Below are positions 1 to 64,000 of a DNA stretch of 64,000 nt, in pieces. The stretch spans positions 1 to 64,000 of the forward strand of contig NZ_VTWT01000014.1 in assembly GCF_008727925.1 (NCBI RefSeq), in the 5' to 3' direction. Position 1 is the stretch's first letter. The number at the start of each line of letters is the position of its first letter. The notes under the pieces are model-generated. The model did no database searches. It worked only from the letters and a program-made list of their open reading frames with translations, and had not been told where the DNA came from. This DNA comes from Adhaeribacter soli. GTDB lineage: Bacteria > Bacteroidota > Bacteroidia > Cytophagales > Hymenobacteraceae. The position numbers and the translations under genes were made by a program.

Positions 1-17
1 GCTGCTGAATTGCGATG

Positions 18-25
18 CAAAAGTA
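18..25 (-). promoter_or_regulatory. TAnnTTTG-type promoter for a leftward gene outside the window
   Basis: The minus strand reads TACTTTTG, matching the Bacteroidota sigma-A -7 consensus TAnnTTTG. It faces left and no start codon follows within the window, so it should serve a gene that begins beyond position 1. It lies upstream of nothing else on this strand. This is a motif match only. Confidence 0.5.
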
Positions 26-133
26 GCAGCCTTAAACGGAGTTTGCAAGCCACTGCTTCTTATTCAGCCTAAATTTTCGGTAACACACACGGAAACAGAA
101 GGAAAAATTTTCAGGCTTTCTATTTTAAGTAGC

Positions 134-652
134 TTACTCTGCTTTGGCTTTTGGCTTTTTATAGATAGGCACGGTGCTGCATGGTTCGCCATACATAATA
201 GATGAGGCCACCGGCAGTAGTTTCTCCATGATCTTTACATAGGCATAGGTTGGTACCGGAACCTGACCACAACCTTTAATTACCAGTTTAGCATCTTCGT
301 AATCTTCGGGATTTATTTTTTCGATGGCATTGTGAAACAGCTCCTGCTCCAGTGCTTCCAAATTGCCGAAGACATACTTATTAACGTGCGGCTGCAATTT
401 GGTGGCCAGGAGCATGTAAGCCCAAGTTGGTACGATGGCGTCGGCGGAGCAGATGATGGCTACGTTTTTGCCGGCGTATTGCGACCAATCGTGCGTTTTG
501 ATGAATTCGCGGAAATCCTTTTCGCGGAGCATGAGCCCCATAAAGAGGTTTTCCTTTATATCGTAAACAACCCGTTCGCCGGGATGAATAAACTCTTCGA
601 GGTTAATGGTAGTAAGGGCGCTTTGCGCTACCCGGTTTATGAATTCTGACAT
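134..652 (-). CDS. DUF2480 family protein
   Basis: This 172-residue protein matches my memory of DUF2480, a family of about 170 residues found almost only in Bacteroidota and without an assigned biochemical role. Recognisable conserved stretches are CSADAIVPTWAYMLL near residues 68-82, an IKGC segment around 125, and GEPCSTVP near 155-162. There is no signal peptide or membrane segment, so it should be cytoplasmic, and it ends in a basic KKPKAKAE tail. It starts 4 bases after the stop of tsaB, so the two are very probably one transcript driven from the promoter at 1366-1373. That pairing hints at, but does not prove, a role near translation. The family call is firm and the function unknown. 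Confidence 0.85.
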   Translation of the reverse strand: MSEFINRVAQSALTTINLEEFIHPGERVVYDIKENLFMGLMLREKDFREFIKTHDWSQYAGKNVAIICSADAIVPTWAYMLLATKLQPHVNKYVFGNLEALEQELFHNAIEKINPEDYEDAKLVIKGCGQVPVPTYAYVKIMEKLLPVASSIMYGEPCSTVPIYKKPKAKAE

Positions 653-656
653 AATC

Positions 657-1349
657 TTAATTTTTAGCTTTGGCGGTAGTTACGTGTACTTCTTTCACAT
701 AGAACGGCTCGTAATATGCAACATTTTCGAATTGCTGCGCCTGAAAGTGCTGCCAGGCCAGTTGCGAAACGGCTTCGGCTGATGGGATAACAGTTTTCAG
801 GAAGATTGCGTTTGCATTTTCCCCGTTTAAAGTTTGCCATTTGGCTGCCCCACTGCCGAAGAAGATGATTTTCTGGGTTTCCAGTTCTTCGGCAAAAGAA
901 GCTTCATCCAGTACCATGGCCTGATCGTTCCTTATTTCTTCCAGCGAACCGGTGAACAAGCCCGTGTAAACTTCCATGCGGCGGGCATCGATCATGGGGC
1001 AGAACAGATATGCTTCCGGGTTGGCTGTGTGGGGAATTACCTGTTGGGCTAATGCTTTTAACGTGGAAACGGCAATGAGCGGGATATTCAGGGCGTAGCA
1101 CAGGCCTTTGGCAGTGGAGGTACCGATGCGGAGACCGGTATAGGAACCTGGTCCGCCGGAAACTGCTACGGCCGAAAGCTCCTTCAAATGGAAACCACAG
1201 TTCTGAATTAATTGCTGAATGAGCACGGTAATGTGGGAGGAATGCGATTTTTCGAGCCGCAACTCCGAAGTACCGATCAGCTTTTCGTTTTGCGCCAGGG
1301 CAATGGAGCAAACGGTGGAGGATGTTTCCAGCGATAAGATTAAGGTCAT
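657..1349 (-). CDS. tsaB: tRNA threonylcarbamoyladenosine biosynthesis protein TsaB
   Basis: TsaB is the non-catalytic ASKHA-fold partner of TsaD in the TsaBDE complex that makes N6-threonylcarbamoyladenosine at position 37 of ANN-decoding tRNAs. The 230-residue length is normal. The N terminus ILSLETSS (residues 4-11) is the family's opening strand, and GGPGSYTGLRIG at 65-76 is the diagnostic TsaB loop, followed by a typical ST(x)KGL(x)YAL helix. The protein is cytoplasmic. It is the first gene of a two-gene leftward unit with DUF2480. A TAATTTTG promoter element lies 17 bases upstream of the ATG. Nothing looks truncated. Confidence 0.95.
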   Translation of the reverse strand: MTLILSLETSSTVCSIALAQNEKLIGTSELRLEKSHSSHITVLIQQLIQNCGFHLKELSAVAVSGGPGSYTGLRIGTSTAKGLCYALNIPLIAVSTLKALAQQVIPHTANPEAYLFCPMIDARRMEVYTGLFTGSLEEIRNDQAMVLDEASFAEELETQKIIFFGSGAAKWQTLNGENANAIFLKTVIPSAEAVSQLAWQHFQAQQFENVAYYEPFYVKEVHVTTAKAKN

Positions 1350-1365
1350 GCTTTTATAATATCTG

Positions 1366-1373
1366 CAAAATTA
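1366..1373 (-). promoter_or_regulatory. TAnnTTTG promoter for tsaB-DUF2480
   Basis: The minus strand reads TAATTTTG, an exact match to the Bacteroidota -7 element. It sits 17 bases upstream of the tsaB ATG, so the leader should be about 10 bases long. Confidence 0.6.
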
Positions 1374-1520
1374 ATTCAAAAATCCGGATTGGCGGCATGC
1401 CGGCCAATACCAACTTCAGGAGGCACTTTTTTAACGGAAATGCCAGCGTTTTACAACAGAAAAGCTGCACCATTGCTGATGCAGCTTCTGAAAACGGTAG
1501 GTTTCCGGTTAGAAAACCCT

Positions 1521-3182
1521 TTATTTTTTATTTGGGTTCGATTTCAACAAGCCCTGGAATTTCTGAGGATCGTTGAGCACGTTCATGGCCGTGATAATAT
1601 CCTGATCGTCGTCGAAGGAAGCTTCGATGGCGCCTTTCTGGAAATAGTAGCGCAAGGCAATTTCCTGCTCCAGCAATTCTTTGATCTCCGGTTTAAAGCG
1701 GCTCAGGTCGTTGGCTTTATTATGGGCGATCTTCTTTTTCAGAACATCCACATCGGTTTTGATATCGTCGTAGTGCTTTTCGTCTTTGGCTTTTTTCACC
1801 AGATCTTCTATCGATTTTTCTACGCTGGTAGAATAAGAAATGTCTTTTTTACCTAAAAACGCTACGAATTTCTGATACTCGGCATCGGAAATGCTGAATT
1901 CTTTGGCCGGTGGAATGGTAGGATGTTCGGAGCGGTACTTATTAGCGTATTCGAAAAGATAGCCTTTATTTACCAGCGTTTTGGAAATATCGGCAAAGTC
2001 TTTATCCTTCACTTCAACATCCGGGGCAACTCCTCCCCCGTCGAAAACGGTACGGCCGCCGGCAGTTTTAAAGGCTACCCGCAAGGAATCCGGAATTTTA
2101 CCAAGGCTGCCGTCTTCTTTGCGGTGCGAATAATCTACTTCCTGAATGCAGCGGCCGCTCGGGATGTAATATTTAGCAGTAGTAACTTTCAGCTGGGAAT
2201 TATAGGAAAGCGGACGCGTTGCCTGCACCAGCCCTTTACCAAAGGTCCTTTCGCCTACCAGAACGGCACGGTCGTAGTCCTGCATTACGCCGGAAACGAT
2301 CTCGGAGGCCGAAGCGCTGCGGGAACTGGTAATAATTACGAGCGGGATCTGGGTATCGAGCGGTTCGTCGAGGGCTTTGTAAACTTTATTCCATTCGGTT
2401 ACTTTGCCTTTGGTGCTTACAATGTCCTTGCCTTTTTCCACGAAGAGGTTCGAAATGTTTACCGCTTCGTTCAGCAAACCACCGGGATTATCGCGTAAAT
2501 CGAAAATGATCTTTTGGGCGCCCATTTCCTTCAGCTTCATCACGGCATTTTTCACTTCGCGGGAAGCATCCATGGTAAAGCCGGAAAGCTGGAAGTAGCC
2601 AATATCATTCGTTACCATCCCGTAGTAAGGCACGTTATCGATCTGAATTTTATCGCGGGTAATAGCAACTTCGAACGGTTTTTCTACGCCGTAGCGCTTC
2701 ACTTCCACTTTCACGACGGTACCGGCTTGGCCTTTCAGGAGCTTGCTTACGTCGGAAGAATTCTTTTTATCGAGCACCAGGCCGTCGATCTTCAGAATTT
2801 CATCGCCGATCAGCAGGCCTGCTTTCTGGGCCGGCATGCCTTCGTAAGGCAATTGCACAATGGTTTTGCCGTCGCGTTTGCCCACTACCGCGCCAATACC
2901 GCCGTACTGGCCGGTGGTCTGGGTGCGAAAATCTTCAATATCGTCTTCAGAAATATAATTGGTGTAGGGATCCAGACTTTTCAGCATGGCATCGATACCG
3001 GTTTTTACCAGCTTGCCGGGCGTTACCTCATCTACGTAGTAGGTGTTTACTTCTTTGAAAAGGGTGGCAAAAATATCGAGGTTTTTAGCAATGTCGAAAT
3101 AACGCTCGTTTTCGGTCTTAAAAGAGAAAAGACCCAAACCCAGCCCACCGATCAGGAGACCGGCAACAGTTTTCTTCAGCAT
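1521..3182 (-). CDS. S41 family C-terminal processing peptidase (CtpA/Prc type)
   Basis: This is a periplasmic serine protease that cleaves proteins near their C termini. The 553-residue chain has an N-terminal hydrophobic segment (residues 4-21: signal anchor or signal peptide), a tail-specific N-domain, a PDZ domain around 90-175 (GGIGAVVG; GDEILKIDG) and an S41 core. The expected dyad is visible: the SASASEIV motif with Ser291 inferred as nucleophile, and Lys316 in TFGKGLVQ, a 25-residue spacing as in E. coli Prc. A C-terminal extension of about 150 charged residues follows and is common in Bacteroidota members. The gene is 37 bases behind rnpA on the same strand and may be co-transcribed with it. 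The family is certain, the physiological substrate unknown. Confidence 0.93.
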   Translation of the reverse strand: MLKKTVAGLLIGGLGLGLFSFKTENERYFDIAKNLDIFATLFKEVNTYYVDEVTPGKLVKTGIDAMLKSLDPYTNYISEDDIEDFRTQTTGQYGGIGAVVGKRDGKTIVQLPYEGMPAQKAGLLIGDEILKIDGLVLDKKNSSDVSKLLKGQAGTVVKVEVKRYGVEKPFEVAITRDKIQIDNVPYYGMVTNDIGYFQLSGFTMDASREVKNAVMKLKEMGAQKIIFDLRDNPGGLLNEAVNISNLFVEKGKDIVSTKGKVTEWNKVYKALDEPLDTQIPLVIITSSRSASASEIVSGVMQDYDRAVLVGERTFGKGLVQATRPLSYNSQLKVTTAKYYIPSGRCIQEVDYSHRKEDGSLGKIPDSLRVAFKTAGGRTVFDGGGVAPDVEVKDKDFADISKTLVNKGYLFEYANKYRSEHPTIPPAKEFSISDAEYQKFVAFLGKKDISYSTSVEKSIEDLVKKAKDEKHYDDIKTDVDVLKKKIAHNKANDLSRFKPEIKELLEQEIALRYYFQKGAIEASFDDDQDIITAMNVLNDPQKFQGLLKSNPNKK

Positions 3183-3219
3183 AGGAAATACGAAATAGTT
3201 TTGAAACCAAGGCCGGATA

Positions 3220-3633
3220 TTAGCCTTGTTCTTTAAGCAAACGTTCTAAACCGGAATTTAGTTTTTTTTCGATTACGTTGTACGCCGATTTTTCTTTGCC
3301 GATGTAAATAATACCCACTACGGCGTAAGATTGCCCGTTTTCGGACAGCAACTTATGTTTATTCAGACGATACGCTTCGCGAATCTGCCTTTTTATGCGG
3401 TTGCGGTCGTGGGCGCGTTTGAAATATTTTTTGGAAACAGAAATGAGCACCTGCGGAAAATCGGGTGAAGGCGCTTCGGCTTTGAGGGAAACAAAGCGGA
3501 GGGGATATAAATTAAAAGCAGAACCCTTGGCGAAAAGCTGAGAGATCAGCTTTTTACTGCACAAGCGTTCTGCTTTCGAAAAAGTATGGGAAATGGTGCC
3601 TTCCGGTGCGAACTGAGATTTATCGGATTGCAT
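3220..3633 (-). CDS. rnpA: Ribonuclease P protein component
   Basis: RnpA is the protein subunit that helps the RNase P RNA remove tRNA 5' leaders. The 137-residue protein carries the family signature HDRNRIKRQIREAYR at residues 75-89, preceded by LISVSKKYFKRA, as expected for the RNR helix that contacts RNA. It starts 38 bases downstream of rpmH, the classic rpmH-rnpA order. The downstream gene here is an S41 protease, not yidC as in many Proteobacteria. The N terminus of about 20 residues before the conserved core is slightly longer than in E. coli, so a start at an internal codon is possible but less likely. Confidence 0.95.
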   Translation of the reverse strand: MQSDKSQFAPEGTISHTFSKAERLCSKKLISQLFAKGSAFNLYPLRFVSLKAEAPSPDFPQVLISVSKKYFKRAHDRNRIKRQIREAYRLNKHKLLSENGQSYAVVGIIYIGKEKSAYNVIEKKLNSGLERLLKEQG

Positions 3634-3671
3634 TCGCGAAGGTTATACTGCAGGGCAGTAAACCGGGAAGA

Positions 3672-3830
3672 TTAACCTTTGTGTCTTCTTTCGTCAGAAA
3701 CAGTAAGTCTCTTTCTACCTTTTGCACGGCGGCTGGCTAATACGCGGCGGCCGTTAGCAGTTTCCATACGTGAACGGAAACCATGCTTATTTCTTCTTTT
3801 TCTCTGTGAAGGTTGGAATGTTCTTTTCAT
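3672..3830 (-). CDS. rpmH: 50S ribosomal protein L34
   Basis: Translating the minus strand by eye gives a 52-residue, extremely basic protein that begins MKRTFQPS and continues [14 protein letters not shown], which is the L34 signature. It ends RRHKG. L34 is a small protein of the large ribosomal subunit. It is the first gene of the leftward rpmH-rnpA-S41 unit. A TAATTTTG promoter element lies about 31 bases upstream. The length is normal for the family and the reading frame is intact. Confidence 0.97.
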
Positions 3831-3861
3831 CTCGCACCAATTATTTTATTAATTCGGATTG

Positions 3862-3869
3862 CAAAATTA
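3862..3869 (-). promoter_or_regulatory. TAnnTTTG promoter for rpmH-rnpA
   Basis: The minus strand reads TAATTTTG, 31 bases before the rpmH start codon. This is an exact consensus match at the position expected for a short leader. Confidence 0.6.
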
Positions 3870-3988
3870 GGAATACTTTTCCCTAATTCCAAACAAGCTT
3901 CTATTTAAAATTTAAGAAAATGGATTTCCGGGGCATTAGCGGCACTTTTTAAGGTAAAATTGGTACTGTTTTCACCCCGGCTAATCTG

Positions 3989-4617
3989 CTAAAACTTCCA
4001 GATCATGGCAGAAAACAAGGTAAGCACCGATAAAATAACGCCAAACATCAGCACATCGTAACTTATGCGGAGGAACTTGTATTTACGGGCCACCGATACG
4101 CCCAACCCGTGCAGGTCGCGGACAAGGGCATGCTTGAGCTCAATTTCATTTGCAGTTAGTTTATCCATGGCGGCTTCGTATTCATCCAGCTTTATTTTAT
4201 AATAATCTTCGAAAAACAGCAGGCTCTTCGGTTGCGTAAGAATATCTTCCATGGTATAAAAACCCCGCGCATTAAACGGACGGGTAGATATCATGGCCAG
4301 AATCATGGTGGCGGTGCAGGTAATAATAAGAATTATTCCCGGAATGAGGTAAACCGATGGCGCGGTAAAACGGTGCAGAAAAACAGAAAACGTAACCGAA
4401 ATGATCAGGGTACAGGTACCAATTAAAATATTGGCCCGCCGATCGCCACGTAGGACACATGGTTGCGCGATATTGCCCGATACATGCCGGTGATGTTTCT
4501 TCTTCTTTGCTTTTCCTTTTTCTTATCCTTTTTCTTTTGCTTTTTCTTTTGCTTTTTCTGCTGGGATTCTTGCTCAGGCAAGGCCGGGTTCTCGTGGTTT
4601 GATTCGGGTTCTGCCAT
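3989..4617 (-). pseudogene. Frameshifted Pycsar-effector-like (DUF5706) membrane protein
   Basis: Two frames together spell one protein. From the ATG at 4617 the first frame gives MAEPES, a lysine-rich stretch rich in QKKKQKKK-type blocks, then MYRAISRNHVSYVAIG before stopping at about 4423. A second frame, shifted by one, continues DRRANILIG, two hydrophobic helices, MISTRP, the LLFFEDYYKIKLDEYE segment and the C-terminal KYKFLRISYDVLMFG helix, ending at 3989. This is the order of the DUF5706 family, whose members include effectors of the Pycsar anti-phage system (they damage the inner membrane after sensing cCMP or cUMP). The break lies at about 4437-4455, inside the conserved SRNHxxLSxIADxKAN region, and seems to lack about 7 bases. 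No pyrimidine cyclase gene lies nearby. It is either a decayed gene or a sequencing indel. Confidence 0.7.
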
Positions 4618-4800
4618 GAGTCGCAAAGAAATTAGTGTAGGCCGGAACGAAATACAACAGCTGTCTGACCAAACTACGCAACCTGCAATCGGAAGTTAAA
4701 AGATTGTTGGCGCTCATACATTTGCATAAACCCTGAAATTCTGCCATCTTTCCCGGTTTCCCGTAAAATGCTATTCTTTTAGCCGAAAAAAGTAAAGAAC

Positions 4801-6519
4801 ATGATCCATTACCACGTTTCCTATAATAATCCCCTCTCCTATTTTCTGCAAATTGAAATGCGTATTCCGGCTTTGCAGCAGCCGCTGCTGCACTTGCAAC
4901 TGCCGGCCTGGCGCCCGGGCCGCTACGAGCTTCAGAATTTTGCCCAGAAAATAAGAAAGTTTGAAATAGTTGATGCCGACAGCCAGCCGGTGCATTACGA
5001 AAAAATAACCAAAGACCGTTGGCTGGTTCATACCGAAAACCTGCCGGAAATTACCGTACGCTACGATTTTTACGCGCACCAGATGGATGCCGGTGGAAGC
5101 TGGCTCGATGAAACGCAATTGTACATAAATCCGGTGAACTGCTTTATGAGCGCCGAAGGTTTCGAGAATTTGCCTTGCGAACTGGTACTGAATATTCCGG
5201 AAAACTGGCAGATCGCCTGCGGCATGAAAGCCAAGAACCAGAATACGCTCCTGGCCCGTAACTTCGATGAACTGGTAGATTGTCCGCTTTTTGCTTCCGC
5301 TACTTTGCAGCACGAAGTTTATACCGTGCAAGGCATCCCGTTCCATATCTGGATCCAGGGCAATTGCAAACCCGACTGGCCGGCTATTTTAGCCGACTTC
5401 CGCGATTTTACCGAGGAACAGCTACGTCTTTTCCACGATTTTCCGGTGCAGGATTACCATTTCATGTTCCAGATCCTGCCTTACAAGCATTACCACGGCG
5501 TAGAGCACAGCAATTCTACGGTTTGCGTTTTAGGCCCCGCCGATGCTTTGATGCAGCGCAATACCTACAAAGAGTTGCTGGGCGTAAGCTGCCACGAACT
5601 TTTTCATACCTGGAACATCAAGAATATTCGTCCGGCCGAAATGATGCCGTATGATTACACCCAGGAGAATTACTTTAAGACCGGTTTCGTAGCGGAAGGC
5701 ATTACAACGTATTACGGCGATTATTTATTGGGCCGGTCCGGCGTTTTCAGTGCCAACCAGTATTTTGATGAGCTGAACGGCGTGCTTAAAAAGCATTACG
5801 ACGATTATGGCCGCCACAACTATTCCGTAACCGATTCTTCCTTCGACACCTGGCTGGACGGCTATAAACCCGGCATTCCGGACCGCAAAGTTTCCATCTA
5901 CCACAAAGGCGCCCTGGCTGCTTTAATCCTGGATCTGGAACTCCGCCGCGTGAGCGAAAACCAATATTCCCTGGATGATATTATGCGTCGCTTATATAAT
6001 GAATTCGGCAAAACCGGCATTGGTTATTCCGAACAGGATTATATAAACCTGGTCCTGGAAACCGGCGGGCCTTCTTTCCGGGAATATTTTGAAGAGATCA
6101 TTTACGGTACCGTTCCGCTGGAAAATTCGTTGGATACTGCGCTTCGGTTTGTAGGTTGCGAGCTCCGCGAAGAGAATAACCCGATCAGTTACGAACGCAA
6201 ATTCGGTTTCCGGGCGGTTATGAAAAAAGAATGGCCGAACGTTTCCGCCATCATGCCCGATGCTCCGGCCGCCTTCGTTTTCACCACCGACGATGACATT
6301 ATTGCCGTGAACGGCCGCCGCGTTGAAAACAACCTGAACGAGCTATTTAAGGAAGGCGAAAGCTTTGAAGTAGCCGTTTTCCGCAACTACCAGCTCCGCA
6401 CCGTGAAACTGGAAACCAACGGTCGTAATTACCTGAGCAATTACATTGTAGCAAAACGCCCCGATGCCACCGAAGCTGAAAAAGATAATTTCCAACGGTG
6501 GCTGAATCAGAAGTTTTAA
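4801..6519 (+). CDS. M61 family metallopeptidase (glycyl aminopeptidase-like) with C-terminal PDZ domain
   Basis: This is a zinc aminopeptidase of family M61. The 572-residue protein has an N-terminal beta domain (residues about 1-160), the catalytic domain with the zinc motif HELFH (His265, Glu266, His269) followed by TWNIKNIRP, and the third ligand Glu299 in FVAEGITTYYGDY, which is typical for M61. A PDZ-like domain occupies about 455-545 (IMPDAPAAF; DDDIIAVNGRRV). No signal peptide is visible, so it may act in the cytoplasm although some M61 enzymes are exported. It stands alone, transcribed away from the frameshifted DUF5706 gene. The substrate specificity is inferred from family members that prefer N-terminal Gly or Ala. 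Confidence 0.92.
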   Translation: MIHYHVSYNNPLSYFLQIEMRIPALQQPLLHLQLPAWRPGRYELQNFAQKIRKFEIVDADSQPVHYEKITKDRWLVHTENLPEITVRYDFYAHQMDAGGSWLDETQLYINPVNCFMSAEGFENLPCELVLNIPENWQIACGMKAKNQNTLLARNFDELVDCPLFASATLQHEVYTVQGIPFHIWIQGNCKPDWPAILADFRDFTEEQLRLFHDFPVQDYHFMFQILPYKHYHGVEHSNSTVCVLGPADALMQRNTYKELLGVSCHELFHTWNIKNIRPAEMMPYDYTQENYFKTGFVAEGITTYYGDYLLGRSGVFSANQYFDELNGVLKKHYDDYGRHNYSVTDSSFDTWLDGYKPGIPDRKVSIYHKGALAALILDLELRRVSENQYSLDDIMRRLYNEFGKTGIGYSEQDYINLVLETGGPSFREYFEEIIYGTVPLENSLDTALRFVGCELREENNPISYERKFGFRAVMKKEWPNVSAIMPDAPAAFVFTTDDDIIAVNGRRVENNLNELFKEGESFEVAVFRNYQLRTVKLETNGRNYLSNYIVAKRPDATEAEKDNFQRWLNQKF

Positions 6520-6578
6520 GGGGTTTTTGGGTTAAAACGGAAGCTAGGAGGGTAAAAGAAGCAGCAAGGTAAAATAGG

Positions 6579-6613
6579 TGTCATCCTGAGCGACAGCGAA
6601 GGACCTCGTCGGC
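6579..6613 (+). repeat. 35-bp dispersed repeat, left arm of the GIY-YIG unit (family 1)
   Basis: The arm begins TGTCATCCTGAG and ends CCTCGTCGGC. Its reverse complement lies at 6962-6996 with only two or three mismatches in the centre. Related arms are at 34700-34734, 34773-34807, 60997-61031 and 61059-61093. Such sequences behave like REP elements. Confidence 0.85.
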
Positions 6614-6643
6614 TTGAAGCAGAAAAGTTAACTAAACGCAAAA

Positions 6644-6933
6644 ATGAAAGGTCTGCATTTTTTCGTGTACATCGTAACGAACCCAACTAAAACGGTTTTG
6701 TATACCGGCGTAACCAACGATCTTGCAGACCGCATACAACAACATTACCAAAACCGAGGAAACAAAACTACTTTTACCGGCAGATATCACTGTTATAATC
6801 TACTTTACTACGAAACCTTTTCAGGAATTGAACAAGCTATAAGCAGAGAAAAGGAAATAAAGGGCTGGACCAGGGCAAAGAAGGAATGCTGATCGCCACT
6901 GTAAATCCGAATTGGGATTTTCTGAAAGCTTAA
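6644..6933 (+). pseudogene. GIY-YIG nuclease family protein, interrupted by a one-base deletion
   Basis: The open part (6644-6892, 82 residues) has the GIY-YIG fold in its expected order: VYIVTN near residue 8, LYTGVTNDL near 19-27, arginine in ADRIQQH, and ISREKEIKGW near 67-76. GIY-YIG proteins cut DNA with a single metal. Small stand-alone members of this UvrC-N-like type usually end with a segment such as LIATVNPNWDFL. Here that segment is encoded immediately downstream (6889-6933) but in another frame. Adding one base near 6887-6888 joins the two parts into a 96-residue protein ending at the TAA at 6931-6933. The gene is the only content between two inverted copies of a 35-bp repeat (6579-6613 and 6962-6996). 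Confidence 0.8.
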
Positions 6934-6961
6934 TTTCTTTTAGTAAGCATTTCTGCAGTAC

Positions 6962-6996
6962 GCCGACGAGGTCCTTCGCTCGCGCTCAGGATGACA
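6962..6996 (-). repeat. 35-bp dispersed repeat, right arm of the GIY-YIG unit (family 1)
   Basis: This is the inverted partner of 6579-6613. Read on the minus strand it begins TGTCATCCTGAG and ends CCTCGTCGGC. Together the arms bound a 418-bp unit holding only the GIY-YIG gene. Confidence 0.85.
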
Positions 6997-7041
6997 GCTT
7001 TTAATTAGCTTTAGTAGCTATATTTAGACATTTAGAATCAC

Positions 7042-7464
7042 ATGGAAAACAAAACTTCAGCAACCCAGCACTTAGGGCATTCCAACGTAATGGGGCCGGA
7101 ACTCCGGAAGCTGGTGGAAACACAATTATTAGCAGAGCTGCCCCATTATAAAATGGACAAGCCCAACTTGAAAATTGATTGGTCAAACAGTCAGGTTGAA
7201 GGGCACTCTACAGCTTATTTAGATGGAACAGTAGAAAACTATTCCGGAATTCTGGTACTGGATGAGAACAACCAGATTGTGGCTGATGGCTGGATGGAGT
7301 TTATTCTGGAACCGGATTTCTTCCTGGCTTACTGGGATCATATTACTACCCGCGAAGGCAAAAAGAAACTCAGCGAAAAGCAGATGCCCGGTATTCCGAA
7401 GCACGTCTGGAAGCAGATTCCAGAGGCGTTAAAGGAGAAGTATAGCAGGAAGCGGTTGAAGTAA
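7042..7464 (+). CDS. Hypothetical protein, 140 residues
   Basis: I do not recognise this protein. It is soluble, with no signal peptide or membrane helix. The middle alternates hydrophobic and polar residues (STAYLDGTVENYSGILVLDENN), suggesting beta strands. A WMEFILEP segment follows near residue 94 and the C terminus is basic (KEKYSRKRLK). The start is the first ATG after the family 1 repeat, with no clear Shine-Dalgarno. It converges on the small gene at 7560-7874, and a strong hairpin between them (7496-7528) can terminate both. The sequence looks like a normal, intact coding region, but its role is unknown. Confidence 0.6.
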   Translation: MENKTSATQHLGHSNVMGPELRKLVETQLLAELPHYKMDKPNLKIDWSNSQVEGHSTAYLDGTVENYSGILVLDENNQIVADGWMEFILEPDFFLAYWDHITTREGKKKLSEKQMPGIPKHVWKQIPEALKEKYSRKRLK

Positions 7465-7495
7465 TTCAATTTATAAAGGTAGCATGAACCACAAA

Positions 7496-7528
7496 AAAGC
7501 GGCCCGGAAGCTTATTCCGGGCCGCTTT
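7496..7528. terminator. Bidirectional intrinsic terminator
   Basis: The arms AAAGCGGCCCGGAA (7496-7509) and TTCCGGGCCGCTTT (7515-7528) form a perfect 14-bp stem with a five-base loop, flanked by A and T runs. It lies between two convergent genes. Confidence 0.85.
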
Positions 7529-7559
7529 CCTTTTCATAGCTCCATTTTATTGATACAGA

Positions 7560-7874
7560 TTAGTTATGCGTTTTATCGCTGGTTGGGTTGCTGCGGGCGT
7601 TATTGCCTTGCAGCGATTGTCCGCCCGAAACCGAATTATGCTGGCTGGAACCGCGACCGGTTGGGTTACCGCCTTTCGGGATATTCCGGTTTGGGTTCTG
7701 CACCGGACTGTCTTCACTCTGAAGCGTCGGGCGGTTATCGCGGGCAGTACCAGTTTTCTGAGGCTTCATTTTTTCATTCTGCTCCTCATTCGGAATCATG
7801 CCTTTTGCCCGCATTTGGTTCATTGCATTCTGGTCTTTATTCGGAATTTTCTTATCAAAATCTTTCATAGCCAT
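7560..7874 (-). CDS. Small hydrophilic, probably disordered protein with strong Shine-Dalgarno
   Basis: The 104-residue product is almost free of hydrophobic residues and rich in N, Q, G, K, S and P, especially after residue 40 (NRNIPKGGNPTGRG), so it is probably intrinsically disordered. I do not recognise a family. An exact AAGGAGG Shine-Dalgarno site (7883-7889 on the minus strand) lies 8 bases before the ATG at 7874, which is unusual for Bacteroidota genes and argues for a real, well-translated gene. A second ATG two codons later would also fit. The small protein at 59606-59827 has the same traits: strong AAGGAGG site, similar composition, GRG and KG motifs. Such small hydrophilic proteins are often stress-related, but that is a guess. 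Confidence 0.65.
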   Translation of the reverse strand: MAMKDFDKKIPNKDQNAMNQMRAKGMIPNEEQNEKMKPQKTGTARDNRPTLQSEDSPVQNPNRNIPKGGNPTGRGSSQHNSVSGGQSLQGNNARSNPTSDKTHN

Positions 7875-7964
7875 GGTTTGGTCCTCCTTAATTAAGTTTG
7901 AACTGTCTGTTATTTTACCATTGGCCAGAGCAATTAGTTACAAACCAGACTTATAAGCAATAAA

Positions 7965-7990
7965 AAAGGGAACCTTACAGCTCCCTTTCT
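7965..7990 (-). terminator. Intrinsic terminator downstream of the PfkB-family kinase
   Basis: On the minus strand AAAGGGAGC and GTTCCCTTT form a stem with a short loop, followed by a run of six T. It lies about 30 bases after the stop codon at 8022. Confidence 0.7.
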
Positions 7991-8021
7991 TCTCAAAATG
8001 CTATGCTTTTAATGCTAAAAA

Positions 8022-8948
8022 CTAAACGGCTGCTTCTACGCTGAAATTCACCAGCTCCACGAACTGCTGCACGCGGGCATCTATTTCTGTCTGCTCCAGG
8101 TTGAGCATGCGCTCGGTGCCGAATTTCTCTACACAGAACGAAGCCATGGCAGAACCGTGAATAATGGCGCGCTTCATATTCTCGAAAGAAATATCGCCGG
8201 TGCTGGCCAGGTAACCAATAAAACCACCCGCAAAGGTATCGCCGGCGCCGGTCGGGTCGAACACATCTTCCAGCGGTAAAGCAGGCGCAAAGAATACTTT
8301 TTCCCCGTGGAACAACAAGGCACCGTGCTCACCTTTCTTAATGATCAGGAATTTCGGCCCCATGGCCATGATTTTCTTGGCAGCCTTCACCAGTGAATAT
8401 TCGCCGGAAAGCTGACGGGCCTCTTCGTCGTTAATGGAAAGTACGTCTACCATCGCAATAGTTTCCAAAAGCTCCGGCAAAGCAATGTCCATCCAGAAGT
8501 TCATGGTATCCATCACGATCAGTTTCGGACGGTTTTTCAGACGCTCGATCACCAGCTTCTGTACCTGTGGCGCCAGATTGCCCAGCATCAGGTACTCGCA
8601 ATTCTGGTAGCTATCCGGAATAACAGGATCGAAACTGCCCAGCACGTTCAATTCCGTTACAAGCGTTTCGCGGCTGTTCATGTCGTTAAAGTAGCGACCG
8701 CTCCAGAAGAAGGATTTTTCATCTTCTTTTATCTGAAGGCCTTCGGTATTCACGCCGTGCTGTTGCAGCAGGGCAATGTCTGACTTCGGAAAATCGCCGC
8801 CTACTACCGCGACCAGGTTTATTGGCTTGGTGAAGTAAGACGAACACAGGGAAATATAGGTAGCGGCGCCGCCAATAATTTTATCGGTTTTTCCGAACGG
8901 GGTTTCCAGTGCATCGAAGGCAACCGAACCAACAACAAGTAAGCTCAT
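8022..8948 (-). CDS. PfkB family carbohydrate/nucleoside kinase
   Basis: This 308-residue ribokinase-fold enzyme transfers phosphate from ATP to a sugar or nucleoside hydroxyl. The N-terminal GSVAFDALETPFG and GGAATYISLC segments match the substrate-binding lid region. The PfkB signature DPTGAGDTFAGGF near residue 230 supplies the anion hole and the catalytic Asp. The exact substrate cannot be read from sequence, and Bacteroidota homologues are usually annotated only as PfkB family or sugar kinases. No operon partner is seen: the gene ends at a terminator (7965-7990) and is separated from tRNA-His by an A+T-rich repeat region. Confidence 0.88.
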   Translation of the reverse strand: MSLLVVGSVAFDALETPFGKTDKIIGGAATYISLCSSYFTKPINLVAVVGGDFPKSDIALLQQHGVNTEGLQIKEDEKSFFWSGRYFNDMNSRETLVTELNVLGSFDPVIPDSYQNCEYLMLGNLAPQVQKLVIERLKNRPKLIVMDTMNFWMDIALPELLETIAMVDVLSINDEEARQLSGEYSLVKAAKKIMAMGPKFLIIKKGEHGALLFHGEKVFFAPALPLEDVFDPTGAGDTFAGGFIGYLASTGDISFENMKRAIIHGSAMASFCVEKFGTERMLNLEQTEIDARVQQFVELVNFSVEAAV

Positions 8949-8959
8949 GCTTTTTTTAG

Positions 8960-9112
8960 TTAAGAGTTATGAGTTAAAAGTTATGAGTTGTTTTTAGAAT
9001 TAGAAATTAAAAATTAGAAATTAGAAATGTTTTTTTTAGCCTTAAAGCCTACCGTTATCCGGATTATTAAAGCCACGAATCATTTCCACTTTTAACTCAT
9101 AAATTTAACTCT
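8960..9112. repeat. A+T-rich inverted-repeat element
   Basis: Words such as GAGTTATGAGTTAAAAG near 8965 recur inverted as CTTTTAACTCATAAA near 9090, ending AACTCTGAACC. Between them lie tandem ATTAGAA words (8998-9028). It lies upstream of the PfkB-family gene. No open frame or RNA gene is seen in it. Confidence 0.5.
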
Positions 9113-9137
9113 GAACCAACCCAATTAACTGCAAATA

Positions 9138-9166
9138 AAAAAAGCCCCTGAAGGTTCAAGGGCTTT
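9138..9166 (-). terminator. Intrinsic terminator of tRNA-His
   Basis: On the minus strand AAAGCCCTTGAA pairs with TTCAGGGGCTTT, followed by T residues, directly downstream of the tRNA 3' end. The stem has about eleven pairs including a G-T pair. Confidence 0.85.
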
Positions 9167-9171
9167 CGTTG

Positions 9172-9246
9172 GGTGACCGATGGGATTCGAACCCACGACT
9201 TCCAGAATCACAATCTGGTGCTCTAACCAGCTGAACTACGATCACC
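9172..9246 (-). tRNA. tRNA-His (anticodon GTG)
   Basis: The minus strand folds into a full cloverleaf. The anticodon stem CCAGA/TCTGG encloses the loop TTGTGAT, giving anticodon GTG. The D-arm GTTC/GAGC and T-arm GTGGG with loop TTCGAAT are present. The 5' terminal G at 9246 is the extra G at position -1 that marks histidine tRNAs, and it faces C73 at 9172. The 3' CCA is not encoded, so it must be added by the CCA-adding enzyme. A TACTTTTG promoter element lies upstream and a hairpin terminator follows. Confidence 0.97.
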
Positions 9247-9263
9247 ATGTTCAAATTGGTTTG

Positions 9264-9271
9264 CAAAAGTA
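9264..9271 (-). promoter_or_regulatory. TAnnTTTG promoter for tRNA-His
   Basis: The minus strand reads TACTTTTG, 17 bases upstream of the mature tRNA 5' end. Confidence 0.6.
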
Positions 9272-9313
9272 GGCAGCATTTTTCAATAGTGCAATAGTTC
9301 GGCTACTTTTTTT

Positions 9314-10267
9314 CTAAAAAATCATACCATTTGCTCGTAAACTTTCTTCGTAAGGCTCTATGTGCACCATTACATTGTATACCTGGGGTTTGGCAGCAAT
9401 AATAGCATCCTTTACCTGGTGGGCAATATCGTGGCCTTCACGCACCGTCAGGTCACCGTCTACAATTACATGTAAGTCCACAAAGTACTCGAAGCCCATT
9501 TTCCGGACCAGACACTTCTCCGTTCCGATCACATTGGGCACCGTAGCAGCCGCTTTGCGCACTTCCTCGGCAAACTCCGAAGGCGGCGCGGCATCCATGA
9601 TCTCGGTAAAAGCCGGTATAAAAATATGATAGGCGTTCAGCACGATTATGCCGGAAGCAATTAAAGCAGCCCAATCGTCGGCGGTTTCGTAACCATCTCC
9701 GCCTATCAGCGCAATGGAAATTCCTACAAAAGCCGTGAGGGAAGTAATAGCATCGGCACGATGGTGCCAGGCATCGGCTTTTACGGCCGTGCTTTCCACT
9801 TCGGTGCCTACCCGGTGCGAATAGCGGTACAGGCCTTCCTTTATTACAATGATAATTCCGAGTACGATCAGGGTAAATGGTTCCGGCGTTTTATGGGGCG
9901 TAAGAATATGCTCCACGCTTTGAATACAGATCAGGATGGCTGCCCCAACCAAAGCTACCGCCACCACAATTGCCGCCAGCGGTTCCGCCTTCCCGTGGCC
10001 GTAGGGGTGGTCGGCATCGGGTTCTTTGGAAGCAGCCTTCAGCCCGATCCAGACAATAAAGGAAGTCAGCACATCGGAAGCGGATTCGATGGCGTCGGCA
10101 ATTAAAGCATAGGAGTTCCCCAGAATGCCGGCGGCACCCTTAATCAGCACCAGGCCCATATTTGCCAGGATCCCGATCAGCGTAGAACGAAGGCCTTTTT
10201 CGGAGGGATGCGGAATTTCGGGATTTCGGCGTGCGGTGTTCAAGGTTGTGTTGTTTACCCCACCCAA
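9314..10267 (-). CDS. Cation diffusion facilitator (CDF) family transporter
   Basis: CDF proteins are inner-membrane antiporters that expel divalent metals such as Zn, Co, Fe or Mn. About six hydrophobic helices are visible from residue 30 to 210. The metal-site motifs are present: ADAIESASD in helix 2 and KADAWHHRADA in helix 5. A DHPYGHGKAEP loop lies after helix 2, as in the COG0053 group. The last 90 residues form the cytoplasmic dimerisation domain (VRKAAATVPNVIG; VDLHVIVDGDL). The frame is open to a TTG at 10267, but that codon lies inside a dispersed CCCTCCCC hairpin repeat. A downstream TTG near 10243 or a later codon is therefore more likely the true start. Metal specificity is not determined. 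Confidence 0.88.
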   Translation of the reverse strand: MGGVNNTTLNTARRNPEIPHPSEKGLRSTLIGILANMGLVLIKGAAGILGNSYALIADAIESASDVLTSFIVWIGLKAASKEPDADHPYGHGKAEPLAAIVVAVALVGAAILICIQSVEHILTPHKTPEPFTLIVLGIIIVIKEGLYRYSHRVGTEVESTAVKADAWHHRADAITSLTAFVGISIALIGGDGYETADDWAALIASGIIVLNAYHIFIPAFTEIMDAAPPSEFAEEVRKAAATVPNVIGTEKCLVRKMGFEYFVDLHVIVDGDLTVREGHDIAHQVKDAIIAAKPQVYNVMVHIEPYEESLRANGMIF

Positions 10268-10298
10268 CCCTCCCCTAAAAACAGGGGAGGGCTTTTTG
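10261..10298. repeat. Dispersed hairpin repeat (CCCTCCCC type)
   Basis: CCCTCCCCT and AGGGGAGGG form a stem with a five-to-six base loop, followed by T residues on the plus strand. Nearly the same element, including the CCCCACCCA lead-in, occurs at 21633-21672, where it acts as a terminator. Here it lies at the 5' edge of the CDF gene. Confidence 0.7.
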
Positions 10299-10329
10299 GG
10301 CGGTGCTTATTTTGAATTTTGTGGTTAAA

Positions 10330-10596
10330 ATGATACGGTTTTGCGGGGAAAAGGTGAATCAGGAATAATGTCTGAACTATGATTCTTATGATTTCCCTGA
10401 CTTCTATGATTCATGTACGGACAGGGCTTGACCTGTCCCACGCATTCCTGATCAGGCATTCCTTATCAAACATTTCAAATCAAGAAATCCTGTGCTTCTG
10501 AAAAATCCTTAAAAATCGTGTTCAAAAGATTATCGCAATAACGTACACCCAAAATCCTGAAAATCCTTAAATCCTGAAAGTCCTGATTCAGATAAC
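10330..10596. other. Non-coding stretch with dispersed AATCCTGA words
   Basis: No gene is seen. A GGACAGG/CCTGTCC inverted pair lies near 10420-10440. From about 10490 words of the type AAAATCCTGAAAATCC repeat with variations and end in CTGATTCAG near the dihydroorotase stop. The same words recur at about 22230-22315, 55690-55745 and 63930-63985. Confidence 0.6.
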
Positions 10597-11937
10597 CTAC
10601 AAAGGTCGATCGAAGAGGAGGCGTTCGCCTTTTTTGCTTTCGTCGAAACGTCCGTTCTCGAAAGCTAAGTGGCCGGAAACGATGGTATGCGAAACCGAAG
10701 AGCGGAACGTTTTGCCTTCGAACGGCGACCAGTTGCACTTATAATAGATGTTTTCTTTGCTTACGGTGTAAGGCTCATTCAAATCTACCAGTACCAAGTC
10801 GGCCCAGTAACCTTCCCGGATGAAACCTCTTTCGCGTACCTGGAAACACTCGGCCGGGGCGTGGCTCATTTTTTCTACCATGCGCTCCAAGGAAATACGG
10901 CCGTCGTGGTAAAATTCGAGCATTAACTGTAAGCTGTGCTGCACCAGCGGTACTCCGGACGGCGATTTTTTGTAGCTCGCCTGTTTTTCTTCCCACAAAT
11001 GCGGGGCGTGGTCGGTGGCAATAATATCGAGGCGGTTATCTAACAAGCCCTGGAATAAGGCTTCTTTGTGGCGGGCTTCTTTCACAGCCGGGTTGCATTT
11101 AATCTGGCTTCCCAAGGTAGCATAATCCGATTTATCGAACCAAAGGTGGTGTACGCAAACTTCGGCGGTAATGCGTTTTTCTTTTAAGGGAATATCGTTC
11201 CGGAAAAGGGCCAGTTCTTCTTCGGTGGAAATGTGCAGGATGTGCAGGCGGGTGTTGTGTTTCTCGGCCAGTTTAACGGCCATAAAGCTCGACTTAAAAC
11301 AGGCGGCCGTGCTCCGGATCTCCGGATGGCATTCCACCGGAATTTCGTCACCGTATTTTTCTTCGTAGATCGTCAGGTTATCGCGGATGGTTTGTTCGTC
11401 TTCGCAATGTACGGCAATCGGCAGACGGGCTTTTTCGAAGATCTGCTCCAGGGTGCCTTCATCGTCTACCAGCATGTTGCCGGTAGAAGACCCCATAAAT
11501 ATTTTGATGCCGCAAACGGTGGCGCCGTTGGTTAACAGAACTTCATCCAGATTATCGTTGGTCGCGCCCATGAAGAAAGAATAGTTAGCCAGCGAGGTTT
11601 CGGCGGCGCGGTTAAATTTATCTTCGAGCAGTTCCTGGGTAGTGGCGTTCGGAATCGTATTGGGCATTTCCATGAAGGAAGTGGTACCACCGGCCACCGC
11701 TGCCCGCGCTTCGGAATGGATGTCGGCTTTGTGAGTTAAACCGGGCTCGCGAAAATGCACCTGATCGTCGATTACACCGGGCAAAAGATGCAGGCCGGTG
11801 GCGTCTATTTCGCGGTCACTTTTTTCGGTCAAATTACTACCGATTTTCTGGATACGGCCGTCGGAAATAAATACATCGCTCTGAAAAACGCGGCCTTCGT
11901 TTACCAGCGTGGCATTCTTGATCAGGATACTTTTCAT
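10597..11937 (-). CDS. pyrC: Dihydroorotase
   Basis: Dihydroorotase cyclises N-carbamoyl-aspartate in pyrimidine synthesis. The 446-residue protein is a TIM-barrel amidohydrolase of the longer class I type. The region GVIDDQVHFREPGLTHKADI (residues 54-73) is the metal-site strand. In most dihydroorotases this reads DxHVH, but here the first histidine is Gln59. I recall the same DDQVHFREPG form in the Porphyromonas gingivalis enzyme, so it is a lineage trait and not damage. Other hallmarks are GSSTGNMLVD, LHILHIST and IIATDHAPH (metal-binding Asp). It is monocistronic, with a TATCTTTG promoter element only 4 bases ahead of the ATG, which suggests a leaderless or nearly leaderless mRNA. Confidence 0.93.
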   Translation of the reverse strand: MKSILIKNATLVNEGRVFQSDVFISDGRIQKIGSNLTEKSDREIDATGLHLLPGVIDDQVHFREPGLTHKADIHSEARAAVAGGTTSFMEMPNTIPNATTQELLEDKFNRAAETSLANYSFFMGATNDNLDEVLLTNGATVCGIKIFMGSSTGNMLVDDEGTLEQIFEKARLPIAVHCEDEQTIRDNLTIYEEKYGDEIPVECHPEIRSTAACFKSSFMAVKLAEKHNTRLHILHISTEEELALFRNDIPLKEKRITAEVCVHHLWFDKSDYATLGSQIKCNPAVKEARHKEALFQGLLDNRLDIIATDHAPHLWEEKQASYKKSPSGVPLVQHSLQLMLEFYHDGRISLERMVEKMSHAPAECFQVRERGFIREGYWADLVLVDLNEPYTVSKENIYYKCNWSPFEGKTFRSSVSHTIVSGHLAFENGRFDESKKGERLLFDRPL

Positions 11938-11941
11938 GCCG

Positions 11942-11949
11942 CAAAGATA
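11942..11949 (-). promoter_or_regulatory. TAnnTTTG promoter abutting the pyrC start
   Basis: The minus strand reads TATCTTTG, four bases before the ATG at 11937. A start site 5-7 bases downstream would fall at the start codon, implying a leaderless transcript. Confidence 0.55.
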
Positions 11950-12205
11950 GGGAGAAGCAGTCGGATAGTTGCTCTTTCCTATCCGAACTTACCTTCATTG
12001 CCTGGCTTTATGGTTCTACAAGATCTGCAGGCACTACCTGGACTCTTAAAACCGCATCATACTCATCCTCAACAGATAAAACAAGCTGTTATAAAAAAAA
12101 TATATTGCTATATAAAATTATGTCTGTAAATTAACCTGTCAAAAATACAAGTACTTCAGTAACTATTACAATCCTGTTTCAATTCATTAACCTAATTTTT
12201 ATTTT

Positions 12206-15200
12206 ATGCAGAAACATTTACTAAAACAAGGTACCGGATCCAGGAAAGCCTGGTTACCGGACCGATTCTCAGTAAAATGGCTGATGATCCTGGCAGCCCT
12301 ATATTTGCCAGGATTTGCCGGCAGTCTCCTTGCACAAACCAGCGTGCAGATCGGAACCGGAACAGACATTGCGGCTAGCACTCTCTATGGCCCAGTTTAC
12401 CGCTATTCGAGTACTTCTACGACCAATGGCGCCAGAACGAACATGCTCTGGACTGCTGCCGAAATGGCCGCTGCCGGCATTCCGAGCGGTGCTATTATTA
12501 CCAAGATAGAATTCAACAAGGCCAATACCGCAAACTTTAACGGCAATGTGCCTTTTAAAATGCTGGTCGCTAACACCAGTAACACCGCCCTGAATACTAC
12601 CGACACCTGGGCCAGTATTTTACAAACCCATACCCAGGTAATTAACAATACGGCTTTTAATTTACCAGCCACAACTGGTTGGGTACCTTTCACCTTCAGT
12701 GCCCCCTTTAACTACACCGGCGGCGCATTCGAGGTGGCAACCGAACACAGTGTTGCATCCTTGGCTCAGCCCCGTTCCACCGATAAAATCCAGTGGGAAT
12801 TTACCAGCGGCCATGCAGGCAAAATTGTGGGAGTATCCGATCCCAACGGCGCGACTCTAAGCGGCACTGTAACAGGCTACAAAGAACGGCCTAATATCCG
12901 GATCACCTTTACCTCCAATACCTGCACCAGCCCACCTATAGCCGGAGCGACAGAGAGCTCAGCCAATATAGTTTGCCCAAACACAAGCTTCAACTTAAGC
13001 TTAAACGGCAACAGCATTGGCGTTGGCCTCACATTCCAATGGCAATCATCGCCAAATGGCACTACCTGGTCCAATATTCCAGGGGCTGAATCGGTAACTT
13101 TCACTACATCCCAGACTACTACCAATTATTACCGGGCGGTATTAACCTGCTCAGGCAGTAGTACCAGTTCTACACCGGTACAGGTATTTACGCCAGCCAT
13201 TCTTTCCGGCACCTATACCATCGATAAAAGACAGGCTACTAATTTAAATACCCGCACATTTGCATCATTTAAGGAGGCGGTCGATATCATGACTTGCGTG
13301 GGCATTAACGCAGCTACAACTTTTAACGTAGCCTCTGGAAGCGGCCCGTATAACGAACAAGTAGTTATTCCAGCCATTACCGGAGCCTCTGCCAGCAACC
13401 GGATCACCTTTAACGGAAACGGAAACACCATTGGCTTTAATGCAACTGTTACCGGAGCCCGGCATATCTTCAAGTTAGACGGAGCCGATTTTATAACCCT
13501 GAACAATTTTGTAATAGATGCTACAGATGGTTCTTATGGCTGGGGTATTCATTTAATTAATGAAGCTGACAATAACAACATTACCAACAACATCATTAAC
13601 AGCAGCCTTACCAGCGCAACTTCATCTGCTTTTGCGGGTATAGTGGCTACCAATTCCACTTCTACTGTCGGCACTGCCGGGAACAACGCCAATAATACTA
13701 CTATTTCTGGCAACACCGTGAGCGGAGGCTATCATGCCATTTCGCTTTCCGGAAACGGGACCACTGCGCCGGCAATCGGAAACGTAATTACCAGCAACAC
13801 GGTAAAGAATGGCTATATCTACCACATTCACCTGGAAGATCAGGATGGCACTCAGGTATCCGGCAACGACATTCACCGCATGGACCGGGGGACCGTTTCC
13901 TCTTTCTATGCCGTTTATGTAACCGGAGCAAGCCGCAATATCCTGATCCAGAAAAATAAAATGCACGATGGTTTTACAGCCTCACCGGGCAGCACGAGTG
14001 TGGCTTATCCGCTTTATTTTACCTCCGCTGATGCGCTGGTTGGTCAGGAAAACAAAGTGATCAATAACCTTATTTACAACATCAATACCAACGGTACCAT
14101 TTACGGAATGTACAACAGCGGTTCCGACGGCGTATACTACTATCACAATACGATCTCGTTAGACAATACCGCCAATACTGGTACCATGCGGGGCTTTTAC
14201 CAGACTACTGCCGCTACCAATATTAAATTCATCAACAATATTGTAGCCATGAATACCGGCACAGCCGGGGTTAAGCACGCGATCTATTTCGGAACGAATG
14301 CAACCGGTATCGAATCGAACAACAACGTGCTTTATCTGACCGGCGGAGCCAGTGGCAGCGGCATTGGTTACCTTACTTCCAACCGGGTAACTTTAGCCGA
14401 CTGGACTGCCGCCACCGGCGACGATGCCAACAGCGTAAGCTCCGATCCGCTTTTTGTGGATGCTGCCAACGGCAACTTCATTCCAACTTCGTCTGACATA
14501 GATAATATAGGCAGAAATGTTGGCGTTACTACCGACTTTGATGGCGGCGCTGCCCGTAGTACAACTACCCCGGATGCCGGCGCTTTTGAATTCAGCCCTC
14601 CTACCCTGGATGCCGGAGTAATTGCCATTTCTCCGCTACCCACGCCGGTGGCTCCCGGCGTAAGTACGCCAATTGAAGTCACCATTCAGAACTTCGGTTT
14701 AGATCCGATCTATTCCGTAACTATAAGCTATAAAGTTGACGGAGGTACTGCTACAACCTATAACTACACCAATGCTTCGGGCTTGGCCTCAGGAGCAACC
14801 GATACAAAAGTGATCGGTAATTACGCTTTTTCTGCCGGCAGCCATACCCTGGAAGCCTTTACCTCCAAACCAAATGGTATAATCGATGCCAACGCGGCTA
14901 ATAACAGCACCACCATTTCGGTTTATGCCTGCAGTCCGTTAGCTGGCGCCAAGACCATTGGCGGCACGGCCGGCCCGAACAACTTTGCTTCCTTTACAGA
15001 TGCGGTAGAAGCCTTGAAGATCTGTGGGGTAAGCGGAGCGGTAACCTTTACGGCTATGGGCAATGCCACCTTTAATGAGCAGATCGAAATTCCGGCTATT
15101 ACAGGCGCCAGCGCTTCCAATACCATTACTTTTGACGGCGCCGGGCGTACCCTTTCCTTCGACCCGACTGTGTCAGCAGCCCGGTATGTAATAAGACTGA

Positions 15201-18200
15201 ACGGCGCTGACCATGTAACCATTAAGAACCTGAACATTGAGACCACCGGAACCGGAACCAGCGCCTACGGCTGGGGTATTCATTTCATTAATGGCGCCGA
15301 CAACAATACCATTCTGAACAATACCATTACCATTGGTTCTACCAGCACTACCGAAAGCAATTCGGCCGGTATCGTATTCTCGAACTCTAATACTACTGCC
15401 ACTACTACCGGCAACAATGGCAACAACAACGTAATTTCCGGCAATACGATTACCGGGGGGTATAAAGGGGTAGGGTTGTATGGTTTGTCGACAAGCACAG
15501 GCGCTAACCAGATCTTAAACAATTCCGTACAGGATGTCTACGCTACCGGAATTGAATTAGGAGGTGCTTACGCTACGCTGGTGGAAGGAAACAATATCAG
15601 CCGTCCAACCAGAACAACAGTTGGCACTTTTGAAGGAATAACCTTAAGCGGCGCCACTCAGAACTCCGTTATTACCAAAAACCGGATCCATAATACCCAC
15701 GGAGGAGCTTCCTCTCTTTCCGGCCAGGTTAACGGCATTTATTCTTCCTCCAACGATGCACCGGTCGGTAAAGAAAATATTGTAAGCAACAACCTGATCT
15801 ACAACATCAATAATACCGGTACTATTTATGCCCTGTATAACTCCGGCAGCGCTGGTGTTTTCTACTACCACAATACCGTTCATCTGAACAATACTGCCAA
15901 CACCGGTACAAACCGGGGCTTTTACCAGACTACTGCCGCCACCAATATCCGGATCATCAACAACATGATAACGATAGCCGGCGGCACCACCGGAGCTAAG
16001 CACGCCCTGTATTTCGGAACCACAACTTCCGGTATTACCAGCAACCGCAATAACCTTTACCTGACGGGCGGTTCCAGCTCCAGCGGCGTTGGATTTTATT
16101 CCAGCAATCAGGCTACCTTAGCCAACTGGAAAACAGCAAACGGAGGCGCTTATGACCAGAACAGCATAAGCGAAGACCCGGATTATGTAACTACCGCTGG
16201 CGGCGACAACCTGAAGCCAAATTCCCCGGCCGTAAACAACCTGGGCCAGAACCTGCTTACCGTAGTTCCACAGGATGTACTGAACGTAAACCGGACCACC
16301 ACGCCGGATATGGGAGCGTATGAGTTTACCCCACCAGCTACCGCCGATGCCGGAATTACTGCCATTCTTTCGCCAGGAATTTCACTGGCTCCGGGAACGA
16401 ATGCCCCGATCCAGGTTACACTGAAAAACTTTGGCGGTGCACCGTTAACTTCTGCTACTGTTAAATTCAGCATTAATGGTACGGTAATCGGTTCTCCTTT
16501 TAACTTTACGCAAACGCCAGGCCTGGCCACCAATGCTTCTACCACTATTACCATTGGCAATTATACGTTTGCTACCGGCGGCACCTATACGTTACGAGCC
16601 TTTACCGAATTGCCGAACGGCACTACCGACATAGATCCGACCAACAACTTTACCGAAATAACGATAAGCGTTTGCAGTCCGCTTTCCGGTACCAAGACCA
16701 TTGGCGGAACTCCGGCGGCAAACAATTACTATGCTACCTTTACCGATGCGGTAAAAGCACTGGTGGATTGCGGAGTAAGCGGACCTGTAACCTTTAACGT
16801 GGCAGCCGGTACCTACAACGAGCAAATTACAATCCCGGAAATTACCGGTGCCTCTGCTACCAACAGAATTACGTTTAATGGTAATGGCAGAACTATTGGC
16901 TTTACTTCAGCTAATACAAACCAGCGCGCTGTTATCAAGCTCGATGGCGCCGACTATATTACCCTGAATAATCTGGTAATAGATGCAACTTCCGGCACCT
17001 ACGGCTGGGGTATTCATTTAACCAATGGCGCCAACAACAACACCATTACCAACAACACCATCAACAGCAGCCTTACCAGTACCTTAAATAACTTCAGCGG
17101 CATTGTGGCCAGCGGTTCAAATACTGCTGCTACTACCGATGGTGTGAACGCCAGCAACACTACCATTACCGGCAACACCGTGAATGGAGGCTACTATGGT
17201 ATTATTCTGGTGGGCAACGGCGCTACCGGCCAGGCTATCGGCAATACGGTAATGAACAACACGGTGAAGAATTTCTATAATTACGGTATTTATTCAGATG
17301 GCCAGAATGGTACGGTAATAAGCGGGAATGACATCCATCGGTTAGACCGGGCCTCGGCCAGCTTGTCATCTTTCTATGGAATTTATGGTACTACCAGCAA
17401 AAACCTGCTGATCGAGAAAAACAAGATCCACGATCCGTTTGCTAACAACAATGCCAGCACCAGCTTAGCTTACGGCATCTACTTTACCACAAACGATGCC
17501 GCCGCTGGTTCCGAAAACAAAGTGATTAACAACCTGATCTACAACATTAAAAATAATGGTTTGGCTTACGGCATTTATAACTCAGGCTCAGATGGCGCTT
17601 ATTACTACCACAACACCATCGACCTGAACCACCCGGCCAATACTAGCACCGTTCGCGGCTTCTACCAGACAACTGCCGCCACCAACATTGTATTTAAAAA
17701 CAACAACGTGACCGTTACCGGCGGAACCACTGGCGTAAAACATGCTATTTACTTCGGAACGAATGCTACCGGTATTGTTTCGGACAACAATAACCTGTAC
17801 CTGACCGGCGGCGCAAGCGGCAGTGGCATTGGCTACCTGACTTCCAACAGAGTAACCCTGGCTGACTGGACAACCGCAACCAGTGACGATGCAAACAGTG
17901 TAAGCGGTGATCCGGGATATGTAAGCGCTGCTACCGGAAACCTGAAACCTACCAGCGGAATCCTGAATAACAAGGGCGCCAACGTGGGAGTAACCACTGA
18001 CTTTACAGGCGCATCCCGTAATGCAACTACTCCAGATCCGGGCGCTTATGAATTCAATGCACCATCGTGCGTGGCCGGCCAGTGGACAGGAGCGGTATCT
18101 ACCGACTGGACCAATGCTGGTAACTGGTGCGGAGGTATATTGCCAACACTAACCACCGATGTTCTAATACCGGCAGGCACACCGTTCTCGCCCGTAATTT

Positions 18201-19942
18201 CTTCTAACCAATCGGTACGGAACATTACTATTAACACCTTTGCCAAGCTTACTATTTCCGGAGTACAGCTAAAAGTTTATGGCACGTATGTGAACAATGG
18301 TAATCTGGTAGACGGAACGGGTGTGAACGATGAGATCGCATTTGTGGGTACTTCTGTTCAGACCCTTGGCGGATCCGGTTCTTCCGTGATCAACAAACTG
18401 AACGTAGGTGCGGCAGGCGTAAACCTGGGTGGACCGGTTTCTATTAAACGCGCTATTGTTCTGAACGGGAACCTGGCGACCAACGGCCACAAGCTTACTT
18501 TACTATCTAACGCCGATGGCACCGCAATGGTGGTAAACAACAGCTTTGCCGTTACCGGTACGGTTACCGTGCAGCGTCACATCGACAACAGCCTGAACAG
18601 CTCGATCGGTTATCGTCATTATTCCTCCCCGGTACAGAATACAACCCTGGCAGATCTCGCCACCGGCGGCTATACTCCGGTCGTAAACCCTGCTTACAAC
18701 AATGCTGTTAAACCAGGTTTGGTGCGGCCGTTCCCGAACGTATTCGCTTTTGACGAAAGCCGCCTGAACTCCGACAGTGCCCGCTTCGAAGACTTCGGTT
18801 TCGGCTGGGAATCGCCGGCCTCCACCAGCAGCCCAATGAGACCTGGTCACGGGTATTCGGTAAACACGCCGGTGCGGACGGTAGATTTTAACGGCACCCT
18901 GAACAACGGAACCGTAAACGTTGGCACTTTAACCAGAGGCGCTACGGCTAACTCCGGCTGGCACCTGCTTGGTAACCCGTATCCTTCGCCAATGGACTGG
19001 GATCAGGTAACCAAACCTGCCGGCATGATGAATGCAGTTTATACCTTCCGTTCTGACTCCCGCTACGGTGGCAGCTATGCTTCTTATGTAAATGGTGTAG
19101 GAAACCTGACCGGCGGTGTAATTCCGGCGATGCAGGGCTTCTTTGTGCGGGTTTCTTCAACGGTTTCCGGTTTCTCGTTCAGCAACGCCGACCGGGTAAC
19201 CAATTATACAAACCCTTCCTTCTACAAAACTGCTGAAACCCGTCCGCTGGTACAGCTTAACCTGAGCAATGCTAAAGGCTTGGCCGATGAACTGTTCATT
19301 TACCAGGAGGCAGGCGCCACCGTGAACGATGATGCCGCATTTGACGCTTACAAAGTTCAGCCAAACAGCGCCGATGTACCAACCCTGTATGCCATTACGC
19401 CAAACGGCAAATCGTTAGCAATTAACGGGGTGCCGGTACTAAGCCAGGAAACGATAATTCCACTTGGTTTCTATGTGGGCGCTGCCGGAACGTATACCTT
19501 TGAACCGGCCCAGCTGCTTAACCAGGAAACCGGAGCGGAAGTGTACCTGGAAGACCGCCAGACCGGTACATTGCACAACCTGAGAACCAGTGGCAATTAT
19601 ACCTGTCAGTTGGTTGCCGGCAGCAACGCTACCCGTTTTGCCCTCCGGTTGAAACCAGCAGCCAAGGCTGTTAACCCGGTTGCCGTTCAGGAAGCCCGTT
19701 TATTCCCGAACCCGACTTCTGCTTCTAAGGGCTTCACCCTGAGCGTTGGCGGACTGACAGATGCCAATCTGAAGGTGATGGTTTACAACCAGGTTGGTCA
19801 GTTAGTAGAAAGCAGAACCATTGAGGCAGTAAACGGTATGGCAGAAGCCCAATTCTCTACCCGGAACCTGGCCAAAGGCATTTACTCGCTGAAAGTAGTT
19901 TCTGATAATTTCCAGACAACTAAAAAGGTGATCGTGCAATAA
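12206..19942 (+). CDS. Giant secreted T9SS cargo protein with three beta-helix modules
   Basis: The 2578-residue protein begins with a signal peptide (hydrophobic WLMILAALYLPGFAGSLLAQ ending near residue 44). A beta-rich N-terminal region and an Ig-like segment follow (about 240-330). Then come three related units of about 580 residues, beginning near 333, 912 and 1492. Each holds a right-handed parallel beta-helix rich in short NNxI and NTV turns, with conserved phrases such as YYYHNT, GFYQTTAATNI and YGWGIH. Units 1 and 2 end in CARDB-like beta-sandwiches (near 802 and 1380). After residue 1955 a non-repeated domain (WTGAVSTDWTNAGNWCGG) leads to a type IX sorting domain from about 2500 (RLFPNPTSASKGF to KKVIVQ). 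It should be exported and anchored on or released from the cell surface. An adhesin or polysaccharide-binding role is inference. Confidence 0.9.
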   Translation: MQKHLLKQGTGSRKAWLPDRFSVKWLMILAALYLPGFAGSLLAQTSVQIGTGTDIAASTLYGPVYRYSSTSTTNGARTNMLWTAAEMAAAGIPSGAIITKIEFNKANTANFNGNVPFKMLVANTSNTALNTTDTWASILQTHTQVINNTAFNLPATTGWVPFTFSAPFNYTGGAFEVATEHSVASLAQPRSTDKIQWEFTSGHAGKIVGVSDPNGATLSGTVTGYKERPNIRITFTSNTCTSPPIAGATESSANIVCPNTSFNLSLNGNSIGVGLTFQWQSSPNGTTWSNIPGAESVTFTTSQTTTNYYRAVLTCSGSSTSSTPVQVFTPAILSGTYTIDKRQATNLNTRTFASFKEAVDIMTCVGINAATTFNVASGSGPYNEQVVIPAITGASASNRITFNGNGNTIGFNATVTGARHIFKLDGADFITLNNFVIDATDGSYGWGIHLINEADNNNITNNIINSSLTSATSSAFAGIVATNSTSTVGTAGNNANNTTISGNTVSGGYHAISLSGNGTTAPAIGNVITSNTVKNGYIYHIHLEDQDGTQVSGNDIHRMDRGTVSSFYAVYVTGASRNILIQKNKMHDGFTASPGSTSVAYPLYFTSADALVGQENKVINNLIYNINTNGTIYGMYNSGSDGVYYYHNTISLDNTANTGTMRGFYQTTAATNIKFINNIVAMNTGTAGVKHAIYFGTNATGIESNNNVLYLTGGASGSGIGYLTSNRVTLADWTAATGDDANSVSSDPLFVDAANGNFIPTSSDIDNIGRNVGVTTDFDGGAARSTTTPDAGAFEFSPPTLDAGVIAISPLPTPVAPGVSTPIEVTIQNFGLDPIYSVTISYKVDGGTATTYNYTNASGLASGATDTKVIGNYAFSAGSHTLEAFTSKPNGIIDANAANNSTTISVYACSPLAGAKTIGGTAGPNNFASFTDAVEALKICGVSGAVTFTAMGNATFNEQIEIPAITGASASNTITFDGAGRTLSFDPTVSAARYVIRLNGADHVTIKNLNIETTGTGTSAYGWGIHFINGADNNTILNNTITIGSTSTTESNSAGIVFSNSNTTATTTGNNGNNNVISGNTITGGYKGVGLYGLSTSTGANQILNNSVQDVYATGIELGGAYATLVEGNNISRPTRTTVGTFEGITLSGATQNSVITKNRIHNTHGGASSLSGQVNGIYSSSNDAPVGKENIVSNNLIYNINNTGTIYALYNSGSAGVFYYHNTVHLNNTANTGTNRGFYQTTAATNIRIINNMITIAGGTTGAKHALYFGTTTSGITSNRNNLYLTGGSSSSGVGFYSSNQATLANWKTANGGAYDQNSISEDPDYVTTAGGDNLKPNSPAVNNLGQNLLTVVPQDVLNVNRTTTPDMGAYEFTPPATADAGITAILSPGISLAPGTNAPIQVTLKNFGGAPLTSATVKFSINGTVIGSPFNFTQTPGLATNASTTITIGNYTFATGGTYTLRAFTELPNGTTDIDPTNNFTEITISVCSPLSGTKTIGGTPAANNYYATFTDAVKALVDCGVSGPVTFNVAAGTYNEQITIPEITGASATNRITFNGNGRTIGFTSANTNQRAVIKLDGADYITLNNLVIDATSGTYGWGIHLTNGANNNTITNNTINSSLTSTLNNFSGIVASGSNTAATTDGVNASNTTITGNTVNGGYYGIILVGNGATGQAIGNTVMNNTVKNFYNYGIYSDGQNGTVISGNDIHRLDRASASLSSFYGIYGTTSKNLLIEKNKIHDPFANNNASTSLAYGIYFTTNDAAAGSENKVINNLIYNIKNNGLAYGIYNSGSDGAYYYHNTIDLNHPANTSTVRGFYQTTAATNIVFKNNNVTVTGGTTGVKHAIYFGTNATGIVSDNNNLYLTGGASGSGIGYLTSNRVTLADWTTATSDDANSVSGDPGYVSAATGNLKPTSGILNNKGANVGVTTDFTGASRNATTPDPGAYEFNAPSCVAGQWTGAVSTDWTNAGNWCGGILPTLTTDVLIPAGTPFSPVISSNQSVRNITINTFAKLTISGVQLKVYGTYVNNGNLVDGTGVNDEIAFVGTSVQTLGGSGSSVINKLNVGAAGVNLGGPVSIKRAIVLNGNLATNGHKLTLLSNADGTAMVVNNSFAVTGTVTVQRHIDNSLNSSIGYRHYSSPVQNTTLADLATGGYTPVVNPAYNNAVKPGLVRPFPNVFAFDESRLNSDSARFEDFGFGWESPASTSSPMRPGHGYSVNTPVRTVDFNGTLNNGTVNVGTLTRGATANSGWHLLGNPYPSPMDWDQVTKPAGMMNAVYTFRSDSRYGGSYASYVNGVGNLTGGVIPAMQGFFVRVSSTVSGFSFSNADRVTNYTNPSFYKTAETRPLVQLNLSNAKGLADELFIYQEAGATVNDDAAFDAYKVQPNSADVPTLYAITPNGKSLAINGVPVLSQETIIPLGFYVGAAGTYTFEPAQLLNQETGAEVYLEDRQTGTLHNLRTSGNYTCQLVAGSNATRFALRLKPAAKAVNPVAVQEARLFPNPTSASKGFTLSVGGLTDANLKVMVYNQVGQLVESRTIEAVNGMAEAQFSTRNLAKGIYSLKVVSDNFQTTKKVIVQ

Positions 19943-19965
19943 GCCCTTATACCTTAATTTTTTTA

Positions 19966-19993
19966 AAAACCGGAGGCCAACGCTTCCGGTTTT
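19966..19993 (+). terminator. Intrinsic terminator of the giant T9SS protein gene
   Basis: AAAACCGGA (19966-19974) pairs with TCCGGTTTT (19985-19993), followed by T residues, 24 bases after the stop codon. Confidence 0.8.
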
Positions 19994-20150
19994 TTGTTTT
20001 AGAAGGGAACCGGTAAAAGCATATTTACCGCGCCAACCCGTCCTTCCGAAACTGCCTGAAATCGGGAAGCGCTTTTTAAGATAAAACCTATATCATTTTA
20101 GCTGGTTTCAGATGAATTGAAGAGAACGCAAGCCTTCCGGTGTTTTTCCG

Positions 20151-20158
20151 TACCTTTG
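20151..20158 (+). promoter_or_regulatory. TAnnTTTG promoter for the DEAD-box helicase
   Basis: TACCTTTG lies 31 bases before the ATG at 20190, an exact match to the Bacteroidota -7 element. Confidence 0.6.
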
Positions 20159-20189
20159 CACACTATTTCAAGATTTTACCTGTACCGCC

Positions 20190-21632
20190 ATGACCGAAGA
20201 AGCGAAAGACCAGCACGAAGACAACCAAAATGAATCTGCTGAAAACACGGAGCAATCTGCTGAAAATGCAAATAAACCCGAAGAAACAGCAGCGCCGGAG
20301 ATTACTTTCGCCGATTTCAAGCTGAACAAGCAGTTGCTGAACGCCATTGAAGAAGCTGGTTTTACTACGCCAACGCCGGTGCAGCAGAAAACTATTCCGC
20401 TCATTACGGCCGGCCACGATGTAATGGGCATTGCTCAAACCGGAACCGGTAAAACCGCCGCCTTTGTACTGCCGATCTTAATGAAGGTGAAATACGCCCA
20501 GGGAAATAATCCGCGGGCTCTGATTGTAGTACCCACGCGCGAGCTGGGCATGCAGATCGAAGATCATATTAAAAAGCTGGCCAAATATACCGATATCCGT
20601 TTCTTTGCGATCTACGGCGGACTTGGTCCGAAAAGCCAGATCGAGCAGATCGAGAAAGGCGTAGATATTTTAATTGCCACGCCGGGCCGTTTGATGGAGC
20701 TTTACCTGAAAGGTGCTCTGATTCTGAAAGAACTGAAAACCCTGGTACTCGACGAAGCCGATAAAATGATGGACATGGGCTTTATGCCGCAGATCCGGGC
20801 CTTGCTGGAAGTTATTCCGCGCAAGCGTCAGAATTTGCTTTTTTCGGCTACCATGAGCCCGCGCATCGAGAAGCTTTCGGAAGAATTCCTGGAATTTCCG
20901 ATGAAAGTGGAGATTACCCGCCAGGCCACGCCGGTAGATACGGTTACGCAAGTTCTGTACCACGTTCCGAATTTACCAACCAAAATAAACCTGCTGGAAT
21001 ACCTGGTGCGCGATGAAGAGAAATTTAACCGCGTAATGATCTTCTGCCGCAGCAAAGCTACCGCCGAAAACGTTTCGAAATTCCTGATCCGGAAAGTAAT
21101 AGGCGAAACCCGCGTGCTGCACGGCAACAAGGGCCAGAACACCCGCATCAACGCCATCGAAGATTTCCGCAATGGCGATATTCGTTTCCTGGTTGCTACC
21201 GATGTGGCTGCCCGCGGCATTGATGTAAGTTTAGTAAGCCACGTAATAAATTTCGATGTGCCGGCCATTTACGAAGATTATGTGCACCGCATTGGCCGCA
21301 CCGGCCGCGCTTACAACGAAGGCCACGCCATTACGTTCGCGAACGAAGCTGAACTTACCAGCATTGCCGAGATCGAGAAACTGATGCACATGAAGATTCC
21401 GGTAGCCGAGATGCCGGAGGAAGTGAGGATCGAGAAAACCGGTTTCGACGAAAAACAGAAAATTGCCAAAGACCTCGACAACCAGAAAAAGAAACTCGAT
21501 CCGGATTTTAAAGGCGCATTCCACGAGAAGAAACAATACCTCCGCGAAGGCGTGATCGATAAACGGACCGGGAAGCCTTTTGTAGAAAAGAAACCGACGA
21601 AGATCAGAGGCTTCAGACGGAATAAGTCTTGA
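20190..21632 (+). CDS. DEAD/DEAH box ATP-dependent RNA helicase (RhlE/CsdA-like)
   Basis: This is a cytoplasmic RNA helicase of 480 residues. An acidic, disordered N-tail (about 40 residues) precedes the Q motif (FADFKLNKQLLNAIEEAGF). Then follow motif I AQTGTGKT, Ia PTRELG, Ib TPGR, motif II DEAD, motif III SAT, motif IV region IFCRSK, motif V DVAARGID and motif VI HRIGRTGRA. The C-terminal 80 residues are basic and end in KIRGFRRNKS, a likely RNA-binding tail. Such enzymes aid ribosome assembly, RNA decay or cold adaptation. It is monocistronic, with its own promoter at 20151-20158 and a terminator just after the stop. Confidence 0.93.
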   Translation: MTEEAKDQHEDNQNESAENTEQSAENANKPEETAAPEITFADFKLNKQLLNAIEEAGFTTPTPVQQKTIPLITAGHDVMGIAQTGTGKTAAFVLPILMKVKYAQGNNPRALIVVPTRELGMQIEDHIKKLAKYTDIRFFAIYGGLGPKSQIEQIEKGVDILIATPGRLMELYLKGALILKELKTLVLDEADKMMDMGFMPQIRALLEVIPRKRQNLLFSATMSPRIEKLSEEFLEFPMKVEITRQATPVDTVTQVLYHVPNLPTKINLLEYLVRDEEKFNRVMIFCRSKATAENVSKFLIRKVIGETRVLHGNKGQNTRINAIEDFRNGDIRFLVATDVAARGIDVSLVSHVINFDVPAIYEDYVHRIGRTGRAYNEGHAITFANEAELTSIAEIEKLMHMKIPVAEMPEEVRIEKTGFDEKQKIAKDLDNQKKKLDPDFKGAFHEKKQYLREGVIDKRTGKPFVEKKPTKIRGFRRNKS

Positions 21633-21672
21633 CCCCACCCAGCCCTCCCCTAAATCAGGGGAGGGCTTTTTT
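21633..21672 (+). terminator. Intrinsic terminator formed by a dispersed CCCTCCCC repeat
   Basis: CCCTCCCCT and AGGGGAGGG pair across a short loop and are followed by ten T. The sequence is nearly identical to 10261-10298, so a dispersed repeat serves as the terminator here. Confidence 0.8.
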
Positions 21673-21738
21673 TTTTGGTATATTGAAGGCCTAAATATTT
21701 AGCCTTCTCTGATTTTGATTTAATTTATTTTCTCCAAA

Positions 21739-22124
21739 ATGGATATTTCTTCAAAAATAATATTCTATGGCAGCTCTTTAATTTTAATCATTTTAGCACT
21801 AGCCGGTATCGACAAAAAATTAAGGAACAATAAAACTCTTCTTAAATTAAGTGTTGTAATTTTAGTATTTGGCTTAAGTGGTTTTATGATTCGGAGAGAA
21901 GCAACAGCTGAAGTTGTTTTCTCAATGTCAGGCCCATTCATATATATATAGTTTCCTATAGCTTATTAAGACAACTTTATAAAAGTAATTACAATATTGA
22001 ACCTACCTACACCTGGTTAACGGCTTATGATGTAGAAGAAATGCGCCAAGTAAATGTGTTCGATAAACTAGTTCATATTCTTCCACTTCTTTTAGGTTTC
22101 TTTCTACCACTTCTTATTGTTTAA
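21739..22124 (+). pseudogene. Small membrane protein interrupted at a TA dinucleotide tract
   Basis: The first frame (21739-21953) encodes 70 residues with two hydrophobic segments (IIFYGSSLILIILALAGI and LLKLSVVILVFGLSGF) and stops right after the repeat (AT)5A at 21940-21950. The downstream frame continues IYIVSYSLLRQLYKSNYN, WLTAYDVEEMRQ and a last hydrophobic segment (LVHILPLLLGFFLPLLIV), ending with TAA at 22122-22124. Removing one TA unit joins them into a protein of about 127 residues with three to four membrane segments. I do not recognise a family. The base composition is clearly more A+T-rich than its neighbours, suggesting later acquisition. It could be a phase-variable gene, a decayed gene or a sequencing slip. 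Confidence 0.55.
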
Positions 22125-22189
22125 ACTGAAAACCTATATGGGTGAATTTGGGAGCATTTTCCCCAATGATACCCTTATTAAAAAAACCG

Positions 22190-22312
22190 CAATAACGTGC
22201 GGACAGGTCGCGACCTGTCCCTACGGGGGATCAATTCTGAAAATTCCGTAAATTCTGTAAATTCTGATTCAGACTAATGTCCTAATAATCCTTTAATCCT
22301 GAAAATCCTGAT
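22190..22312. repeat. Non-coding repeat block
   Basis: GGACAGGTCGCGACCTGTCC (22201-22220) is a perfect palindrome. It is followed by tandem-like AATTCTGTAAATTCTG and AATCCTGAAAATCCTG words ending in GATTCA at the stop of the next gene. No gene is seen. Confidence 0.65.
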
Positions 22313-22771
22313 TCATTTACCAAGAAACGGCAGGTCCAGATGCCTTAAATGAAGGAGGGCGAAGGTAAAAACGGTACCCCAGAGCACGGCGCTCCAGAGC
22401 ATGTGCAGCAGGATTTCGCCGCGTTTGGCGCCTAAAACGGTGGCAATGATGGTTCCGATAATGGGGCTTAGCAGCACCGGCGTAAGGAAAGCAATGCCGC
22501 CCATGCCGAACCGCTGCCACACTTTTACAATGCGGCGGCTTTTTTTATTGAAAACGGGTTTATTCTTAAGCTTTCGGTTTTTGGCGTAATTCTTCGAAAC
22601 GGCAGTACCGATAATGCTGAAAAGCAGCACGCTGGTCATCATGCCGGCAACGGTCAGGCCGAAGGTGGTCCAGAAAGAAAAACCCAGGGCAGCGCCTGTG
22701 AGTGGCCCACCAAAGAACTTGACCATGCTGAGCAGGTAAACAGAAGAATATTTAACAATTACTTCGAACAC
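22313..22771 (-). CDS. Small multidrug export protein-like membrane protein
   Basis: The 152-residue protein has about four membrane segments. Its layout (VKFFGGPLTGAALG, then GMMTSVLLFSIIG, a basic loop, then RFGMGGIAFLTPVLLSPIIGTIIATVLGAKR and a last helix) resembles proteins annotated as small multi-drug export proteins (PF06695) in Bacteroidota. That name is historical, and transport of drugs is not shown for most members. FLTPVLLSP with GTIIATVLG is the most conserved-looking part, in a re-entrant-helix-like arrangement. The gene is leftward, 131 bases from the upp stop, and probably independent. The family call is moderate and the substrate unknown. Confidence 0.6.
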   Translation of the reverse strand: MFEVIVKYSSVYLLSMVKFFGGPLTGAALGFSFWTTFGLTVAGMMTSVLLFSIIGTAVSKNYAKNRKLKNKPVFNKKSRRIVKVWQRFGMGGIAFLTPVLLSPIIGTIIATVLGAKRGEILLHMLWSAVLWGTVFTFALLHLRHLDLPFLGK

Positions 22772-22902
22772 TTTATAAACCTAACTGAAAGCTTTTATAC
22801 GCAAAATAAACCCGACCGAAGGTTTGAAAACGCGAACTTAGCTAAAAGTTAACGTCCGGTGGCTATAGAAATTCGCCGGAAGCCGGAAGAAATTAAAATA
22901 AA

Positions 22903-23550
22903 TTAGGGAAGGCTGTATTTTGCGCCGTACGCCAGGTTGCCCGCATCGCCCAGGCCCGGGATAATGTAGGCGTGTTCGTTCAGTTTTTCGTCTAAAGCGC
23001 CCAGCCAAATTTTTACGTTGGGCAACTCCTGCTGAATGTGGGCGATGCCTTCGGGACTAGCCACACAGGCAGCAATATGCGTTTCGCGGGGCGTGCCAAA
23101 ACGAAGCATAGCCTGGTAGGTAAGCGCCAGCGATTTACCGGTAGCCAGCATGGGGTCTACCAGCAGCAGGATTTTATTTTCCAGAGAAACCGAGGTCATG
23201 TAATCTACCCTTACTTCCAGGTCGGCGGTACGTTCTACCCGGTAGGCAGCCACGAAAGCGCTTTCGGAAGCATCGAAATAATTCAGGAAACCGTGGTGAA
23301 AAGGCAGGCCGGCACGCAAAACGGTAGCCAACACCGGAAACTCGACAGGCAGATTGGCAGTGGTTTCGGCCAGCGGCGTTTGCACTTTCCGGGTTTCGTA
23401 GGGTAGCGTTTTCGAGATTTCGTAAGCCAGCAATTCGCCGAGGCGTTCCAGATTGCGGCGGAAACGCATGGTATCTTTCTGCACATTTACGTCGCGGAGC
23501 TGGGCCAGGAAATACCCGGCTATGGAATTTTCTTTCGTGAGGATGTACAT
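22903..23550 (-). CDS. upp: Uracil phosphoribosyltransferase
   Basis: Upp salvages uracil by transferring it to PRPP to give UMP. The 215-residue length is normal. The PRPP-binding loop LLLVDPMLATGKS lies at residues 128-140. The family's uracil-binding C terminus is represented by IPGLGDAGNLAYG, and the RAGLPFHHGF segment at 79-88 matches the RAGL motif. The ATG overlaps the stop codon of the upstream acetyltransferase by one base, so the two form a leftward operon with translational coupling. The enzyme is cytoplasmic. Confidence 0.95.
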   Translation of the reverse strand: MYILTKENSIAGYFLAQLRDVNVQKDTMRFRRNLERLGELLAYEISKTLPYETRKVQTPLAETTANLPVEFPVLATVLRAGLPFHHGFLNYFDASESAFVAAYRVERTADLEVRVDYMTSVSLENKILLLVDPMLATGKSLALTYQAMLRFGTPRETHIAACVASPEGIAHIQQELPNVKIWLGALDEKLNEHAYIIPGLGDAGNLAYGAKYSLP

Positions 23551-24485
23551 TATTTCAGAAGCGGTTTCAGGTACCAGGGTAAGTTGTTCCGGCTTACGGA
23601 AAGGTAAGTTACGGGTTTTGCCCCAAAACTGCTATAAAAACGCGCCAGATTCGGTATGCTGCTGCCTTCGAAATCCAGAATGGTGGGCGTGCCTGCGTAT
23701 TGCTTTATGATGCGGCTGATCAGAAAGGGCATGGCGCCGTGCTGTTTGCCGGTCTCGGAAGTAGCGCTAAAAAGGAAAATAAGCTTGCCCGGTTGTTTCA
23801 GAAACAAAGCGCCCGCAATTAATTCGTTGTTCTTTCTTATCTCTAAAAGCTGGGCCAGTGAGTTTTTCTGCAGAAAAACGTACTGTTTCTGGAACAAGGC
23901 ATAATGCCGGTCTTTAACTTCTTTCAGTTCTTTGCCGCGTGTTTGCCGATACAGTTTTATCAGGTCGGGCAGGTTTTCGGTTTCCGTAACTTCGAACTTT
24001 TCTTTTTTGGCTTTTTTAATGTTTCGCTTCAGGTTGGTGGCAAAACTCTCCTTTAGAACTTCGTACGCATAGGTCAGGTTTAAATGGAACGTAATGCGCG
24101 GCACCGAGGAAAATCCCTTTGGCAAATGGCCCATTTCAAAAGTATTGCCCGTATTCAGCTGCAAATAAACCTTCCGGAGCCGCTTCGGAATTTGCCCCAG
24201 ATACGGGGCCACCGTGGTTTCCCGGCTTTCCGGCGTGGTAAACAAGCCAAGCTGTTGCGAATGAAAAGGCTGATAGATAAACGGTTCGGTGAGCAGCTTT
24301 TTAAAAGGCAGGGGAAAAACTGAAACATACTTCCCGTGCTGCATTTCCACAATGGCATCCCAGCTTCCGCCGGTAGAAACGTTCAAATAACCGGCATAGG
24401 CATACACCAAATGCTGTTCCGCACGTTGCACGCACGCGTCCCAAAGGGTGAAGTCTATTTCGGAATGTTGCAGGTATTTAAGCAC
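23550..24485 (-). CDS. GNAT-fold acyltransferase (BioF2-like/FemAB-like)
   Basis: The 311-residue protein looks like the GNAT subgroup of PF13480 (BioF2-like), which uses acyl-CoA or related donors and includes FemAB-like and polysaccharide-modifying enzymes. Supporting features are the NLKRNIKKAKKEKFEV segment near residues 147-162, the mid-chain RTRGKELKEVKDRHYALF helix, and the C-terminal core ELIAGALFLKQPGKLIFLFSATS followed by DFEGSSIPNLARFYSSFGA. No membrane segment is seen. It overlaps upp by one base and precedes it in the same leftward operon. The acceptor substrate cannot be read from the sequence. A near-consensus TCTAATTTGC lies just upstream of the start. Confidence 0.75.
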   Translation of the reverse strand: MLKYLQHSEIDFTLWDACVQRAEQHLVYAYAGYLNVSTGGSWDAIVEMQHGKYVSVFPLPFKKLLTEPFIYQPFHSQQLGLFTTPESRETTVAPYLGQIPKRLRKVYLQLNTGNTFEMGHLPKGFSSVPRITFHLNLTYAYEVLKESFATNLKRNIKKAKKEKFEVTETENLPDLIKLYRQTRGKELKEVKDRHYALFQKQYVFLQKNSLAQLLEIRKNNELIAGALFLKQPGKLIFLFSATSETGKQHGAMPFLISRIIKQYAGTPTILDFEGSSIPNLARFYSSFGAKPVTYLSVSRNNLPWYLKPLLK

Positions 24486-24916
24486 GGGTGCAAATTAGAG
24501 ATAATGAATTAGAAATTAGAAATTAGAAATTAGAAATTTTAGGGCAAGGCTACAGGAAGATAATTGCGAGAATAATGCCTTTACCTGTTTTATATTCCAG
24601 AGAAATATTCATTGCCGTCTGCTTTAGCTGACGGATGCAGACTGCCAGAATTCAGCCTTAACCCTTCATGTTAATTGGATTTGGTTAAAGCCGAAAAGGG
24701 AAACCATTTAAATCCGTCAGCTAAAGCAGACGGCAATGAATTGAAATGATTTAGAAATAAACCTGCGTGCTTTCATTTTCCTTCAGGCAACTGTTATGTT
24801 TAAATCCTTGTCTTCCAGAACTAAAAACGCTATCAATTTCAACCTAAAACCCCGAAAAGCAGTACATTGGTTTTCTGTAACGGATTTCCGTTCTTTAGCT
24901 TTCTTTTAACCCGAAT
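24486..24916. repeat. Intergenic region with a perfect 28-bp inverted repeat
   Basis: Tandem ATTAGAAATTAGAA words (24504-24538) are followed by an inverted pair at 24608-24635 and 24713-24740 whose arms are perfectly complementary over 28 bp (core CCGTCTGCTTTAGCTGACGG). A related single copy lies near 42047-42066. The pair encloses 77 bp without a gene. The arrangement is that of a REP doublet. Confidence 0.8.
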
Positions 24917-26671
24917 ATGAAATTCCTTTCCGCTTTTTTTCTCTTTTTCTGTACCGTTTTTGCAACGTTTGCCCAGACTACCAAAAGCCCAAATGGCGGC
25001 TCCACCTATGTGCCGCTCAACGACGACATGTACCGGCTCATCGACCGCTACGCCCTGAAATACGCAGATAGCGTGCCGGAACTGCATACTTCTATTAAGC
25101 CTTACCTCCGGAAAACGGTAGCCAAGCTGGCCGAAAAAGCCCTCCGCGACAGCGCCAACCTCTCCGCAGCCGACCGATTTAATTTAACGTACCTGCTGCA
25201 GGACAACTGGAATTACCTTCCAGAGCCTGAGGTAAACCTGATTCCTGTTTCCGATACTACCGTTATGATTGGTCAAACTCCACAATACGTAGTAGGCCCT
25301 AATTTCAACACCAGCCGCAAACCCATTCTGAAGCACTTTTATAAGAACAAGACCGATTTTTACCACGTCGAAACCGAGGATTTCAGTTTGCGCGTGAATC
25401 CGGTCATTCATTTTCAGGGCGGTTTCGATACCGACAGCAGCGGTTTCCGCTACGTAAATACCCGCGGTTTGCAGGTAGAAGGTACAATCGATCGAAAACT
25501 AAGTTTCTACACCTTTCTGGCCGATAATCAGGCGCGCTTTCCGGAGTACGTGAACGACCGGATTGCCCGCGATACCATTGTGCCGCACGAAGGTTACTGG
25601 AAGAATTTCAAGGAAAACGGTTACGATTTTTTTACGGCCCGCGGCTACATTAATTATGCGCTCAGCAAACACATAAACGTACAGTTCGGCCACGACAAGA
25701 ATTTTATTGGGAACGGCTACCGTTCGCTTATTTTATCGGATTACGCCCCGGCTTATTTTTTCCTGAAGCTGAACACGCAGGTTTGGAAACTTCAGTACGA
25801 AAACATTTTTGCCAGCATGAACGCCGACCACAGCATTGGCGATAGACTTTACCCGAAGAAATATTTTGCCTACCACCACCTGAGCTACAACATCAAGCCA
25901 AACCTGAACGTGGGCGTATTTGAATCGGTGGTTTTTGCGCGCGGCAAAGGCAATTTTGAACTGGAATACCTGAACCCAATCATTTTTTACCGCAGCGTAG
26001 AGCAGCAACTCGGCTCCGATGATAATGCTTTGCTGGGCCTCGATTTTAAATGGAACATCCGTCGCCGCGTGCAGCTTTACGGTCAACTGGTACTCGATGA
26101 ATTTTTGTTGAGCGCCATTAAGGCCCGCAACGGCTGGTGGGCCAACAAGCAGGGCGGACAGTTCGGGGCAAAATACATCGATGCGTTCGGTTTGAAAAAC
26201 CTCGACCTGCAGGGCGAATTCAATTACCTTCGTCCTTATCTCTACCAGCACGAAAGCCGCTTTACCAATTACCAGCATTACCAGCAGCCGCTGGCTCACC
26301 CCATGGGCGCCAACCTCTCGGAGCTGATTGGTATCGCCACGTACCAACCCATCGGCAAACTGGCCATTACCGGTAAAGCCATTTACACCTACTTCGGCGC
26401 CGACACCGACACCCTGAACTGGGGCGGCAACGTGCTGAAACCCTACGTACCGCACCCGCAGGATTATGGCAACAAAGTCGGTCAGGGCAACACCACCCAA
26501 CAGCTGCACCTCGACCTGACGGTTTCTTACCAGCTAAAGCCAAACATGTTCATCGACCTGAAGCAGATCCTCCGCCACACCGATGCCGAGCTGAACCAGT
26601 TCGATAATAATTCCGCCTTCTCTTCAATTTCCTTCCGCTGGAATATCGGGCAACGGCTGCATGAATTTTAA
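24917..26671 (+). CDS. RemB/Wzi-like outer-membrane beta-barrel protein
   Basis: The 584-residue protein has a signal peptide (MKFLSAFFLFFCTVFATFAQ). The mature part is made of alternating amphipathic strands with aromatic ends, ending in SISFRWNIGQRLHEF, whose C-terminal phenylalanine is typical of outer-membrane barrels. The layout and the phrases GHDKNFIGNGYRSLILSDYA and WKLQYENIFA resemble the gliding-motility protein RemB and the Wzi-type capsule assembly family. A role in surface polysaccharide or gliding is inference. It is monocistronic, divergent from the upp operon, and followed by a GTAGAGACGCCC hairpin. Confidence 0.7.
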   Translation: MKFLSAFFLFFCTVFATFAQTTKSPNGGSTYVPLNDDMYRLIDRYALKYADSVPELHTSIKPYLRKTVAKLAEKALRDSANLSAADRFNLTYLLQDNWNYLPEPEVNLIPVSDTTVMIGQTPQYVVGPNFNTSRKPILKHFYKNKTDFYHVETEDFSLRVNPVIHFQGGFDTDSSGFRYVNTRGLQVEGTIDRKLSFYTFLADNQARFPEYVNDRIARDTIVPHEGYWKNFKENGYDFFTARGYINYALSKHINVQFGHDKNFIGNGYRSLILSDYAPAYFFLKLNTQVWKLQYENIFASMNADHSIGDRLYPKKYFAYHHLSYNIKPNLNVGVFESVVFARGKGNFELEYLNPIIFYRSVEQQLGSDDNALLGLDFKWNIRRRVQLYGQLVLDEFLLSAIKARNGWWANKQGGQFGAKYIDAFGLKNLDLQGEFNYLRPYLYQHESRFTNYQHYQQPLAHPMGANLSELIGIATYQPIGKLAITGKAIYTYFGADTDTLNWGGNVLKPYVPHPQDYGNKVGQGNTTQQLHLDLTVSYQLKPNMFIDLKQILRHTDAELNQFDNNSAFSSISFRWNIGQRLHEF

Positions 26672-26690
26672 CCCCCATTTCAATATTCCT

Positions 26691-26736
26691 GTAGAGACGC
26701 CCTAATAGGGCGTCTCTACCATTAGGGCGTCTCTAC
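26691..26736. repeat. Hairpin repeat GTAGAGACGCCC with an extra half copy
   Basis: A palindrome with arms GTAGAGACGCCCTA and TAGGGCGTCTCTAC (26691-26719) is followed at once by another right half (ATTAGGGCGTCTCTAC, 26721-26736). It may act as a terminator of the preceding gene but lacks a T run. Confidence 0.75.
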
Positions 26737-26861
26737 ATTTTCGCGAACATCCAAATTCATCTGAACGCTACCCTTCCAGCCCAAAAACCAACCCATCCGC
26801 GAAATCCAAAAACCCCGGACATTCCTAATTCTTAATTATTAATTATTAATTAAGAAGCCCG

Positions 26862-26869
26862 TACCTTTG
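26862..26869 (+). promoter_or_regulatory. TAnnTTTG promoter abutting the ABC exporter start
   Basis: TACCTTTG lies six bases before the ATG at 26876. Transcription should begin at or next to the start codon, suggesting a leaderless mRNA. Confidence 0.6.
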
Positions 26870-26875
26870 CGGATA

Positions 26876-28711
26876 ATGAAAACCTATTTACGTATTCTCA
26901 ATTTTGCGCGTCCGTTTAGCCGGTACGTGCCTATATATTTTGTATTTACCCTGCTCGGCACCATTTTCGGGCTTCTGAATTTCACTTTCCTTATTCCGCT
27001 GCTCAACGTGCTTTTCGACGAGGTGCCGAAGAGCGAAGCCGCTCAGATGGCAAGCCTGCCGGAATTCTCAGTTTCAATCGAGTACGGCAAATCGCTTTTT
27101 AACTATTATTTCGGAAGCATTTTGCTGGAAACCGGCAAGGTCGGGGCGCTGAAATTTGTCTGCATCATAATTCTGAGTTCGGTATTGCTTTCTAATTTGT
27201 TTAAGTACCTGGGGCAGCGGGTAATCGTAAAATTGCGCGCACGCGTGGTGCAGAACATTCGCCACGACCTTTACGAACGCATTACCCAGTTGCAGCTCGG
27301 TTATTTTACGAACGAGCGCAAAGGCGATTTAATGAGCCGGATGACCAACGATGTGCAGGAAATTGAAAGCTCGGTGATCAGTACCTTAACCACCGTGGTG
27401 CGCGAGCCTATTGCCATTATCGGGTTCTTCGTGATCCTGTTTACCATGTCGGTAAAGCTGACTTTGTTTACGCTCATTATCCTGCCGCTTTCGGGTACCG
27501 TTATTTCTTTTCTTTCCAAAAAACTGAAGCGCCGGGCCAAAGAAGGGCAGCATTCCTTAGGTTCCATTTTATCCCTGATCGACGAAACGCTGGGCGGACT
27601 TCGGGTGATCAAAGGCTTTAACGCCCAACCCTACGTGATGCGGAAATTCAACGAAGAAAACGACCGCTACGCCCGCATTGTGCGCTCCATGTTCAACAGC
27701 CGCGATCTGGCTTCGCCCCTTTCCGAAGTGCTGGGCGTGGGCGTGGTAACCATCATTTTATACTACGGCGGCAGCCTGGTGCTGAGCAACCAGTCCGATC
27801 TTTCGGCAGCCGAATTCATTGCTTACGTGGTGTTCTTTTCCCAGGTACTGGTGCCAGCCAAAGCGCTTTCTTCTTCATTCAGCAACATCCAGCGCGGCCT
27901 CGTTGCCGGAGAACGGATCTTAGCCGTTATCGATACAGAGCCGGCCATTCGGGACAAAGCTGATGCCAGCCAATTACCGGGTTTTAATCAGGAGATCACC
28001 TTCCGGAACGTTAGTTTTTCTTATGAAAAGGATACGGTTCTCGACAATATCAACTTAACCATTCCGAAAGGAAAAACAGTAGCATTGGTTGGTCCTTCGG
28101 GCTCCGGAAAATCTACCATGGCTGATCTGCTACCGCGTTTCTACGACCCAACTGCCGGCCAGATCCTGATCGACAATGTAGACCTGAAAGATTGTACGCT
28201 GCATTCTATCCGAAACCTGATGGGCATAGTAACCCAGGAATCGATCCTGTTCAACGACACCATTTTCAACAACATTGCCTTCAACAAAGAAAACCCAACC
28301 ATGGAAGAAGTGGTAGCCGCCGCTAAAATTGCGAACGCCCACGAATTCATTATGCAAACGCCGGATGGCTACAATACTTTAATTGGCGACCGTGGCAGCA
28401 AACTTTCCGGCGGACAGCGGCAGCGCCTGAGCATTGCCCGCGCCGTACTTAAAAATCCGCCAATCCTGATCATGGACGAAGCAACTTCTGCTTTAGATAC
28501 CGAATCGGAAAAACTGGTACAGGATGCCCTGACCAACCTGATGAAAAACCGCACTTCCCTGGTAATTGCCCACCGACTCAGCACCATTCAGCACGCCGAC
28601 GAAATAATAGTCATGCAGAAAGGCCGGATCGTAGAACGCGGCACCCACGAAGAACTTTCTATGAGCGGCGGCCTGTATTCGAAATTAAACCAAATGCAGG
28701 TTACGGCTTAA
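26876..28711 (+). CDS. ABC transporter, fused permease and ATPase (MsbA-like exporter)
   Basis: This 611-residue half-transporter has a six-helix ABC exporter membrane domain (residues about 1-340) followed by an ATPase domain. Walker A GPSGSGKS, the signature LSGGQRQR, Walker B ILIMDEATSALD and the switch AHRLS are all present, so it should be active as a homodimer in the inner membrane. MsbA-type members flip lipid A or other lipids, but substrate choice cannot be told from sequence. I start at the ATG at 26876 because the promoter element TACCTTTG lies right before it. The frame is open three codons further upstream. It is probably monocistronic. Confidence 0.93.
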   Translation: MKTYLRILNFARPFSRYVPIYFVFTLLGTIFGLLNFTFLIPLLNVLFDEVPKSEAAQMASLPEFSVSIEYGKSLFNYYFGSILLETGKVGALKFVCIIILSSVLLSNLFKYLGQRVIVKLRARVVQNIRHDLYERITQLQLGYFTNERKGDLMSRMTNDVQEIESSVISTLTTVVREPIAIIGFFVILFTMSVKLTLFTLIILPLSGTVISFLSKKLKRRAKEGQHSLGSILSLIDETLGGLRVIKGFNAQPYVMRKFNEENDRYARIVRSMFNSRDLASPLSEVLGVGVVTIILYYGGSLVLSNQSDLSAAEFIAYVVFFSQVLVPAKALSSSFSNIQRGLVAGERILAVIDTEPAIRDKADASQLPGFNQEITFRNVSFSYEKDTVLDNINLTIPKGKTVALVGPSGSGKSTMADLLPRFYDPTAGQILIDNVDLKDCTLHSIRNLMGIVTQESILFNDTIFNNIAFNKENPTMEEVVAAAKIANAHEFIMQTPDGYNTLIGDRGSKLSGGQRQRLSIARAVLKNPPILIMDEATSALDTESEKLVQDALTNLMKNRTSLVIAHRLSTIQHADEIIVMQKGRIVERGTHEELSMSGGLYSKLNQMQVTA

Positions 28712-28715
28712 ATGG

Positions 28716-28868
28716 TTTAATGGCTAAATTGTTAAATGGCTAAACAGTTGATTTGTTAATTATTTTAGCAACACATTCAGGAAGCTAACCTTTTGCGGAA
28801 ACGATAGGTTTAAACCTTAAAAAAGTATAGCGTTGAAGGAAAAACCATTTAACAATTTAGCCATTAAA
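28716..28868. repeat. Perfect 24-bp inverted repeat enclosing 105 bp
   Basis: The arm at 28716-28739 (core GGCTAAATTGTTAAATGG) is exactly complementary to 28845-28868. No gene lies between the arms. The element fills the gap between the ABC exporter and the next gene. Confidence 0.8.
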
Positions 28869-28936
28869 CAATTTAACATATTGCTGGAATTAAGTAGTTT
28901 TACTTTTTCCGGAATTCACCTTAACGTTCATTTCTG

Positions 28937-29311
28937 ATGGAAGCTTTAAGAAAATTTGTAAGTATCGTGGTGCTCCTCTTCCTGGTTTTTGCCTTGCTGG
29001 TTTTACTGAACGTAATCAGCACCGAATACCTCGACAGCACTTTTACCAGTTTCAATCCGGAAAATTATTATAAAACCATTTTTGGCCTGGCTTCCGGTTT
29101 GCTGCTGATTTATTTGCTGGTTTCTAATTTCAGCATTTTGGCCCTGAAGCGTGAGCGCACCGTTCTAAACAACCGGATAAACGAACTGAAAGCTAACCTC
29201 TACGATAAAAAAATAAACGAAGCCCGCGAACCGAATGGAGGTTTCCGCCCTACAGAGCCTACGCAAACGCAACGTCACGACCCGATTTTTCCGCCCGATA
29301 ACCTGCAATAA
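28937..29311 (+). CDS. Hypothetical two-helix membrane protein
   Basis: The 124-residue protein has two membrane helices (about 8-26 and 47-68: [15 protein letters not shown]). A predicted coiled coil follows ([23 protein letters not shown]) and then a proline-rich polar tail. The two-helix plus coiled-coil plan recalls LapA-type small membrane proteins, but the similarity is only in layout. It is 5 bases upstream of gmhA, so the two are almost certainly one operon, which may point to an envelope or LPS role. I do not recognise the family. Confidence 0.6.
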
Positions 29312-29316
29312 TTCTT

Positions 29317-29895
29317 ATGATTACCTCCGACCTGATTTTAACCGAACTTTCCGAAGCCCGGCAGGTTTTAAATAACTTTTTAGCCAATCCGGCCAACATC
29401 GAAGCTATTGAAAAGGCTGCCGGAATAATGGCTGAAGCCCTGAAAAAAGGCGGCAAAATTTTAAGCTGCGGCAACGGCGGCTCCATGTGCGATGCCATGC
29501 ACTTTGCCGAAGAATTGTCGGGCCGCTACCGTGAAAACCGCAAAGCCCTGGCTGCCCTTTCCCTCTCCGATTCCGCCCACATCAGCTGCGTAGCCAACGA
29601 TTACGGGTACGATTACGTGTTCTCCCGGGGCGTGGAAGCTTTCGGCCGCGAAGGCGATGTATTACTGGCCATCAGCACCAGTGGCAATTCCAGAAACGTA
29701 CTTTTAGCCGCGGAAGCTGCCCGGGAACTGGGCATGAAAGTAATCAGCCTTACCGGTAAAGACGGCGGTAAACTGGCACCTTTAAGCGATGTAGAAATAA
29801 GAGTGGAGCACTTCGGTTACGCCGACCGCATCCAGGAAGTTCACATCAAGGTCATTCACATTTTTATGCTGCTTATCGAAAAGCAATTGGCTTAA
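29317..29895 (+). CDS. gmhA: Phosphoheptose isomerase (D-sedoheptulose 7-phosphate isomerase)
   Basis: GmhA turns sedoheptulose 7-phosphate into D-glycero-D-manno-heptose 7-phosphate, the first step of ADP-heptose synthesis for LPS core. The 192-residue SIS-domain protein matches the family length. Diagnostic segments are [21 protein letters not shown] near residues 52-72, [11 protein letters not shown] near 123, and [18 protein letters not shown] near the C terminus, which supplies the active-site Glu and His. DiaA-like paralogues share the fold, but this sequence fits GmhA better. It is the second gene after a small membrane protein. Confidence 0.9.
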
Positions 29896-30020
29896 TATGG
29901 GGTTCCCCATTTCGCTCCTTAACAAAAGTTACCTTAAAAGGAATTTATTTTAATAGGAAGCTGTTCAGCGCCTAATCCGGATTCCGGAGGCCAAACGCTA
30001 CCCTTTTAAGACGAAAAAGT

Positions 30021-31559
30021 ATGCTTACCAAAACCTACGGCAGTGCAGTCTTCGGCGTAAATGCCGCTACCATCACCATAGAAGTGAACGTTACCCCTGG
30101 CACCAAACTCTTCATGGTGGGCCTGCCCGATAACGCGGTAAAAGAAAGTGAGCAGCGCATCGAATCGGCCCTGAAGCATTACGGGTACCGCATGCCACGT
30201 CAGAAAGTGGTTATTAACCTGGCTCCCGCCAACATTCGCAAAGAAGGTTCCGCTTACGATCTTCCAATAGCTTTAGGCCTTTTAGCCGCTTCCGAACAAA
30301 TGCCCGCCGACCGCCTGGGCGATTACCTGATCATGGGCGAACTATCTTTAGACGGTGAACTCCGTCCCATAAAAGGCGCTTTACCCATTGCCATCCAGGC
30401 CCGGAAAGAAGGTTTTAAAGGTTTTATTCTGCCTGCTCAGAATGCCCGCGAAGCTGCCATTGTGAATAACCTGGAAGTTTACGGGGTAAAGAACATCAAA
30501 GAAGCCATCGGCTTTTTCTGGGGCGACGATCCGGTAGAACGTGTAAAAATAGACACCCGCGAAATTTTCCAGAATACTGCCGATAAATACCTTGCCGACT
30601 TTGCCGATGTGCAGGGCCAGGAAAATATTAAACGCGCCTTGGAAATTGCGGCTGCCGGTGGTCACAACGTGATCATGGTCGGTCCGCCGGGCGCCGGGAA
30701 AACCATGCTGGCCAAACGCCTGCCTTCCATTTTGCCGCCTTTAAGTCTGCAGGAAGCCCTCGAAACCACCAAGATCCATTCCGTAGCGGGTAAATTAGGC
30801 GAACAGGCTTCGTTGCTATCAACCCGCCCTTACCGCGCCCCGCACCATACCATTTCCGACGTGGCGCTGGTTGGCGGGGGCGGCAATCCTCAACCCGGCG
30901 AAATTTCGCTTTCCCATAACGGCGTCTTGTTCCTGGATGAATTACCAGAATTCAAACGTACCGTGCTGGAAGTAATGCGCCAGCCGCTGGAAGAACGGAA
31001 AGTAACCATTTCCCGCGCCAAAGTTTCCATCGATTTCCCGGCCAATTTCATGCTTATTGCCAGCATGAACCCATGTCCGTGCGGCTACTACAACCACCCC
31101 GAGAAGGATTGCGTGTGCGGCCCCGGCATTGTACAGCGGTATTTAAACAAAGTAAGCGGCCCGCTTTTAGACCGGATCGATCTGCACGTGGAAGTAACGC
31201 CGGTAACCTTCGACCAGATGACGGAAACCCGCAAAACGGAAAGCAGCGCCGAGATTCGGGAACGCGTAATCAGGGCCCGGCAAATTCAGGCTGAAAGGTT
31301 TGAGAATCATCCGGAAATTCATGCCAATGCGTTAATGCCTTCGCAAATGGTAAAGGATATCTGCCAGATAAACGAAGCCGGCAAGAAGCTCCTGAAAACC
31401 GCCATGGAACGCCTCGGCCTTTCCGCCCGCGCCTACGACCGCATCTTAAAAGTAAGCCGCACCATTGCCGATCTGAGCGGAAGTCCGGAAATAAAAGTAG
31501 AGCACTTGGCCGAAGCCATTCAGTACCGGAGCTTAGACCGCGAGGGTTGGGCCGGGTAA
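30021..31559 (+). CDS. YifB/ComM family Mg-chelatase-like AAA+ ATPase
   Basis: ComM-type proteins are hexameric helicases that help branch migration during natural transformation. The 512-residue protein has the N-terminal ChlI/Lon-like domain (about 1-170), a Walker A GPPGAGKT near residue 221, Walker B and sensor regions (VLFLDELPEF) and the family's zinc-like cluster NPCPCGYYNHPEKDC. The C-terminal Mg_chelatase_C domain ends with QYRSLDREGW. It is intact and stands alone. Whether this organism is naturally competent is not shown by this window. Confidence 0.93.
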   Translation: MLTKTYGSAVFGVNAATITIEVNVTPGTKLFMVGLPDNAVKESEQRIESALKHYGYRMPRQKVVINLAPANIRKEGSAYDLPIALGLLAASEQMPADRLGDYLIMGELSLDGELRPIKGALPIAIQARKEGFKGFILPAQNAREAAIVNNLEVYGVKNIKEAIGFFWGDDPVERVKIDTREIFQNTADKYLADFADVQGQENIKRALEIAAAGGHNVIMVGPPGAGKTMLAKRLPSILPPLSLQEALETTKIHSVAGKLGEQASLLSTRPYRAPHHTISDVALVGGGGNPQPGEISLSHNGVLFLDELPEFKRTVLEVMRQPLEERKVTISRAKVSIDFPANFMLIASMNPCPCGYYNHPEKDCVCGPGIVQRYLNKVSGPLLDRIDLHVEVTPVTFDQMTETRKTESSAEIRERVIRARQIQAERFENHPEIHANALMPSQMVKDICQINEAGKKLLKTAMERLGLSARAYDRILKVSRTIADLSGSPEIKVEHLAEAIQYRSLDREGWAG

Positions 31560-31784
31560 TCCGGGGCTTATCCGATCATCAGGCAAGCTTCTCATATTTA
31601 TAATTCAACCTAATTACCTGTAAATTAATTTTATATAATTATCGGAAGCAACTAAAACATTAATTCCCAGAGCTGCAAAATTACCGCCCTTGTAAATCAC
31701 CCGAAACAAGCCAAAACAAAAACAGCTTTCGTTTAAAAATATTTTAAAAATAAAATATTCTTTTTATTAAATTTGGAATTAAAC

Positions 31785-31807
31785 AGGACTAGCTCAATCC
31801 TAGTCCT
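31785..31807. promoter_or_regulatory. Inverted repeat just upstream of an outer-membrane protein gene
   Basis: AGGACTAG (31785-31792) and CTAGTCCT (31800-31807) are perfect 8-bp arms with a seven-base gap, ending 11 bases before the ATG at 31819. It could be an operator or a 5' leader hairpin that controls translation. No T run follows, so it is not a normal terminator. Confidence 0.45.
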
Positions 31808-31818
31808 CTAATCCAATC

Positions 31819-32454
31819 ATGAAGAAAATTATATTTTGTTTAAGCTTACTGTTTAGCAGCACATTAACTCAGGCTCAGGATCAGCCACTTAGCATCGGGC
31901 TAAAGGCAGGCATAAACGCTTCCGGAGGCTGGAATGCAGAAAATGTGGTCGGCTCCGGGAATACCGGATTCCATGGCGGAGCAGTCACGAACATCCGATT
32001 CGCTGATCGTCATGCCGTACAGACTGAGCTACTTTATTCCACCAAAGGCTTTAGTTATTCCGGAACCACGGCAAAACTACATTTAAGCTACCTGGAGCTC
32101 CCTGTGCTCTACCAATTCCATTTTACCCGGGTTAAGAAGGGAAAGTACTACACCCGTAGGCAAGCCACCGGTAACCTGTTTGCCACTGCCGGCCCACAGC
32201 TATCAGTACTTACCGGATCTAAAATTACTCAACCCGAAACTCCTGATACGGATCTATATGCTTATACCCGGCCGTTCGATATAAGTGCAGTAGCCGGTTT
32301 AGGTTACAGATTTAACCGTGGAATCACGATCAGTGCAAACTATGCCTTAGGCCTTCGCTACTTACATGGTGCCCCAAATCCTTTGATGCCCGAAAAGGTT
32401 AAAAATACTACCATTCAGGCTAGTGTAAGCTATCTGATTCCGGCAAGAATGTAA
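31819..32454 (+). CDS. Porin family outer-membrane beta-barrel protein (PF13568 type)
   Basis: The 211-residue protein has a signal peptide ending near LTQAQ (residue 20), then SIGLKAGINASGGW, the usual opening strand of small Bacteroidota barrels. Strand-forming repeats follow (HAVQTELLYSTKGFSY; LSYLELPVLYQFHF), as does the near-universal YLELPVLY motif. The final strand is IQASVSYLIPARM. It should fold into an 8-stranded barrel in the outer membrane. Function is unknown for the family. Two related genes lie at 36070 and 37161, not in tandem. A hairpin precedes its start, and a 17-bp stem terminator follows. Confidence 0.85.
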   Translation: MKKIIFCLSLLFSSTLTQAQDQPLSIGLKAGINASGGWNAENVVGSGNTGFHGGAVTNIRFADRHAVQTELLYSTKGFSYSGTTAKLHLSYLELPVLYQFHFTRVKKGKYYTRRQATGNLFATAGPQLSVLTGSKITQPETPDTDLYAYTRPFDISAVAGLGYRFNRGITISANYALGLRYLHGAPNPLMPEKVKNTTIQASVSYLIPARM

Positions 32455-32485
32455 GCAGAGGCAAATCACCAAGGATTCTTTCCTA

Positions 32486-32530
32486 AAAATCAAAGAGCCG
32501 GTCCTTTTACAGAACCGGCTCTTTGATTTT
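32486..32530. terminator. Bidirectional intrinsic terminator
   Basis: A perfect 17-bp stem (32486-32502 with 32514-32530, core AAAGAGCCGGT/ACCGGCTCTTT) flanked by A and T runs lies between convergent genes. Confidence 0.9.
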
Positions 32531-32557
32531 CCACGGTATTTAAAACTCTCCCTGTTC

Positions 32558-33970
32558 TTAATGGGTTACTATCAGTTTCCGGTAGCTGGCTAGTCCATTA
32601 CGAATTAACCTGATGGTATAAACCCCGGCTTTAAAATGCTGGCTCTGCAATTGGTAAGCATGCGAACCGGCAGTCTGTTTTTCTTCATCAGCAACTACCA
32701 TTATTTCCCGGCCCAACGCATCGAGCACTTCCAGCCGCACAGGAGCCTGTTCTTTCAGGAAATAAGATAAGGTAACTTCGGCTTGCCCCACTGGGTTTGG
32801 ATACACTCTAAAAGCGGTTTCTTCTTCCTGGACTGGTTTTTCGCCAGTTACCGCACCCCGGGTGTACCAGATCGGGGAAGTAACAATGCGGTCGCCATCG
32901 TTCTGAATAATTACGGCATAGTAATATGCACTTCCGGAGGCTGCATTATCCACGTAACTTAAAGCGGAAACGCCGGAGTTGGTTGAGGCTACCGAAACGG
33001 CATTCTGGCCGCTACCCGGCGTTCCTTTCATTAAAGTAATGGAGCGTACGGTTTCATTATCGGCATCAGTAACGTTTACGCTGATGTTAGCCTGGCTGCC
33101 GCCCTGAAAAATACTGCCCACGGGTTCGTTGTTCAGGGTAAAATTCACCTGGGTATTCCAGTCGTCGGAAGCATAGAAACGCCTTGCCCGTAAGGCCTGC
33201 ATGAGGTCGGCTTTGGTTAACGCCGGCGCCATAACTACTAACCGGCCCGGCGTGGTGCGCCCGAAAGTGGTTTTATGGTTATCGTGATCGAGGGAAATAC
33301 CTACATGGTAGCCCCGCGCCAGGAGCGTTCGGTAAACGCTTTCGTAGCTACTGGTTGAGGGGTTCAGGTAAGTAGTATTTACGGAAGTGGCAGGTCCGGA
33401 ACGCATGGGCGTACCTACCAAAGCGCTGTCGGCAACCAGGTTAAAAGCAGCCGTAGCCAGGTTGTTGTAATCGCCGGTTTGCGGATGCGCCAGCAAGGCA
33501 AATGCTCCCGGCCGTTTATTTATTTCCTTGTAAAGGTTCTGATAATTCGATTTTGGCACATATACATTGTAATTCCCCGTTTCCCAGCCGATCAGATCGT
33601 TTACGCCGTAGACCAGCATGTGGCCGCCGCCGGAGATCACACCCCATTCCATGCCGTAAAGCGCCACGAACTGCCCGTTAACGGTGGCACTATCGGCCTG
33701 CCGCAAACCTTTGGCATAATTGGCCAGTTGCATGCCGGCTTGGCTGTGGTTGTGCTCTGAAATTCCCAGAAAATCAAAATTCAGCGAACCGGAAGCATAG
33801 ACAAAATTCTGAAAAGGCGTTACATGCCCGGAGGTAGCATGATCCTGATTGCCATCGGAATAGCTGGAATGGGCATGCAGGTTGCCGTAGTAATAATTGT
33901 AAGTTCCTTGCTGTGCCCGCACCGCGAAAGCCCCCAACATCCCCAACAGGAAGGTAAAAGTTTTTTTCAT
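32558..33970 (-). CDS. Secreted PHP/CehA-McbA family metallohydrolase with T9SS sorting domain
   Basis: The 470-residue protein has a signal peptide (MKKTFTFLLGMLGAFAVRAQ). A PHP-type metal site starts with NLHAHSSYSDG (His32, His34), GISEHNHSQAG near residue 71 and ISLDHDNHKTTFGR near 228, as in CehA/McbA-like hydrolases. After about residue 300 a beta-sandwich domain leads to a type IX secretion domain (FRVYPNPVGQAEVTLSYFL to YRKLIVTH). The enzyme should be secreted or surface-attached and probably hydrolyses a phosphoester, but the substrate is unknown. It is transcribed alone, towards the barrel gene at 31819. Confidence 0.85.
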   Translation of the reverse strand: MKKTFTFLLGMLGAFAVRAQQGTYNYYYGNLHAHSSYSDGNQDHATSGHVTPFQNFVYASGSLNFDFLGISEHNHSQAGMQLANYAKGLRQADSATVNGQFVALYGMEWGVISGGGHMLVYGVNDLIGWETGNYNVYVPKSNYQNLYKEINKRPGAFALLAHPQTGDYNNLATAAFNLVADSALVGTPMRSGPATSVNTTYLNPSTSSYESVYRTLLARGYHVGISLDHDNHKTTFGRTTPGRLVVMAPALTKADLMQALRARRFYASDDWNTQVNFTLNNEPVGSIFQGGSQANISVNVTDADNETVRSITLMKGTPGSGQNAVSVASTNSGVSALSYVDNAASGSAYYYAVIIQNDGDRIVTSPIWYTRGAVTGEKPVQEEETAFRVYPNPVGQAEVTLSYFLKEQAPVRLEVLDALGREIMVVADEEKQTAGSHAYQLQSQHFKAGVYTIRLIRNGLASYRKLIVTH

Positions 33971-34117
33971 GAAAAGATTAAAAAATTCTACCTGTAAAAA
34001 TATACTAAAAAAGGTTGAAAAAATTGTAACATCCGGCCAACTTTTTGAAATTACAACTTACCGCTGCCACTTTTGTTTGTTACTGAAAAGTAAATTGCCT
34101 GCCGCTTCATATTTTTC

Positions 34118-34125
34118 TAATTTTG
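34118..34125 (+). promoter_or_regulatory. TAnnTTTG promoter abutting the GNAT gene start
   Basis: TAATTTTG lies four bases before the ATG at 34130, so the transcript is probably leaderless. Confidence 0.55.
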
Positions 34126-34129
34126 CAGC

Positions 34130-34672
34130 ATGATCACAATCCGCGACGCCAAAATTTCCGACCTGCCAGCCATCGTCGATATTTACAATTCCACCATTGC
34201 CGGCCGCATGGTTACAGCCGATACGGAGCCCGTTACGGTAGAAAGCCGCATGGCCTGGTTCGAAAGCCATTCCCCGGAAAAAAGACCGCTTTGGGTTGCC
34301 GTAGAAGAAGATAAAATTGTGGCCTGGATCAGTTTTAAATCGTTTTACGGCCGTCCGGCTTACGACCATACTGCCGAAATTGCGCTCTACCTGCACGAAG
34401 CTTATCGGGGTATGGGCATTGGCCGGGAGTTGCTGGAGTACGTTATCAAGTTAAGTCCGAAGTTAAAACTCAAAACCCTGCTTGGTTTTGTGTTTGCTCA
34501 TAATGCCCCGAGTTTAGGTTTGTTCGGCAAAGCCGGTTTCACCATCTGGGGACATCTCCCGAAAGTAGCCGAAATCGACGACAAAGAATACGACCTGCTT
34601 ATCCTAGGCCTTCGCCTGAAGACCAGCAAACCCAACGCCCCCGAAGTAATCCCTGGCCCTTCGCTGAATTAG
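34130..34672 (+). CDS. GNAT family N-acetyltransferase (phosphinothricin acetyltransferase-like)
   Basis: The 180-residue protein transfers an acetyl group from acetyl-CoA to an amine. Its opening MITIRDAKISDLPAIVDIYN and the ESRMAWFESHSPEKRPLWVA stretch are typical of the phosphinothricin/methionine sulfone acetyltransferase subgroup. The CoA-binding segment YRGMGIGRELLEYVI lies near residues 90-105, followed by LLGFVFAHNAPSLGLFGKAGF. No catalytic specificity for an antibiotic can be claimed. It is monocistronic and cytoplasmic. Confidence 0.85.
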   Translation: MITIRDAKISDLPAIVDIYNSTIAGRMVTADTEPVTVESRMAWFESHSPEKRPLWVAVEEDKIVAWISFKSFYGRPAYDHTAEIALYLHEAYRGMGIGRELLEYVIKLSPKLKLKTLLGFVFAHNAPSLGLFGKAGFTIWGHLPKVAEIDDKEYDLLILGLRLKTSKPNAPEVIPGPSLN

Positions 34673-34699
34673 TCCTTTGAGCGGGCGCATCAGTTAGAA

Positions 34700-34807
34700 T
34701 GTCATGTTGAGCGATAGCGAAACAACTCGTCGGCGGGAAGCAAAGCTGTTATTTCAGGCTTTTCTGCTGTTGGCCAACGAGGTCCTTCGCTCCCGCTCAG
34801 GATGACA
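34700..34807. repeat. Inverted pair of family 1 repeats (no gene inside)
   Basis: Arms at 34700-34734 and 34773-34807 are copies of the 35-bp repeat that flanks the GIY-YIG gene. The left arm is a variant (TGTCATGTTGAGCG with AACAACTCG) and the right arm the standard form (TGTCATCCTGAG on the minus strand). Only 38 bp lie between them. Confidence 0.85.
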
Positions 34808-34874
34808 GGTGTATTTATAAGTTAGCTACTAATAACTAAATACTAATCACTATTCATTAATCACTAGTCACTAG

Positions 34875-35960
34875 TCAAAACCGGTACCCCACGCGCCATT
34901 CCAGCACATCGGCGGCAAAACCGTGGATTTTCAGGTCTACTGCGCCGAAAACCCTGGGAGTAAAATGGTATTTCAGGCCGAGGCGTTCGTAGTAGGCGGT
35001 TGCGCTTTTATAAGGACGGTACACGTAATAGCCAACTTGCTTTTCCAGTGCCAGGTCGCCGAAAACCAGTTCATGCCCGATAAACAAGCCTATTTTTTTG
35101 GTATCCGGAAAGGGCTTACCGGTTAAAGTAGTGTCGGTTTGCTGCTGAATTTTTAAGGAACGGTCGAGAAAGCCTTCGGCGCCTAAGATAAAATTGCTTT
35201 TCCGGTTCAGGGGTTTTCCAAAGGCCAGGCTTAGCGATTGCACCAGGTATTTACGGGTATCGGAAGGCCCGATCTGTCGCCAGCCGGCCGTGGTGCTTAT
35301 AGTATAGAATAACTCCCTATTCCATTCCGGCAACGCCTGTTCCTTTGTTTCGAAAGCCCCAACGGTATGGAAGTTGGCTCCTAAACTAAACGTCGGTACA
35401 TTAATACCCAGGTTCGGTTTTTTGGTGGCCCCGTTCGAGTAATGGTTCAGCCCCAGCCCTACCAGCAGCGAAACTTTTGGCAAAATGCGGTAATCGTACT
35501 CGAAGCGGGTCTGCAAGGCTGCATTCAGGGCCGAACTGGCTACGCTGTTCTTGTGGTTCGTTTCCTGATCGTAGCCGGCCGTTAAATAAGCAATACCCAA
35601 GCCCAGCCGGTAATTCAGTTCGCTTTTTTTGGTGCGCAGCAAGGCTTTATTGATGTACGTGCTCACCGCATAAGATTGCCCCAGCGCCGGATTATGATAA
35701 TCGAAGTACGCAAAAGAATACCCCACTTTCGGGAATTTGTAAAGCTGATGCCAGTACTTTTTACCGGTAGTCTGTTGCTGCACGTTCAGTTCGAAACCGG
35801 CAGGGTGCGACACGGCCAGGTGGCGCATATGCGGTGAATGCGCAATAATAAAGCCGCCGTGTACATAACCACCCACCAGCCAGGGCTGTACGTGGCCGGC
35901 AGTCTGGGCAACGCTCCGGCAGCTTATAAAACACAGAAAAAGGAACAGCCCAAAGCGCAT
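34875..35960 (-). CDS. Acyloxyacyl hydrolase / PagL-like lipid A deacylase
   Basis: The 361-residue protein has a signal peptide (ending near residue 19) and a C-terminal beta-barrel. The motif NHYSNGATKKPNLGIN (His173, Ser175) matches the active-site strand of PagL, the outer-membrane enzyme that removes the 3-O acyl chain of lipid A. It is about twice as long as classic PagL, as in Bacteroidota proteins annotated acyloxyacyl hydrolase, with an N-terminal barrel-like extension (FELNVQQQTTGKKYWHQLY) and a final strand LEWRVGYRF ending in Phe. A TATTTTTG promoter element lies upstream (35989-35996). Lipid A remodelling is inferred from the family. Confidence 0.8.
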   Translation of the reverse strand: MRFGLFLFLCFISCRSVAQTAGHVQPWLVGGYVHGGFIIAHSPHMRHLAVSHPAGFELNVQQQTTGKKYWHQLYKFPKVGYSFAYFDYHNPALGQSYAVSTYINKALLRTKKSELNYRLGLGIAYLTAGYDQETNHKNSVASSALNAALQTRFEYDYRILPKVSLLVGLGLNHYSNGATKKPNLGINVPTFSLGANFHTVGAFETKEQALPEWNRELFYTISTTAGWRQIGPSDTRKYLVQSLSLAFGKPLNRKSNFILGAEGFLDRSLKIQQQTDTTLTGKPFPDTKKIGLFIGHELVFGDLALEKQVGYYVYRPYKSATAYYERLGLKYHFTPRVFGAVDLKIHGFAADVLEWRVGYRF

Positions 35961-35988
35961 GCAGTAAACTTCTAAACGAATGTATTTT

Positions 35989-35996
35989 CAAAAATA
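35989..35996 (-). promoter_or_regulatory. TAnnTTTG promoter for the PagL-like gene
   Basis: The minus strand reads TATTTTTG, 28 bases ahead of the ATG. It is embedded in the palindrome GTATTTTCAAAAATAC. Confidence 0.5.
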
Positions 35997-36069
35997 CAAA
36001 CCTTTACTTAAAGCCGGAACAGCAATTTAAGCCGGATTCCCGTATAGCTCAAAAATCGTATCTGTTTCT

Positions 36070-36765
36070 ATGAAAAAACTACTCTTCCTCGCGCTTTTAA
36101 TTGGCAACGGCCTGGTTATGCAGGCCCAGGACTTCCGCTTCGGCCTGAAGGGGGGCTTCAACTACTCCGATATAAAGGGCAAAGACCTGAACGATGACAT
36201 GCACCGCTCCAAAATTGGCTGGCATGCAGGCGCTATGGTGAATATTCAGTACCCGGGCAATACCTGGTTTTCCGTTCAGCCCGAACTTATTTATTCCCGG
36301 AAAGGCTATACCAATTACAGCCCTAAACAGGAGGTTCGCGACGCAAGCAACAACCTGCTTTACACGGCTCTGGAAGGCGGCCTGGTGCGGCTGAATTACC
36401 TCGACCTGCCCATAATGCTCAATTTCAAAACCGGCGTGGTGATCTGGGAACTAGGCCCGCAAATTTCTTACCTGGTAGGTTACCGCAACGATGCCATGAT
36501 CGAACAAACTGCTCCCGACGGCACCAAAACAACCTTGTCCAGCGAGTTCCGGCGTTTCAGCGAAGACCGGCTAAGGAAATTCGATGTGGGTCTGGCTACC
36601 GGTTTCCGCCTCGAAACCCAGAACGGCGTAGCGCTAGGCCTTCGCTTCAACCAGGGCTTTCTGAAACTGGACAACGGCGAAGCAGCGATCCTGACGGTAC
36701 CTCGGGCGCCGAACGGGGTAAACCAGCACTTCCAGGTCTTCGCCTCTTACCTGATTCCGGAGTAA
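36070..36765 (+). CDS. Porin family outer-membrane beta-barrel protein (PF13568 type)
   Basis: The 231-residue protein has a signal peptide (MKKLLFLALLIGNGLVMQAQ), then FRFGLKGGFNYSDIKG as first strand, VQPELIYSRKGYTNY and the conserved LNYLDLPIMLNFK motif near residue 110. The last strand HFQVFASYLIPE is typical. It should form a small outer-membrane barrel of unknown function. It is divergent from the PagL-like gene, and the shared 110-bp gap must hold both promoters. It is a paralogue of the genes at 31819 and 37161. Confidence 0.85.
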   Translation: MKKLLFLALLIGNGLVMQAQDFRFGLKGGFNYSDIKGKDLNDDMHRSKIGWHAGAMVNIQYPGNTWFSVQPELIYSRKGYTNYSPKQEVRDASNNLLYTALEGGLVRLNYLDLPIMLNFKTGVVIWELGPQISYLVGYRNDAMIEQTAPDGTKTTLSSEFRRFSEDRLRKFDVGLATGFRLETQNGVALGLRFNQGFLKLDNGEAAILTVPRAPNGVNQHFQVFASYLIPE

Positions 36766-36775
36766 TTTCATAGAA

Positions 36776-36978
36776 TGGCCGATTGTTCGAAATTCGATTG
36801 TTCGACTCTTAAAAAAGAGGCTTCCTTCGAAAGGCTATTATTTTCAACTAAAACCAGAGAAGCGTTAGCTAAGAAATATCTCCCAGGCGAAGCATGTCGG
36901 TTTGAGCGCAACAATTAGAATGAAGCAATCGAAAATTCGAACTTCGAAAAATCGAACAGTCGAATTTAAAACATTCGA
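36776..36978. repeat. Inverted TTCGA-rich repeat element
   Basis: The block GATTGTTCGAAATTCGATTG (36782-36801) and following bases recur, inverted and imperfect, around 36928-36970 (ATTCGAACTTCGAAAAATCG). About 125 bp without a gene lie between. The element is one of several intergenic units in this window bounded by inverted repeats. Confidence 0.6.
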
Positions 36979-37160
36979 AATATCATATATTACTAGACCC
37001 TATCCAATTATCAGTCAGGAACATAGGATGCAAACAAAAATATTATAAAAACAATATTCAGCCTGAAACCCTATCGGCAGAATACGTATAGATAAAGCAG
37101 ACTAAAACATGTTAAACCAACTTAATATTTCTTTAAAACTAAAAACAAAATCTGACAACT

Positions 37161-37913
37161 ATGAAAAAGTCTTTACTGTTAATTTTAGCCGTTTTCGCCT
37201 TTACCTATGCCAATGCGCAAGGCTTTAGACTGGGCGTAAAAGGCGGGGGGAATTACTCCTCCTTATCCGGAGAGGATCAGGATTTTGCTGGTATCTATAC
37301 AGATGACAATGTTTATTTCGGCGATGCAGATTACAAATTCGGTTACCATTTCGGACTTACCAGCCTTTATGAAATCGATGATTTCTGGGGAATTAAAATA
37401 GACGCCTTATATACAACCAAAGGTTTCCAGATTAAGGATAAACAAGCCGACCTTAGCTCAGACAACATGGGAGGCACAACTGAATTTGAAGTAAAACGCT
37501 CCCTTAATTACATTTCCGTTCCGATCCTGTTGAACATCAATGCTGGCGGCCTGTTCTTTGAACTTGGCCCGGAAGTCGCTTACCTGACAAACAGCAATTC
37601 CGAAGTTAAAACCAAACGTTTTAAACCTAACGGCGACAAACTCGGAGACTCCGATAAAACAGAATCAATTTCAGCCAAAGGAGATCTTGCCAGCTTTGAC
37701 TTCGGTTATGTAGCCGGCCTCGGTTACATGTCCGACATGGGCTTAGGCATTGGCTTACGTTACAACGGCGGCTTTAAATCCATCTACGACACCAAAGGCA
37801 CGGAAGAACCGAACATCCGCAACAACAACATTACTGTTTCGCTGTTCTACATGTTTGGCGGCGGCGGAAACGGTGGTGGCGGTTCCACCAAAGTAAAATA
37901 CAAAACCGAATAG
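37161..37913 (+). CDS. Porin family outer-membrane beta-barrel protein (PF13568 type)
   Basis: The 250-residue protein has a signal peptide (MKKSLLLILAVFAFTYANAQ), the opening strand FRLGVKGGGNYSSLSG, IKIDALYTTKGFQI, and the family motif LNYISVPILLNINAG near residue 115. After the last strand ITVSLFYMFGGGG comes a short glycine-rich, basic tail (NGGGGSTKVKYKTE), so the barrel does not end in an aromatic residue as usual. It should sit in the outer membrane with unknown function. A hairpin terminator follows. Confidence 0.85.
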   Translation: MKKSLLLILAVFAFTYANAQGFRLGVKGGGNYSSLSGEDQDFAGIYTDDNVYFGDADYKFGYHFGLTSLYEIDDFWGIKIDALYTTKGFQIKDKQADLSSDNMGGTTEFEVKRSLNYISVPILLNINAGGLFFELGPEVAYLTNSNSEVKTKRFKPNGDKLGDSDKTESISAKGDLASFDFGYVAGLGYMSDMGLGIGLRYNGGFKSIYDTKGTEEPNIRNNNITVSLFYMFGGGGNGGGGSTKVKYKTE

Positions 37914-37947
37914 TACCGATTAAAAACGCTATTATTTTACCCCAAAA

Positions 37948-37974
37948 AACCGGATTGTTCCCCACAGTCCGGTT
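37948..37974 (+). terminator. Intrinsic terminator
   Basis: AACCGGA and TCCGGTT pair around a 13-base loop, flanked by A6 and TTCTTTGTTTT, 35 bases after the stop codon of the barrel gene. Confidence 0.7.
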
Positions 37975-38135
37975 CTTTGTTTTCCGGCAGTATCACTTTC
38001 CTGAAATGTAATCAACAAACCTATGAGGCTTTAAAAACCTTACAGGTATCTACACCCGAAAACAATATCTATTCTATTAGCAAACCCCAACCCGCTGCCT
38101 TGCGTTTTCAGGTAAAACAGCCGCAAAAAAACGAG

Positions 38136-38143
38136 TATCTTTG
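38136..38143 (+). promoter_or_regulatory. TAnnTTTG promoter for mfd
   Basis: TATCTTTG lies 26 bases before the TTG start codon at 38170. Confidence 0.6.
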
Positions 38144-38169
38144 CCGCTGAACTCGATAAGTTTTTTCAT

Positions 38170-41100
38170 TTGAAAGTATCTGATTTTCTAGAACTCTACC
38201 GCCACGATGGCCTGGTGCAAACCATTGCCGAACACCTCCGCACGCCCGAAAAAACCCGTCTGCAAATAAAAGGCCTCGTAGGCAGCCAGGATGCTGTTTT
38301 GGCTTCGGCGCTTTACACGGCTTCCGACCACCACCACGTATTTGTGCTGCACGATAAAGAAGAAGCGGCCTACTTCTTAAGCGACCTGCAAAACCTGATC
38401 GGCGACCAGAAAACCCCGCTCCTGTTCCCGACTTCCTACAAAAAAGCTTACCAGTTCGACGAAACCGAAAACGCTAACATTCTCATGCGCGCCGAAGCCC
38501 TGAACCAGATCAGCGCACGGCATCCGCAAGGCGAATTAATTGTAACGTATCCGGAAGCGCTTACCGAAAAAGTGATCAATAAAAAATCGCTGGTGGCCAA
38601 CACTTTCGGGGCAAAGGTGGGCGAAAAACTCGATACCAATTTCCTTTCCGAACTGCTTTCTACCTACGATTTTGAGCGCACCGAATTTGTGTACGAGCCC
38701 GGTCAGTTTGCCATTCGCGGCGGCATCATCGATATTTTTTCCTACGCCAACGACCTGCCTTACCGTCTCGAACTTTTTGGTGATGAAATTGAAAGCATCC
38801 GGACATTCAACCCGAATACCCAGCTTTCGGTCGAAACCAAAAAGCAAATTTCCATTATCCCGAACGTTCAGACCAAACTCTTACAGGAAACCCGCGAATC
38901 GTTTTTAGCTTTCCTCCCGGAAAATACCCGTCTGTGGTTCAAGGATATCCGGCAAACGCTCGAAGTCATAAAAGAGCAATTCGAGAAAGCCGCTCAGGCT
39001 TTCGAGCAAATGCTGGAAGAAAGCTCCGGTGTGCAGATCGTTTCCAAACCGGAACAGCTTTTCGAGAACGGCAAAGACTTTAAAAAGCAGCTGGAGAACT
39101 TCGATGTACTGGAATTCGGCAAGCGTTTTTACTTCAAAGAAACTACCGTTTTTCCGTTTCCCGGCCATCCGCAACCATCGTTCAACAAAGATTTCGGCTT
39201 ACTGGTGAGCAACCTTCAGGAAAACCAATCCAAAGGCTTCTCCAACGTTATTGCCGCCGAATCGCCGAAACAGATCGACCGCCTCACCACCATTTTCGAT
39301 GAGCTCGACCACGACGTGCGGTTCCAGCATTTGCTTATTTCCCTGCGCGAAGGTTTTATCGACGACCAACTGAAACTGGTTTGCTACACCGATCACCAGC
39401 TTTTCGAACGTTTCTACCGCTACAAAGACAAACCGAAGTTCAGCAAAAACAAGGCTTTAACGCTGAAGGAACTTCGGACCTTACAGCCCGGCGATTACGT
39501 AACGCACCAGGACTACGGCATCGGAAGATTTGCCGGCCTGGAAAAAGTGGATGTAGGCGGAAGACTGCAGGAAGCTATTCGGCTGGTTTACCGCGACGAC
39601 GATTTGCTTTACGTTTCCATTCACGCACTGCATAAGATTAGCAAATACTCTGGCAAAGAAGGCACCCCACCGAGCATGAGCAAACTGGGTTCGCCGGAGT
39701 GGGAAAACAAGAAAAACAAGGTCAAGAAGAAAGTTAGAGACATTGCCGCCGAGCTGATTAACCTTTACGCCAAACGCAAAACGGCTCCCGGCTATGCCTT
39801 CACCCACGATGGATTTTTACAAGCCGAACTCGAATCTTCCTTTATTTACGAAGACACCCCGGACCAGGCCAAAGCTACCGAAGACGTAAAAGCCGACATG
39901 GAACAACCGCACCCAATGGATAGATTGGTTTGCGGCGACGTAGGTTTCGGCAAAACCGAAGTGGCCATCCGCGCCGCCTTTAAGGCTGCTTGCGACGGAA
40001 AACAAGTAGCGGTGTTAGTTCCAACTACCATTCTGGCCATGCAGCACTTCAAAACCTTCCGCGACCGCCTGGAGAAATTCCCGATCACAGTGGAGTTCGT
40101 GAACCGCTTTAAATCGCCGAAGCAAATAAAAGATACGCTCAAACGGGTGGAAGAAGGCAAAGTAGACATCCTGATCGGGACGCACCGCATTGTAAGCAAA
40201 GACGTGAAGTTCAAAAACCTGGGCTTAATGGTGATCGATGAGGAACAGAAATTCGGGGTAAAAACAAAGGAAAAGCTGAAGGAAATGCGCGTAAACGTAG
40301 ATTCCCTAACGCTTACGGCCACGCCAATTCCGCGCACGCTGCACTTCAGTTTAATGGGTGCCCGCGACCTGAGCATTATTGCCACGCCGCCGCCTAACCG
40401 CCAGGGCGTGCAAACCGAACTGCACGTATTCGACGAAACCATTATCCGCGATGCCGTGAGCTATGAACTCAAACGCGGCGGCCAGGTTTTCTTTGTGCAT
40501 AACCGGGTAAAAGACATCGAAGAAATTGCGAACCTCATTCTGAAACTCGTGCCGGACGCCAAGGTAACATACGCCCATGGTCAGATGGACGGCGACATGC
40601 TGGAAAAACGCATGATGCAGTTCGTAGACCACGAATACGACGTACTGGTTTCCACCAACATCATCGAATCCGGCCTCGATATTCCGAATGCCAACACCAT
40701 CATCATTAATCGCGCGCACATGTTCGGTTTAAGCGATCTGCACCAGATGCGCGGCCGCGTAGGCCGTTCTAATAAACGCGCTTTCTGCTATCTGCTCACG
40801 CCACCGGTTTCCGGCCTTCCTTCCGATGCCCGCAAACGCCTGAGCACGCTGGAAGAATTCTCCGACCTGGGCGACGGCTTTAAAGTAGCCATGCGCGACC
40901 TCGATATTCGCGGCGCCGGAAATTTACTGGGCGGCGAACAAAGCGGTTTCATCAACGACCTCGGGTTTGAAATGTACCATAAGATCCTCGACGATGCGGT
41001 AAAAGAACTGAAAGAAACTGAATTCCGCGACCTTTTCCTGACCGATGCCGAAAAGCTGAACGAATTCTTGGACGTACAACGCGAATGCTCCATCGAAACC

Positions 41101-41535
41101 GACCTGGAAGTACTGATTCCGGAAACCTACGTAGCCAACATTTCGGAGCGCTTAAACCTCTACAGCAAGCTCGATAATGTAAAAGATCTGAACAGCTTGG
41201 AAACCCTGCAGGCCAGCATAGTAGATAGGTTCGGACCGTTGCCAAGAGAAGTGGTACAACTCATCGAGATCGTAAAATTACGCTGGGATGCCCAGGAAAT
41301 GGGCTTCGAAAAACTCACCATCAAGCGGGAAACCATGAAAGGTTATCTGCCGACCGAAAACAACGAAAAGTACTTCCAGGGCGAAGCCTTCGGCCGCATT
41401 TTAAGTTTTGTACAAAGTCACGCGAAAACCGCCCGCTTAAAAGAAACCAAAGACAAGCTGATCGTAATTTTCGACAACGTAAAAACCATAAAAGCTGCCC
41501 GGGAGATCTTCGCGGAACTGTTGGAAAAACGCTAG
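38170..41535 (+). CDS. mfd: Transcription-repair coupling factor
   Basis: Mfd removes RNA polymerase stalled at DNA damage and recruits UvrA. The 1121-residue protein has the UvrB-like N-terminal domains, an RNA polymerase-binding CarD-type domain near residues 438-520 (LQPGDYVTHQDYGIGRFAGLE), and a RecG-like translocase. The translocase shows Walker A GDVGFGKTE, DEEQ box (VIDEEQKFGV), TATPIPRTL, and NIIESGLDIPNAN followed by QMRGRVGRS. A C-terminal TRCF domain completes it. Translation is called from a TTG, because no in-frame ATG precedes the conserved N terminus and a promoter element lies 26 bases upstream. It is monocistronic and complete. Confidence 0.95.
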   Translation: MKVSDFLELYRHDGLVQTIAEHLRTPEKTRLQIKGLVGSQDAVLASALYTASDHHHVFVLHDKEEAAYFLSDLQNLIGDQKTPLLFPTSYKKAYQFDETENANILMRAEALNQISARHPQGELIVTYPEALTEKVINKKSLVANTFGAKVGEKLDTNFLSELLSTYDFERTEFVYEPGQFAIRGGIIDIFSYANDLPYRLELFGDEIESIRTFNPNTQLSVETKKQISIIPNVQTKLLQETRESFLAFLPENTRLWFKDIRQTLEVIKEQFEKAAQAFEQMLEESSGVQIVSKPEQLFENGKDFKKQLENFDVLEFGKRFYFKETTVFPFPGHPQPSFNKDFGLLVSNLQENQSKGFSNVIAAESPKQIDRLTTIFDELDHDVRFQHLLISLREGFIDDQLKLVCYTDHQLFERFYRYKDKPKFSKNKALTLKELRTLQPGDYVTHQDYGIGRFAGLEKVDVGGRLQEAIRLVYRDDDLLYVSIHALHKISKYSGKEGTPPSMSKLGSPEWENKKNKVKKKVRDIAAELINLYAKRKTAPGYAFTHDGFLQAELESSFIYEDTPDQAKATEDVKADMEQPHPMDRLVCGDVGFGKTEVAIRAAFKAACDGKQVAVLVPTTILAMQHFKTFRDRLEKFPITVEFVNRFKSPKQIKDTLKRVEEGKVDILIGTHRIVSKDVKFKNLGLMVIDEEQKFGVKTKEKLKEMRVNVDSLTLTATPIPRTLHFSLMGARDLSIIATPPPNRQGVQTELHVFDETIIRDAVSYELKRGGQVFFVHNRVKDIEEIANLILKLVPDAKVTYAHGQMDGDMLEKRMMQFVDHEYDVLVSTNIIESGLDIPNANTIIINRAHMFGLSDLHQMRGRVGRSNKRAFCYLLTPPVSGLPSDARKRLSTLEEFSDLGDGFKVAMRDLDIRGAGNLLGGEQSGFINDLGFEMYHKILDDAVKELKETEFRDLFLTDAEKLNEFLDVQRECSIETDLEVLIPETYVANISERLNLYSKLDNVKDLNSLETLQASIVDRFGPLPREVVQLIEIVKLRWDAQEMGFEKLTIKRETMKGYLPTENNEKYFQGEAFGRILSFVQSHAKTARLKETKDKLIVIFDNVKTIKAAREIFAELLEKR

Positions 41536-41650
41536 GATTCAGGGCAAAAAAGTCCTGTTTCCTGCTTTGAAGACAACGTTTAACGGTCATATTAGCTGGT
41601 TCAGGTTTAAGCGAAATTTGCCTGGTACACAGCCAATTTAAATTATAGAA

Positions 41651-42066
41651 TTTGCTTGACGGGCTTTGTAACCCCGTCTTAACCGAGCCGTGGGATTTGT
41701 AATCCCACTCTCTAAAAATTAACTTAACTCTGTACTTAGTTCAAGTTTAAGCGAAGCGGTAACTTGAACCTATAAATGATCTGAAGTTTATAACTTCAGT
41801 GAGGCTAAAGCCTCAAAACAGCTACTACGGGTTATTTGAAAACAGGCAGCTTTTGCGGATATTTTTATCCGAAAACTTCCTGCCGGGGATCTATTGATCC
41901 CCGAATTGTGGTCTGAAAATGGTTCACGCGGGTTAATAAACCCGCTACAAGATGCTTCCGGATCGATAGATCCGAAAGAGCAAACGGCCTCAAACAAAAA
42001 AACCGCCTTAAGCACTTTTCCGTTACCATATTCCTGAAATCCTTTGCCGTCTGCTTCAGCTTGCGG
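41651..42066. repeat. Cluster of about ten different short hairpins
   Basis: In about 400 bp without a gene there are many separate near-perfect palindromes with 6-9 bp stems. Arms include GACGGG (41658-41678), GTGGGATT (41690-41708), GTTCAAGTT (41739-41769), CTGAAGTT (41781-41799), GAGGCT (41801-41814), CGGATA (41856-41871), GGGGATC (41885-41902), GCGGGTT (41928-41945) and CGGATC (41959-41974). An imperfect CCGTCTGCTTCAGCTTGCGG follows at 42047-42066. The first 58 bp recur inverted at 55485-55542. No T runs follow, so these are not terminators. They look like REP-type elements of different families. Confidence 0.85.
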
Positions 42067-42231
42067 TTTTCGGGCCAGCCTGATCAGCGGCATTAGCCTA
42101 AGCCATTTTCCCGCAACATTAGTTAAATAAATACCGGTGGAATTAGTTTTTCTACCGGGTTTTGTTGCTATCTTCAGGCCGCTTTAAAGCAAGCCTTTTA
42201 ATTGCCTCACGCCGCTAAAAACCTGCCTGCC

Positions 42232-45200
42232 ATGGAAGCAGCCACTACCAACACGCACGCCATAAACTACCAGCATTTACTCAATGCCCTACCCGGCCTA
42301 TACCTGATCCTGTGCCCGGAATTGAACATCCTGGATGCCACGGAAGCCTACCTGCAGGGAACTTTAACCAAGCGGGAGGAAATTATCGGCCGTTATATTT
42401 TCGACGTTTTTCCGGAAAATCAGGCTACCTCCGAAGCCCGCTCCGGCGAGACGCTCCGCCATTCGCTTACGCACGTGCTTACTTTGCGCACGCCCCATAC
42501 CATGCCCGTTTTGCGCTACGACATTCCCCTGCCGGCAGCCTTAGGCGGCGGCTTCGAAGAGCGCTACTGGCTAACTTCCCATACCCCCGTTCTCGACCCA
42601 GCCGGCGAGATCCTTTACATCGTTCAAAAAGTGGTAGACGTAACCATGCAGCAACTGGCTCACCGCGACATCCGGGCAAACCGCGAACGCTTTGAGCTGC
42701 TGGCCCTGGCTACCAGCGATGCCGTATGGGATTGGGATCTGCTAAGCAACCACCTGTGGTGGAACAGCACGTTCCAGGATATTTTTGGCTATGAAACCCA
42801 CCAGATTGACGACATCTGGATCTGGAGCGAAAAAATTCATCCTGAGGACCAGAAAAGGGTAAAGGAAAGCATCCACCAGGTTGTAAGCAAAAGCGGAAAA
42901 AGCTGGAGCGATACCTACCGGTTCCGTCGGGCAAACGGCACGTATGCCACCGTATTGGACCGGGGTTTTACGCTTCGCGACGAAAATGGCAATGCCTACC
43001 GCATGGTGGGCACCCTGCTCGATATTTCCCGGCAGATCCAGGCCGAGCTGGAACTGAAAGAAAGCAAAAACCAATTCCAGAACTTAATAGAATCATTGCC
43101 CTGCCCGGCCTGGACCAACACGTCCGAAGGCGTAACCACTTACCTGAATAAAGCCTGGTACGACTTTACCGGCATGGAGCCCGGCAACTTTGAGCGAACT
43201 TTTTCCTATTTTCATCCAGACGATGTAGCGCCGATGTTTGCCTTGTGGGACGAATGCCGGCCCCAGGGCTCCGTTTATGAAATTGAATTCCGCATCAGGT
43301 CCAGGGAAGGAGATTACCAGTGGTTTTTAGCCCGGTCGGTCCCCCTTATCGATTCCGAAAACAGAGTAACCCTGTGGCTGGGCACCTGCATTAACATCCA
43401 CGAACAGAAGTTACAGCAACAAAAATTACTCGCCCGGGAAAGTTACCTGGACCGGATCCTGAAAGTGGCACCCGTTCATCTGGCCGTATTAAAAGGCGCT
43501 GACCTTATGGTAGAATACCTTTCTCCCGGTTTCCAGAAGCTGCACGCAAGCCCGGTAGAGGGCCAGCCCTTGGCCATCGCCATACCAGAACTAGCAGACC
43601 AGGGATATCATGCCATCATACAGGCCGTTTATCGAACCGGCGAACCCTACTACGGCCGGGAAATGCCCTTGCTGGTCGGCCCGAACGCAAATGGTTTGCC
43701 TGCGGAGGTTTTTTTTAATGTAACCTACCAGCCCCTGCAAAATACCGCCGGGCAAACCGAAGGCGTAATCGTTACGGCCAGCGATGTCACCAAACAGGTA
43801 AAGGCCAAAAAACAGGTAGAAGAACTCTATTGGGAACTCCAGAAATCGAATGAAAGAATTGTGCAGATCCTGGAAGCCCAGCCTTTAATGACCTGGACCG
43901 CACTACCCGACGGACAAATTAATTATTACAACCAGCGCTGGTACGAATACACCGGGGCCACGTTCGAGGAAAGTAAAAATTTCGGCTGGCAAAAGTTCAT
44001 CCATCCGGCCGATCTGGCAGAAACCCAGGATAAATGGAACTCAGCCCTTCAAACCGGAAATGAATATGTACATGAAAACCGGTGGCGCTCCGCTCAGAAC
44101 GGAACGTATAACTGGTTTCTGGAACGCGGCGTGCCTATCCGGAACCAGCATGGTGAAATTACTTTTTGGATAGGCTCATTAACCAACATACAGGAACAAA
44201 AAGCGCTTTTAAGCGAACTCCTGGAAGCCAAAGAAAAATTCGAATTCCTGGCCGATACCATACCCCAACTGGTCTGGACCACCGATGCCAACGGTATTCA
44301 TGATTACTTCAACAAGCGCCTGGCAGAATACATCGGCTATACGCTGGAAGAAAGCTACCAGGTGGAGTGGCTAACCCACATTCATCCCAACGACCGGGAA
44401 CAATGCAACAACGCCATGCAACACGCCCTCCGGACCGGAACCTATTACGAGGCTGAATTCCGGATCAGGAGCAAGACCGGTACCTACCGTTGTTTTTTAG
44501 GGCAGGCCCTGCCTGTTCGGAACGAAGCCGGTCGGATAATAAAGTGGTTCGGCACCTGCACCGACATCGAAGACCATAAAAAAGCAGCCGAAGAACTCAA
44601 AACCAAAAATGCCGAACTCCGGAAAATAAATCAGGACCTGGACAGCTTTGTTTACACGGCTTCCCACGACCTGAAAATGCCGATTATCAATATCGAAACC
44701 ATCTTCGGGGACCTTATCCGCGCTGCTGAGTTTCACGACCCGGACGCCGATAAGCTCATTTCCCACTTTCAGAAATCGCTCAAACAGATCTACGGCACGA
44801 TAGATGACTTAAGCCAGGTAGTAAAAGTACAGCGAAACCTCGACGACGGCCGCGACTTTGTAGACCTGAAAGAAATTACCAAAGCCATAAAAACCAGTAT
44901 CAAAGAACTTATTTCCAGCACCACCGCGTCCATTAAAACCGATTTTAAGGAAGCCCCCGCAATCTGGTTTTCGAAACCAAACCTGAAAAGCGTAATCTAT
45001 AACCTCATAACCAACAGCATTAAATATGGGGCCAAAGACCGCGCGCCAATAATTCGATTAAAAAGCAGCCCGGCTGGCGAATACACCCTGCTTACCGTAA
45101 CCGATAACGGCATTGGCATAGACCTGAACCGGCACAGCGAAAAACTTTTCCAGATGTACCGCCGCTTTCACAACCACGTACCCGGCACCGGTCTGGGGCT

Positions 45201-45315
45201 TTACATCGTACACCGCATTATGGCCAACAACGGCGGCCGCATAGAACTGGAAAGCAGCATAAACCAGGGCACCACTTTTAGGCTCTATTTTAAAAATAAG
45301 CCGCCGGTATTGTAA
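42232..45315 (+). CDS. Multi-PAS sensor histidine kinase
   Basis: The protein of about 1027 residues has six PAS or PAS/PAC units in a row (roughly residues 5-150, 155-275, 280-400, 405-530, 535-655 and 660-785). Repeated phrases mark the PAC ends (EFRIRSREGDYQWFL; LGTCINIHEQ). A HisKA-like helix follows with the phospho-acceptor in TASHDLKMP (His812), and then a HATPase domain with N box NLITNSIKYG, G1 DNGIGID and G2 GTGLGLYIV. No membrane helix is visible, so it should sense a cytoplasmic signal. No response regulator is adjacent, so the kinase is an orphan. The frame is open to a TTG at 42202. I chose the ATG at 42232 as the more likely start. Confidence 0.9.
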   Translation: MEAATTNTHAINYQHLLNALPGLYLILCPELNILDATEAYLQGTLTKREEIIGRYIFDVFPENQATSEARSGETLRHSLTHVLTLRTPHTMPVLRYDIPLPAALGGGFEERYWLTSHTPVLDPAGEILYIVQKVVDVTMQQLAHRDIRANRERFELLALATSDAVWDWDLLSNHLWWNSTFQDIFGYETHQIDDIWIWSEKIHPEDQKRVKESIHQVVSKSGKSWSDTYRFRRANGTYATVLDRGFTLRDENGNAYRMVGTLLDISRQIQAELELKESKNQFQNLIESLPCPAWTNTSEGVTTYLNKAWYDFTGMEPGNFERTFSYFHPDDVAPMFALWDECRPQGSVYEIEFRIRSREGDYQWFLARSVPLIDSENRVTLWLGTCINIHEQKLQQQKLLARESYLDRILKVAPVHLAVLKGADLMVEYLSPGFQKLHASPVEGQPLAIAIPELADQGYHAIIQAVYRTGEPYYGREMPLLVGPNANGLPAEVFFNVTYQPLQNTAGQTEGVIVTASDVTKQVKAKKQVEELYWELQKSNERIVQILEAQPLMTWTALPDGQINYYNQRWYEYTGATFEESKNFGWQKFIHPADLAETQDKWNSALQTGNEYVHENRWRSAQNGTYNWFLERGVPIRNQHGEITFWIGSLTNIQEQKALLSELLEAKEKFEFLADTIPQLVWTTDANGIHDYFNKRLAEYIGYTLEESYQVEWLTHIHPNDREQCNNAMQHALRTGTYYEAEFRIRSKTGTYRCFLGQALPVRNEAGRIIKWFGTCTDIEDHKKAAEELKTKNAELRKINQDLDSFVYTASHDLKMPIINIETIFGDLIRAAEFHDPDADKLISHFQKSLKQIYGTIDDLSQVVKVQRNLDDGRDFVDLKEITKAIKTSIKELISSTTASIKTDFKEAPAIWFSKPNLKSVIYNLITNSIKYGAKDRAPIIRLKSSPAGEYTLLTVTDNGIGIDLNRHSEKLFQMYRRFHNHVPGTGLGLYIVHRIMANNGGRIELESSINQGTTFRLYFKNKPPVL

Positions 45316-45365
45316 TTTGCGCGTAATAATTACTGAAGACCAAACGGTAGCAAGCATTATAATTA

Positions 45366-45710
45366 ATGGGAAAAGAGAAGTTTAAGATAAAGGTTACTTC
45401 AGCAAGAAAAGTATATGAATTGCTGGAATTGGTCAGACAGAAACCATATTTTCTAACTTCAAAATCTATTACCGCTCTTCAAGACTTTTTGAATGGTTAT
45501 ATGCAACTTGGATTTGCTGATGACATTTATAATTCAGGTGATCCAAATTTTGAAGAATTTAAATATTGGATTTTAAACAAAGACAAAGAAGTTGAGGGAA
45601 CTTCAAATCCTTTTTCGCGGGTATTATTAAAAGAGTGTGATGGAGATGAAGAAAGAGCGTTTGAGAAGTTTTTTGTTTATTTAGCAGAGTTCAAGCTAGA
45701 AAACCGGTAG
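45366..45710 (+). CDS. Hypothetical protein, 114 residues
   Basis: I do not recognise this soluble, mainly helical-looking protein, which is rich in charged and aromatic residues (EFKYWILNKDKEVEG; ERAFEKFFVYLAEFKLENR). Its coding sequence is visibly more A+T-rich than the kinase before it and the hydrolase after it, which suggests a separate origin. Small acidic orphan proteins of this kind are often immunity proteins, but no toxin gene is adjacent, so that is only a suggestion. It lies 50 bases after the kinase stop, with no Shine-Dalgarno. Confidence 0.55.
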   Translation: MGKEKFKIKVTSARKVYELLELVRQKPYFLTSKSITALQDFLNGYMQLGFADDIYNSGDPNFEEFKYWILNKDKEVEGTSNPFSRVLLKECDGDEERAFEKFFVYLAEFKLENR

Positions 45711-45752
45711 CTACTTAAACATTAGATTCGCCGTCGTTTAGTTAAATCCGGT

Positions 45753-46574
45753 ATGAAAGAACACCCAGAAAGTATAAATACAAACCCGGAGCGCCAGATC
45801 CCGGACCTTACCGTAACGCTCCTGCAAACTGACCTTGCCTGGGAAAACCCCGAAGAAAACCGTAGGATATTTGCTCAAAAAGTCGAATCACTGACCTCTC
45901 CTACAGATCTCATCGTTCTGCCGGAAATGTTTACCACTGGCTTCACGATGAATGCGGCGCAACTGGCCGAACCGCCCAACGGCCCTACTACCCAATGGCT
46001 CCTCCAAATGGCTGAAAAAAGCCAGGCAGCCATAACCGGAAGCATTATTGTGCAGGAAAACGGCCATTTCTACAACCGCTTGCTTTGGGCTCAGCCCGAT
46101 GGCACGGTTTACACCTACGACAAACGCCACCTGTTCCGGATGGCCAAAGAAAACGCTGTCTATTCCGCCGGAAAAAGTAAGTTAGTAGTTACCTGGAAAG
46201 GCTGGCGCATTTGCCCTTTGGTTTGCTACGATCTGCGTTTCCCGGTCTGGAGCCGCAACACCCACGAACAGTCCTACGACCTGCTTCTTTACGTAGCCAA
46301 TTGGCCCGAAAAAAGAGCCCGCGCCTGGTGCAGTTTGCTACCGGCCCGGGCCATCGAGAACCTGAGTTACTGCATTGGCGTGAACCGCACGGGTACCGAT
46401 GCCAATACCAGCTACGCCGGCGATTCTGCCGTGTGCGATCCGCAGGGGAACAGCATTTTCCTGCCTGCCAACCCGGATATCATCCATACCCAAACCCTTA
46501 GCTATACTGAGTTAGCTTCTTTCCGGAAGCGCTTCCCCGCCGATCTGGATGCCGATATTTTCACCCAGCTCTGA
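45753..46574 (+). CDS. Carbon-nitrogen hydrolase (nitrilase superfamily, omega-amidase YafV-like)
   Basis: The 273-residue enzyme has the full nitrilase triad in context: Glu58 in VLPEMFTTGF, Lys124 in YDKRHLFRM and Cys158 in VCYDLRFPVWSRN. The FTTGF and RHLF phrases fit the YafV/NIT2-like omega-amidases, which repair or salvage 2-oxoglutaramate and related amides. It is cytoplasmic. It follows the 114-residue hypothetical gene by 42 bases. A bidirectional hairpin separates it from the convergent secreted-protein gene. The first 20 residues (MKEHPESINTNPERQIPDLT) precede the conserved start VTLLQTDLAW, so the real start may lie slightly downstream. Confidence 0.9.
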   Translation: MKEHPESINTNPERQIPDLTVTLLQTDLAWENPEENRRIFAQKVESLTSPTDLIVLPEMFTTGFTMNAAQLAEPPNGPTTQWLLQMAEKSQAAITGSIIVQENGHFYNRLLWAQPDGTVYTYDKRHLFRMAKENAVYSAGKSKLVVTWKGWRICPLVCYDLRFPVWSRNTHEQSYDLLLYVANWPEKRARAWCSLLPARAIENLSYCIGVNRTGTDANTSYAGDSAVCDPQGNSIFLPANPDIIHTQTLSYTELASFRKRFPADLDADIFTQL

Positions 46575-46601
46575 TTTCCTACAACCTATAGCATAAAAAA
46601 G

Positions 46602-46648
46602 AGCCTGCTCTCAATCTGAAATCATAAATTCCAGACTGAAGGCAGGCT
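46602..46648. terminator. Bidirectional terminator-like hairpin
   Basis: AGCCTGC (46602-46608) pairs with GCAGGCT (46642-46648), with an inner TCTG/CAGA stem. A six-A run precedes it. It lies between convergent genes. Confidence 0.65.
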
Positions 46649-46683
46649 ATTGATTAAATTAACCTTTCAGAATTTCAGCAGGG

Positions 46684-48933
46684 TTAGTGCTGCACGATAA
46701 ACGTTTTACCGGCCGAACGAAAATCCGGAGTAGAGATTTTCAGGAAATAAGCGCCGGCTTTTAGATTTAAAATATTCAGTTCGTGCACCTTCCGGAAACC
46801 GGCTTTACTTTCCAGCAATTGCCGGCCCGTCATATCGTAAACGCTTACCTGCACGTTTTCTTCGCTGCTTACAGTTACCATTTCCCTGGCCGGGTTCGGG
46901 TAAACCTTTAATGGCAGCGCCGAAATTCCCTCCCTTACGCCCGAAACAACAGAAGATTCATTTTTCAGGTAAAGCAGGCCGCCCCCATCGGTACCCACAA
47001 CCATCTCCGGTTTCTGGTCGCCATCCAGGTCGGCGGCGGCGGCAAAGATCCGGGGACCGAATGCCGGTGCATTTAAACCGCCCAGCAGATTATTATAAAG
47101 CACCTGCGTGTGAGGGATAAAGGTTCCGCCCAGGTTATTCATGATATTCGGGTACAGACGCAGGCTGCCGCTGTTGTCAGTCAGGGCCAGATCCGCTACG
47201 CCATTATTGTCCAGGTCGGCAATAATAGGCTGCACGCTGGCCCGCATATAATCACGGGGAATATTGCCGAAATTATCGTTAAACAACTGCCATGAAGAAA
47301 AGCTGCCGGGATTGGCGCCCACACGGCGGTAATAATGAATGGCCCCGCTGCTGGGGTTATTCGGATTCTGGCTATCGGTGCCCAACAGTACATCCAGGTC
47401 GCCGTCGCCATCCAGATCGTAGAAGAAAACGGCATCCCGCACGTTTATTCCCAAGGAAATACCAACCTGGTTAGCGCGGGAAAAGCTATAAGGCTGGTTC
47501 GGCTGGGCCGAATTCGGAATATAATCTACGTAGGCGGCGGAACCGCTGCTGTGGAGGTATTTCACAATAAGGTCTTTGCTGCCGTTTCCGTCCATATCGC
47601 CGAACTGCAGTTTAATCCCTTTGTAATCGGCCTGGCTGAACTGCAGGTAATTGTTGTCTACCAGTTTGAAAACCGGTTTGGTAGCGCTGCCTACGTTCTC
47701 AAACAAACTTACCGTGCTCCGGAACTGGGAAGCCCCCAGGCGGTAATCGGCAAAATTCGACACGAGCATATCCAGGTCGCCGTCGGCATCTATATCTGCA
47801 AAAGCCGGAGCCGCCATTGCTCCGAGATCCAGCATCTGATCCTGCAGAAAGTTCTTTTTCTGGAAAGTAAAGGTCGGCACAATCGTCGCGGAGGTATTCT
47901 GGTACAGCCAGGAAGAATGATTCAGATCGGCCATATCCTGGTTATCGAGCAGGAACGGCGCTACGAGCAGGTCCTTCTTGCCATCGAACGTAACGTCTTC
48001 GTAATAAGCAGCCGGGAAATTTACCATGCTTGCCGGATTGGCCATATTAGGGTAAGCAATCTGCATCCCCGACGATACCATATTCGCTGCTGTGGGTGTA
48101 CCCGCATTCGTTAAGCGCACCAGGTCCGGGCACATGTCCGCGCCCACTAAAATATCCTTATCAGAATCACCATCCAGGTCCAAAGCCGTAATACTGGCGC
48201 CACCGCCGTGTTTCACCTTGCTTGTACGGCACGAGGCGCTTCCAAAAACAAAGGCATTACAACCACTACTGCAACGGCTAAACCCACCCCACTGCGTGGT
48301 TTCCCGGGTAAGCCGCATGCTGTCGGCCGGCGCATTCTGTTCAACGGTAAGGTTTTTGTAATATTCAATTGTTTCAGCATTAAAACCGTCATAAACCAGC
48401 ATATCCAGATCCCCGTCGTTATCCATATCCGTAAAGGATGGCAATACATAAGCGCCCAGCGGGATATTGCTGAAGTTATCGAACTTCATTTTATGCGGCC
48501 GGCTTACGAAGGTAAGCGGCCCGGCGGCCGGGCTAACGTTCTTATAAAGCAGGGTGTGCATATTATTCCCGGTAAACAGGTCCTTCCGGCCATCGCCGTC
48601 CACATCGCGGAGCAGCACCCAGTAGGTCATGCCTTTCGGGAACAGGGCTTCATATTCCGGGGCGTACTTCCAGCGCCAGGTTCCGGTAGTATTATCGGCC
48701 AGAAACGTGTAGGACTTATTGTTCATCCGGTCAAAGGCGTATAAGTCTTCTACTCCATCCAGGTTCAGGTCGATCTTGGAGTAAACCGGCGCGTTCAGGC
48801 CGCCCATCCAGGGCTGCCGGAGCGTATCGCTGCTAATTACAACTTTCACTTTGTTTTCCTGACGGAAGTCAAACCCCTGTGACCAGGCACAAAAGGAAAA
48901 CAAACTAAAAAGGAACGTAAAAATGTGCTTCAT
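46684..48933 (-). CDS. Secreted FG-GAP/VCBS repeat protein with T9SS sorting domain (copy A)
   Basis: The 749-residue protein has a signal peptide (MKHIFTFLFSLFSFCAWSQ). At least eight FG-GAP-type repeats follow, each with a calcium-loop pattern D-x-D-x-D-G-x-x-D (DVDGDGRKDLFTGN; DMDNDGDLDMLVYDG; DLDGDGDLDVLLGTD; DLDNNGVADLALTD). They probably form an integrin-like beta-propeller. Cysteines in SRCSSGCNAFVFGSASC may make disulfides. The C terminus is a type IX sorting domain (LKVYPNPAREMVTVSS to GKTFIVQH). It should be exported across the outer membrane. It is a close paralogue of the next leftward gene (49110-51374), in the same order and orientation, and the two probably arose by tandem duplication. 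A binding or adhesive role is inference. Confidence 0.9.
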   Translation of the reverse strand: MKHIFTFLFSLFSFCAWSQGFDFRQENKVKVVISSDTLRQPWMGGLNAPVYSKIDLNLDGVEDLYAFDRMNNKSYTFLADNTTGTWRWKYAPEYEALFPKGMTYWVLLRDVDGDGRKDLFTGNNMHTLLYKNVSPAAGPLTFVSRPHKMKFDNFSNIPLGAYVLPSFTDMDNDGDLDMLVYDGFNAETIEYYKNLTVEQNAPADSMRLTRETTQWGGFSRCSSGCNAFVFGSASCRTSKVKHGGGASITALDLDGDSDKDILVGADMCPDLVRLTNAGTPTAANMVSSGMQIAYPNMANPASMVNFPAAYYEDVTFDGKKDLLVAPFLLDNQDMADLNHSSWLYQNTSATIVPTFTFQKKNFLQDQMLDLGAMAAPAFADIDADGDLDMLVSNFADYRLGASQFRSTVSLFENVGSATKPVFKLVDNNYLQFSQADYKGIKLQFGDMDGNGSKDLIVKYLHSSGSAAYVDYIPNSAQPNQPYSFSRANQVGISLGINVRDAVFFYDLDGDGDLDVLLGTDSQNPNNPSSGAIHYYRRVGANPGSFSSWQLFNDNFGNIPRDYMRASVQPIIADLDNNGVADLALTDNSGSLRLYPNIMNNLGGTFIPHTQVLYNNLLGGLNAPAFGPRIFAAAADLDGDQKPEMVVGTDGGGLLYLKNESSVVSGVREGISALPLKVYPNPAREMVTVSSEENVQVSVYDMTGRQLLESKAGFRKVHELNILNLKAGAYFLKISTPDFRSAGKTFIVQH

Positions 48934-49109
48934 ATCTGCTATTGGAATTAGATTCTTAAAGTTAATTAAAATTCAGCAAAACAATTTTGTACTTACCTGT
49001 AACGGCAAGTACCTTAAATCAGGAACGCAGAAAACTTAGTACCCGGTATATTCTGGAAAAGCTTTTCAGTTAACCATACCGCATTCCCGGTAAACCATGC
49101 TATTTGAGT

Positions 49110-51374
49110 TTAATGTTGCACAACAATAGTTTTTCCGGCGGAGCTTCTGTTTTCGGCTATTGCTTTTATAAAGTAGATCCCCGGCAAGAACCCGGAAACA
49201 TCTACCCGGTGGTTCTGTTGCTTTCCCGCCGGACTGGCATAGAGCATTTTACCGGCCTGGTCGTAAATTACAAGTTCGGTTTTGGCAGCACTGCTAACGG
49301 TTATGATTTTGCTGGCCGGGTTCGGATATACTGTAAACGCTAATGGCAATTTTTCCTCAGTTAATCCGGTTATAGTACTTTCGTTTTCGAGGTAAACCAG
49401 GCCGCCGCCATTGGTGCCGATAATAATTTCCGGTTTCTGATCGCCGTTCAGATCGGCCGCGGCCGCATGCAGCGTGTGCTTCAGGTTTGTAGGTACCAGA
49501 TTGTTTAAAAGGCTATTGAAAAGGATATGGTTTTGTCCCGAAAAAGTGCTACCGCTATTTTGGAAGTTGCTGTAAACCGTAACTTCCCCGCTGAAATTTG
49601 TGATAAGCAGGTCCATGTTTCCGTCTGCGTTCAGGTCAGCAATAAGGGGCTGCAGTTGTCTGTTTGCCTGACTCCGGGGAAGGCCGCCCAAGTTATCGGA
49701 GGCCAAAGCCCAGGATGAAAACTGATCTGCCGCCGCTCCGGTACGCCGGTACCAGGCCAATGCGCCGCTGCTGGAATTAACCAGTTGCTGCCTGGTGCCA
49801 ATCAGCAGGTCCAGGTCGCCGTCGCCGTCCATATCATAAAAGAGCGGGGTATCTTCGGAATTAATGGTTACAGAAATCGGCGTCTTAGCGGCCGGGTTAA
49901 ACTGATAGGGCTGGCGCGGTGCGGCAGAATTCGGAATATAATCCATTAAACGGAATGTTCCATTCGGCCATACATAACTCATGATCAGATCCGGGCTGCC
50001 ATCGCCGTTCATATCGCCGAATTGCAGCTTTATGGAGCGGTAATCAAGCTGACTAAGGTTCAGGTAGTCGCTATTGGTGAGTTTAAACACCGGTTTAGTA
50101 GCGTTGCCCACATTGGTAAACAAACTCACCGCGCTCCGGAACCGGTTGGCGCCGGTACGGTAATCGGCATAATTTCCTACCAGCAGGTCCTGGTCGCCAT
50201 CGCCATCGATATCGGCAAATACCGGCGAGGCGGCTTCCCCGAAGTCCAGCATTTCATCCTGTAAAAAATTATTTTTTACATAGTTGAAAACCGGCGGGGC
50301 GGCAGCATTGGCCGCGTCGTTCCGGTAATACCAGGCGGAATGGTTCAGATCGGCAAGATCGTGGTTGTTGTAAAGAAAAGGCGCTACCAGCAGGTCTCTT
50401 TTACCATCAAAATTCACATCTTCGTAATACGCGGCCGGGAAATTCACGAAGCTGGCCGGATTAGCTGCATTCGGATAAACCGTTTGCGGACTGGAAGCCG
50501 TTATAGCCGCCACCGCCGAGGTACCGTTATTGGTAAACCGTACCAGATTGGGGCATAGATCCGAACCCGCCAGAATATCCTTATCACCGTCGCCATCCAG
50601 GTCGAGCGCAGTAAGGCTGCCGCCGCCCAGGTGCATTATTTTGCCAACCCGGCAACTGCCCGTGCCAAATGCGAAAGTGCTGCAAGCCGGGAGGCAACGG
50701 CTAAAATCGCCCCATACATTGGTTTCCCGCGTAAGCACCATGCTATCCGGACGGTTTGCAGGATTGCCTGCCGTTAAATTTTTGTAATATTCCACTTGTT
50801 TGCCATTGCTGTCGAAGACCAGCATATCCAGATCGCCGTCATTGTCCACATCCGTAAAATCGGGCAGAATATAACCTCCTGACTTCAGGGTAAGACCAGC
50901 GTCGAATTTCAGTTTGTGCGGCTGCGTTCTGAAAGTAAGCGGCCCGGCGGCTGAGGTCATGTTCTTATAAAGCAGGACATTGTTATCGTTGCCGGTAAAA
51001 AGATCTTTCCTGCCATCCCCATCTGCGTCCCGGAGCAAAACCCAGTTCACCATTCCGGTAGGAAAGAAAACTTCATATGCCGGGGCATACTTCCAGCGCC
51101 AGGTACCGGTAGCATTTTCAGCCAGAAAAGTGAAGGATTTACTATTCATCCGGTCGAAAATGTACAGGTCTTCGGTACCATCCTGGTTCAGGTCGATTTT
51201 GGAAAAAACCGGCGCATTCAGGCCGCCCACCCAGGCTTGTTTTAAGGTATCGCTTCCAATTACTACTTTTACATCCTGCTGCTGCCGGAATCGAAAGCCC
51301 TGCTGCGCCTGCAGGTTGTAAGCGCATAGCATAAAACAAATTAATCCGGTTAGTTTCCTAAAAGTCAGGTTCAT
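49110..51374 (-). CDS. Secreted FG-GAP/VCBS repeat protein with T9SS sorting domain (copy B)
   Basis: The 754-residue protein aligns with copy A along its whole length: the same signal-peptide position, the same opening GFRFRQQQDVKVVIGSDTLK, and the same repeat order (DADGDGRKDLFTGND; DVDNDGDLDMLVFD; DLDGDGDKDILAGSD; DIDGDGDQDLLVGNY; DMNGDGSPDLIMSY; DMDGDGDLDLLIGT). The C-terminal type IX domain (FTVYPNPASKIITVSS to GKTIVVQH) is also shared. It lies upstream of copy A on the same strand with about 175 bp between them. It is divergent from murF, with only 40 bp between the two start codons, so their promoters overlap. Surface localisation is predicted, and the ligand is unknown. Confidence 0.9.
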   Translation of the reverse strand: MNLTFRKLTGLICFMLCAYNLQAQQGFRFRQQQDVKVVIGSDTLKQAWVGGLNAPVFSKIDLNQDGTEDLYIFDRMNSKSFTFLAENATGTWRWKYAPAYEVFFPTGMVNWVLLRDADGDGRKDLFTGNDNNVLLYKNMTSAAGPLTFRTQPHKLKFDAGLTLKSGGYILPDFTDVDNDGDLDMLVFDSNGKQVEYYKNLTAGNPANRPDSMVLTRETNVWGDFSRCLPACSTFAFGTGSCRVGKIMHLGGGSLTALDLDGDGDKDILAGSDLCPNLVRFTNNGTSAVAAITASSPQTVYPNAANPASFVNFPAAYYEDVNFDGKRDLLVAPFLYNNHDLADLNHSAWYYRNDAANAAAPPVFNYVKNNFLQDEMLDFGEAASPVFADIDGDGDQDLLVGNYADYRTGANRFRSAVSLFTNVGNATKPVFKLTNSDYLNLSQLDYRSIKLQFGDMNGDGSPDLIMSYVWPNGTFRLMDYIPNSAAPRQPYQFNPAAKTPISVTINSEDTPLFYDMDGDGDLDLLIGTRQQLVNSSSGALAWYRRTGAAADQFSSWALASDNLGGLPRSQANRQLQPLIADLNADGNMDLLITNFSGEVTVYSNFQNSGSTFSGQNHILFNSLLNNLVPTNLKHTLHAAAADLNGDQKPEIIIGTNGGGLVYLENESTITGLTEEKLPLAFTVYPNPASKIITVSSAAKTELVIYDQAGKMLYASPAGKQQNHRVDVSGFLPGIYFIKAIAENRSSAGKTIVVQH

Positions 51375-51414
51375 AAAAGCAGCTTCATTTTAACGTTGTT
51401 AATTTCGCAAATAA

Positions 51415-52698
51415 ATGTCAGAAAACATTACCTCTTTATATCAGAAATTTCTAAGCTGCGATTTTGTAAGCACCGATTCCCGGGCCGATCAGCAGAATTC
51501 CCTGTTTTTTGCCCTGAACGGACCGAATTTTAAAGGCGCAAAATTTGCGGAACAGGCATTGGCCAAAGGCGCCCGCTTTGCTGTAGTAGATGACGAAGAA
51601 ATGGCCTCGGACCGTTGCCTGTACGTGGAAAATACCCTGGAAGCTTTGCAGGAACTGGCGCGTTATCACCGGCAGCAGCTTCGCATTCCGGTACTTGGCA
51701 TAACGGGCAGCAACGGCAAAACCACTACCAAAGAACTGACCAACGCCGTACTGAGCCGGAAATTCAAGACGCTTTACACCCAGGGTAACCTGAATAACCA
51801 CATTGGTGTGCCCTTAACCTTGCTTCGCATAAAACCGGAGCACGAACTGGCTATTATCGAAATGGGCGCCAACCATCACGGCGAGATCGATATGCTCTGC
51901 CGCATTGCGCTGCCCACCCACGGCCTGATCACCAACATCGGGAAAGCGCACCTGGAAGGTTTCGGCAGCCTGGAAGGCGTGGCCCGTGCCAAAAGCGAAT
52001 TGTACCGCTATATTGACGAAACGAAGGGCACTATTTTCGTGAATACCAATTCCGACCACCTCATGCGGATGTCGCGCCGGATCGAAAGCAAAGTTACTTA
52101 CCCGAACGCCGGCGATTTTCTGCACCTGGAATTGCTGGAAGCCACCCCGCTCGTAAAATACCGGAGCGAAAGCGGTGCTGCCGTAACCACGCACTTAATG
52201 GGCTCTTATAATTTCGACAACATTGCCGCGGCGGCCTGCATCGGGAAGTATTTTGAAGTGCCGGAAGAAAAAATAAATGAAGCCATTGCGGGATACGCCC
52301 CAGCCAATAACCGTTCCCAGGTGATCCGGAAAAACACGAACACGATATTGCTGGATGCTTACAATGCCAACCCCAGCTCCATGGAAGCAGCCATAAAGAA
52401 TTTCGGCAGCAGCGCCGAAAAACCGAAAGTGCTGATCGTGGGCGATATGTTTGAATTGGGTCCGGAAAGTGAAAGCGAACACCGGAAACTGGGTGAACTG
52501 ATCGCGGAACAGCCGATCGAAAAAGTACTGCTGTGCGGTAAAGAGATGCAAGCCGCCGCCGTAAACCCGGATTTCCTGCACTTCGAAAGCAAAATCGATC
52601 TGGAAAACTGGCTCAAAGCAAACCCGATCACCGACAGCCACCTGCTCATAAAAGGCTCCCGCGGAATGGGCCTGGAAACGGTACTGGAATTGCTGTAA
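51415..52698 (+). CDS. murF: UDP-N-acetylmuramoyl-tripeptide--D-alanyl-D-alanine ligase
   Basis: MurF adds D-Ala-D-Ala to the UDP-MurNAc tripeptide, the last cytoplasmic step of peptidoglycan precursor synthesis. The 427-residue protein has the Mur ligase P-loop GITGSNGKTTT at residues 95-105. EMGANHHGEIDMLCRIA and ITNIGKAHLEGFGS follow in the central domain, and DAYNANPSSMEAAI and GDMFELGPESESEH in the C-terminal domain, all typical of MurF. It starts 40 bp from the divergent FG-GAP gene, with TAATTTCG as an imperfect promoter element. Its last codons (GAATTGCTGTAA) are repeated about 220 bp downstream (see the repeat at 52751-52902). Confidence 0.93.
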   Translation: MSENITSLYQKFLSCDFVSTDSRADQQNSLFFALNGPNFKGAKFAEQALAKGARFAVVDDEEMASDRCLYVENTLEALQELARYHRQQLRIPVLGITGSNGKTTTKELTNAVLSRKFKTLYTQGNLNNHIGVPLTLLRIKPEHELAIIEMGANHHGEIDMLCRIALPTHGLITNIGKAHLEGFGSLEGVARAKSELYRYIDETKGTIFVNTNSDHLMRMSRRIESKVTYPNAGDFLHLELLEATPLVKYRSESGAAVTTHLMGSYNFDNIAAAACIGKYFEVPEEKINEAIAGYAPANNRSQVIRKNTNTILLDAYNANPSSMEAAIKNFGSSAEKPKVLIVGDMFELGPESESEHRKLGELIAEQPIEKVLLCGKEMQAAAVNPDFLHFESKIDLENWLKANPITDSHLLIKGSRGMGLETVLELL

Positions 52699-52750
52699 AA
52701 AGGTAGAAGGACAAAAGATAAAAGAGGAAGGAAACTCAGGTCATTACCCT

Positions 52751-52902
52751 GGCCTGTCCCCCGACAGGCCGGAATACTGTTGCTAAAGTCAGGTAGGGAA
52801 CTTGATAGCCATTTTACAACTATCCCAACTCTTTTAAGGCTTCTTCACAGGTTACTTGTTTACACATTGCTGCAGTGCTTTCGGCCTGTCAGGGGACAGG
52901 CC
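52751..52902. repeat. REP-like element with terminal palindromes (family 2, copy 1) between duplicated flanks
   Basis: The element begins with the palindrome GGCCTGTCCCCCGACAGGCC and ends with a sister palindrome GGCCTGTCAGGGGACAGGCC. A second copy with alignable interior and ends lies at 61123-61262. It is bracketed by an imperfect direct repeat of about 53 bp (52687-52740 and 52908-52960) that includes the 3' end of murF. No gene lies inside. Confidence 0.8.
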
Positions 52903-52971
52903 GAGGTAAATTGCTGTAAAAGGTAGCAGGAAGAAAGATAAAAGAAGAAGGAAAATCAGACCATCAAAATG

Positions 52972-53002
52972 AAGAAGCCCCATGCAATGCATGGGGCTTC
53001 TT
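52972..53002. terminator. Bidirectional terminator hairpin
   Basis: AAGAAGCCCCATGCA (52972-52986) and TGCATGGGGCTTCTT (52988-53002) are perfectly complementary. The hairpin lies between convergent murF and rfbC, closer to rfbC. Confidence 0.75.
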
Positions 53003-53061
53003 GGCTTCAAATGCTTTCAATAAAGAGGCATTTAACTTTCTACCTTAATCTTTTATCCACC

Positions 53062-53604
53062 TCAAAACGGCGATACAAAATCCTTAAACGCCGGCAGGAT
53101 CTTATCTTTTTCGGAAACGATCGGGTCTTTCACGCCCCAGTCAATATTCAGGTCCGGATCGCTCCAGCAAAGGCCGCTTTCCGATTCCTGATGATAGTAA
53201 CTGGAACATTTATAAAGGAAAACCGAATTTTCTTCCAGGGCTAAAAAGCCATGGGCAAAGCCTTCCGGCACGTAAAGCAGGTTGTTCTGGTCGGCGTTTA
53301 ACTCGCGGGCCAGGTGTTTCCCATAGGTAGGTGAGGCTTTCCGGATATCTACAATTACATCGAGCACCCGGCCGGCCACTGCCCGCACCAGTTTTGCCTG
53401 GGCAAAAGGCGGTTTCTGAAAATGCAGACCCCGCAAAACATTTTTAAAGGAAACCGACTGATTGTCCTGCACAAAAACCGTGGGAATACCGGCCTGCTGC
53501 ATTGCCTTTTCGTTGAAAGATTCCATGAACCAGCCCCGGTTATCCTTGAACTGCTTCGGAAAGAATTCGACCACGCCCTTTAAAAAATGTTCTTTGTATT
53601 CCAT
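53062..53604 (-). CDS. rfbC: dTDP-4-dehydrorhamnose 3,5-epimerase
   Basis: RfbC (RmlC) epimerises dTDP-4-keto-6-deoxyglucose on the route to dTDP-rhamnose for surface polysaccharides. The 180-residue cupin shows the family marks: DNRGWFMESF at 21-30, NVLRGLHFQ with the catalytic His61, DIRKASPTYGKH, PEGFAHGFLALE near 113-124 and YKCSSYYHQESESG. The dTDP-rhamnose partners rfbA, rfbB and rfbD are not in this window. It follows the glycosyltransferase gene by 39 bases on the same strand, so the two are probably one operon for cell-surface glycan synthesis. Confidence 0.93.
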   Translation of the reverse strand: MEYKEHFLKGVVEFFPKQFKDNRGWFMESFNEKAMQQAGIPTVFVQDNQSVSFKNVLRGLHFQKPPFAQAKLVRAVAGRVLDVIVDIRKASPTYGKHLARELNADQNNLLYVPEGFAHGFLALEENSVFLYKCSSYYHQESESGLCWSDPDLNIDWGVKDPIVSEKDKILPAFKDFVSPF

Positions 53605-53643
53605 GAATTGTATGCTAACCTGGTAGTTTTTCAGGCGTTTCCC

Positions 53644-54762
53644 CTAGTGTTTCAGCGTGGTAATATCGTTAATGGTTTGCAGGTAGCGGTTTATCACGTG
53701 CTTTTCGTCGAATTTATCCAGGGCAAGCTGGCGGCTGGCGTGGCCCATGGCCTGTAATTCCGCATCCGAAAGCTGCAGTACCTGTTCCATTTTCCGGGCC
53801 AGGTCCGCACCGCTTCGCACCTCGCATAAATAGCCGTTTTGCGCATCTACTACGGTTTCTTTGCAGCCCGGCACGTTGGTAGTTACAATGGGTTTGCCCA
53901 TGGCGGCCGCTTCCAGCAGGGTTTTGGGAGTTCCTTCGCGGTACGAAGGCAGTACCACGCAATCGGCTTTGGCAATTACCGCGGCTACATCGTCGGAAGT
54001 GCCGAGGTATTCCAGTTCACCGCCTTTTATCCAGTCTTCAAAAACGCTGCGTTTTACGCCAATATTCCCGGCCTCGTCGAAAGCACCTAAAAGCTGCACT
54101 CTGATTTGCGGATATTTCTTTTTCAGTTCTTTGGCCGCTTCTACGTATTCCACGATGCCTTTTTCGTAAAGCACCCGGGCAATCATCAGAAAACGGAAAT
54201 CAGGATTACGGGCAAAACTTTCGGCGGGAATGAAACGCACTGTATCTACGCCGGAACCAGGTAGCACCTCGGTGATTTCACGCTTTACTAAACTATGTTC
54301 CAGGAAAAGCTCCTGATCGTCGCGGTTCTGGAAGAATACTTTCGCCGGAAACTGGAATGCGAATTTATATAAACCTAAGGCTACCTTAGAAACCAGGTTC
54401 TTCACAATAAACACCGTTCCCAGACCCGAAACATTATTTATTACCGGAATTCCAGCAAGTTTGGCTGCCAGTGTTCCGTAAATGTTAGGCTTAATGGTGT
54501 ATTGCAGAATAACGTCGGGCTTAACGGTTTTATAGATCTGGTAGAATTGTTTGATAAGCAGCAGGTCTTTTACCGGGTTGGTGCCCTTGTTTTCCATTTG
54601 CACCGGCACGAACTGCATGCCGGCCTCTACCAGGCGCTGGGAATAAGCATCCTGCGGCGCAATGGCTACTACTTCGTGCCCGGCCTGCATGAGGGCTTTG
54701 GCCAGGTTCATCCGGAAATTAAAGATGTTCCAGGAGGTATTGATTACGATAGCAATGCGCAT
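53644..54762 (-). CDS. Glycosyltransferase family 4 protein
   Basis: The 372-residue GT-B fold enzyme opens with MRIAIVINTSWNIFNFRMNLAKAL, typical for GT4 enzymes of the PglA/PglH-like type. It has the donor-binding E(x7)E motif in EGTPKTLLEAAAMGKPIVTTN near residues 283-303. It probably transfers a sugar or HexNAc to a lipid-linked glycan on the cytoplasmic side of the inner membrane, but donor and acceptor are not known. It precedes rfbC in a leftward operon. A TATCTTTG promoter element lies 20 bases before the ATG. It is intact. Confidence 0.9.
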   Translation of the reverse strand: MRIAIVINTSWNIFNFRMNLAKALMQAGHEVVAIAPQDAYSQRLVEAGMQFVPVQMENKGTNPVKDLLLIKQFYQIYKTVKPDVILQYTIKPNIYGTLAAKLAGIPVINNVSGLGTVFIVKNLVSKVALGLYKFAFQFPAKVFFQNRDDQELFLEHSLVKREITEVLPGSGVDTVRFIPAESFARNPDFRFLMIARVLYEKGIVEYVEAAKELKKKYPQIRVQLLGAFDEAGNIGVKRSVFEDWIKGGELEYLGTSDDVAAVIAKADCVVLPSYREGTPKTLLEAAAMGKPIVTTNVPGCKETVVDAQNGYLCEVRSGADLARKMEQVLQLSDAELQAMGHASRQLALDKFDEKHVINRYLQTINDITTLKH

Positions 54763-54782
54763 GAAAATATCCGTTTCTCCGG

Positions 54783-54790
54783 CAAAGATA
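54783..54790 (-). promoter_or_regulatory. TAnnTTTG promoter for the glycosyltransferase-rfbC operon
   Basis: The minus strand reads TATCTTTG, 20 bases upstream of the ATG at 54762. Confidence 0.6.
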
Positions 54791-54839
54791 GGACAGTTCG
54801 CGGAAAAAACGGATAACCAGGATAAAAGGAAGGATTAAA

Positions 54840-54980
54840 GCATGCAAGATTGTTTAGCCGGGCTGCATGCAGGCGCCTGCCTGATGCAGCTGAACCATGC
54901 TCATGCGGGTACCTGACGGTGTGGAAAGGCATTCCTTTCAGCGTGGCACCCCGTCAGGTTTATAACCTGTTCAGCATGAA
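54840..54980. repeat. Nested palindromes
   Basis: GCAGGCGCCTGC (54868-54879) is a perfect palindrome. ACCTGACGG (54911-54919) pairs with CCGTCAGGT (54951-54959) around an inner GGAAAGG/CCTTTC hairpin, and CAGGTTTATAACCTG follows at once (54955-54969). No gene is seen. Confidence 0.65.
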
Positions 54981-55002
54981 AATAACCAGAAAAAGATGCA
55001 AC

Positions 55003-55110
55003 CTAGCCAATGGCCAGTCCGGATAGCAGCGCGAATGCTGCCAGGGTTGCAACCAATAAACTTGCCGGAGTTTTTTTTAATGTACCTAACCTTACCATAC
55101 CAACAAACAT
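55003..55110 (-). CDS. Possible 35-residue single-helix membrane peptide
   Basis: The minus strand from the ATG at 55110 encodes 35 residues: a short basic N terminus (MFVGMVRLGTLKKTPA) followed by one hydrophobic helix (SLLVATLAAFALLSGLAIG) and then TAG. The helix is long enough to span the membrane. No Shine-Dalgarno or clear promoter is seen, and the frame could be chance. It is one of few plausible coding stretches in the 1-kb gap between 54763 and 55850. Similar tiny peptides act as regulators or toxins in other bacteria, but nothing here shows that. Confidence 0.3.
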   Translation of the reverse strand: MFVGMVRLGTLKKTPASLLVATLAAFALLSGLAIG

Positions 55111-55850
55111 TTAAAAATGGATCGAATCGTTTATAGCTCTATTTACTGTAATTCCTTTTCCTAAGTTAAGGCTTTCGGTACGAAGAATTTGGACTTTTGC
55201 AGTTTATTGCGTAAAGGAAACTCCAGAACAGAGGAATAATACCTAACATTGGGTAAACAAAAACCGGATTCTGCGGGGAGTATTGATTTTCCGGTTAACA
55301 AAGGCCGGGCATGTTTTACGCAAGCTCTTTTGTCTGAACACGATTTTAAGGATTGATGGGATGGACAGGATCCTATTTAAAAAATAGATTCTATTTTTTA
55401 AAGAATTACTTCGGGGTCGGAACGGAGCGAACAAAAGTGATTTTCACGGATAGCCTGGTGCATGACCAGGTTATTTATTAGAAAGTGGGATCACAGATCC
55501 CACGGCTCGGGTAAGATGGAATTACAAATCCCGTCAAGCAAAGGGAATTTGAAACTAAGTAGCAAGACTAAAATAACCGCATAATCTGGAAGGAAACCAT
55601 ACTGTGTATAATATTGAATTATGGAGCCTTATGCGTTTCCAGTCCAGATACTAATATCCAGCTACCAGTGTCTCTCTCCTTATTGGGAAATTTAAATCCT
55701 GTCCATCATAAAAATCCTGAAAATCGTGTTCAGACTAAAAGGCGCTTTCAGGATTTTTGAAAAAAACCTACCGTTTTACCAGCCCTTCCGGTTTTTGATT
55801 TAGCTTTGCAGAGAGGTATTCCCGCTTACGTTTTATTTGAATTTCAAACT
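55111..55850. other. Non-coding region with hairpins and AATCCTGA words
   Basis: No convincing gene. It holds CCTGGTGCATGACCAGG (55454-55470) and the 58-bp element at 55485-55542. GATTTTAAGGATTG (from 55341) and AAAATCCTGAAAATCG (from 55708) words are also present. TAGCTTTG at 55801-55808 resembles a -7 promoter element (TAnnTTTG) for the cytochrome gene that starts at 55851. Confidence 0.6.
55485..55542 (-). repeat. Second copy of the 58-bp hairpin element (inverted)
   Basis: The reverse complement aligns without gaps to 41651-41708, with 51 of 58 bases identical by my count. Its GTGGGATC/GATCCCAC stem differs from the other copy's GTGGGATT/AATCCCAC by a paired change. Confidence 0.85.
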
Positions 55851-56579
55851 ATGTCCATAAATGCCGTACAACACACCCACGTGCTGGTAGTCATTCTGTT
55901 CCTGATCCTTTTCATTATTAAAGCCTTCCTGCTTTTTACGAACAAACACCACACCCTCGAAAAGATCAAGAAAAGGACCAAAGTGCTGGATATGGTCTTC
56001 GGAACGCTGATTTTGCTTACGGGCGGCTACTTGGTTTTGCAGTACACCGGCATGCCAACCTGGTTAATTGTGAAAATACTGCTGGTACTGGCGGCCATTC
56101 CGCTGGCCATAATCGGTATTAAAAAACTGAACAAACCGCTTACGGCGCTGTCGCTGGTTATTTTTATGTACGTGTACGGCATGGCCGAAAACCGCAGCCT
56201 GAGCATGACCAAAGACCAGCCGGAAGCCAATACCGGAACTACCGTAAAAGCGCCGGATGAGGCAGTAATTATGCAACCAGCCGACGGCACCTTGGTAGAG
56301 CAGGACACCGCTACCGGCCCGAACATTGAAGGCGAATTAATTGACAATGCCCTGACCAACGCAAAAGAAATTTACAACCGGCAATGCGCCAGCTGCCACG
56401 GCGACAACGGCAAAAAGGGCTTGGGCAAGGCCACCGACCTTTCCGTAAGCCGCTTATCGGCCGAAGCGAAGAAAACAATAATTCTGAACGGTAAGGGATT
56501 GATGCCAGGCTTCCGCGGACAGATCTCGGAGCAGGAGGCCGAAGAACTGGCCGCTTACCTGGAAACATTGCGAAATTAA
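55851..56579 (+). CDS. SirB2-like membrane protein fused to a c-type cytochrome domain
   Basis: The 242-residue protein opens with four membrane helices (residues about 5-30, 42-64, 68-90 and 95-112), matching the SirB2 layout (HTHVLVVILFLILFIIKAFLLF; VLDMVFGTLILLTGGYLVL). A disordered acidic linker and a cytochrome c domain follow, with the heme motif CASCH (Cys179, Cys182, His183) and a likely distal Met218 in GLMPGFRG. The heme domain should face the periplasm. I chose the ATG at 55851 because the SirB2 part begins there. The frame is open 15 codons further upstream. It probably moves electrons in respiration, but its partners are unknown. It is monocistronic. Confidence 0.85.
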   Translation: MSINAVQHTHVLVVILFLILFIIKAFLLFTNKHHTLEKIKKRTKVLDMVFGTLILLTGGYLVLQYTGMPTWLIVKILLVLAAIPLAIIGIKKLNKPLTALSLVIFMYVYGMAENRSLSMTKDQPEANTGTTVKAPDEAVIMQPADGTLVEQDTATGPNIEGELIDNALTNAKEIYNRQCASCHGDNGKKGLGKATDLSVSRLSAEAKKTIILNGKGLMPGFRGQISEQEAEELAAYLETLRN

Positions 56580-56709
56580 AACCAGCTTCTTAAACTTAAC
56601 GTTTTACACAACATTGCCGCCGGTTAGCTTACCGGCGGTTTCCTTTTGAAAAACTTTCCTGCCAGGCATATTGCTGCAGGAAAACTATAAGAATTAACCT
56701 GAAACCTAT

Positions 56710-57912
56710 ATGGGTAAGCAAAAATCTTACGAAACCGCCAAAGAACAGGAAACTGCTGTGCTGGTAGCGGTAACCCGCAAAACACAACCCGAAGAAAAAA
56801 CCCGGGAATACCTGGATGAACTGGCTTTTTTAACCGAAACTGCCGGCGCCAAAACCCTGAAACGCTTTTCACAAAAACTGGAGAAACCCGATACCAAAAC
56901 CTTTGTAGGTTCCGGAAAGTTGGCCGAGATCAAAGCCTATGTAAAGGAGCACGACGTGAACATGGTGATCTTCGACGATGACCTGAGCCCTTCCCAACTC
57001 CGCAACCTGGAGACCGAGCTGGAAGTGAAGATTGTTGACCGGAGCTTATTGATCCTGGATATTTTTGCCCTCCGTGCCCAAACAGCCCAAGCGCGTACCC
57101 AGATCGAAATGGCCCAGTACCAGTATTTACTGCCCCGCCTTACCGGTTTATGGACGCACTTAAGCAAGCAAAAAGGGGGTATCGGCATGAAAGGTCCGGG
57201 GGAAACGGAGATCGAGACCGACCGCCGGATCGTGCGGGAACGCATCTCGTTGCTGAAAGAAAAACTAAAGGAGATCGACAAACAGAATTTTCAGCAGCGG
57301 AAAGCGCGGACCAACCTGGTGCGGGTGGCGCTGGTGGGTTATACCAACGTGGGAAAATCTACCATCATGAACCTGCTTTCCAAATCGGATGTGTTCGCGG
57401 AAAACAAGCTGTTTGCTACCGTAGACGCCACCGTGCGGAAAGTGGTGCTGAACAACGTGCCCTTCCTGCTTTCCGATACGGTAGGGTTTATCCGGAAATT
57501 ACCGACCAAACTCATCGAAAGCTTTAAATCTACCCTGGACGAAGTGCGCGAAGCCGACCTGCTGGTGCACGTGGTAGATATTTCGCATCCTTCGTTTGAA
57601 GAGCATATTGAAGTGGTGAACCGCACGCTGGAAGAAATTAACGCCGGCGACAAGCCCATTCTGTTGGTATTTAATAAAATTGACCAGTACCGCGAACAGG
57701 AAATGGAAGAACTTAACGACATGGGAGAAGGCGCCGAAAAACCAACGCTGCAGGAAATGCGGGCTACCTACATGGCCAAAATGCACAACCCGGCCATTTT
57801 TATTTCTGCTTCCAAGCGTATTAATATCGAGGAACTCCGCGAAGAATTATTCAAACGCGTTTCCGAAGTACATTACCAGCGTTTCCCAAATAACCTGCCG
57901 CCGGAGGAATAA
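56710..57912 (+). CDS. hflX: Ribosome-associated GTPase HflX
   Basis: HflX splits stalled or stressed 70S ribosomes. The 400-residue protein has the N-terminal HflX domain (LAFLTETAGAKTLKRFSQKLEKPD; TFVGSGKLAEIK), the GKGPGET-like segment (GIGMKGPGETEIETDRR) and a G domain. In the G domain G1 is GYTNVGKST, G3 DTVGFIRKLP and G4 NKID. A C-terminal domain of about 60 residues completes it. It is cytoplasmic and monocistronic, with a strong terminator hairpin after the stop. The A+T-rich cassette-like segment begins about 200 bp downstream. Confidence 0.95.
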   Translation: MGKQKSYETAKEQETAVLVAVTRKTQPEEKTREYLDELAFLTETAGAKTLKRFSQKLEKPDTKTFVGSGKLAEIKAYVKEHDVNMVIFDDDLSPSQLRNLETELEVKIVDRSLLILDIFALRAQTAQARTQIEMAQYQYLLPRLTGLWTHLSKQKGGIGMKGPGETEIETDRRIVRERISLLKEKLKEIDKQNFQQRKARTNLVRVALVGYTNVGKSTIMNLLSKSDVFAENKLFATVDATVRKVVLNNVPFLLSDTVGFIRKLPTKLIESFKSTLDEVREADLLVHVVDISHPSFEEHIEVVNRTLEEINAGDKPILLVFNKIDQYREQEMEELNDMGEGAEKPTLQEMRATYMAKMHNPAIFISASKRINIEELREELFKRVSEVHYQRFPNNLPPEE

Positions 57913-57935
57913 GGCTTCTTTTACTTTTTAAGCTG

Positions 57936-57974
57936 AAAAGCTACCGTTTTCTGAGAAGGAAGACGGTAGCTTTT
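57936..57974 (+). terminator. Intrinsic terminator of hflX
   Basis: AAAAGCTACCGT pairs with ACGGTAGCTTTT, followed by TGTTTTT, 23 bases after the stop. Confidence 0.85.
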
Positions 57975-58133
57975 TGTTTTTGGGAGTTTTGGTATTTGTG
58001 TTATATTGGATACTTAAATCCGGGTTTAATTATTGGACGGTAGGGTTTACAAGAGAAAAACCTACACACATAAGGCAGATAAGTGTAGTAGTGTTGTTTA
58101 TATGGTAGTTGTGGTGCATTAAATAAAAAATAA

Positions 58134-58406
58134 ATGCCAATAAAAATTTACATAGAAGAATCTGGCGAAGAATTGGATTGGCTCTGTGATAGCATATGGG
58201 ATTTACCAAATCAAATTGACGCTCTTGAAAAATGGTTAGATTTAATAGGGGCAGCTTTAATCCCAAATAAATACGTGGCAGATATTGCGTTTGACATTCG
58301 TAAAGATGCTATTGGAGGAGGCGGAGTATTAAAATCAAAATCAATGAAGATTATGGGAACAATAGGAATGGACGTGTTTTTCTCAGAATACCCTTCAATC
58401 GATTAA
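58134..58406 (+). CDS. Hypothetical protein in candidate cassette A, 90 residues
   Basis: I do not recognise this small acidic, soluble protein. Its N-terminal half reads MPIKIYIEESGEELDWL and a leucine/tryptophan-rich stretch (IDALEKWLDLIGAAL) follows. A glycine patch (IGGGGVLKSKSMKIMG) lies near residue 62. The coding sequence is A+T-rich next to hflX, and no Shine-Dalgarno is seen; the sequence before the ATG is A-rich. The start lies 25 bases after the presumed cassette boundary, as in many integron cassettes. It is followed by the next small gene after 10 bases, so the two are co-transcribed. An immunity or antitoxin-type role is possible but unsupported. Confidence 0.6.
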   Translation: MPIKIYIEESGEELDWLCDSIWDLPNQIDALEKWLDLIGAALIPNKYVADIAFDIRKDAIGGGGVLKSKSMKIMGTIGMDVFFSEYPSID

Positions 58407-58416
58407 ATAAGTAAGA

Positions 58417-58671
58417 ATGACAGAATTTAGAAATGATAACCTTACGGCTGAGGATGCCTTTTGGGTTATGTGGTACTTCCTGCAAGAACATTATGAACTC
58501 TCAAACAACACCTTTGACGTAAGTGATATCCTAAGCGCTTCAGAACCGATGGACTGGGACGGAAGCAGAATAAAAAGGCCTGCAGATAATGGTATGGTAG
58601 ATTTCTGGAATGAAGCGGTCGAAAAATATAAAAGAGAAGGAAAACCAGATTGGAAGCAATTAAAAAAATAA
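58417..58671 (+). CDS. Hypothetical protein in candidate cassette A, 84 residues
   Basis: An unrecognised, acidic, helical-looking protein begins MTEFRNDNLTAEDAFWVMWYF and has an aspartate/tryptophan-rich middle (SASEPMDWDGSRIKRP). Its basic C-terminal helix reads YKREGKPDWKQLKK. Its codons are A+T-rich like its upstream partner. The TAA stop ends at 58671, directly at the left end of the attC-like palindrome. There is no signal peptide. The protein could be a partner of the preceding gene product, but nothing in the sequence assigns a function. Confidence 0.6.
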   Translation: MTEFRNDNLTAEDAFWVMWYFLQEHYELSNNTFDVSDILSASEPMDWDGSRIKRPADNGMVDFWNEAVEKYKREGKPDWKQLKK

Positions 58672-58675
58672 CGTA

Positions 58676-58741
58676 CCACAACAAGGTATAAAAACCAAAC
58701 TTCAGCTTCGCCTTGTTCGCTTTTTATACTAGACGTTGTAC
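58676..58741 (+). repeat. attC-like palindrome 1
   Basis: The site has nested arms. R'' CCACAAC (58676-58682) faces R' GTTGTAC (58735-58741), sharing five paired bases, ACAAC with GTTGT. L'' GTATAAAAA (58686-58694) pairs perfectly with L' TTTTTATAC (58721-58729). Spacers are three and five bases. The 26-base centre is not palindromic, as in attC variable regions. The mismatch between R'' and R' is expected, because R' beyond the G belongs to the next cassette. Confidence 0.65.
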
Positions 58742-59499
58742 CAAATTTATAATTATGAAAAACCTGATGATAATGCTTATCCTATTTCTATTAACTGTAG
58801 GAGCAAAAGCACAGGTTGGAATTATTCAGGATGATGACGGTTACACAAATGTCCGGGAGAAACCAAATGGACAATCTTCTATCATTCATAAATTATATAA
58901 TAATGAAGCGTTTTGGTTTGATTACGAAGAAGGGATAGACATAAATGAATGGATACCTATTTGTATCCCAAAGAATTCTTTTTCATTCAGTTCTACCCAA
59001 CCAGATTGTATAAGTGGTTTTATACATAAATCAAAGTTAAAACCATTAGATAAACTACAGACTTTTAAAGGAGCTGACTTCAAATTTGAATACGTAATCG
59101 AGCCTTTTAAACTGAATAACAGAATTGTAGATAGGTATAATAATGCAGTAGTTGCTATCTCGGGTAGACCAGTTTGGGGAACTGATGGGGACTTTCCAAA
59201 AACGCAAGTTAAAAGTGTTAATGCCAGCGTAAAAGGTAAAAAGATTGAAATACACAGAGCTCTCTATAGCGACATTTACGAATGCACAAATACTTTTAAG
59301 GTTTATAAAAACGGGGATTCTTTTATAGTATATCAATGGAATAGTGATGGAGCAGGTGCCTATCAAATAGTTTGGGTATTTTCCAAGGATGAACTTAAGC
59401 AAAGATTGGTAGGAACAAGAATATAAAGAAAAACAAGGTACAACCACGTGTAAACTTTATGCTTCGGCTGAAGCCTCGCACACAGTTTACACAAGTACG
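58736..59499 (+). mobile_element. Integron-type gene cassette B (one secreted protein gene), candidate
   Basis: The unit runs from TTGTAC (58736-58741) to the G at 59499. Its R'' box GTACAAC (59438-59444) is an exact complement of GTTGTAC formed by G plus its own 5' end, the arrangement of a cassette that can close into a circle. It holds one gene, 58755-59426. Beyond 59499 the bases TTAAAA no longer match R'', which would fit the end of the array where chromosomal sequence resumes. Confidence 0.6.
58755..59426 (+). CDS. Secreted SH3-like domain protein in candidate cassette B
   Basis: The 223-residue protein has a signal peptide (MKNLMIMLILFLLTVGAKA) and then an SH3b-like segment (GIIQDDDGYTNVREKPNGQSSIIHKL), a fold often found in envelope and periplasmic proteins that bind peptidoglycan or other ligands. 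The middle and C-terminal parts (FKFEYVIEPFKLNNRIV; YQIVWVFSKDELKQR) are not recognised. I chose the ATG at 58755 because the signal peptide starts there, although the frame is open to 58713 inside the attC-like site. It is strongly A+T-rich. It should be exported to the periplasm or surface. Function is unknown. Confidence 0.65.
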   Translation: MKNLMIMLILFLLTVGAKAQVGIIQDDDGYTNVREKPNGQSSIIHKLYNNEAFWFDYEEGIDINEWIPICIPKNSFSFSSTQPDCISGFIHKSKLKPLDKLQTFKGADFKFEYVIEPFKLNNRIVDRYNNAVVAISGRPVWGTDGDFPKTQVKSVNASVKGKKIEIHRALYSDIYECTNTFKVYKNGDSFIVYQWNSDGAGAYQIVWVFSKDELKQRLVGTRI

Positions 59500-59505
59500 T
59501 TAAAA
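59438..59505 (+). repeat. attC-like palindrome 2
   Basis: R'' GTACAAC (59438-59444) is followed after three bases by L'' GTGTAAACT (59448-59456), which pairs perfectly with L' AGTTTACAC (59484-59492). Six bases later comes the core GTT (59499-59501). The centre carries a GCTTC/GAAGC hairpin (59461-59474). The plan and spacer lengths match site 1. Confidence 0.65.
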
Positions 59506-59605
59506 ATCCAATAATCCAAACGCTACTTTCACCGTAAAACATAACCAAAGCCTGTAATAAATAACTGGCTATTAATGTTTTACACCATAGAAGGAGGAAA
59601 AAGCC

Positions 59606-59827
59606 ATGAGTCACAAAGAGGATATGGATTACAAAGAAGGCAAAAGCCTACGGAACCAGGATAGTACCGGCAAAGGGGTGGGCGTAAGCGGGCAACAGCC
59701 AGGCAAACACGAAGGCCCGGTTGCTGGCGACGCGACCAATACCAGGGGCCAGAACGTTCCCCGGGTTGAAGGGCACGGACGTGGCGCAAAAAGAGCAAAG
59801 CCAAAGCCGGATAACAATAACGCCTGA
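59606..59827 (+). CDS. Small hydrophilic protein with strong Shine-Dalgarno
   Basis: The 73-residue product is very polar and rich in G, K, D, N and R (GKGVGVSGQQPGKHEGP; GHGRGAKRAKPKPDNNNA), so it is probably disordered. I do not recognise a family. An exact AAGGAGG site (59591-59597) lies 8 bases before the ATG, which is rare for Bacteroidota and supports real expression. It shares these traits with the 104-residue protein at 7560-7874. It is followed by an intrinsic terminator (59872-59900). The location directly after the candidate cassette array is probably coincidental. Confidence 0.65.
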   Translation: MSHKEDMDYKEGKSLRNQDSTGKGVGVSGQQPGKHEGPVAGDATNTRGQNVPRVEGHGRGAKRAKPKPDNNNA

Positions 59828-59871
59828 AACATTTACGCGTATAACTTATCAGGCAATATAATATAACCAGA

Positions 59872-59900
59872 CAAAAGACCTGAGCAACCCTCGGGTCTTT
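59872..59900 (+). terminator. Intrinsic terminator
   Basis: AAAAGACC and GGTCTTTT, with inner GAG/CTC pairs, form a stem followed by GCTTT, about 45 bases after the small hydrophilic gene. Confidence 0.75.
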
Positions 59901-60017
59901 TGCTTTAGCTCATCCTTTAACTCCACATTTCCGGCTTTCCACCTCCGGCAACATTCATCCATTTCTCCCCAAACCTTCCGGCCTGCATTATGTTTTAAGT
60001 CAGTAACGAAAAGCATT

Positions 60018-60968
60018 ATGGCAGAAAAGAAAATTATTGCGGTATTCGGGGCTACCGGAGCGCAAGGCGGCGGTTTGTGCCGCGCCATCCTGAACGATAA
60101 GAACAGCGACTTTACGGTGCGGGCCATTACCCGGAACACCGGTTCGGAAAAAGCCAAAGCCCTGGCCGCGGCCGGCGCCGAAGTGGTGGAAGCCGATATC
60201 GACGATCCGGAAAGCCTGAACCGGGCGCTGAACGGGGCTTTTGGCACGTATTGCGTCACATTTTTCTGGGCGCACTTTTCGCCGGAAAAAGAATACGAAG
60301 AGGCCCGGAACATGGCTCAGGCCGCCAAAAGAGCCGGTTTACAGCACGTGATCTGGTCTACACTGGAAGATACGCGCCAGTATATTCCGCTTTCCGATAA
60401 CCGCATGCCTACCCTGCAGGGCAATTACAAAGTACCGCATTTCGATGCCAAAGGCGCGGCAAACCAACATTTCCGGGACGCCGGCGTGCCTACCACGTTT
60501 CTGCTCACTTCTTTTTACTGGGAAAACCTGATCTATTTCGGAATGGGGCCTAAGAAATCGGAAGATGGCAAACTGGCGATCACGTTCCCGATGGGCGATA
60601 AAAAGCTGGCCGGTATTGCTTCGGAAGACATCGGCAAATGTGCCTACGGTATTTTCAAGCGAGGCAGCGAACTGATCGGAAAAACAGTAGGTATTGCGGG
60701 CGAATTGCTGACCTGCAACCAGATGGCCGACGCCCTTACCAAAGCCTTGGGCCAGGAAGTCCGCTACCAGGAAATTACGCCTGAAACTTACCGCAACCTG
60801 GGGTTTCCCGGAGCCGATGACCTGGGCAATATGTTCCAGTTTTACCGCGATTGTGAAGAAGTTTTCGAAAAGACCCGCAACGTAAAATTAGCCCGGGAAC
60901 TGAACCCGGAGCTGCTGAACTTTGAAAGCTGGCTAAACCAGAATGCCCAACGCCTTCCGTTGGAGTAG
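60018..60968 (+). CDS. NmrA/HSCARG-like NAD(P)-binding protein
   Basis: The 316-residue protein is an atypical short-chain dehydrogenase fold. The dinucleotide loop is GATGAQGGG (residues 11-19), followed by VRAITRNTGSEKAKALAAAGAEVVEADIDD, which is the NmrA-family pattern. YCVTFFWAHFSPEKEYEEARNMAQAAKRAGLQHVIWST and NQHFRDAGVPTTFLLTSFYWENL are also typical. Members of this family act as redox sensors or as oxidoreductases of uncertain substrate. The active-site Tyr-Lys pair of classic SDRs is not evident. It is cytoplasmic and monocistronic. Confidence 0.88.
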   Translation: MAEKKIIAVFGATGAQGGGLCRAILNDKNSDFTVRAITRNTGSEKAKALAAAGAEVVEADIDDPESLNRALNGAFGTYCVTFFWAHFSPEKEYEEARNMAQAAKRAGLQHVIWSTLEDTRQYIPLSDNRMPTLQGNYKVPHFDAKGAANQHFRDAGVPTTFLLTSFYWENLIYFGMGPKKSEDGKLAITFPMGDKKLAGIASEDIGKCAYGIFKRGSELIGKTVGIAGELLTCNQMADALTKALGQEVRYQEITPETYRNLGFPGADDLGNMFQFYRDCEEVFEKTRNVKLARELNPELLNFESWLNQNAQRLPLE

Positions 60969-60996
60969 TATCTAAAAGCTACCTCATAAATCCACC

Positions 60997-61093
60997 TGTT
61001 ATGTTGAGCGATAGCGAAACAACTCGTCGGCTCCTTGTAGTGAAGTTTTCAACTCATAGCCAACGAGGTCCTTCGCTGACGCTCAGGATGACA
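60997..61093. repeat. Inverted pair of family 1 repeats (no gene inside)
   Basis: Arms at 60997-61031 and 61059-61093 have the same makeup as the pair at 34700-34807: a left GTTGAG/AACAACTCG variant and a right standard CCTGAG/GGACCTCG arm. Only 27 bp separate them. Confidence 0.85.
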
Positions 61094-61122
61094 CTTGGCA
61101 AACGGCACCACTACCTACCCCC

Positions 61123-61262
61123 GGCCTGTCCCCCGACAGGCCGGACTATCGCTGCTCCATTCAGATTGGCAACCACCGGACAGTTTACCTTTTTTAGCCG
61201 TTTTCAGGAAGCTTACACAATGTTCATTCCGGCAGTGCTTCCGGACTGTCGGGGGACAGGCC
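61123..61262. repeat. REP-like element with terminal palindromes (family 2, copy 2)
   Basis: It begins with the palindrome GGCCTGTCCCCCGACAGGCC and ends GGACTGTCGGGGGACAGGCC. The ends and parts of the interior (TTACACA, GCAGTGCTTCCGG) match copy 1 at 52751-52902. It lies 29 bases after a family 1 pair. Confidence 0.8.
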
Positions 61263-61460
61263 AGGGTGGAGCCACCGTTTTAGGGTTTTCAAAGGGCTGC
61301 ATTTATGTAAATAATGCAACCGAATAATTTAAACTCCCAGGATTGTGATCTTGTAAAAAATATGGGTTCAAAGCTCAGAAATCACAAGATTCTTCCAGAA
61401 TGACAGAAATAGGGGAATGCCAAGTATTCAAATTAAATTTGTTCTGATTCTTATCTGCAT

Positions 61461-62267
61461 TTATTGTAGCAGTTTCCGGATGGCGGCCAGGTAATCCGGA
61501 TTTTCTGTCATGCCGTTGTGGGACTGGCCTTTTAGGGTATTTAATTGGTCGGTGGGCTTCAGGTGCTTTTGTAACTTTAAAGAGGAACCGTAATAGATCA
61601 CCTCGTCCTGGTCGCCGTGGAAGATCACGATCGGGGCTGCCGTTTTTTCTACGAACTCGTAGGTTTTGAATTTGTATTTCAGAATGGCCGAAGGAATGAT
61701 CGGGTACAGGTTTTTGCCCAGATCGGTAAGGCTGTAATAAGGCGCCTGCAGAATAAGCATTTGGGGTTTGTTCAGGGCGGCGGTACGGGCAGCCGCTGCC
61801 GTCCCGATGGAATAACCCAGCACAATGATCTTTTCTTCCGGGTATTCCTGCTTCATAAGATCATAAGCGGCCTGCACATCGTCGTAGAATTGCTGTTCGC
61901 TGCTTATTTTCCCTCCGCTTTTGCCGTAACCCCGGTAGTCCAGCATGAAAACGTCGTAGCCCAGGTTAGTGTAAATGCTCGCTACCGAACCCCACTCTTC
62001 CACCGAACCGGCATTGCCGTGCAGGTAAAAGATCAGCCCTTTCGAAGCTTCCACCGGAAACAAAAGGCCATGCAGTTTTATGCCGTCAGGGGCTGTAATA
62101 TAGCGCTCCTGAAAGGATTCGCGGAAATGAAACGCATGATCAGGCGGCAGTTTAGAAGGGAAAAAGATTAAGCTTTCCTGTTGAAAAAAGAGCATGGTGC
62201 AACCGGTTAAATACAGTAATGCTAGTAGCGCAAAAATCCGGATGAAAGTTCTTTTCAGAAGATGCAT
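61461..62267 (-). CDS. Alpha/beta hydrolase, predicted lipoprotein
   Basis: The 268-residue protein begins with a hydrophobic signal ending in the lipobox LTGC (Cys23), so it is probably a lipid-anchored envelope protein. The alpha/beta hydrolase core has the oxyanion segment YLHGNAGSVEEW, the nucleophile elbow GYSIG (Ser153) and the acid in FHGDQDEV. The catalytic His lies in GQSHNG near residue 250. The layout (DYRGYGKSGG; LQAPYYSLTDL) fits the BEM46/ABHD13-like group. The substrate is unknown. It converges on the NmrA-like gene across the repeat-filled gap 60969-61460. Confidence 0.88.
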   Translation of the reverse strand: MHLLKRTFIRIFALLALLYLTGCTMLFFQQESLIFFPSKLPPDHAFHFRESFQERYITAPDGIKLHGLLFPVEASKGLIFYLHGNAGSVEEWGSVASIYTNLGYDVFMLDYRGYGKSGGKISSEQQFYDDVQAAYDLMKQEYPEEKIIVLGYSIGTAAAARTAALNKPQMLILQAPYYSLTDLGKNLYPIIPSAILKYKFKTYEFVEKTAAPIVIFHGDQDEVIYYGSSLKLQKHLKPTDQLNTLKGQSHNGMTENPDYLAAIRKLLQ

Positions 62268-62316
62268 TCTCCTACGACTGGTTTAAGGCAGTTTTCCGGC
62301 CTGTTCACCTACCGTT

Positions 62317-63486
62317 TTACGGCTTTTTGGGCTCATTCAGCCGGTTGTATTTGCGCATTACCTGTTGCAGGCGTTCGCCGGGAAGGGCGTAAATGGTATT
62401 TCCGTTAATGCCATCCATGGTTTCTGCCGCTACCATGGCGTTTATAATCGCTTCTTCGGTGGCTTCGGCAGTTGCCTGGTAAAAGGCATCAAGGTAGTCT
62501 TTGGGTATAGATTGCCAGGTTTCCATCGTACCTTTTTCGTTTTGCCGGGCACTTTGGGTGCTGAAGGCCAGGAAAATATCGCCGGAAGAATTACGGCCCA
62601 ATCCGCCGGTGCGGGCTACGCCAACGGTAGCGCGTTTGGCAATTTGTTTTAACTGGGAAGGCAGCAGGGGTGCATTGGTCGCAATTACCACTATTATAGA
62701 GCCGTCCTTTTCCTTGGTGTTGATAATTGGCCGCAAATCGGATACCTCTTTCCCAACCGGCACCCCGGCTACCATCAGATCTTTCCGGCCGCCGAAATTA
62801 CCCTGCACAAAAGCGCCTAAGGTATAAGTTGCCGTATCGAGCTTTACTACCCGCGAAGAGGTTCCGCTGCCGCCTTTGAACAAAAACAAACTCATGCCGG
62901 TGCCGCCGCCTACGTTCCCTTCGGCTACCGGACCGCTCTGGGCATTATCCAGGGCTTCGAAAACATCTTTTCTGGTTACGTGCAGGCCGTTAATATCATT
63001 CAGAATGCCATCGAAGGTTTCGCCTACTACGGGCAGCCCAAAAGAAAAATCGATGAAATCGCCGGAGGAAAAGTTTTTGATGTTCCACTCGCCAATCGCA
63101 TCGCGTACTACTCCTACGCTGTTGGTATTGGTAATGCCGATTGGCCCGGAAGCAGTGCCGTAATCTTCCACGTAAGGCAGACCGGTCATTTCGCCGTCGC
63201 CGTTCAAACTGAACCATGCAGCAGGCACTGCCGCATTGCTTTTCCCTTTGGGCAGAATTACGGTTACGCCGGTACGCACCGGCCCCTTGCCTACCTTGTG
63301 TTTTCCTTTACCTTTAATCAGGGTTTTGTAGCCAACCAGTACGCCCGGCACATCGGTTATGGCATTATGTTTTCCCGGAGTACCGTCGAAGGGAACGCCA
63401 AGGTCGCGGGCGCGGGGCCTGGTTGTCTGGGCCAATAAAGTACCGGCAGATAATAAGGCAGCAGCTAACAAAACAGTGAACTTCAT
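62317..63486 (-). CDS. P1 family peptidase (DmpA-type N-terminal nucleophile aminopeptidase)
   Basis: The 389-residue protein has a signal peptide (MKFTVLLAAALLSAGTLLAQ) and belongs to peptidase family S58, where the precursor cuts itself at a Gly-Ser or Gly-Thr bond to expose the nucleophile. The family marks NAITDVPGVLVGYKT, NVGGGTGMSLF and FKGGSGTSSRVV (the likely self-cleavage region) are visible. It should act in the periplasm on D- or beta-amino acid peptides, as inferred from DmpA and BapA. I chose the ATG at 63486 because the signal peptide begins there, although the frame is open to 63591. A TACTTTTG promoter lies upstream. Its stop is 50 bp from the lipoprotein start, so both may be one leftward operon. 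Confidence 0.9.
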   Translation of the reverse strand: MKFTVLLAAALLSAGTLLAQTTRPRARDLGVPFDGTPGKHNAITDVPGVLVGYKTLIKGKGKHKVGKGPVRTGVTVILPKGKSNAAVPAAWFSLNGDGEMTGLPYVEDYGTASGPIGITNTNSVGVVRDAIGEWNIKNFSSGDFIDFSFGLPVVGETFDGILNDINGLHVTRKDVFEALDNAQSGPVAEGNVGGGTGMSLFLFKGGSGTSSRVVKLDTATYTLGAFVQGNFGGRKDLMVAGVPVGKEVSDLRPIINTKEKDGSIIVVIATNAPLLPSQLKQIAKRATVGVARTGGLGRNSSGDIFLAFSTQSARQNEKGTMETWQSIPKDYLDAFYQATAEATEEAIINAMVAAETMDGINGNTIYALPGERLQQVMRKYNRLNEPKKP

Positions 63487-63525
63487 AAAAAAAACATTAG
63501 CGGGTAATACGTAAACAATCCGGTG

Positions 63526-63533
63526 CAAAAGTA
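63526..63533 (-). promoter_or_regulatory. TAnnTTTG promoter for the P1 peptidase
   Basis: The minus strand reads TACTTTTG, 39 bases upstream of the ATG at 63486. Confidence 0.55.
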
Positions 63534-64000
63534 TGGTTAATTTCGAATACAGGAATAACCGGAACGCTTCAGACAAGCTTAGTCTTTGCAAACAGAAGAG
63601 TGTCGGATTTGGCTACACGGCACCGGAATGGTTTTGCAGGCCCCTAAAAGTTTTGTTTGCCAGGTAAAGGCAGACTGAATAAATGAAGCAGCATTTATCC
63701 TTATTTAATCATTCCGATACAAGGAAAAACCAAAGTTCTGCCTTACCAAATCCCGAAAATAAGGTGGTAAAGCCAGAATAAAAGGACAACCAACTTGATG
63801 AGATTTGGCTACGCCTAACCTTCGGTTTCTCCTGACGTCGAGATGACTGAATAGCTTTTTCCCTGCTAAGTCAGCTAGCCCTGAAGGAAGGGGGGGGCCT
63901 CGAAAGTCAAACCTTGCAAAAAAAAACAAAAGTCCTGGAAATCATAAAATCCGGAAAATCCTGATCCTGATTCAGACAAAAAAAAAAGGCCTGTCGTTGG
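63534..64000. other. Non-coding window end with degenerate repeats
   Basis: No convincing gene. TTTCTCCTGACGTCGAGATG lies at 63825-63844, its reverse complement being CATCTCGACGTCAGGAGAAA. It resembles a dispersed Bacteroidota repeat and could be a degenerate member. An eight-G run lies at 63890-63897. From about 63930, AATCC and TCCTGATTCAG words recur as in other gaps of this window. Confidence 0.5.

Follow-up and report, generated by a model that had tools for sequence, protein, structure and literature searches.

Chromosomal integrons consist of the integrase IntI, its capture site attI and an array of gene cassettes separated by attC sites. The substrate of recombination is the bottom strand of attC (PMC2727003), and in IntI complexes the I2 helix contacts an extrahelical G of the folded site (PMC3053210). 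The I2 helix has been called necessary for cassette capture, has been described as present in no other protein and is regarded as the innovation behind the single-strand recombination of integrons (PMC7790495). Its role is without direct proof because deletion of I2 kills IntI1 (PMC7790495). Within a subgroup of 'integron-like' tyrosine recombinases the integron insertion is incompletely conserved (PMC8138268). The presence of integrons in Bacteroidota is accepted in general (PMC8618304, PMC9024848), and one complete integron, that of Salinibacter, has been named for Bacteroidetes (PMC9024848).

The locus described here lies in a 64-kb stretch of the Adhaeribacter soli genome, called the window below. 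It belongs to an integron-like gene-collecting system that is widespread in Bacteroidota and whose driving enzyme seems to be a recombinase without the I2 region.

The cassette locus behind hflX

The hflX gene ends at position 57912 of the window and is followed by a hairpin, a leader and two units on the same strand (Table 1). The two site hairpins were found where the original prediction had placed them, with perfect inner stems of 9 bp. They are built to a common plan: AAC, 3 bases, the stem, a loop, 5-6 bases and GTT. In both units the R'' box is complementary to the first bases of its own cassette, an 'own-start' match, as had been claimed, but the match is 8 bases long, one more than the length originally given. 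The array ends at site 2, also as predicted: the sequence after the second unit is GTTAAAAA, and no further own-start match follows. The boundary sequence GTTGTAC differs from GTTRRRY by one base.

The cassettes have a G+C content of 36.5% and 34.2%, respectively, compared to 48.0% for the window. The bottom strand of each site gives the stabler fold, with -10.6 versus -5.4 kcal/mol for the top strand in site 1 and -12.3 versus -9.8 kcal/mol in site 2. The attI-like leader 5' of unit 1, which the original prediction overlooked, is present as a single copy in the window, where none is expected by chance. No recombinase ORF is found near the array in the part of the window that was read (56-64 kb). 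The region downstream of hflX is rearranged in G001, the single congeneric genome compared, which holds no empty site for the window locus.

Table 1. Features of the cassette locus (window positions; a slash marks the point of cutting)
Feature	Position	Strand	Evidence
Candidate -7 box, TATATTGG, of a putative Pc-like promoter reading into the array	58002..58009	+	predicted from sequence alone
attI-like leader, GCAGATAAGTGTAGTAGTGTTGTTTATATGGTAG/TT	58076..58110	+	about 12 copies in the same genome; in other genera, recombinase genes are followed by related sequence
Capture point in the leader	between G58108 and T58109	+	
Gene cassette 1, 627 bp	58109..58735	+	own-start match of 8/8 bases, GTTGTGGT (58108-58115) to R'' (58675-58682)
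Cassette 1 ORF, 90 aa	58134..58406	+	no Pfam family above cut-off
Cassette 1 ORF, 84 aa	58417..58671	+	relatives in other families, one within its own cassette; no Pfam family above cut-off
attC-like site 1, R'' ACCACAAC, hairpin AAC-AAG-GTATAAAAA...TTTTTATAC-TAGAC-GTT	58675..58742, AAC..GTT core 58680-58737	+	model R1, E = 8.5e-12
Cut in attC-like site 1	between G58735 and T58736	+	
Gene cassette 2, 764 bp	58736..59499	+	own-start match of 8/8 bases, GTTGTACC (58735-58742) to R'' (59437-59444)
Cassette 2 ORF, 223 aa	58755..59426	+	apparent signal peptide; weak SH3_3 match below cut-off; no Pfam family above cut-off
attC-like site 2, R'' GGTACAAC, hairpin AAC-CAC-GTGTAAACT...AGTTTACAC-AAGTAC-GTT	59437..59506, AAC..GTT core 59442-59501	+	model R1, E = 4.7e-15

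The claim that two such pairs in a row are unlikely by chance was upheld by reversed and swapped controls and by a covariance model of sites from other genomes. On the + strand of the window, 2 of the 6 palindromic AAC..GTT candidates with 8-bp arms have an own-start match within 2.5 kb; none of the 2 on the - strand or the 9 in the reversed sequence has one. A given GTT-8-mer occurs in about 3% of comparable upstream stretches. When 30 sites were taken from many arrays on structure only, own-start matches were present in 26; swapping the R'' boxes between sites left a mean of 3.0 and a maximum of 9. The covariance model R1 was built from 32 sites, all from other genomes, and in the 64 kb it detects both window sites (Table 1), the next best place having E = 2. 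Base pairs are formed in 90.8% of the cells of the R1 alignment, and 64 cells carry two-sided changes that keep the pair. None of 500 shuffles reaches this number, and structures slid by 1-3 columns give 4 to 9.

Recombinase genes, leaders and arrays

The A. soli genome was searched by pattern, by model and by stretches. An intact tyrosine recombinase gene coding for 525 aa is located on another contig than the window (C8:524560-526134). About 110 bp behind it stands a copy of the leader (C8:526244-526276), and chained cassettes follow. Several further copies of the leader are present in the congeneric genome G001. An own-start cassette comes directly after the leader in the window and after its copies on C10, C15 and C1; the bases 5' of the first C10 cassette are nearly equal to the window leader. 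Five copies, on C8, C9, C12 and C13, have no site behind them under the rule applied. Several copies (G000:C10:424309-424383, C15:164319, C1:134110 and others) are preceded by a palindrome, ACGTTTATCC...GGATAAACGT, which resembles an attC-type hairpin; the window copy has only the 3' part.

Of 59 relatives, 29 have homologues of the recombinase. For 21 copies of the gene the 300 kb on the 3' side were scanned: 60 sites lie on the coding strand and 2 on the opposite strand, compared to 9 on both strands of the reversed sequence. Sites lie 3' of the gene in 15 of these 21 loci; in the other 6, about a third, none is detected. The first cassette found begins 64-252 bp behind the stop codon in nine loci, and the arrays can be long (about 15 cassettes in 19 kb in G033, 9 in G021 and 8 in G011). 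A separate genome collection gave 36 mostly Bacteroidota loci, including Rufibacter, Flavobacterium, Algoriphagus and Winogradskyella; 3' of these genes the coding strand has 24 sites and the opposite strand none, compared to 4 in the reversed sequence. A decayed second copy of the gene on C10 (211115-211714) has sites behind it as well. When co-occurrence was scored with model R1, all 10 genomes of the window's family with short sites carried the recombinase and all 7 genomes of genus g5 had neither, although these counts are phylogenetically non-independent.

Different genera of the family share a conserved stretch between the stop codon and the first cassette, with TAG/TT at its end. In 6 of 10 loci a TAnnTTnG box, similar to the candidate -7 box of the window, stands 11-12 bp behind the recombinase stop codon; this box is a possible cassette promoter.

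Dozens of arrays follow the own-start rule, which bears out the reading of the window units as integron-like cassettes with attC-type sites. In L125 and L121 the sites are chained: an R'' box there matches a start made up of the bases that follow the GTT of the preceding site. The predicted breakpoints between G and TT proved to be those at which duplicated cassettes in other genomes end. Within one array of G021 two cassettes are identical over 767/767 bp, and in G033 a 680-bp cassette is duplicated at 99.7%; in both cases the neighbours differ and the copies end at G/TT. A cassette of about 560 bp is common to two genera (G006 and G007) at 88%. The sites, their chaining, the leader, the exact-ended duplicates and the link between arrays and a recombinase gene are established, as far as sequence comparison can establish them.

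In Paenibacillus sp. NFR01 (L337) and a Spirochaetota MAG (L335), the gene of the homologue is followed by an own-start site at a distance of 117 and 112 bp, respectively. The arrangement of recombinase and array may reach past Bacteroidota. Two genes for Arr-type rifampin ADP-ribosyltransferases are situated near the C10 cassette arrays (L195, G000:C10:412000-431900; + coordinates 7604-8050 and 15971-16417, - strand). They are 93% identical to each other, and one matches PF12120 with E = 1.2e-48. Arr genes are known integron cargo.

The original prediction proposed to look for further GTTGTAC-bounded palindromes; a loose search of the A. soli genome returned background only, because each cassette has boundary bases of its own. 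A pattern based on the stems of the window sites matched 7 of 345 genomes, with one control match overall, and four of the matches are in the A. soli genome, two of them on C10. A search of 194 genomes with a guessed inner stem (GGTTT/AAACC) gave chance matches. A relative of the 84-aa ORF of unit 1, from another family of the same order, occupies its own cassette with a different site of 124 bp and an own-start match of 10/10 bases. By BLAST, copies of this 124-bp site were detected in 54 of 296 genomes from the phylum, and in the best copies the homology runs almost exactly from AAC to GTT and the neighbours differ. In plasmid records the long site was not found, two matches being weak and partial. 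Sites of 44 and 120 bases are mixed in one chained array in L198.

The long (124-bp) attC-like sites are more than 90% identical over many genera, for example in L087, L088 and L096. In this they resemble the VCR sites within Vibrio. Repeated palindromes of another kind, AACAGCGGTTTC...GAAAACCTAGTTGTT, were noticed at G111:C19:282-331 and G204:C8:173558-173607, with three copies in G111. They look like a separate REP-type family.

The recombinase and its sites beside IntI and attC

The IntI-type recombinase that the original prediction proposed to seek was not found: no IntI exceeds the curated cut-off in the A. soli genome, and the enzyme associated with the arrays belongs to a distinct clade without the IntI insertion. 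The recombinase scores 196.5 on the integron integrase model, compared to a cut-off of 265. It also stays below the cut-offs of the equivalog models for XerC (184.2 versus 335), XerD (179.8 versus 329.6) and XerA (NF040815, 199.2 versus 220). About 40 residues, including the I2 region, are absent in all homologues when these are aligned with 20 or so IntI sequences of the phylum. The catalytic residues are invariant. In the tree the IntI clade has support of 100/100 and the Bacteroidia recombinases stand apart at 94/89, with rooting weakened by long branches.

The predicted fold (mean pLDDT 80) can be superimposed onto Vibrio cholerae IntI (2a3v) with a Z score of 21.5 and an rmsd of 2.5 over 259 residues; the top Foldseek match is XerA. 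The 525-aa protein carries two extra tandem modules at its N terminus (residues 48-240, L247), each with the topology beta-beta-alpha-beta-beta-alpha. The modules have no significant match in the PDB, where the HARP domain of SMARCAL1 (4o66) came up at E = 0.32 and a probability of 0.51. A homologue of 284 aa (L269) is without these modules and has a long array.

The sites were compared with those beside IntI in one scan of the phylum. The first IntI contigs gave few arrays under a strict rule; other contigs gave many once a stem mismatch was allowed, and the comparison of bulges was made for this reason. Of 30 sites beside IntI, 25 have a stem that is interrupted after exactly 6 bp, and 9 clearly have a single-base bulge on the 5' arm, which corresponds to the classical extrahelical base. 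The sites of the other recombinase have an L-box bulge in 0 of 66 cases, and in 45 the stem is uninterrupted for at least 8 bp. As in attC, it is the bottom strand that folds more stably in 71 of 79 sites. Since it is the I2 helix of IntI that contacts the extrahelical G, the absence of I2 and the absence of the bulge fit together. The name 'attC-type' used at first is justified by the AAC/GTT cores and the own-start matches, but the sites are called attC-like here, and not canonical attC, because the extrahelical base of the L box is absent.

Proposed mechanism and comparison with known systems

The two cassettes of the window most probably form a remote array that belongs to an integron-like system and is served in trans by a non-canonical integrase. 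The C8 recombinase would capture circular cassettes at the attI-like leaders (GTAG/TT), and cassettes would be excised or shuffled by recombination between the hairpin attC-like sites, with a cut between G and TT. Each free cassette would close on itself, which would be why the R'' box pairs with the cassette's own first bases. The leader probably has a role like that of Pc in integrons and provides a promoter. We infer that it is the C8 recombinase that performs the reaction, in trans on the window locus and with the folded bottom strand as substrate. We do not class the system with the IntI integrons, since tests for two of their defining features gave a negative result. The broader proposal is that Bacteroidia hold a separate functional class of integrons, with a clade of I2-less recombinases, bulge-free hairpin attC sites and attI-like leaders, in which cassette recombination on single strands arose either without the I2 insertion or ahead of it; we give this proposal an even chance of being right.

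The same recombinase might instead act on double-stranded sites in the manner of Xer, the hairpins serving only to regulate or protect them. The missing I2 region, the grouping of the enzyme apart from IntI, the top Foldseek match to XerA and the lack of the L-box extrahelical base that I2 contacts in IntI complexes (PMC3053210) agree with such a mechanism. It is nevertheless judged unlikely, since the bottom strand folds more stably in nearly all sites (71/79), and the covarying inner stems, together with an R box that tracks the cassette and not a fixed sequence, fit the recognition of structure.

Highly doubtful is an origin of the window as a CALIN in the strict sense, in which a canonical IntI, since lost or residing in another host, made an off-target insertion and no resident enzyme is involved. 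The sites are 0.76 kb apart without an integrase, which places them within the definition of a CALIN (two or more attC sites spaced by less than 4 kb and not accompanied by an integrase), and to this extent the CALIN idea of the original prediction holds. Canonical IntI is present in 84 of 296 genomes of the phylum, although nearly all of these are outside the class of the window, and long-type sites occur in both groups. Against such an origin, the cassettes begin at a conserved attI-like sequence and not at scattered places, and of its dozen or so copies in this genome one stands behind a different, intact recombinase. Arrays directly behind the recombinase gene in nine loci and short sites without the IntI-type bulge also argue against it.

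That the hairpins are terminators or REP-type repeats with accidental boundary matches deserves practically no credence, common as hairpins are at gene ends, because this reading is refuted by own-start matches far in excess of the swapped and reversed controls, every cassette has a different match, the sites chain, cassettes are exactly duplicated and no Rfam family reaches its threshold for the window hairpins.

The system is a natural test of how integrons work, as its recombinase seems to be without a part thought essential for them. A cassette system with an I2-less recombinase, and with sites without the base onto which I2 docks, would allow a direct test of the claim made for I2. It would also expose a hidden pool of cassettes in a phylum for which few integrons have been reported in surveys. 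The pairing of this enzyme with these sites is described in no paper found in a search that lacked preprints and most subscription journals, and priority is not established.

Like chromosomal integrons, the system has short, promoterless-looking cassettes on one strand, AAC..GTT cores cut at G/TT, R'' boxes complementary to the cassette's own start over up to 10 bases, hairpins with a stabler bottom strand and an attI-like capture site beside a tyrosine recombinase gene; in the window the leader is present without an adjacent gene. Unlike in IntI integrons, the recombinase lacks the I2 region and forms a separate clade, its gene shares the strand of the cassettes and lies 5' of the capture site, the L box has no extrahelical base, and about 12 capture sites are scattered over one genome. 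The window resembles a CALIN in having two cassettes and no integrase nearby, and differs from it by the attI-like leader 5' of the cassettes and by a likely enzyme encoded elsewhere in the genome. With Xer/XerA-type and 'integron-like' simple tyrosine recombinases (PMC8138268) the enzyme shares a SAM-like core-binding domain and a catalytic domain, XerA and IntI being the nearest folds. It is set apart from these recombinases by its association with cassette arrays and, in the A. soli copy, by the two extra N-terminal modules.
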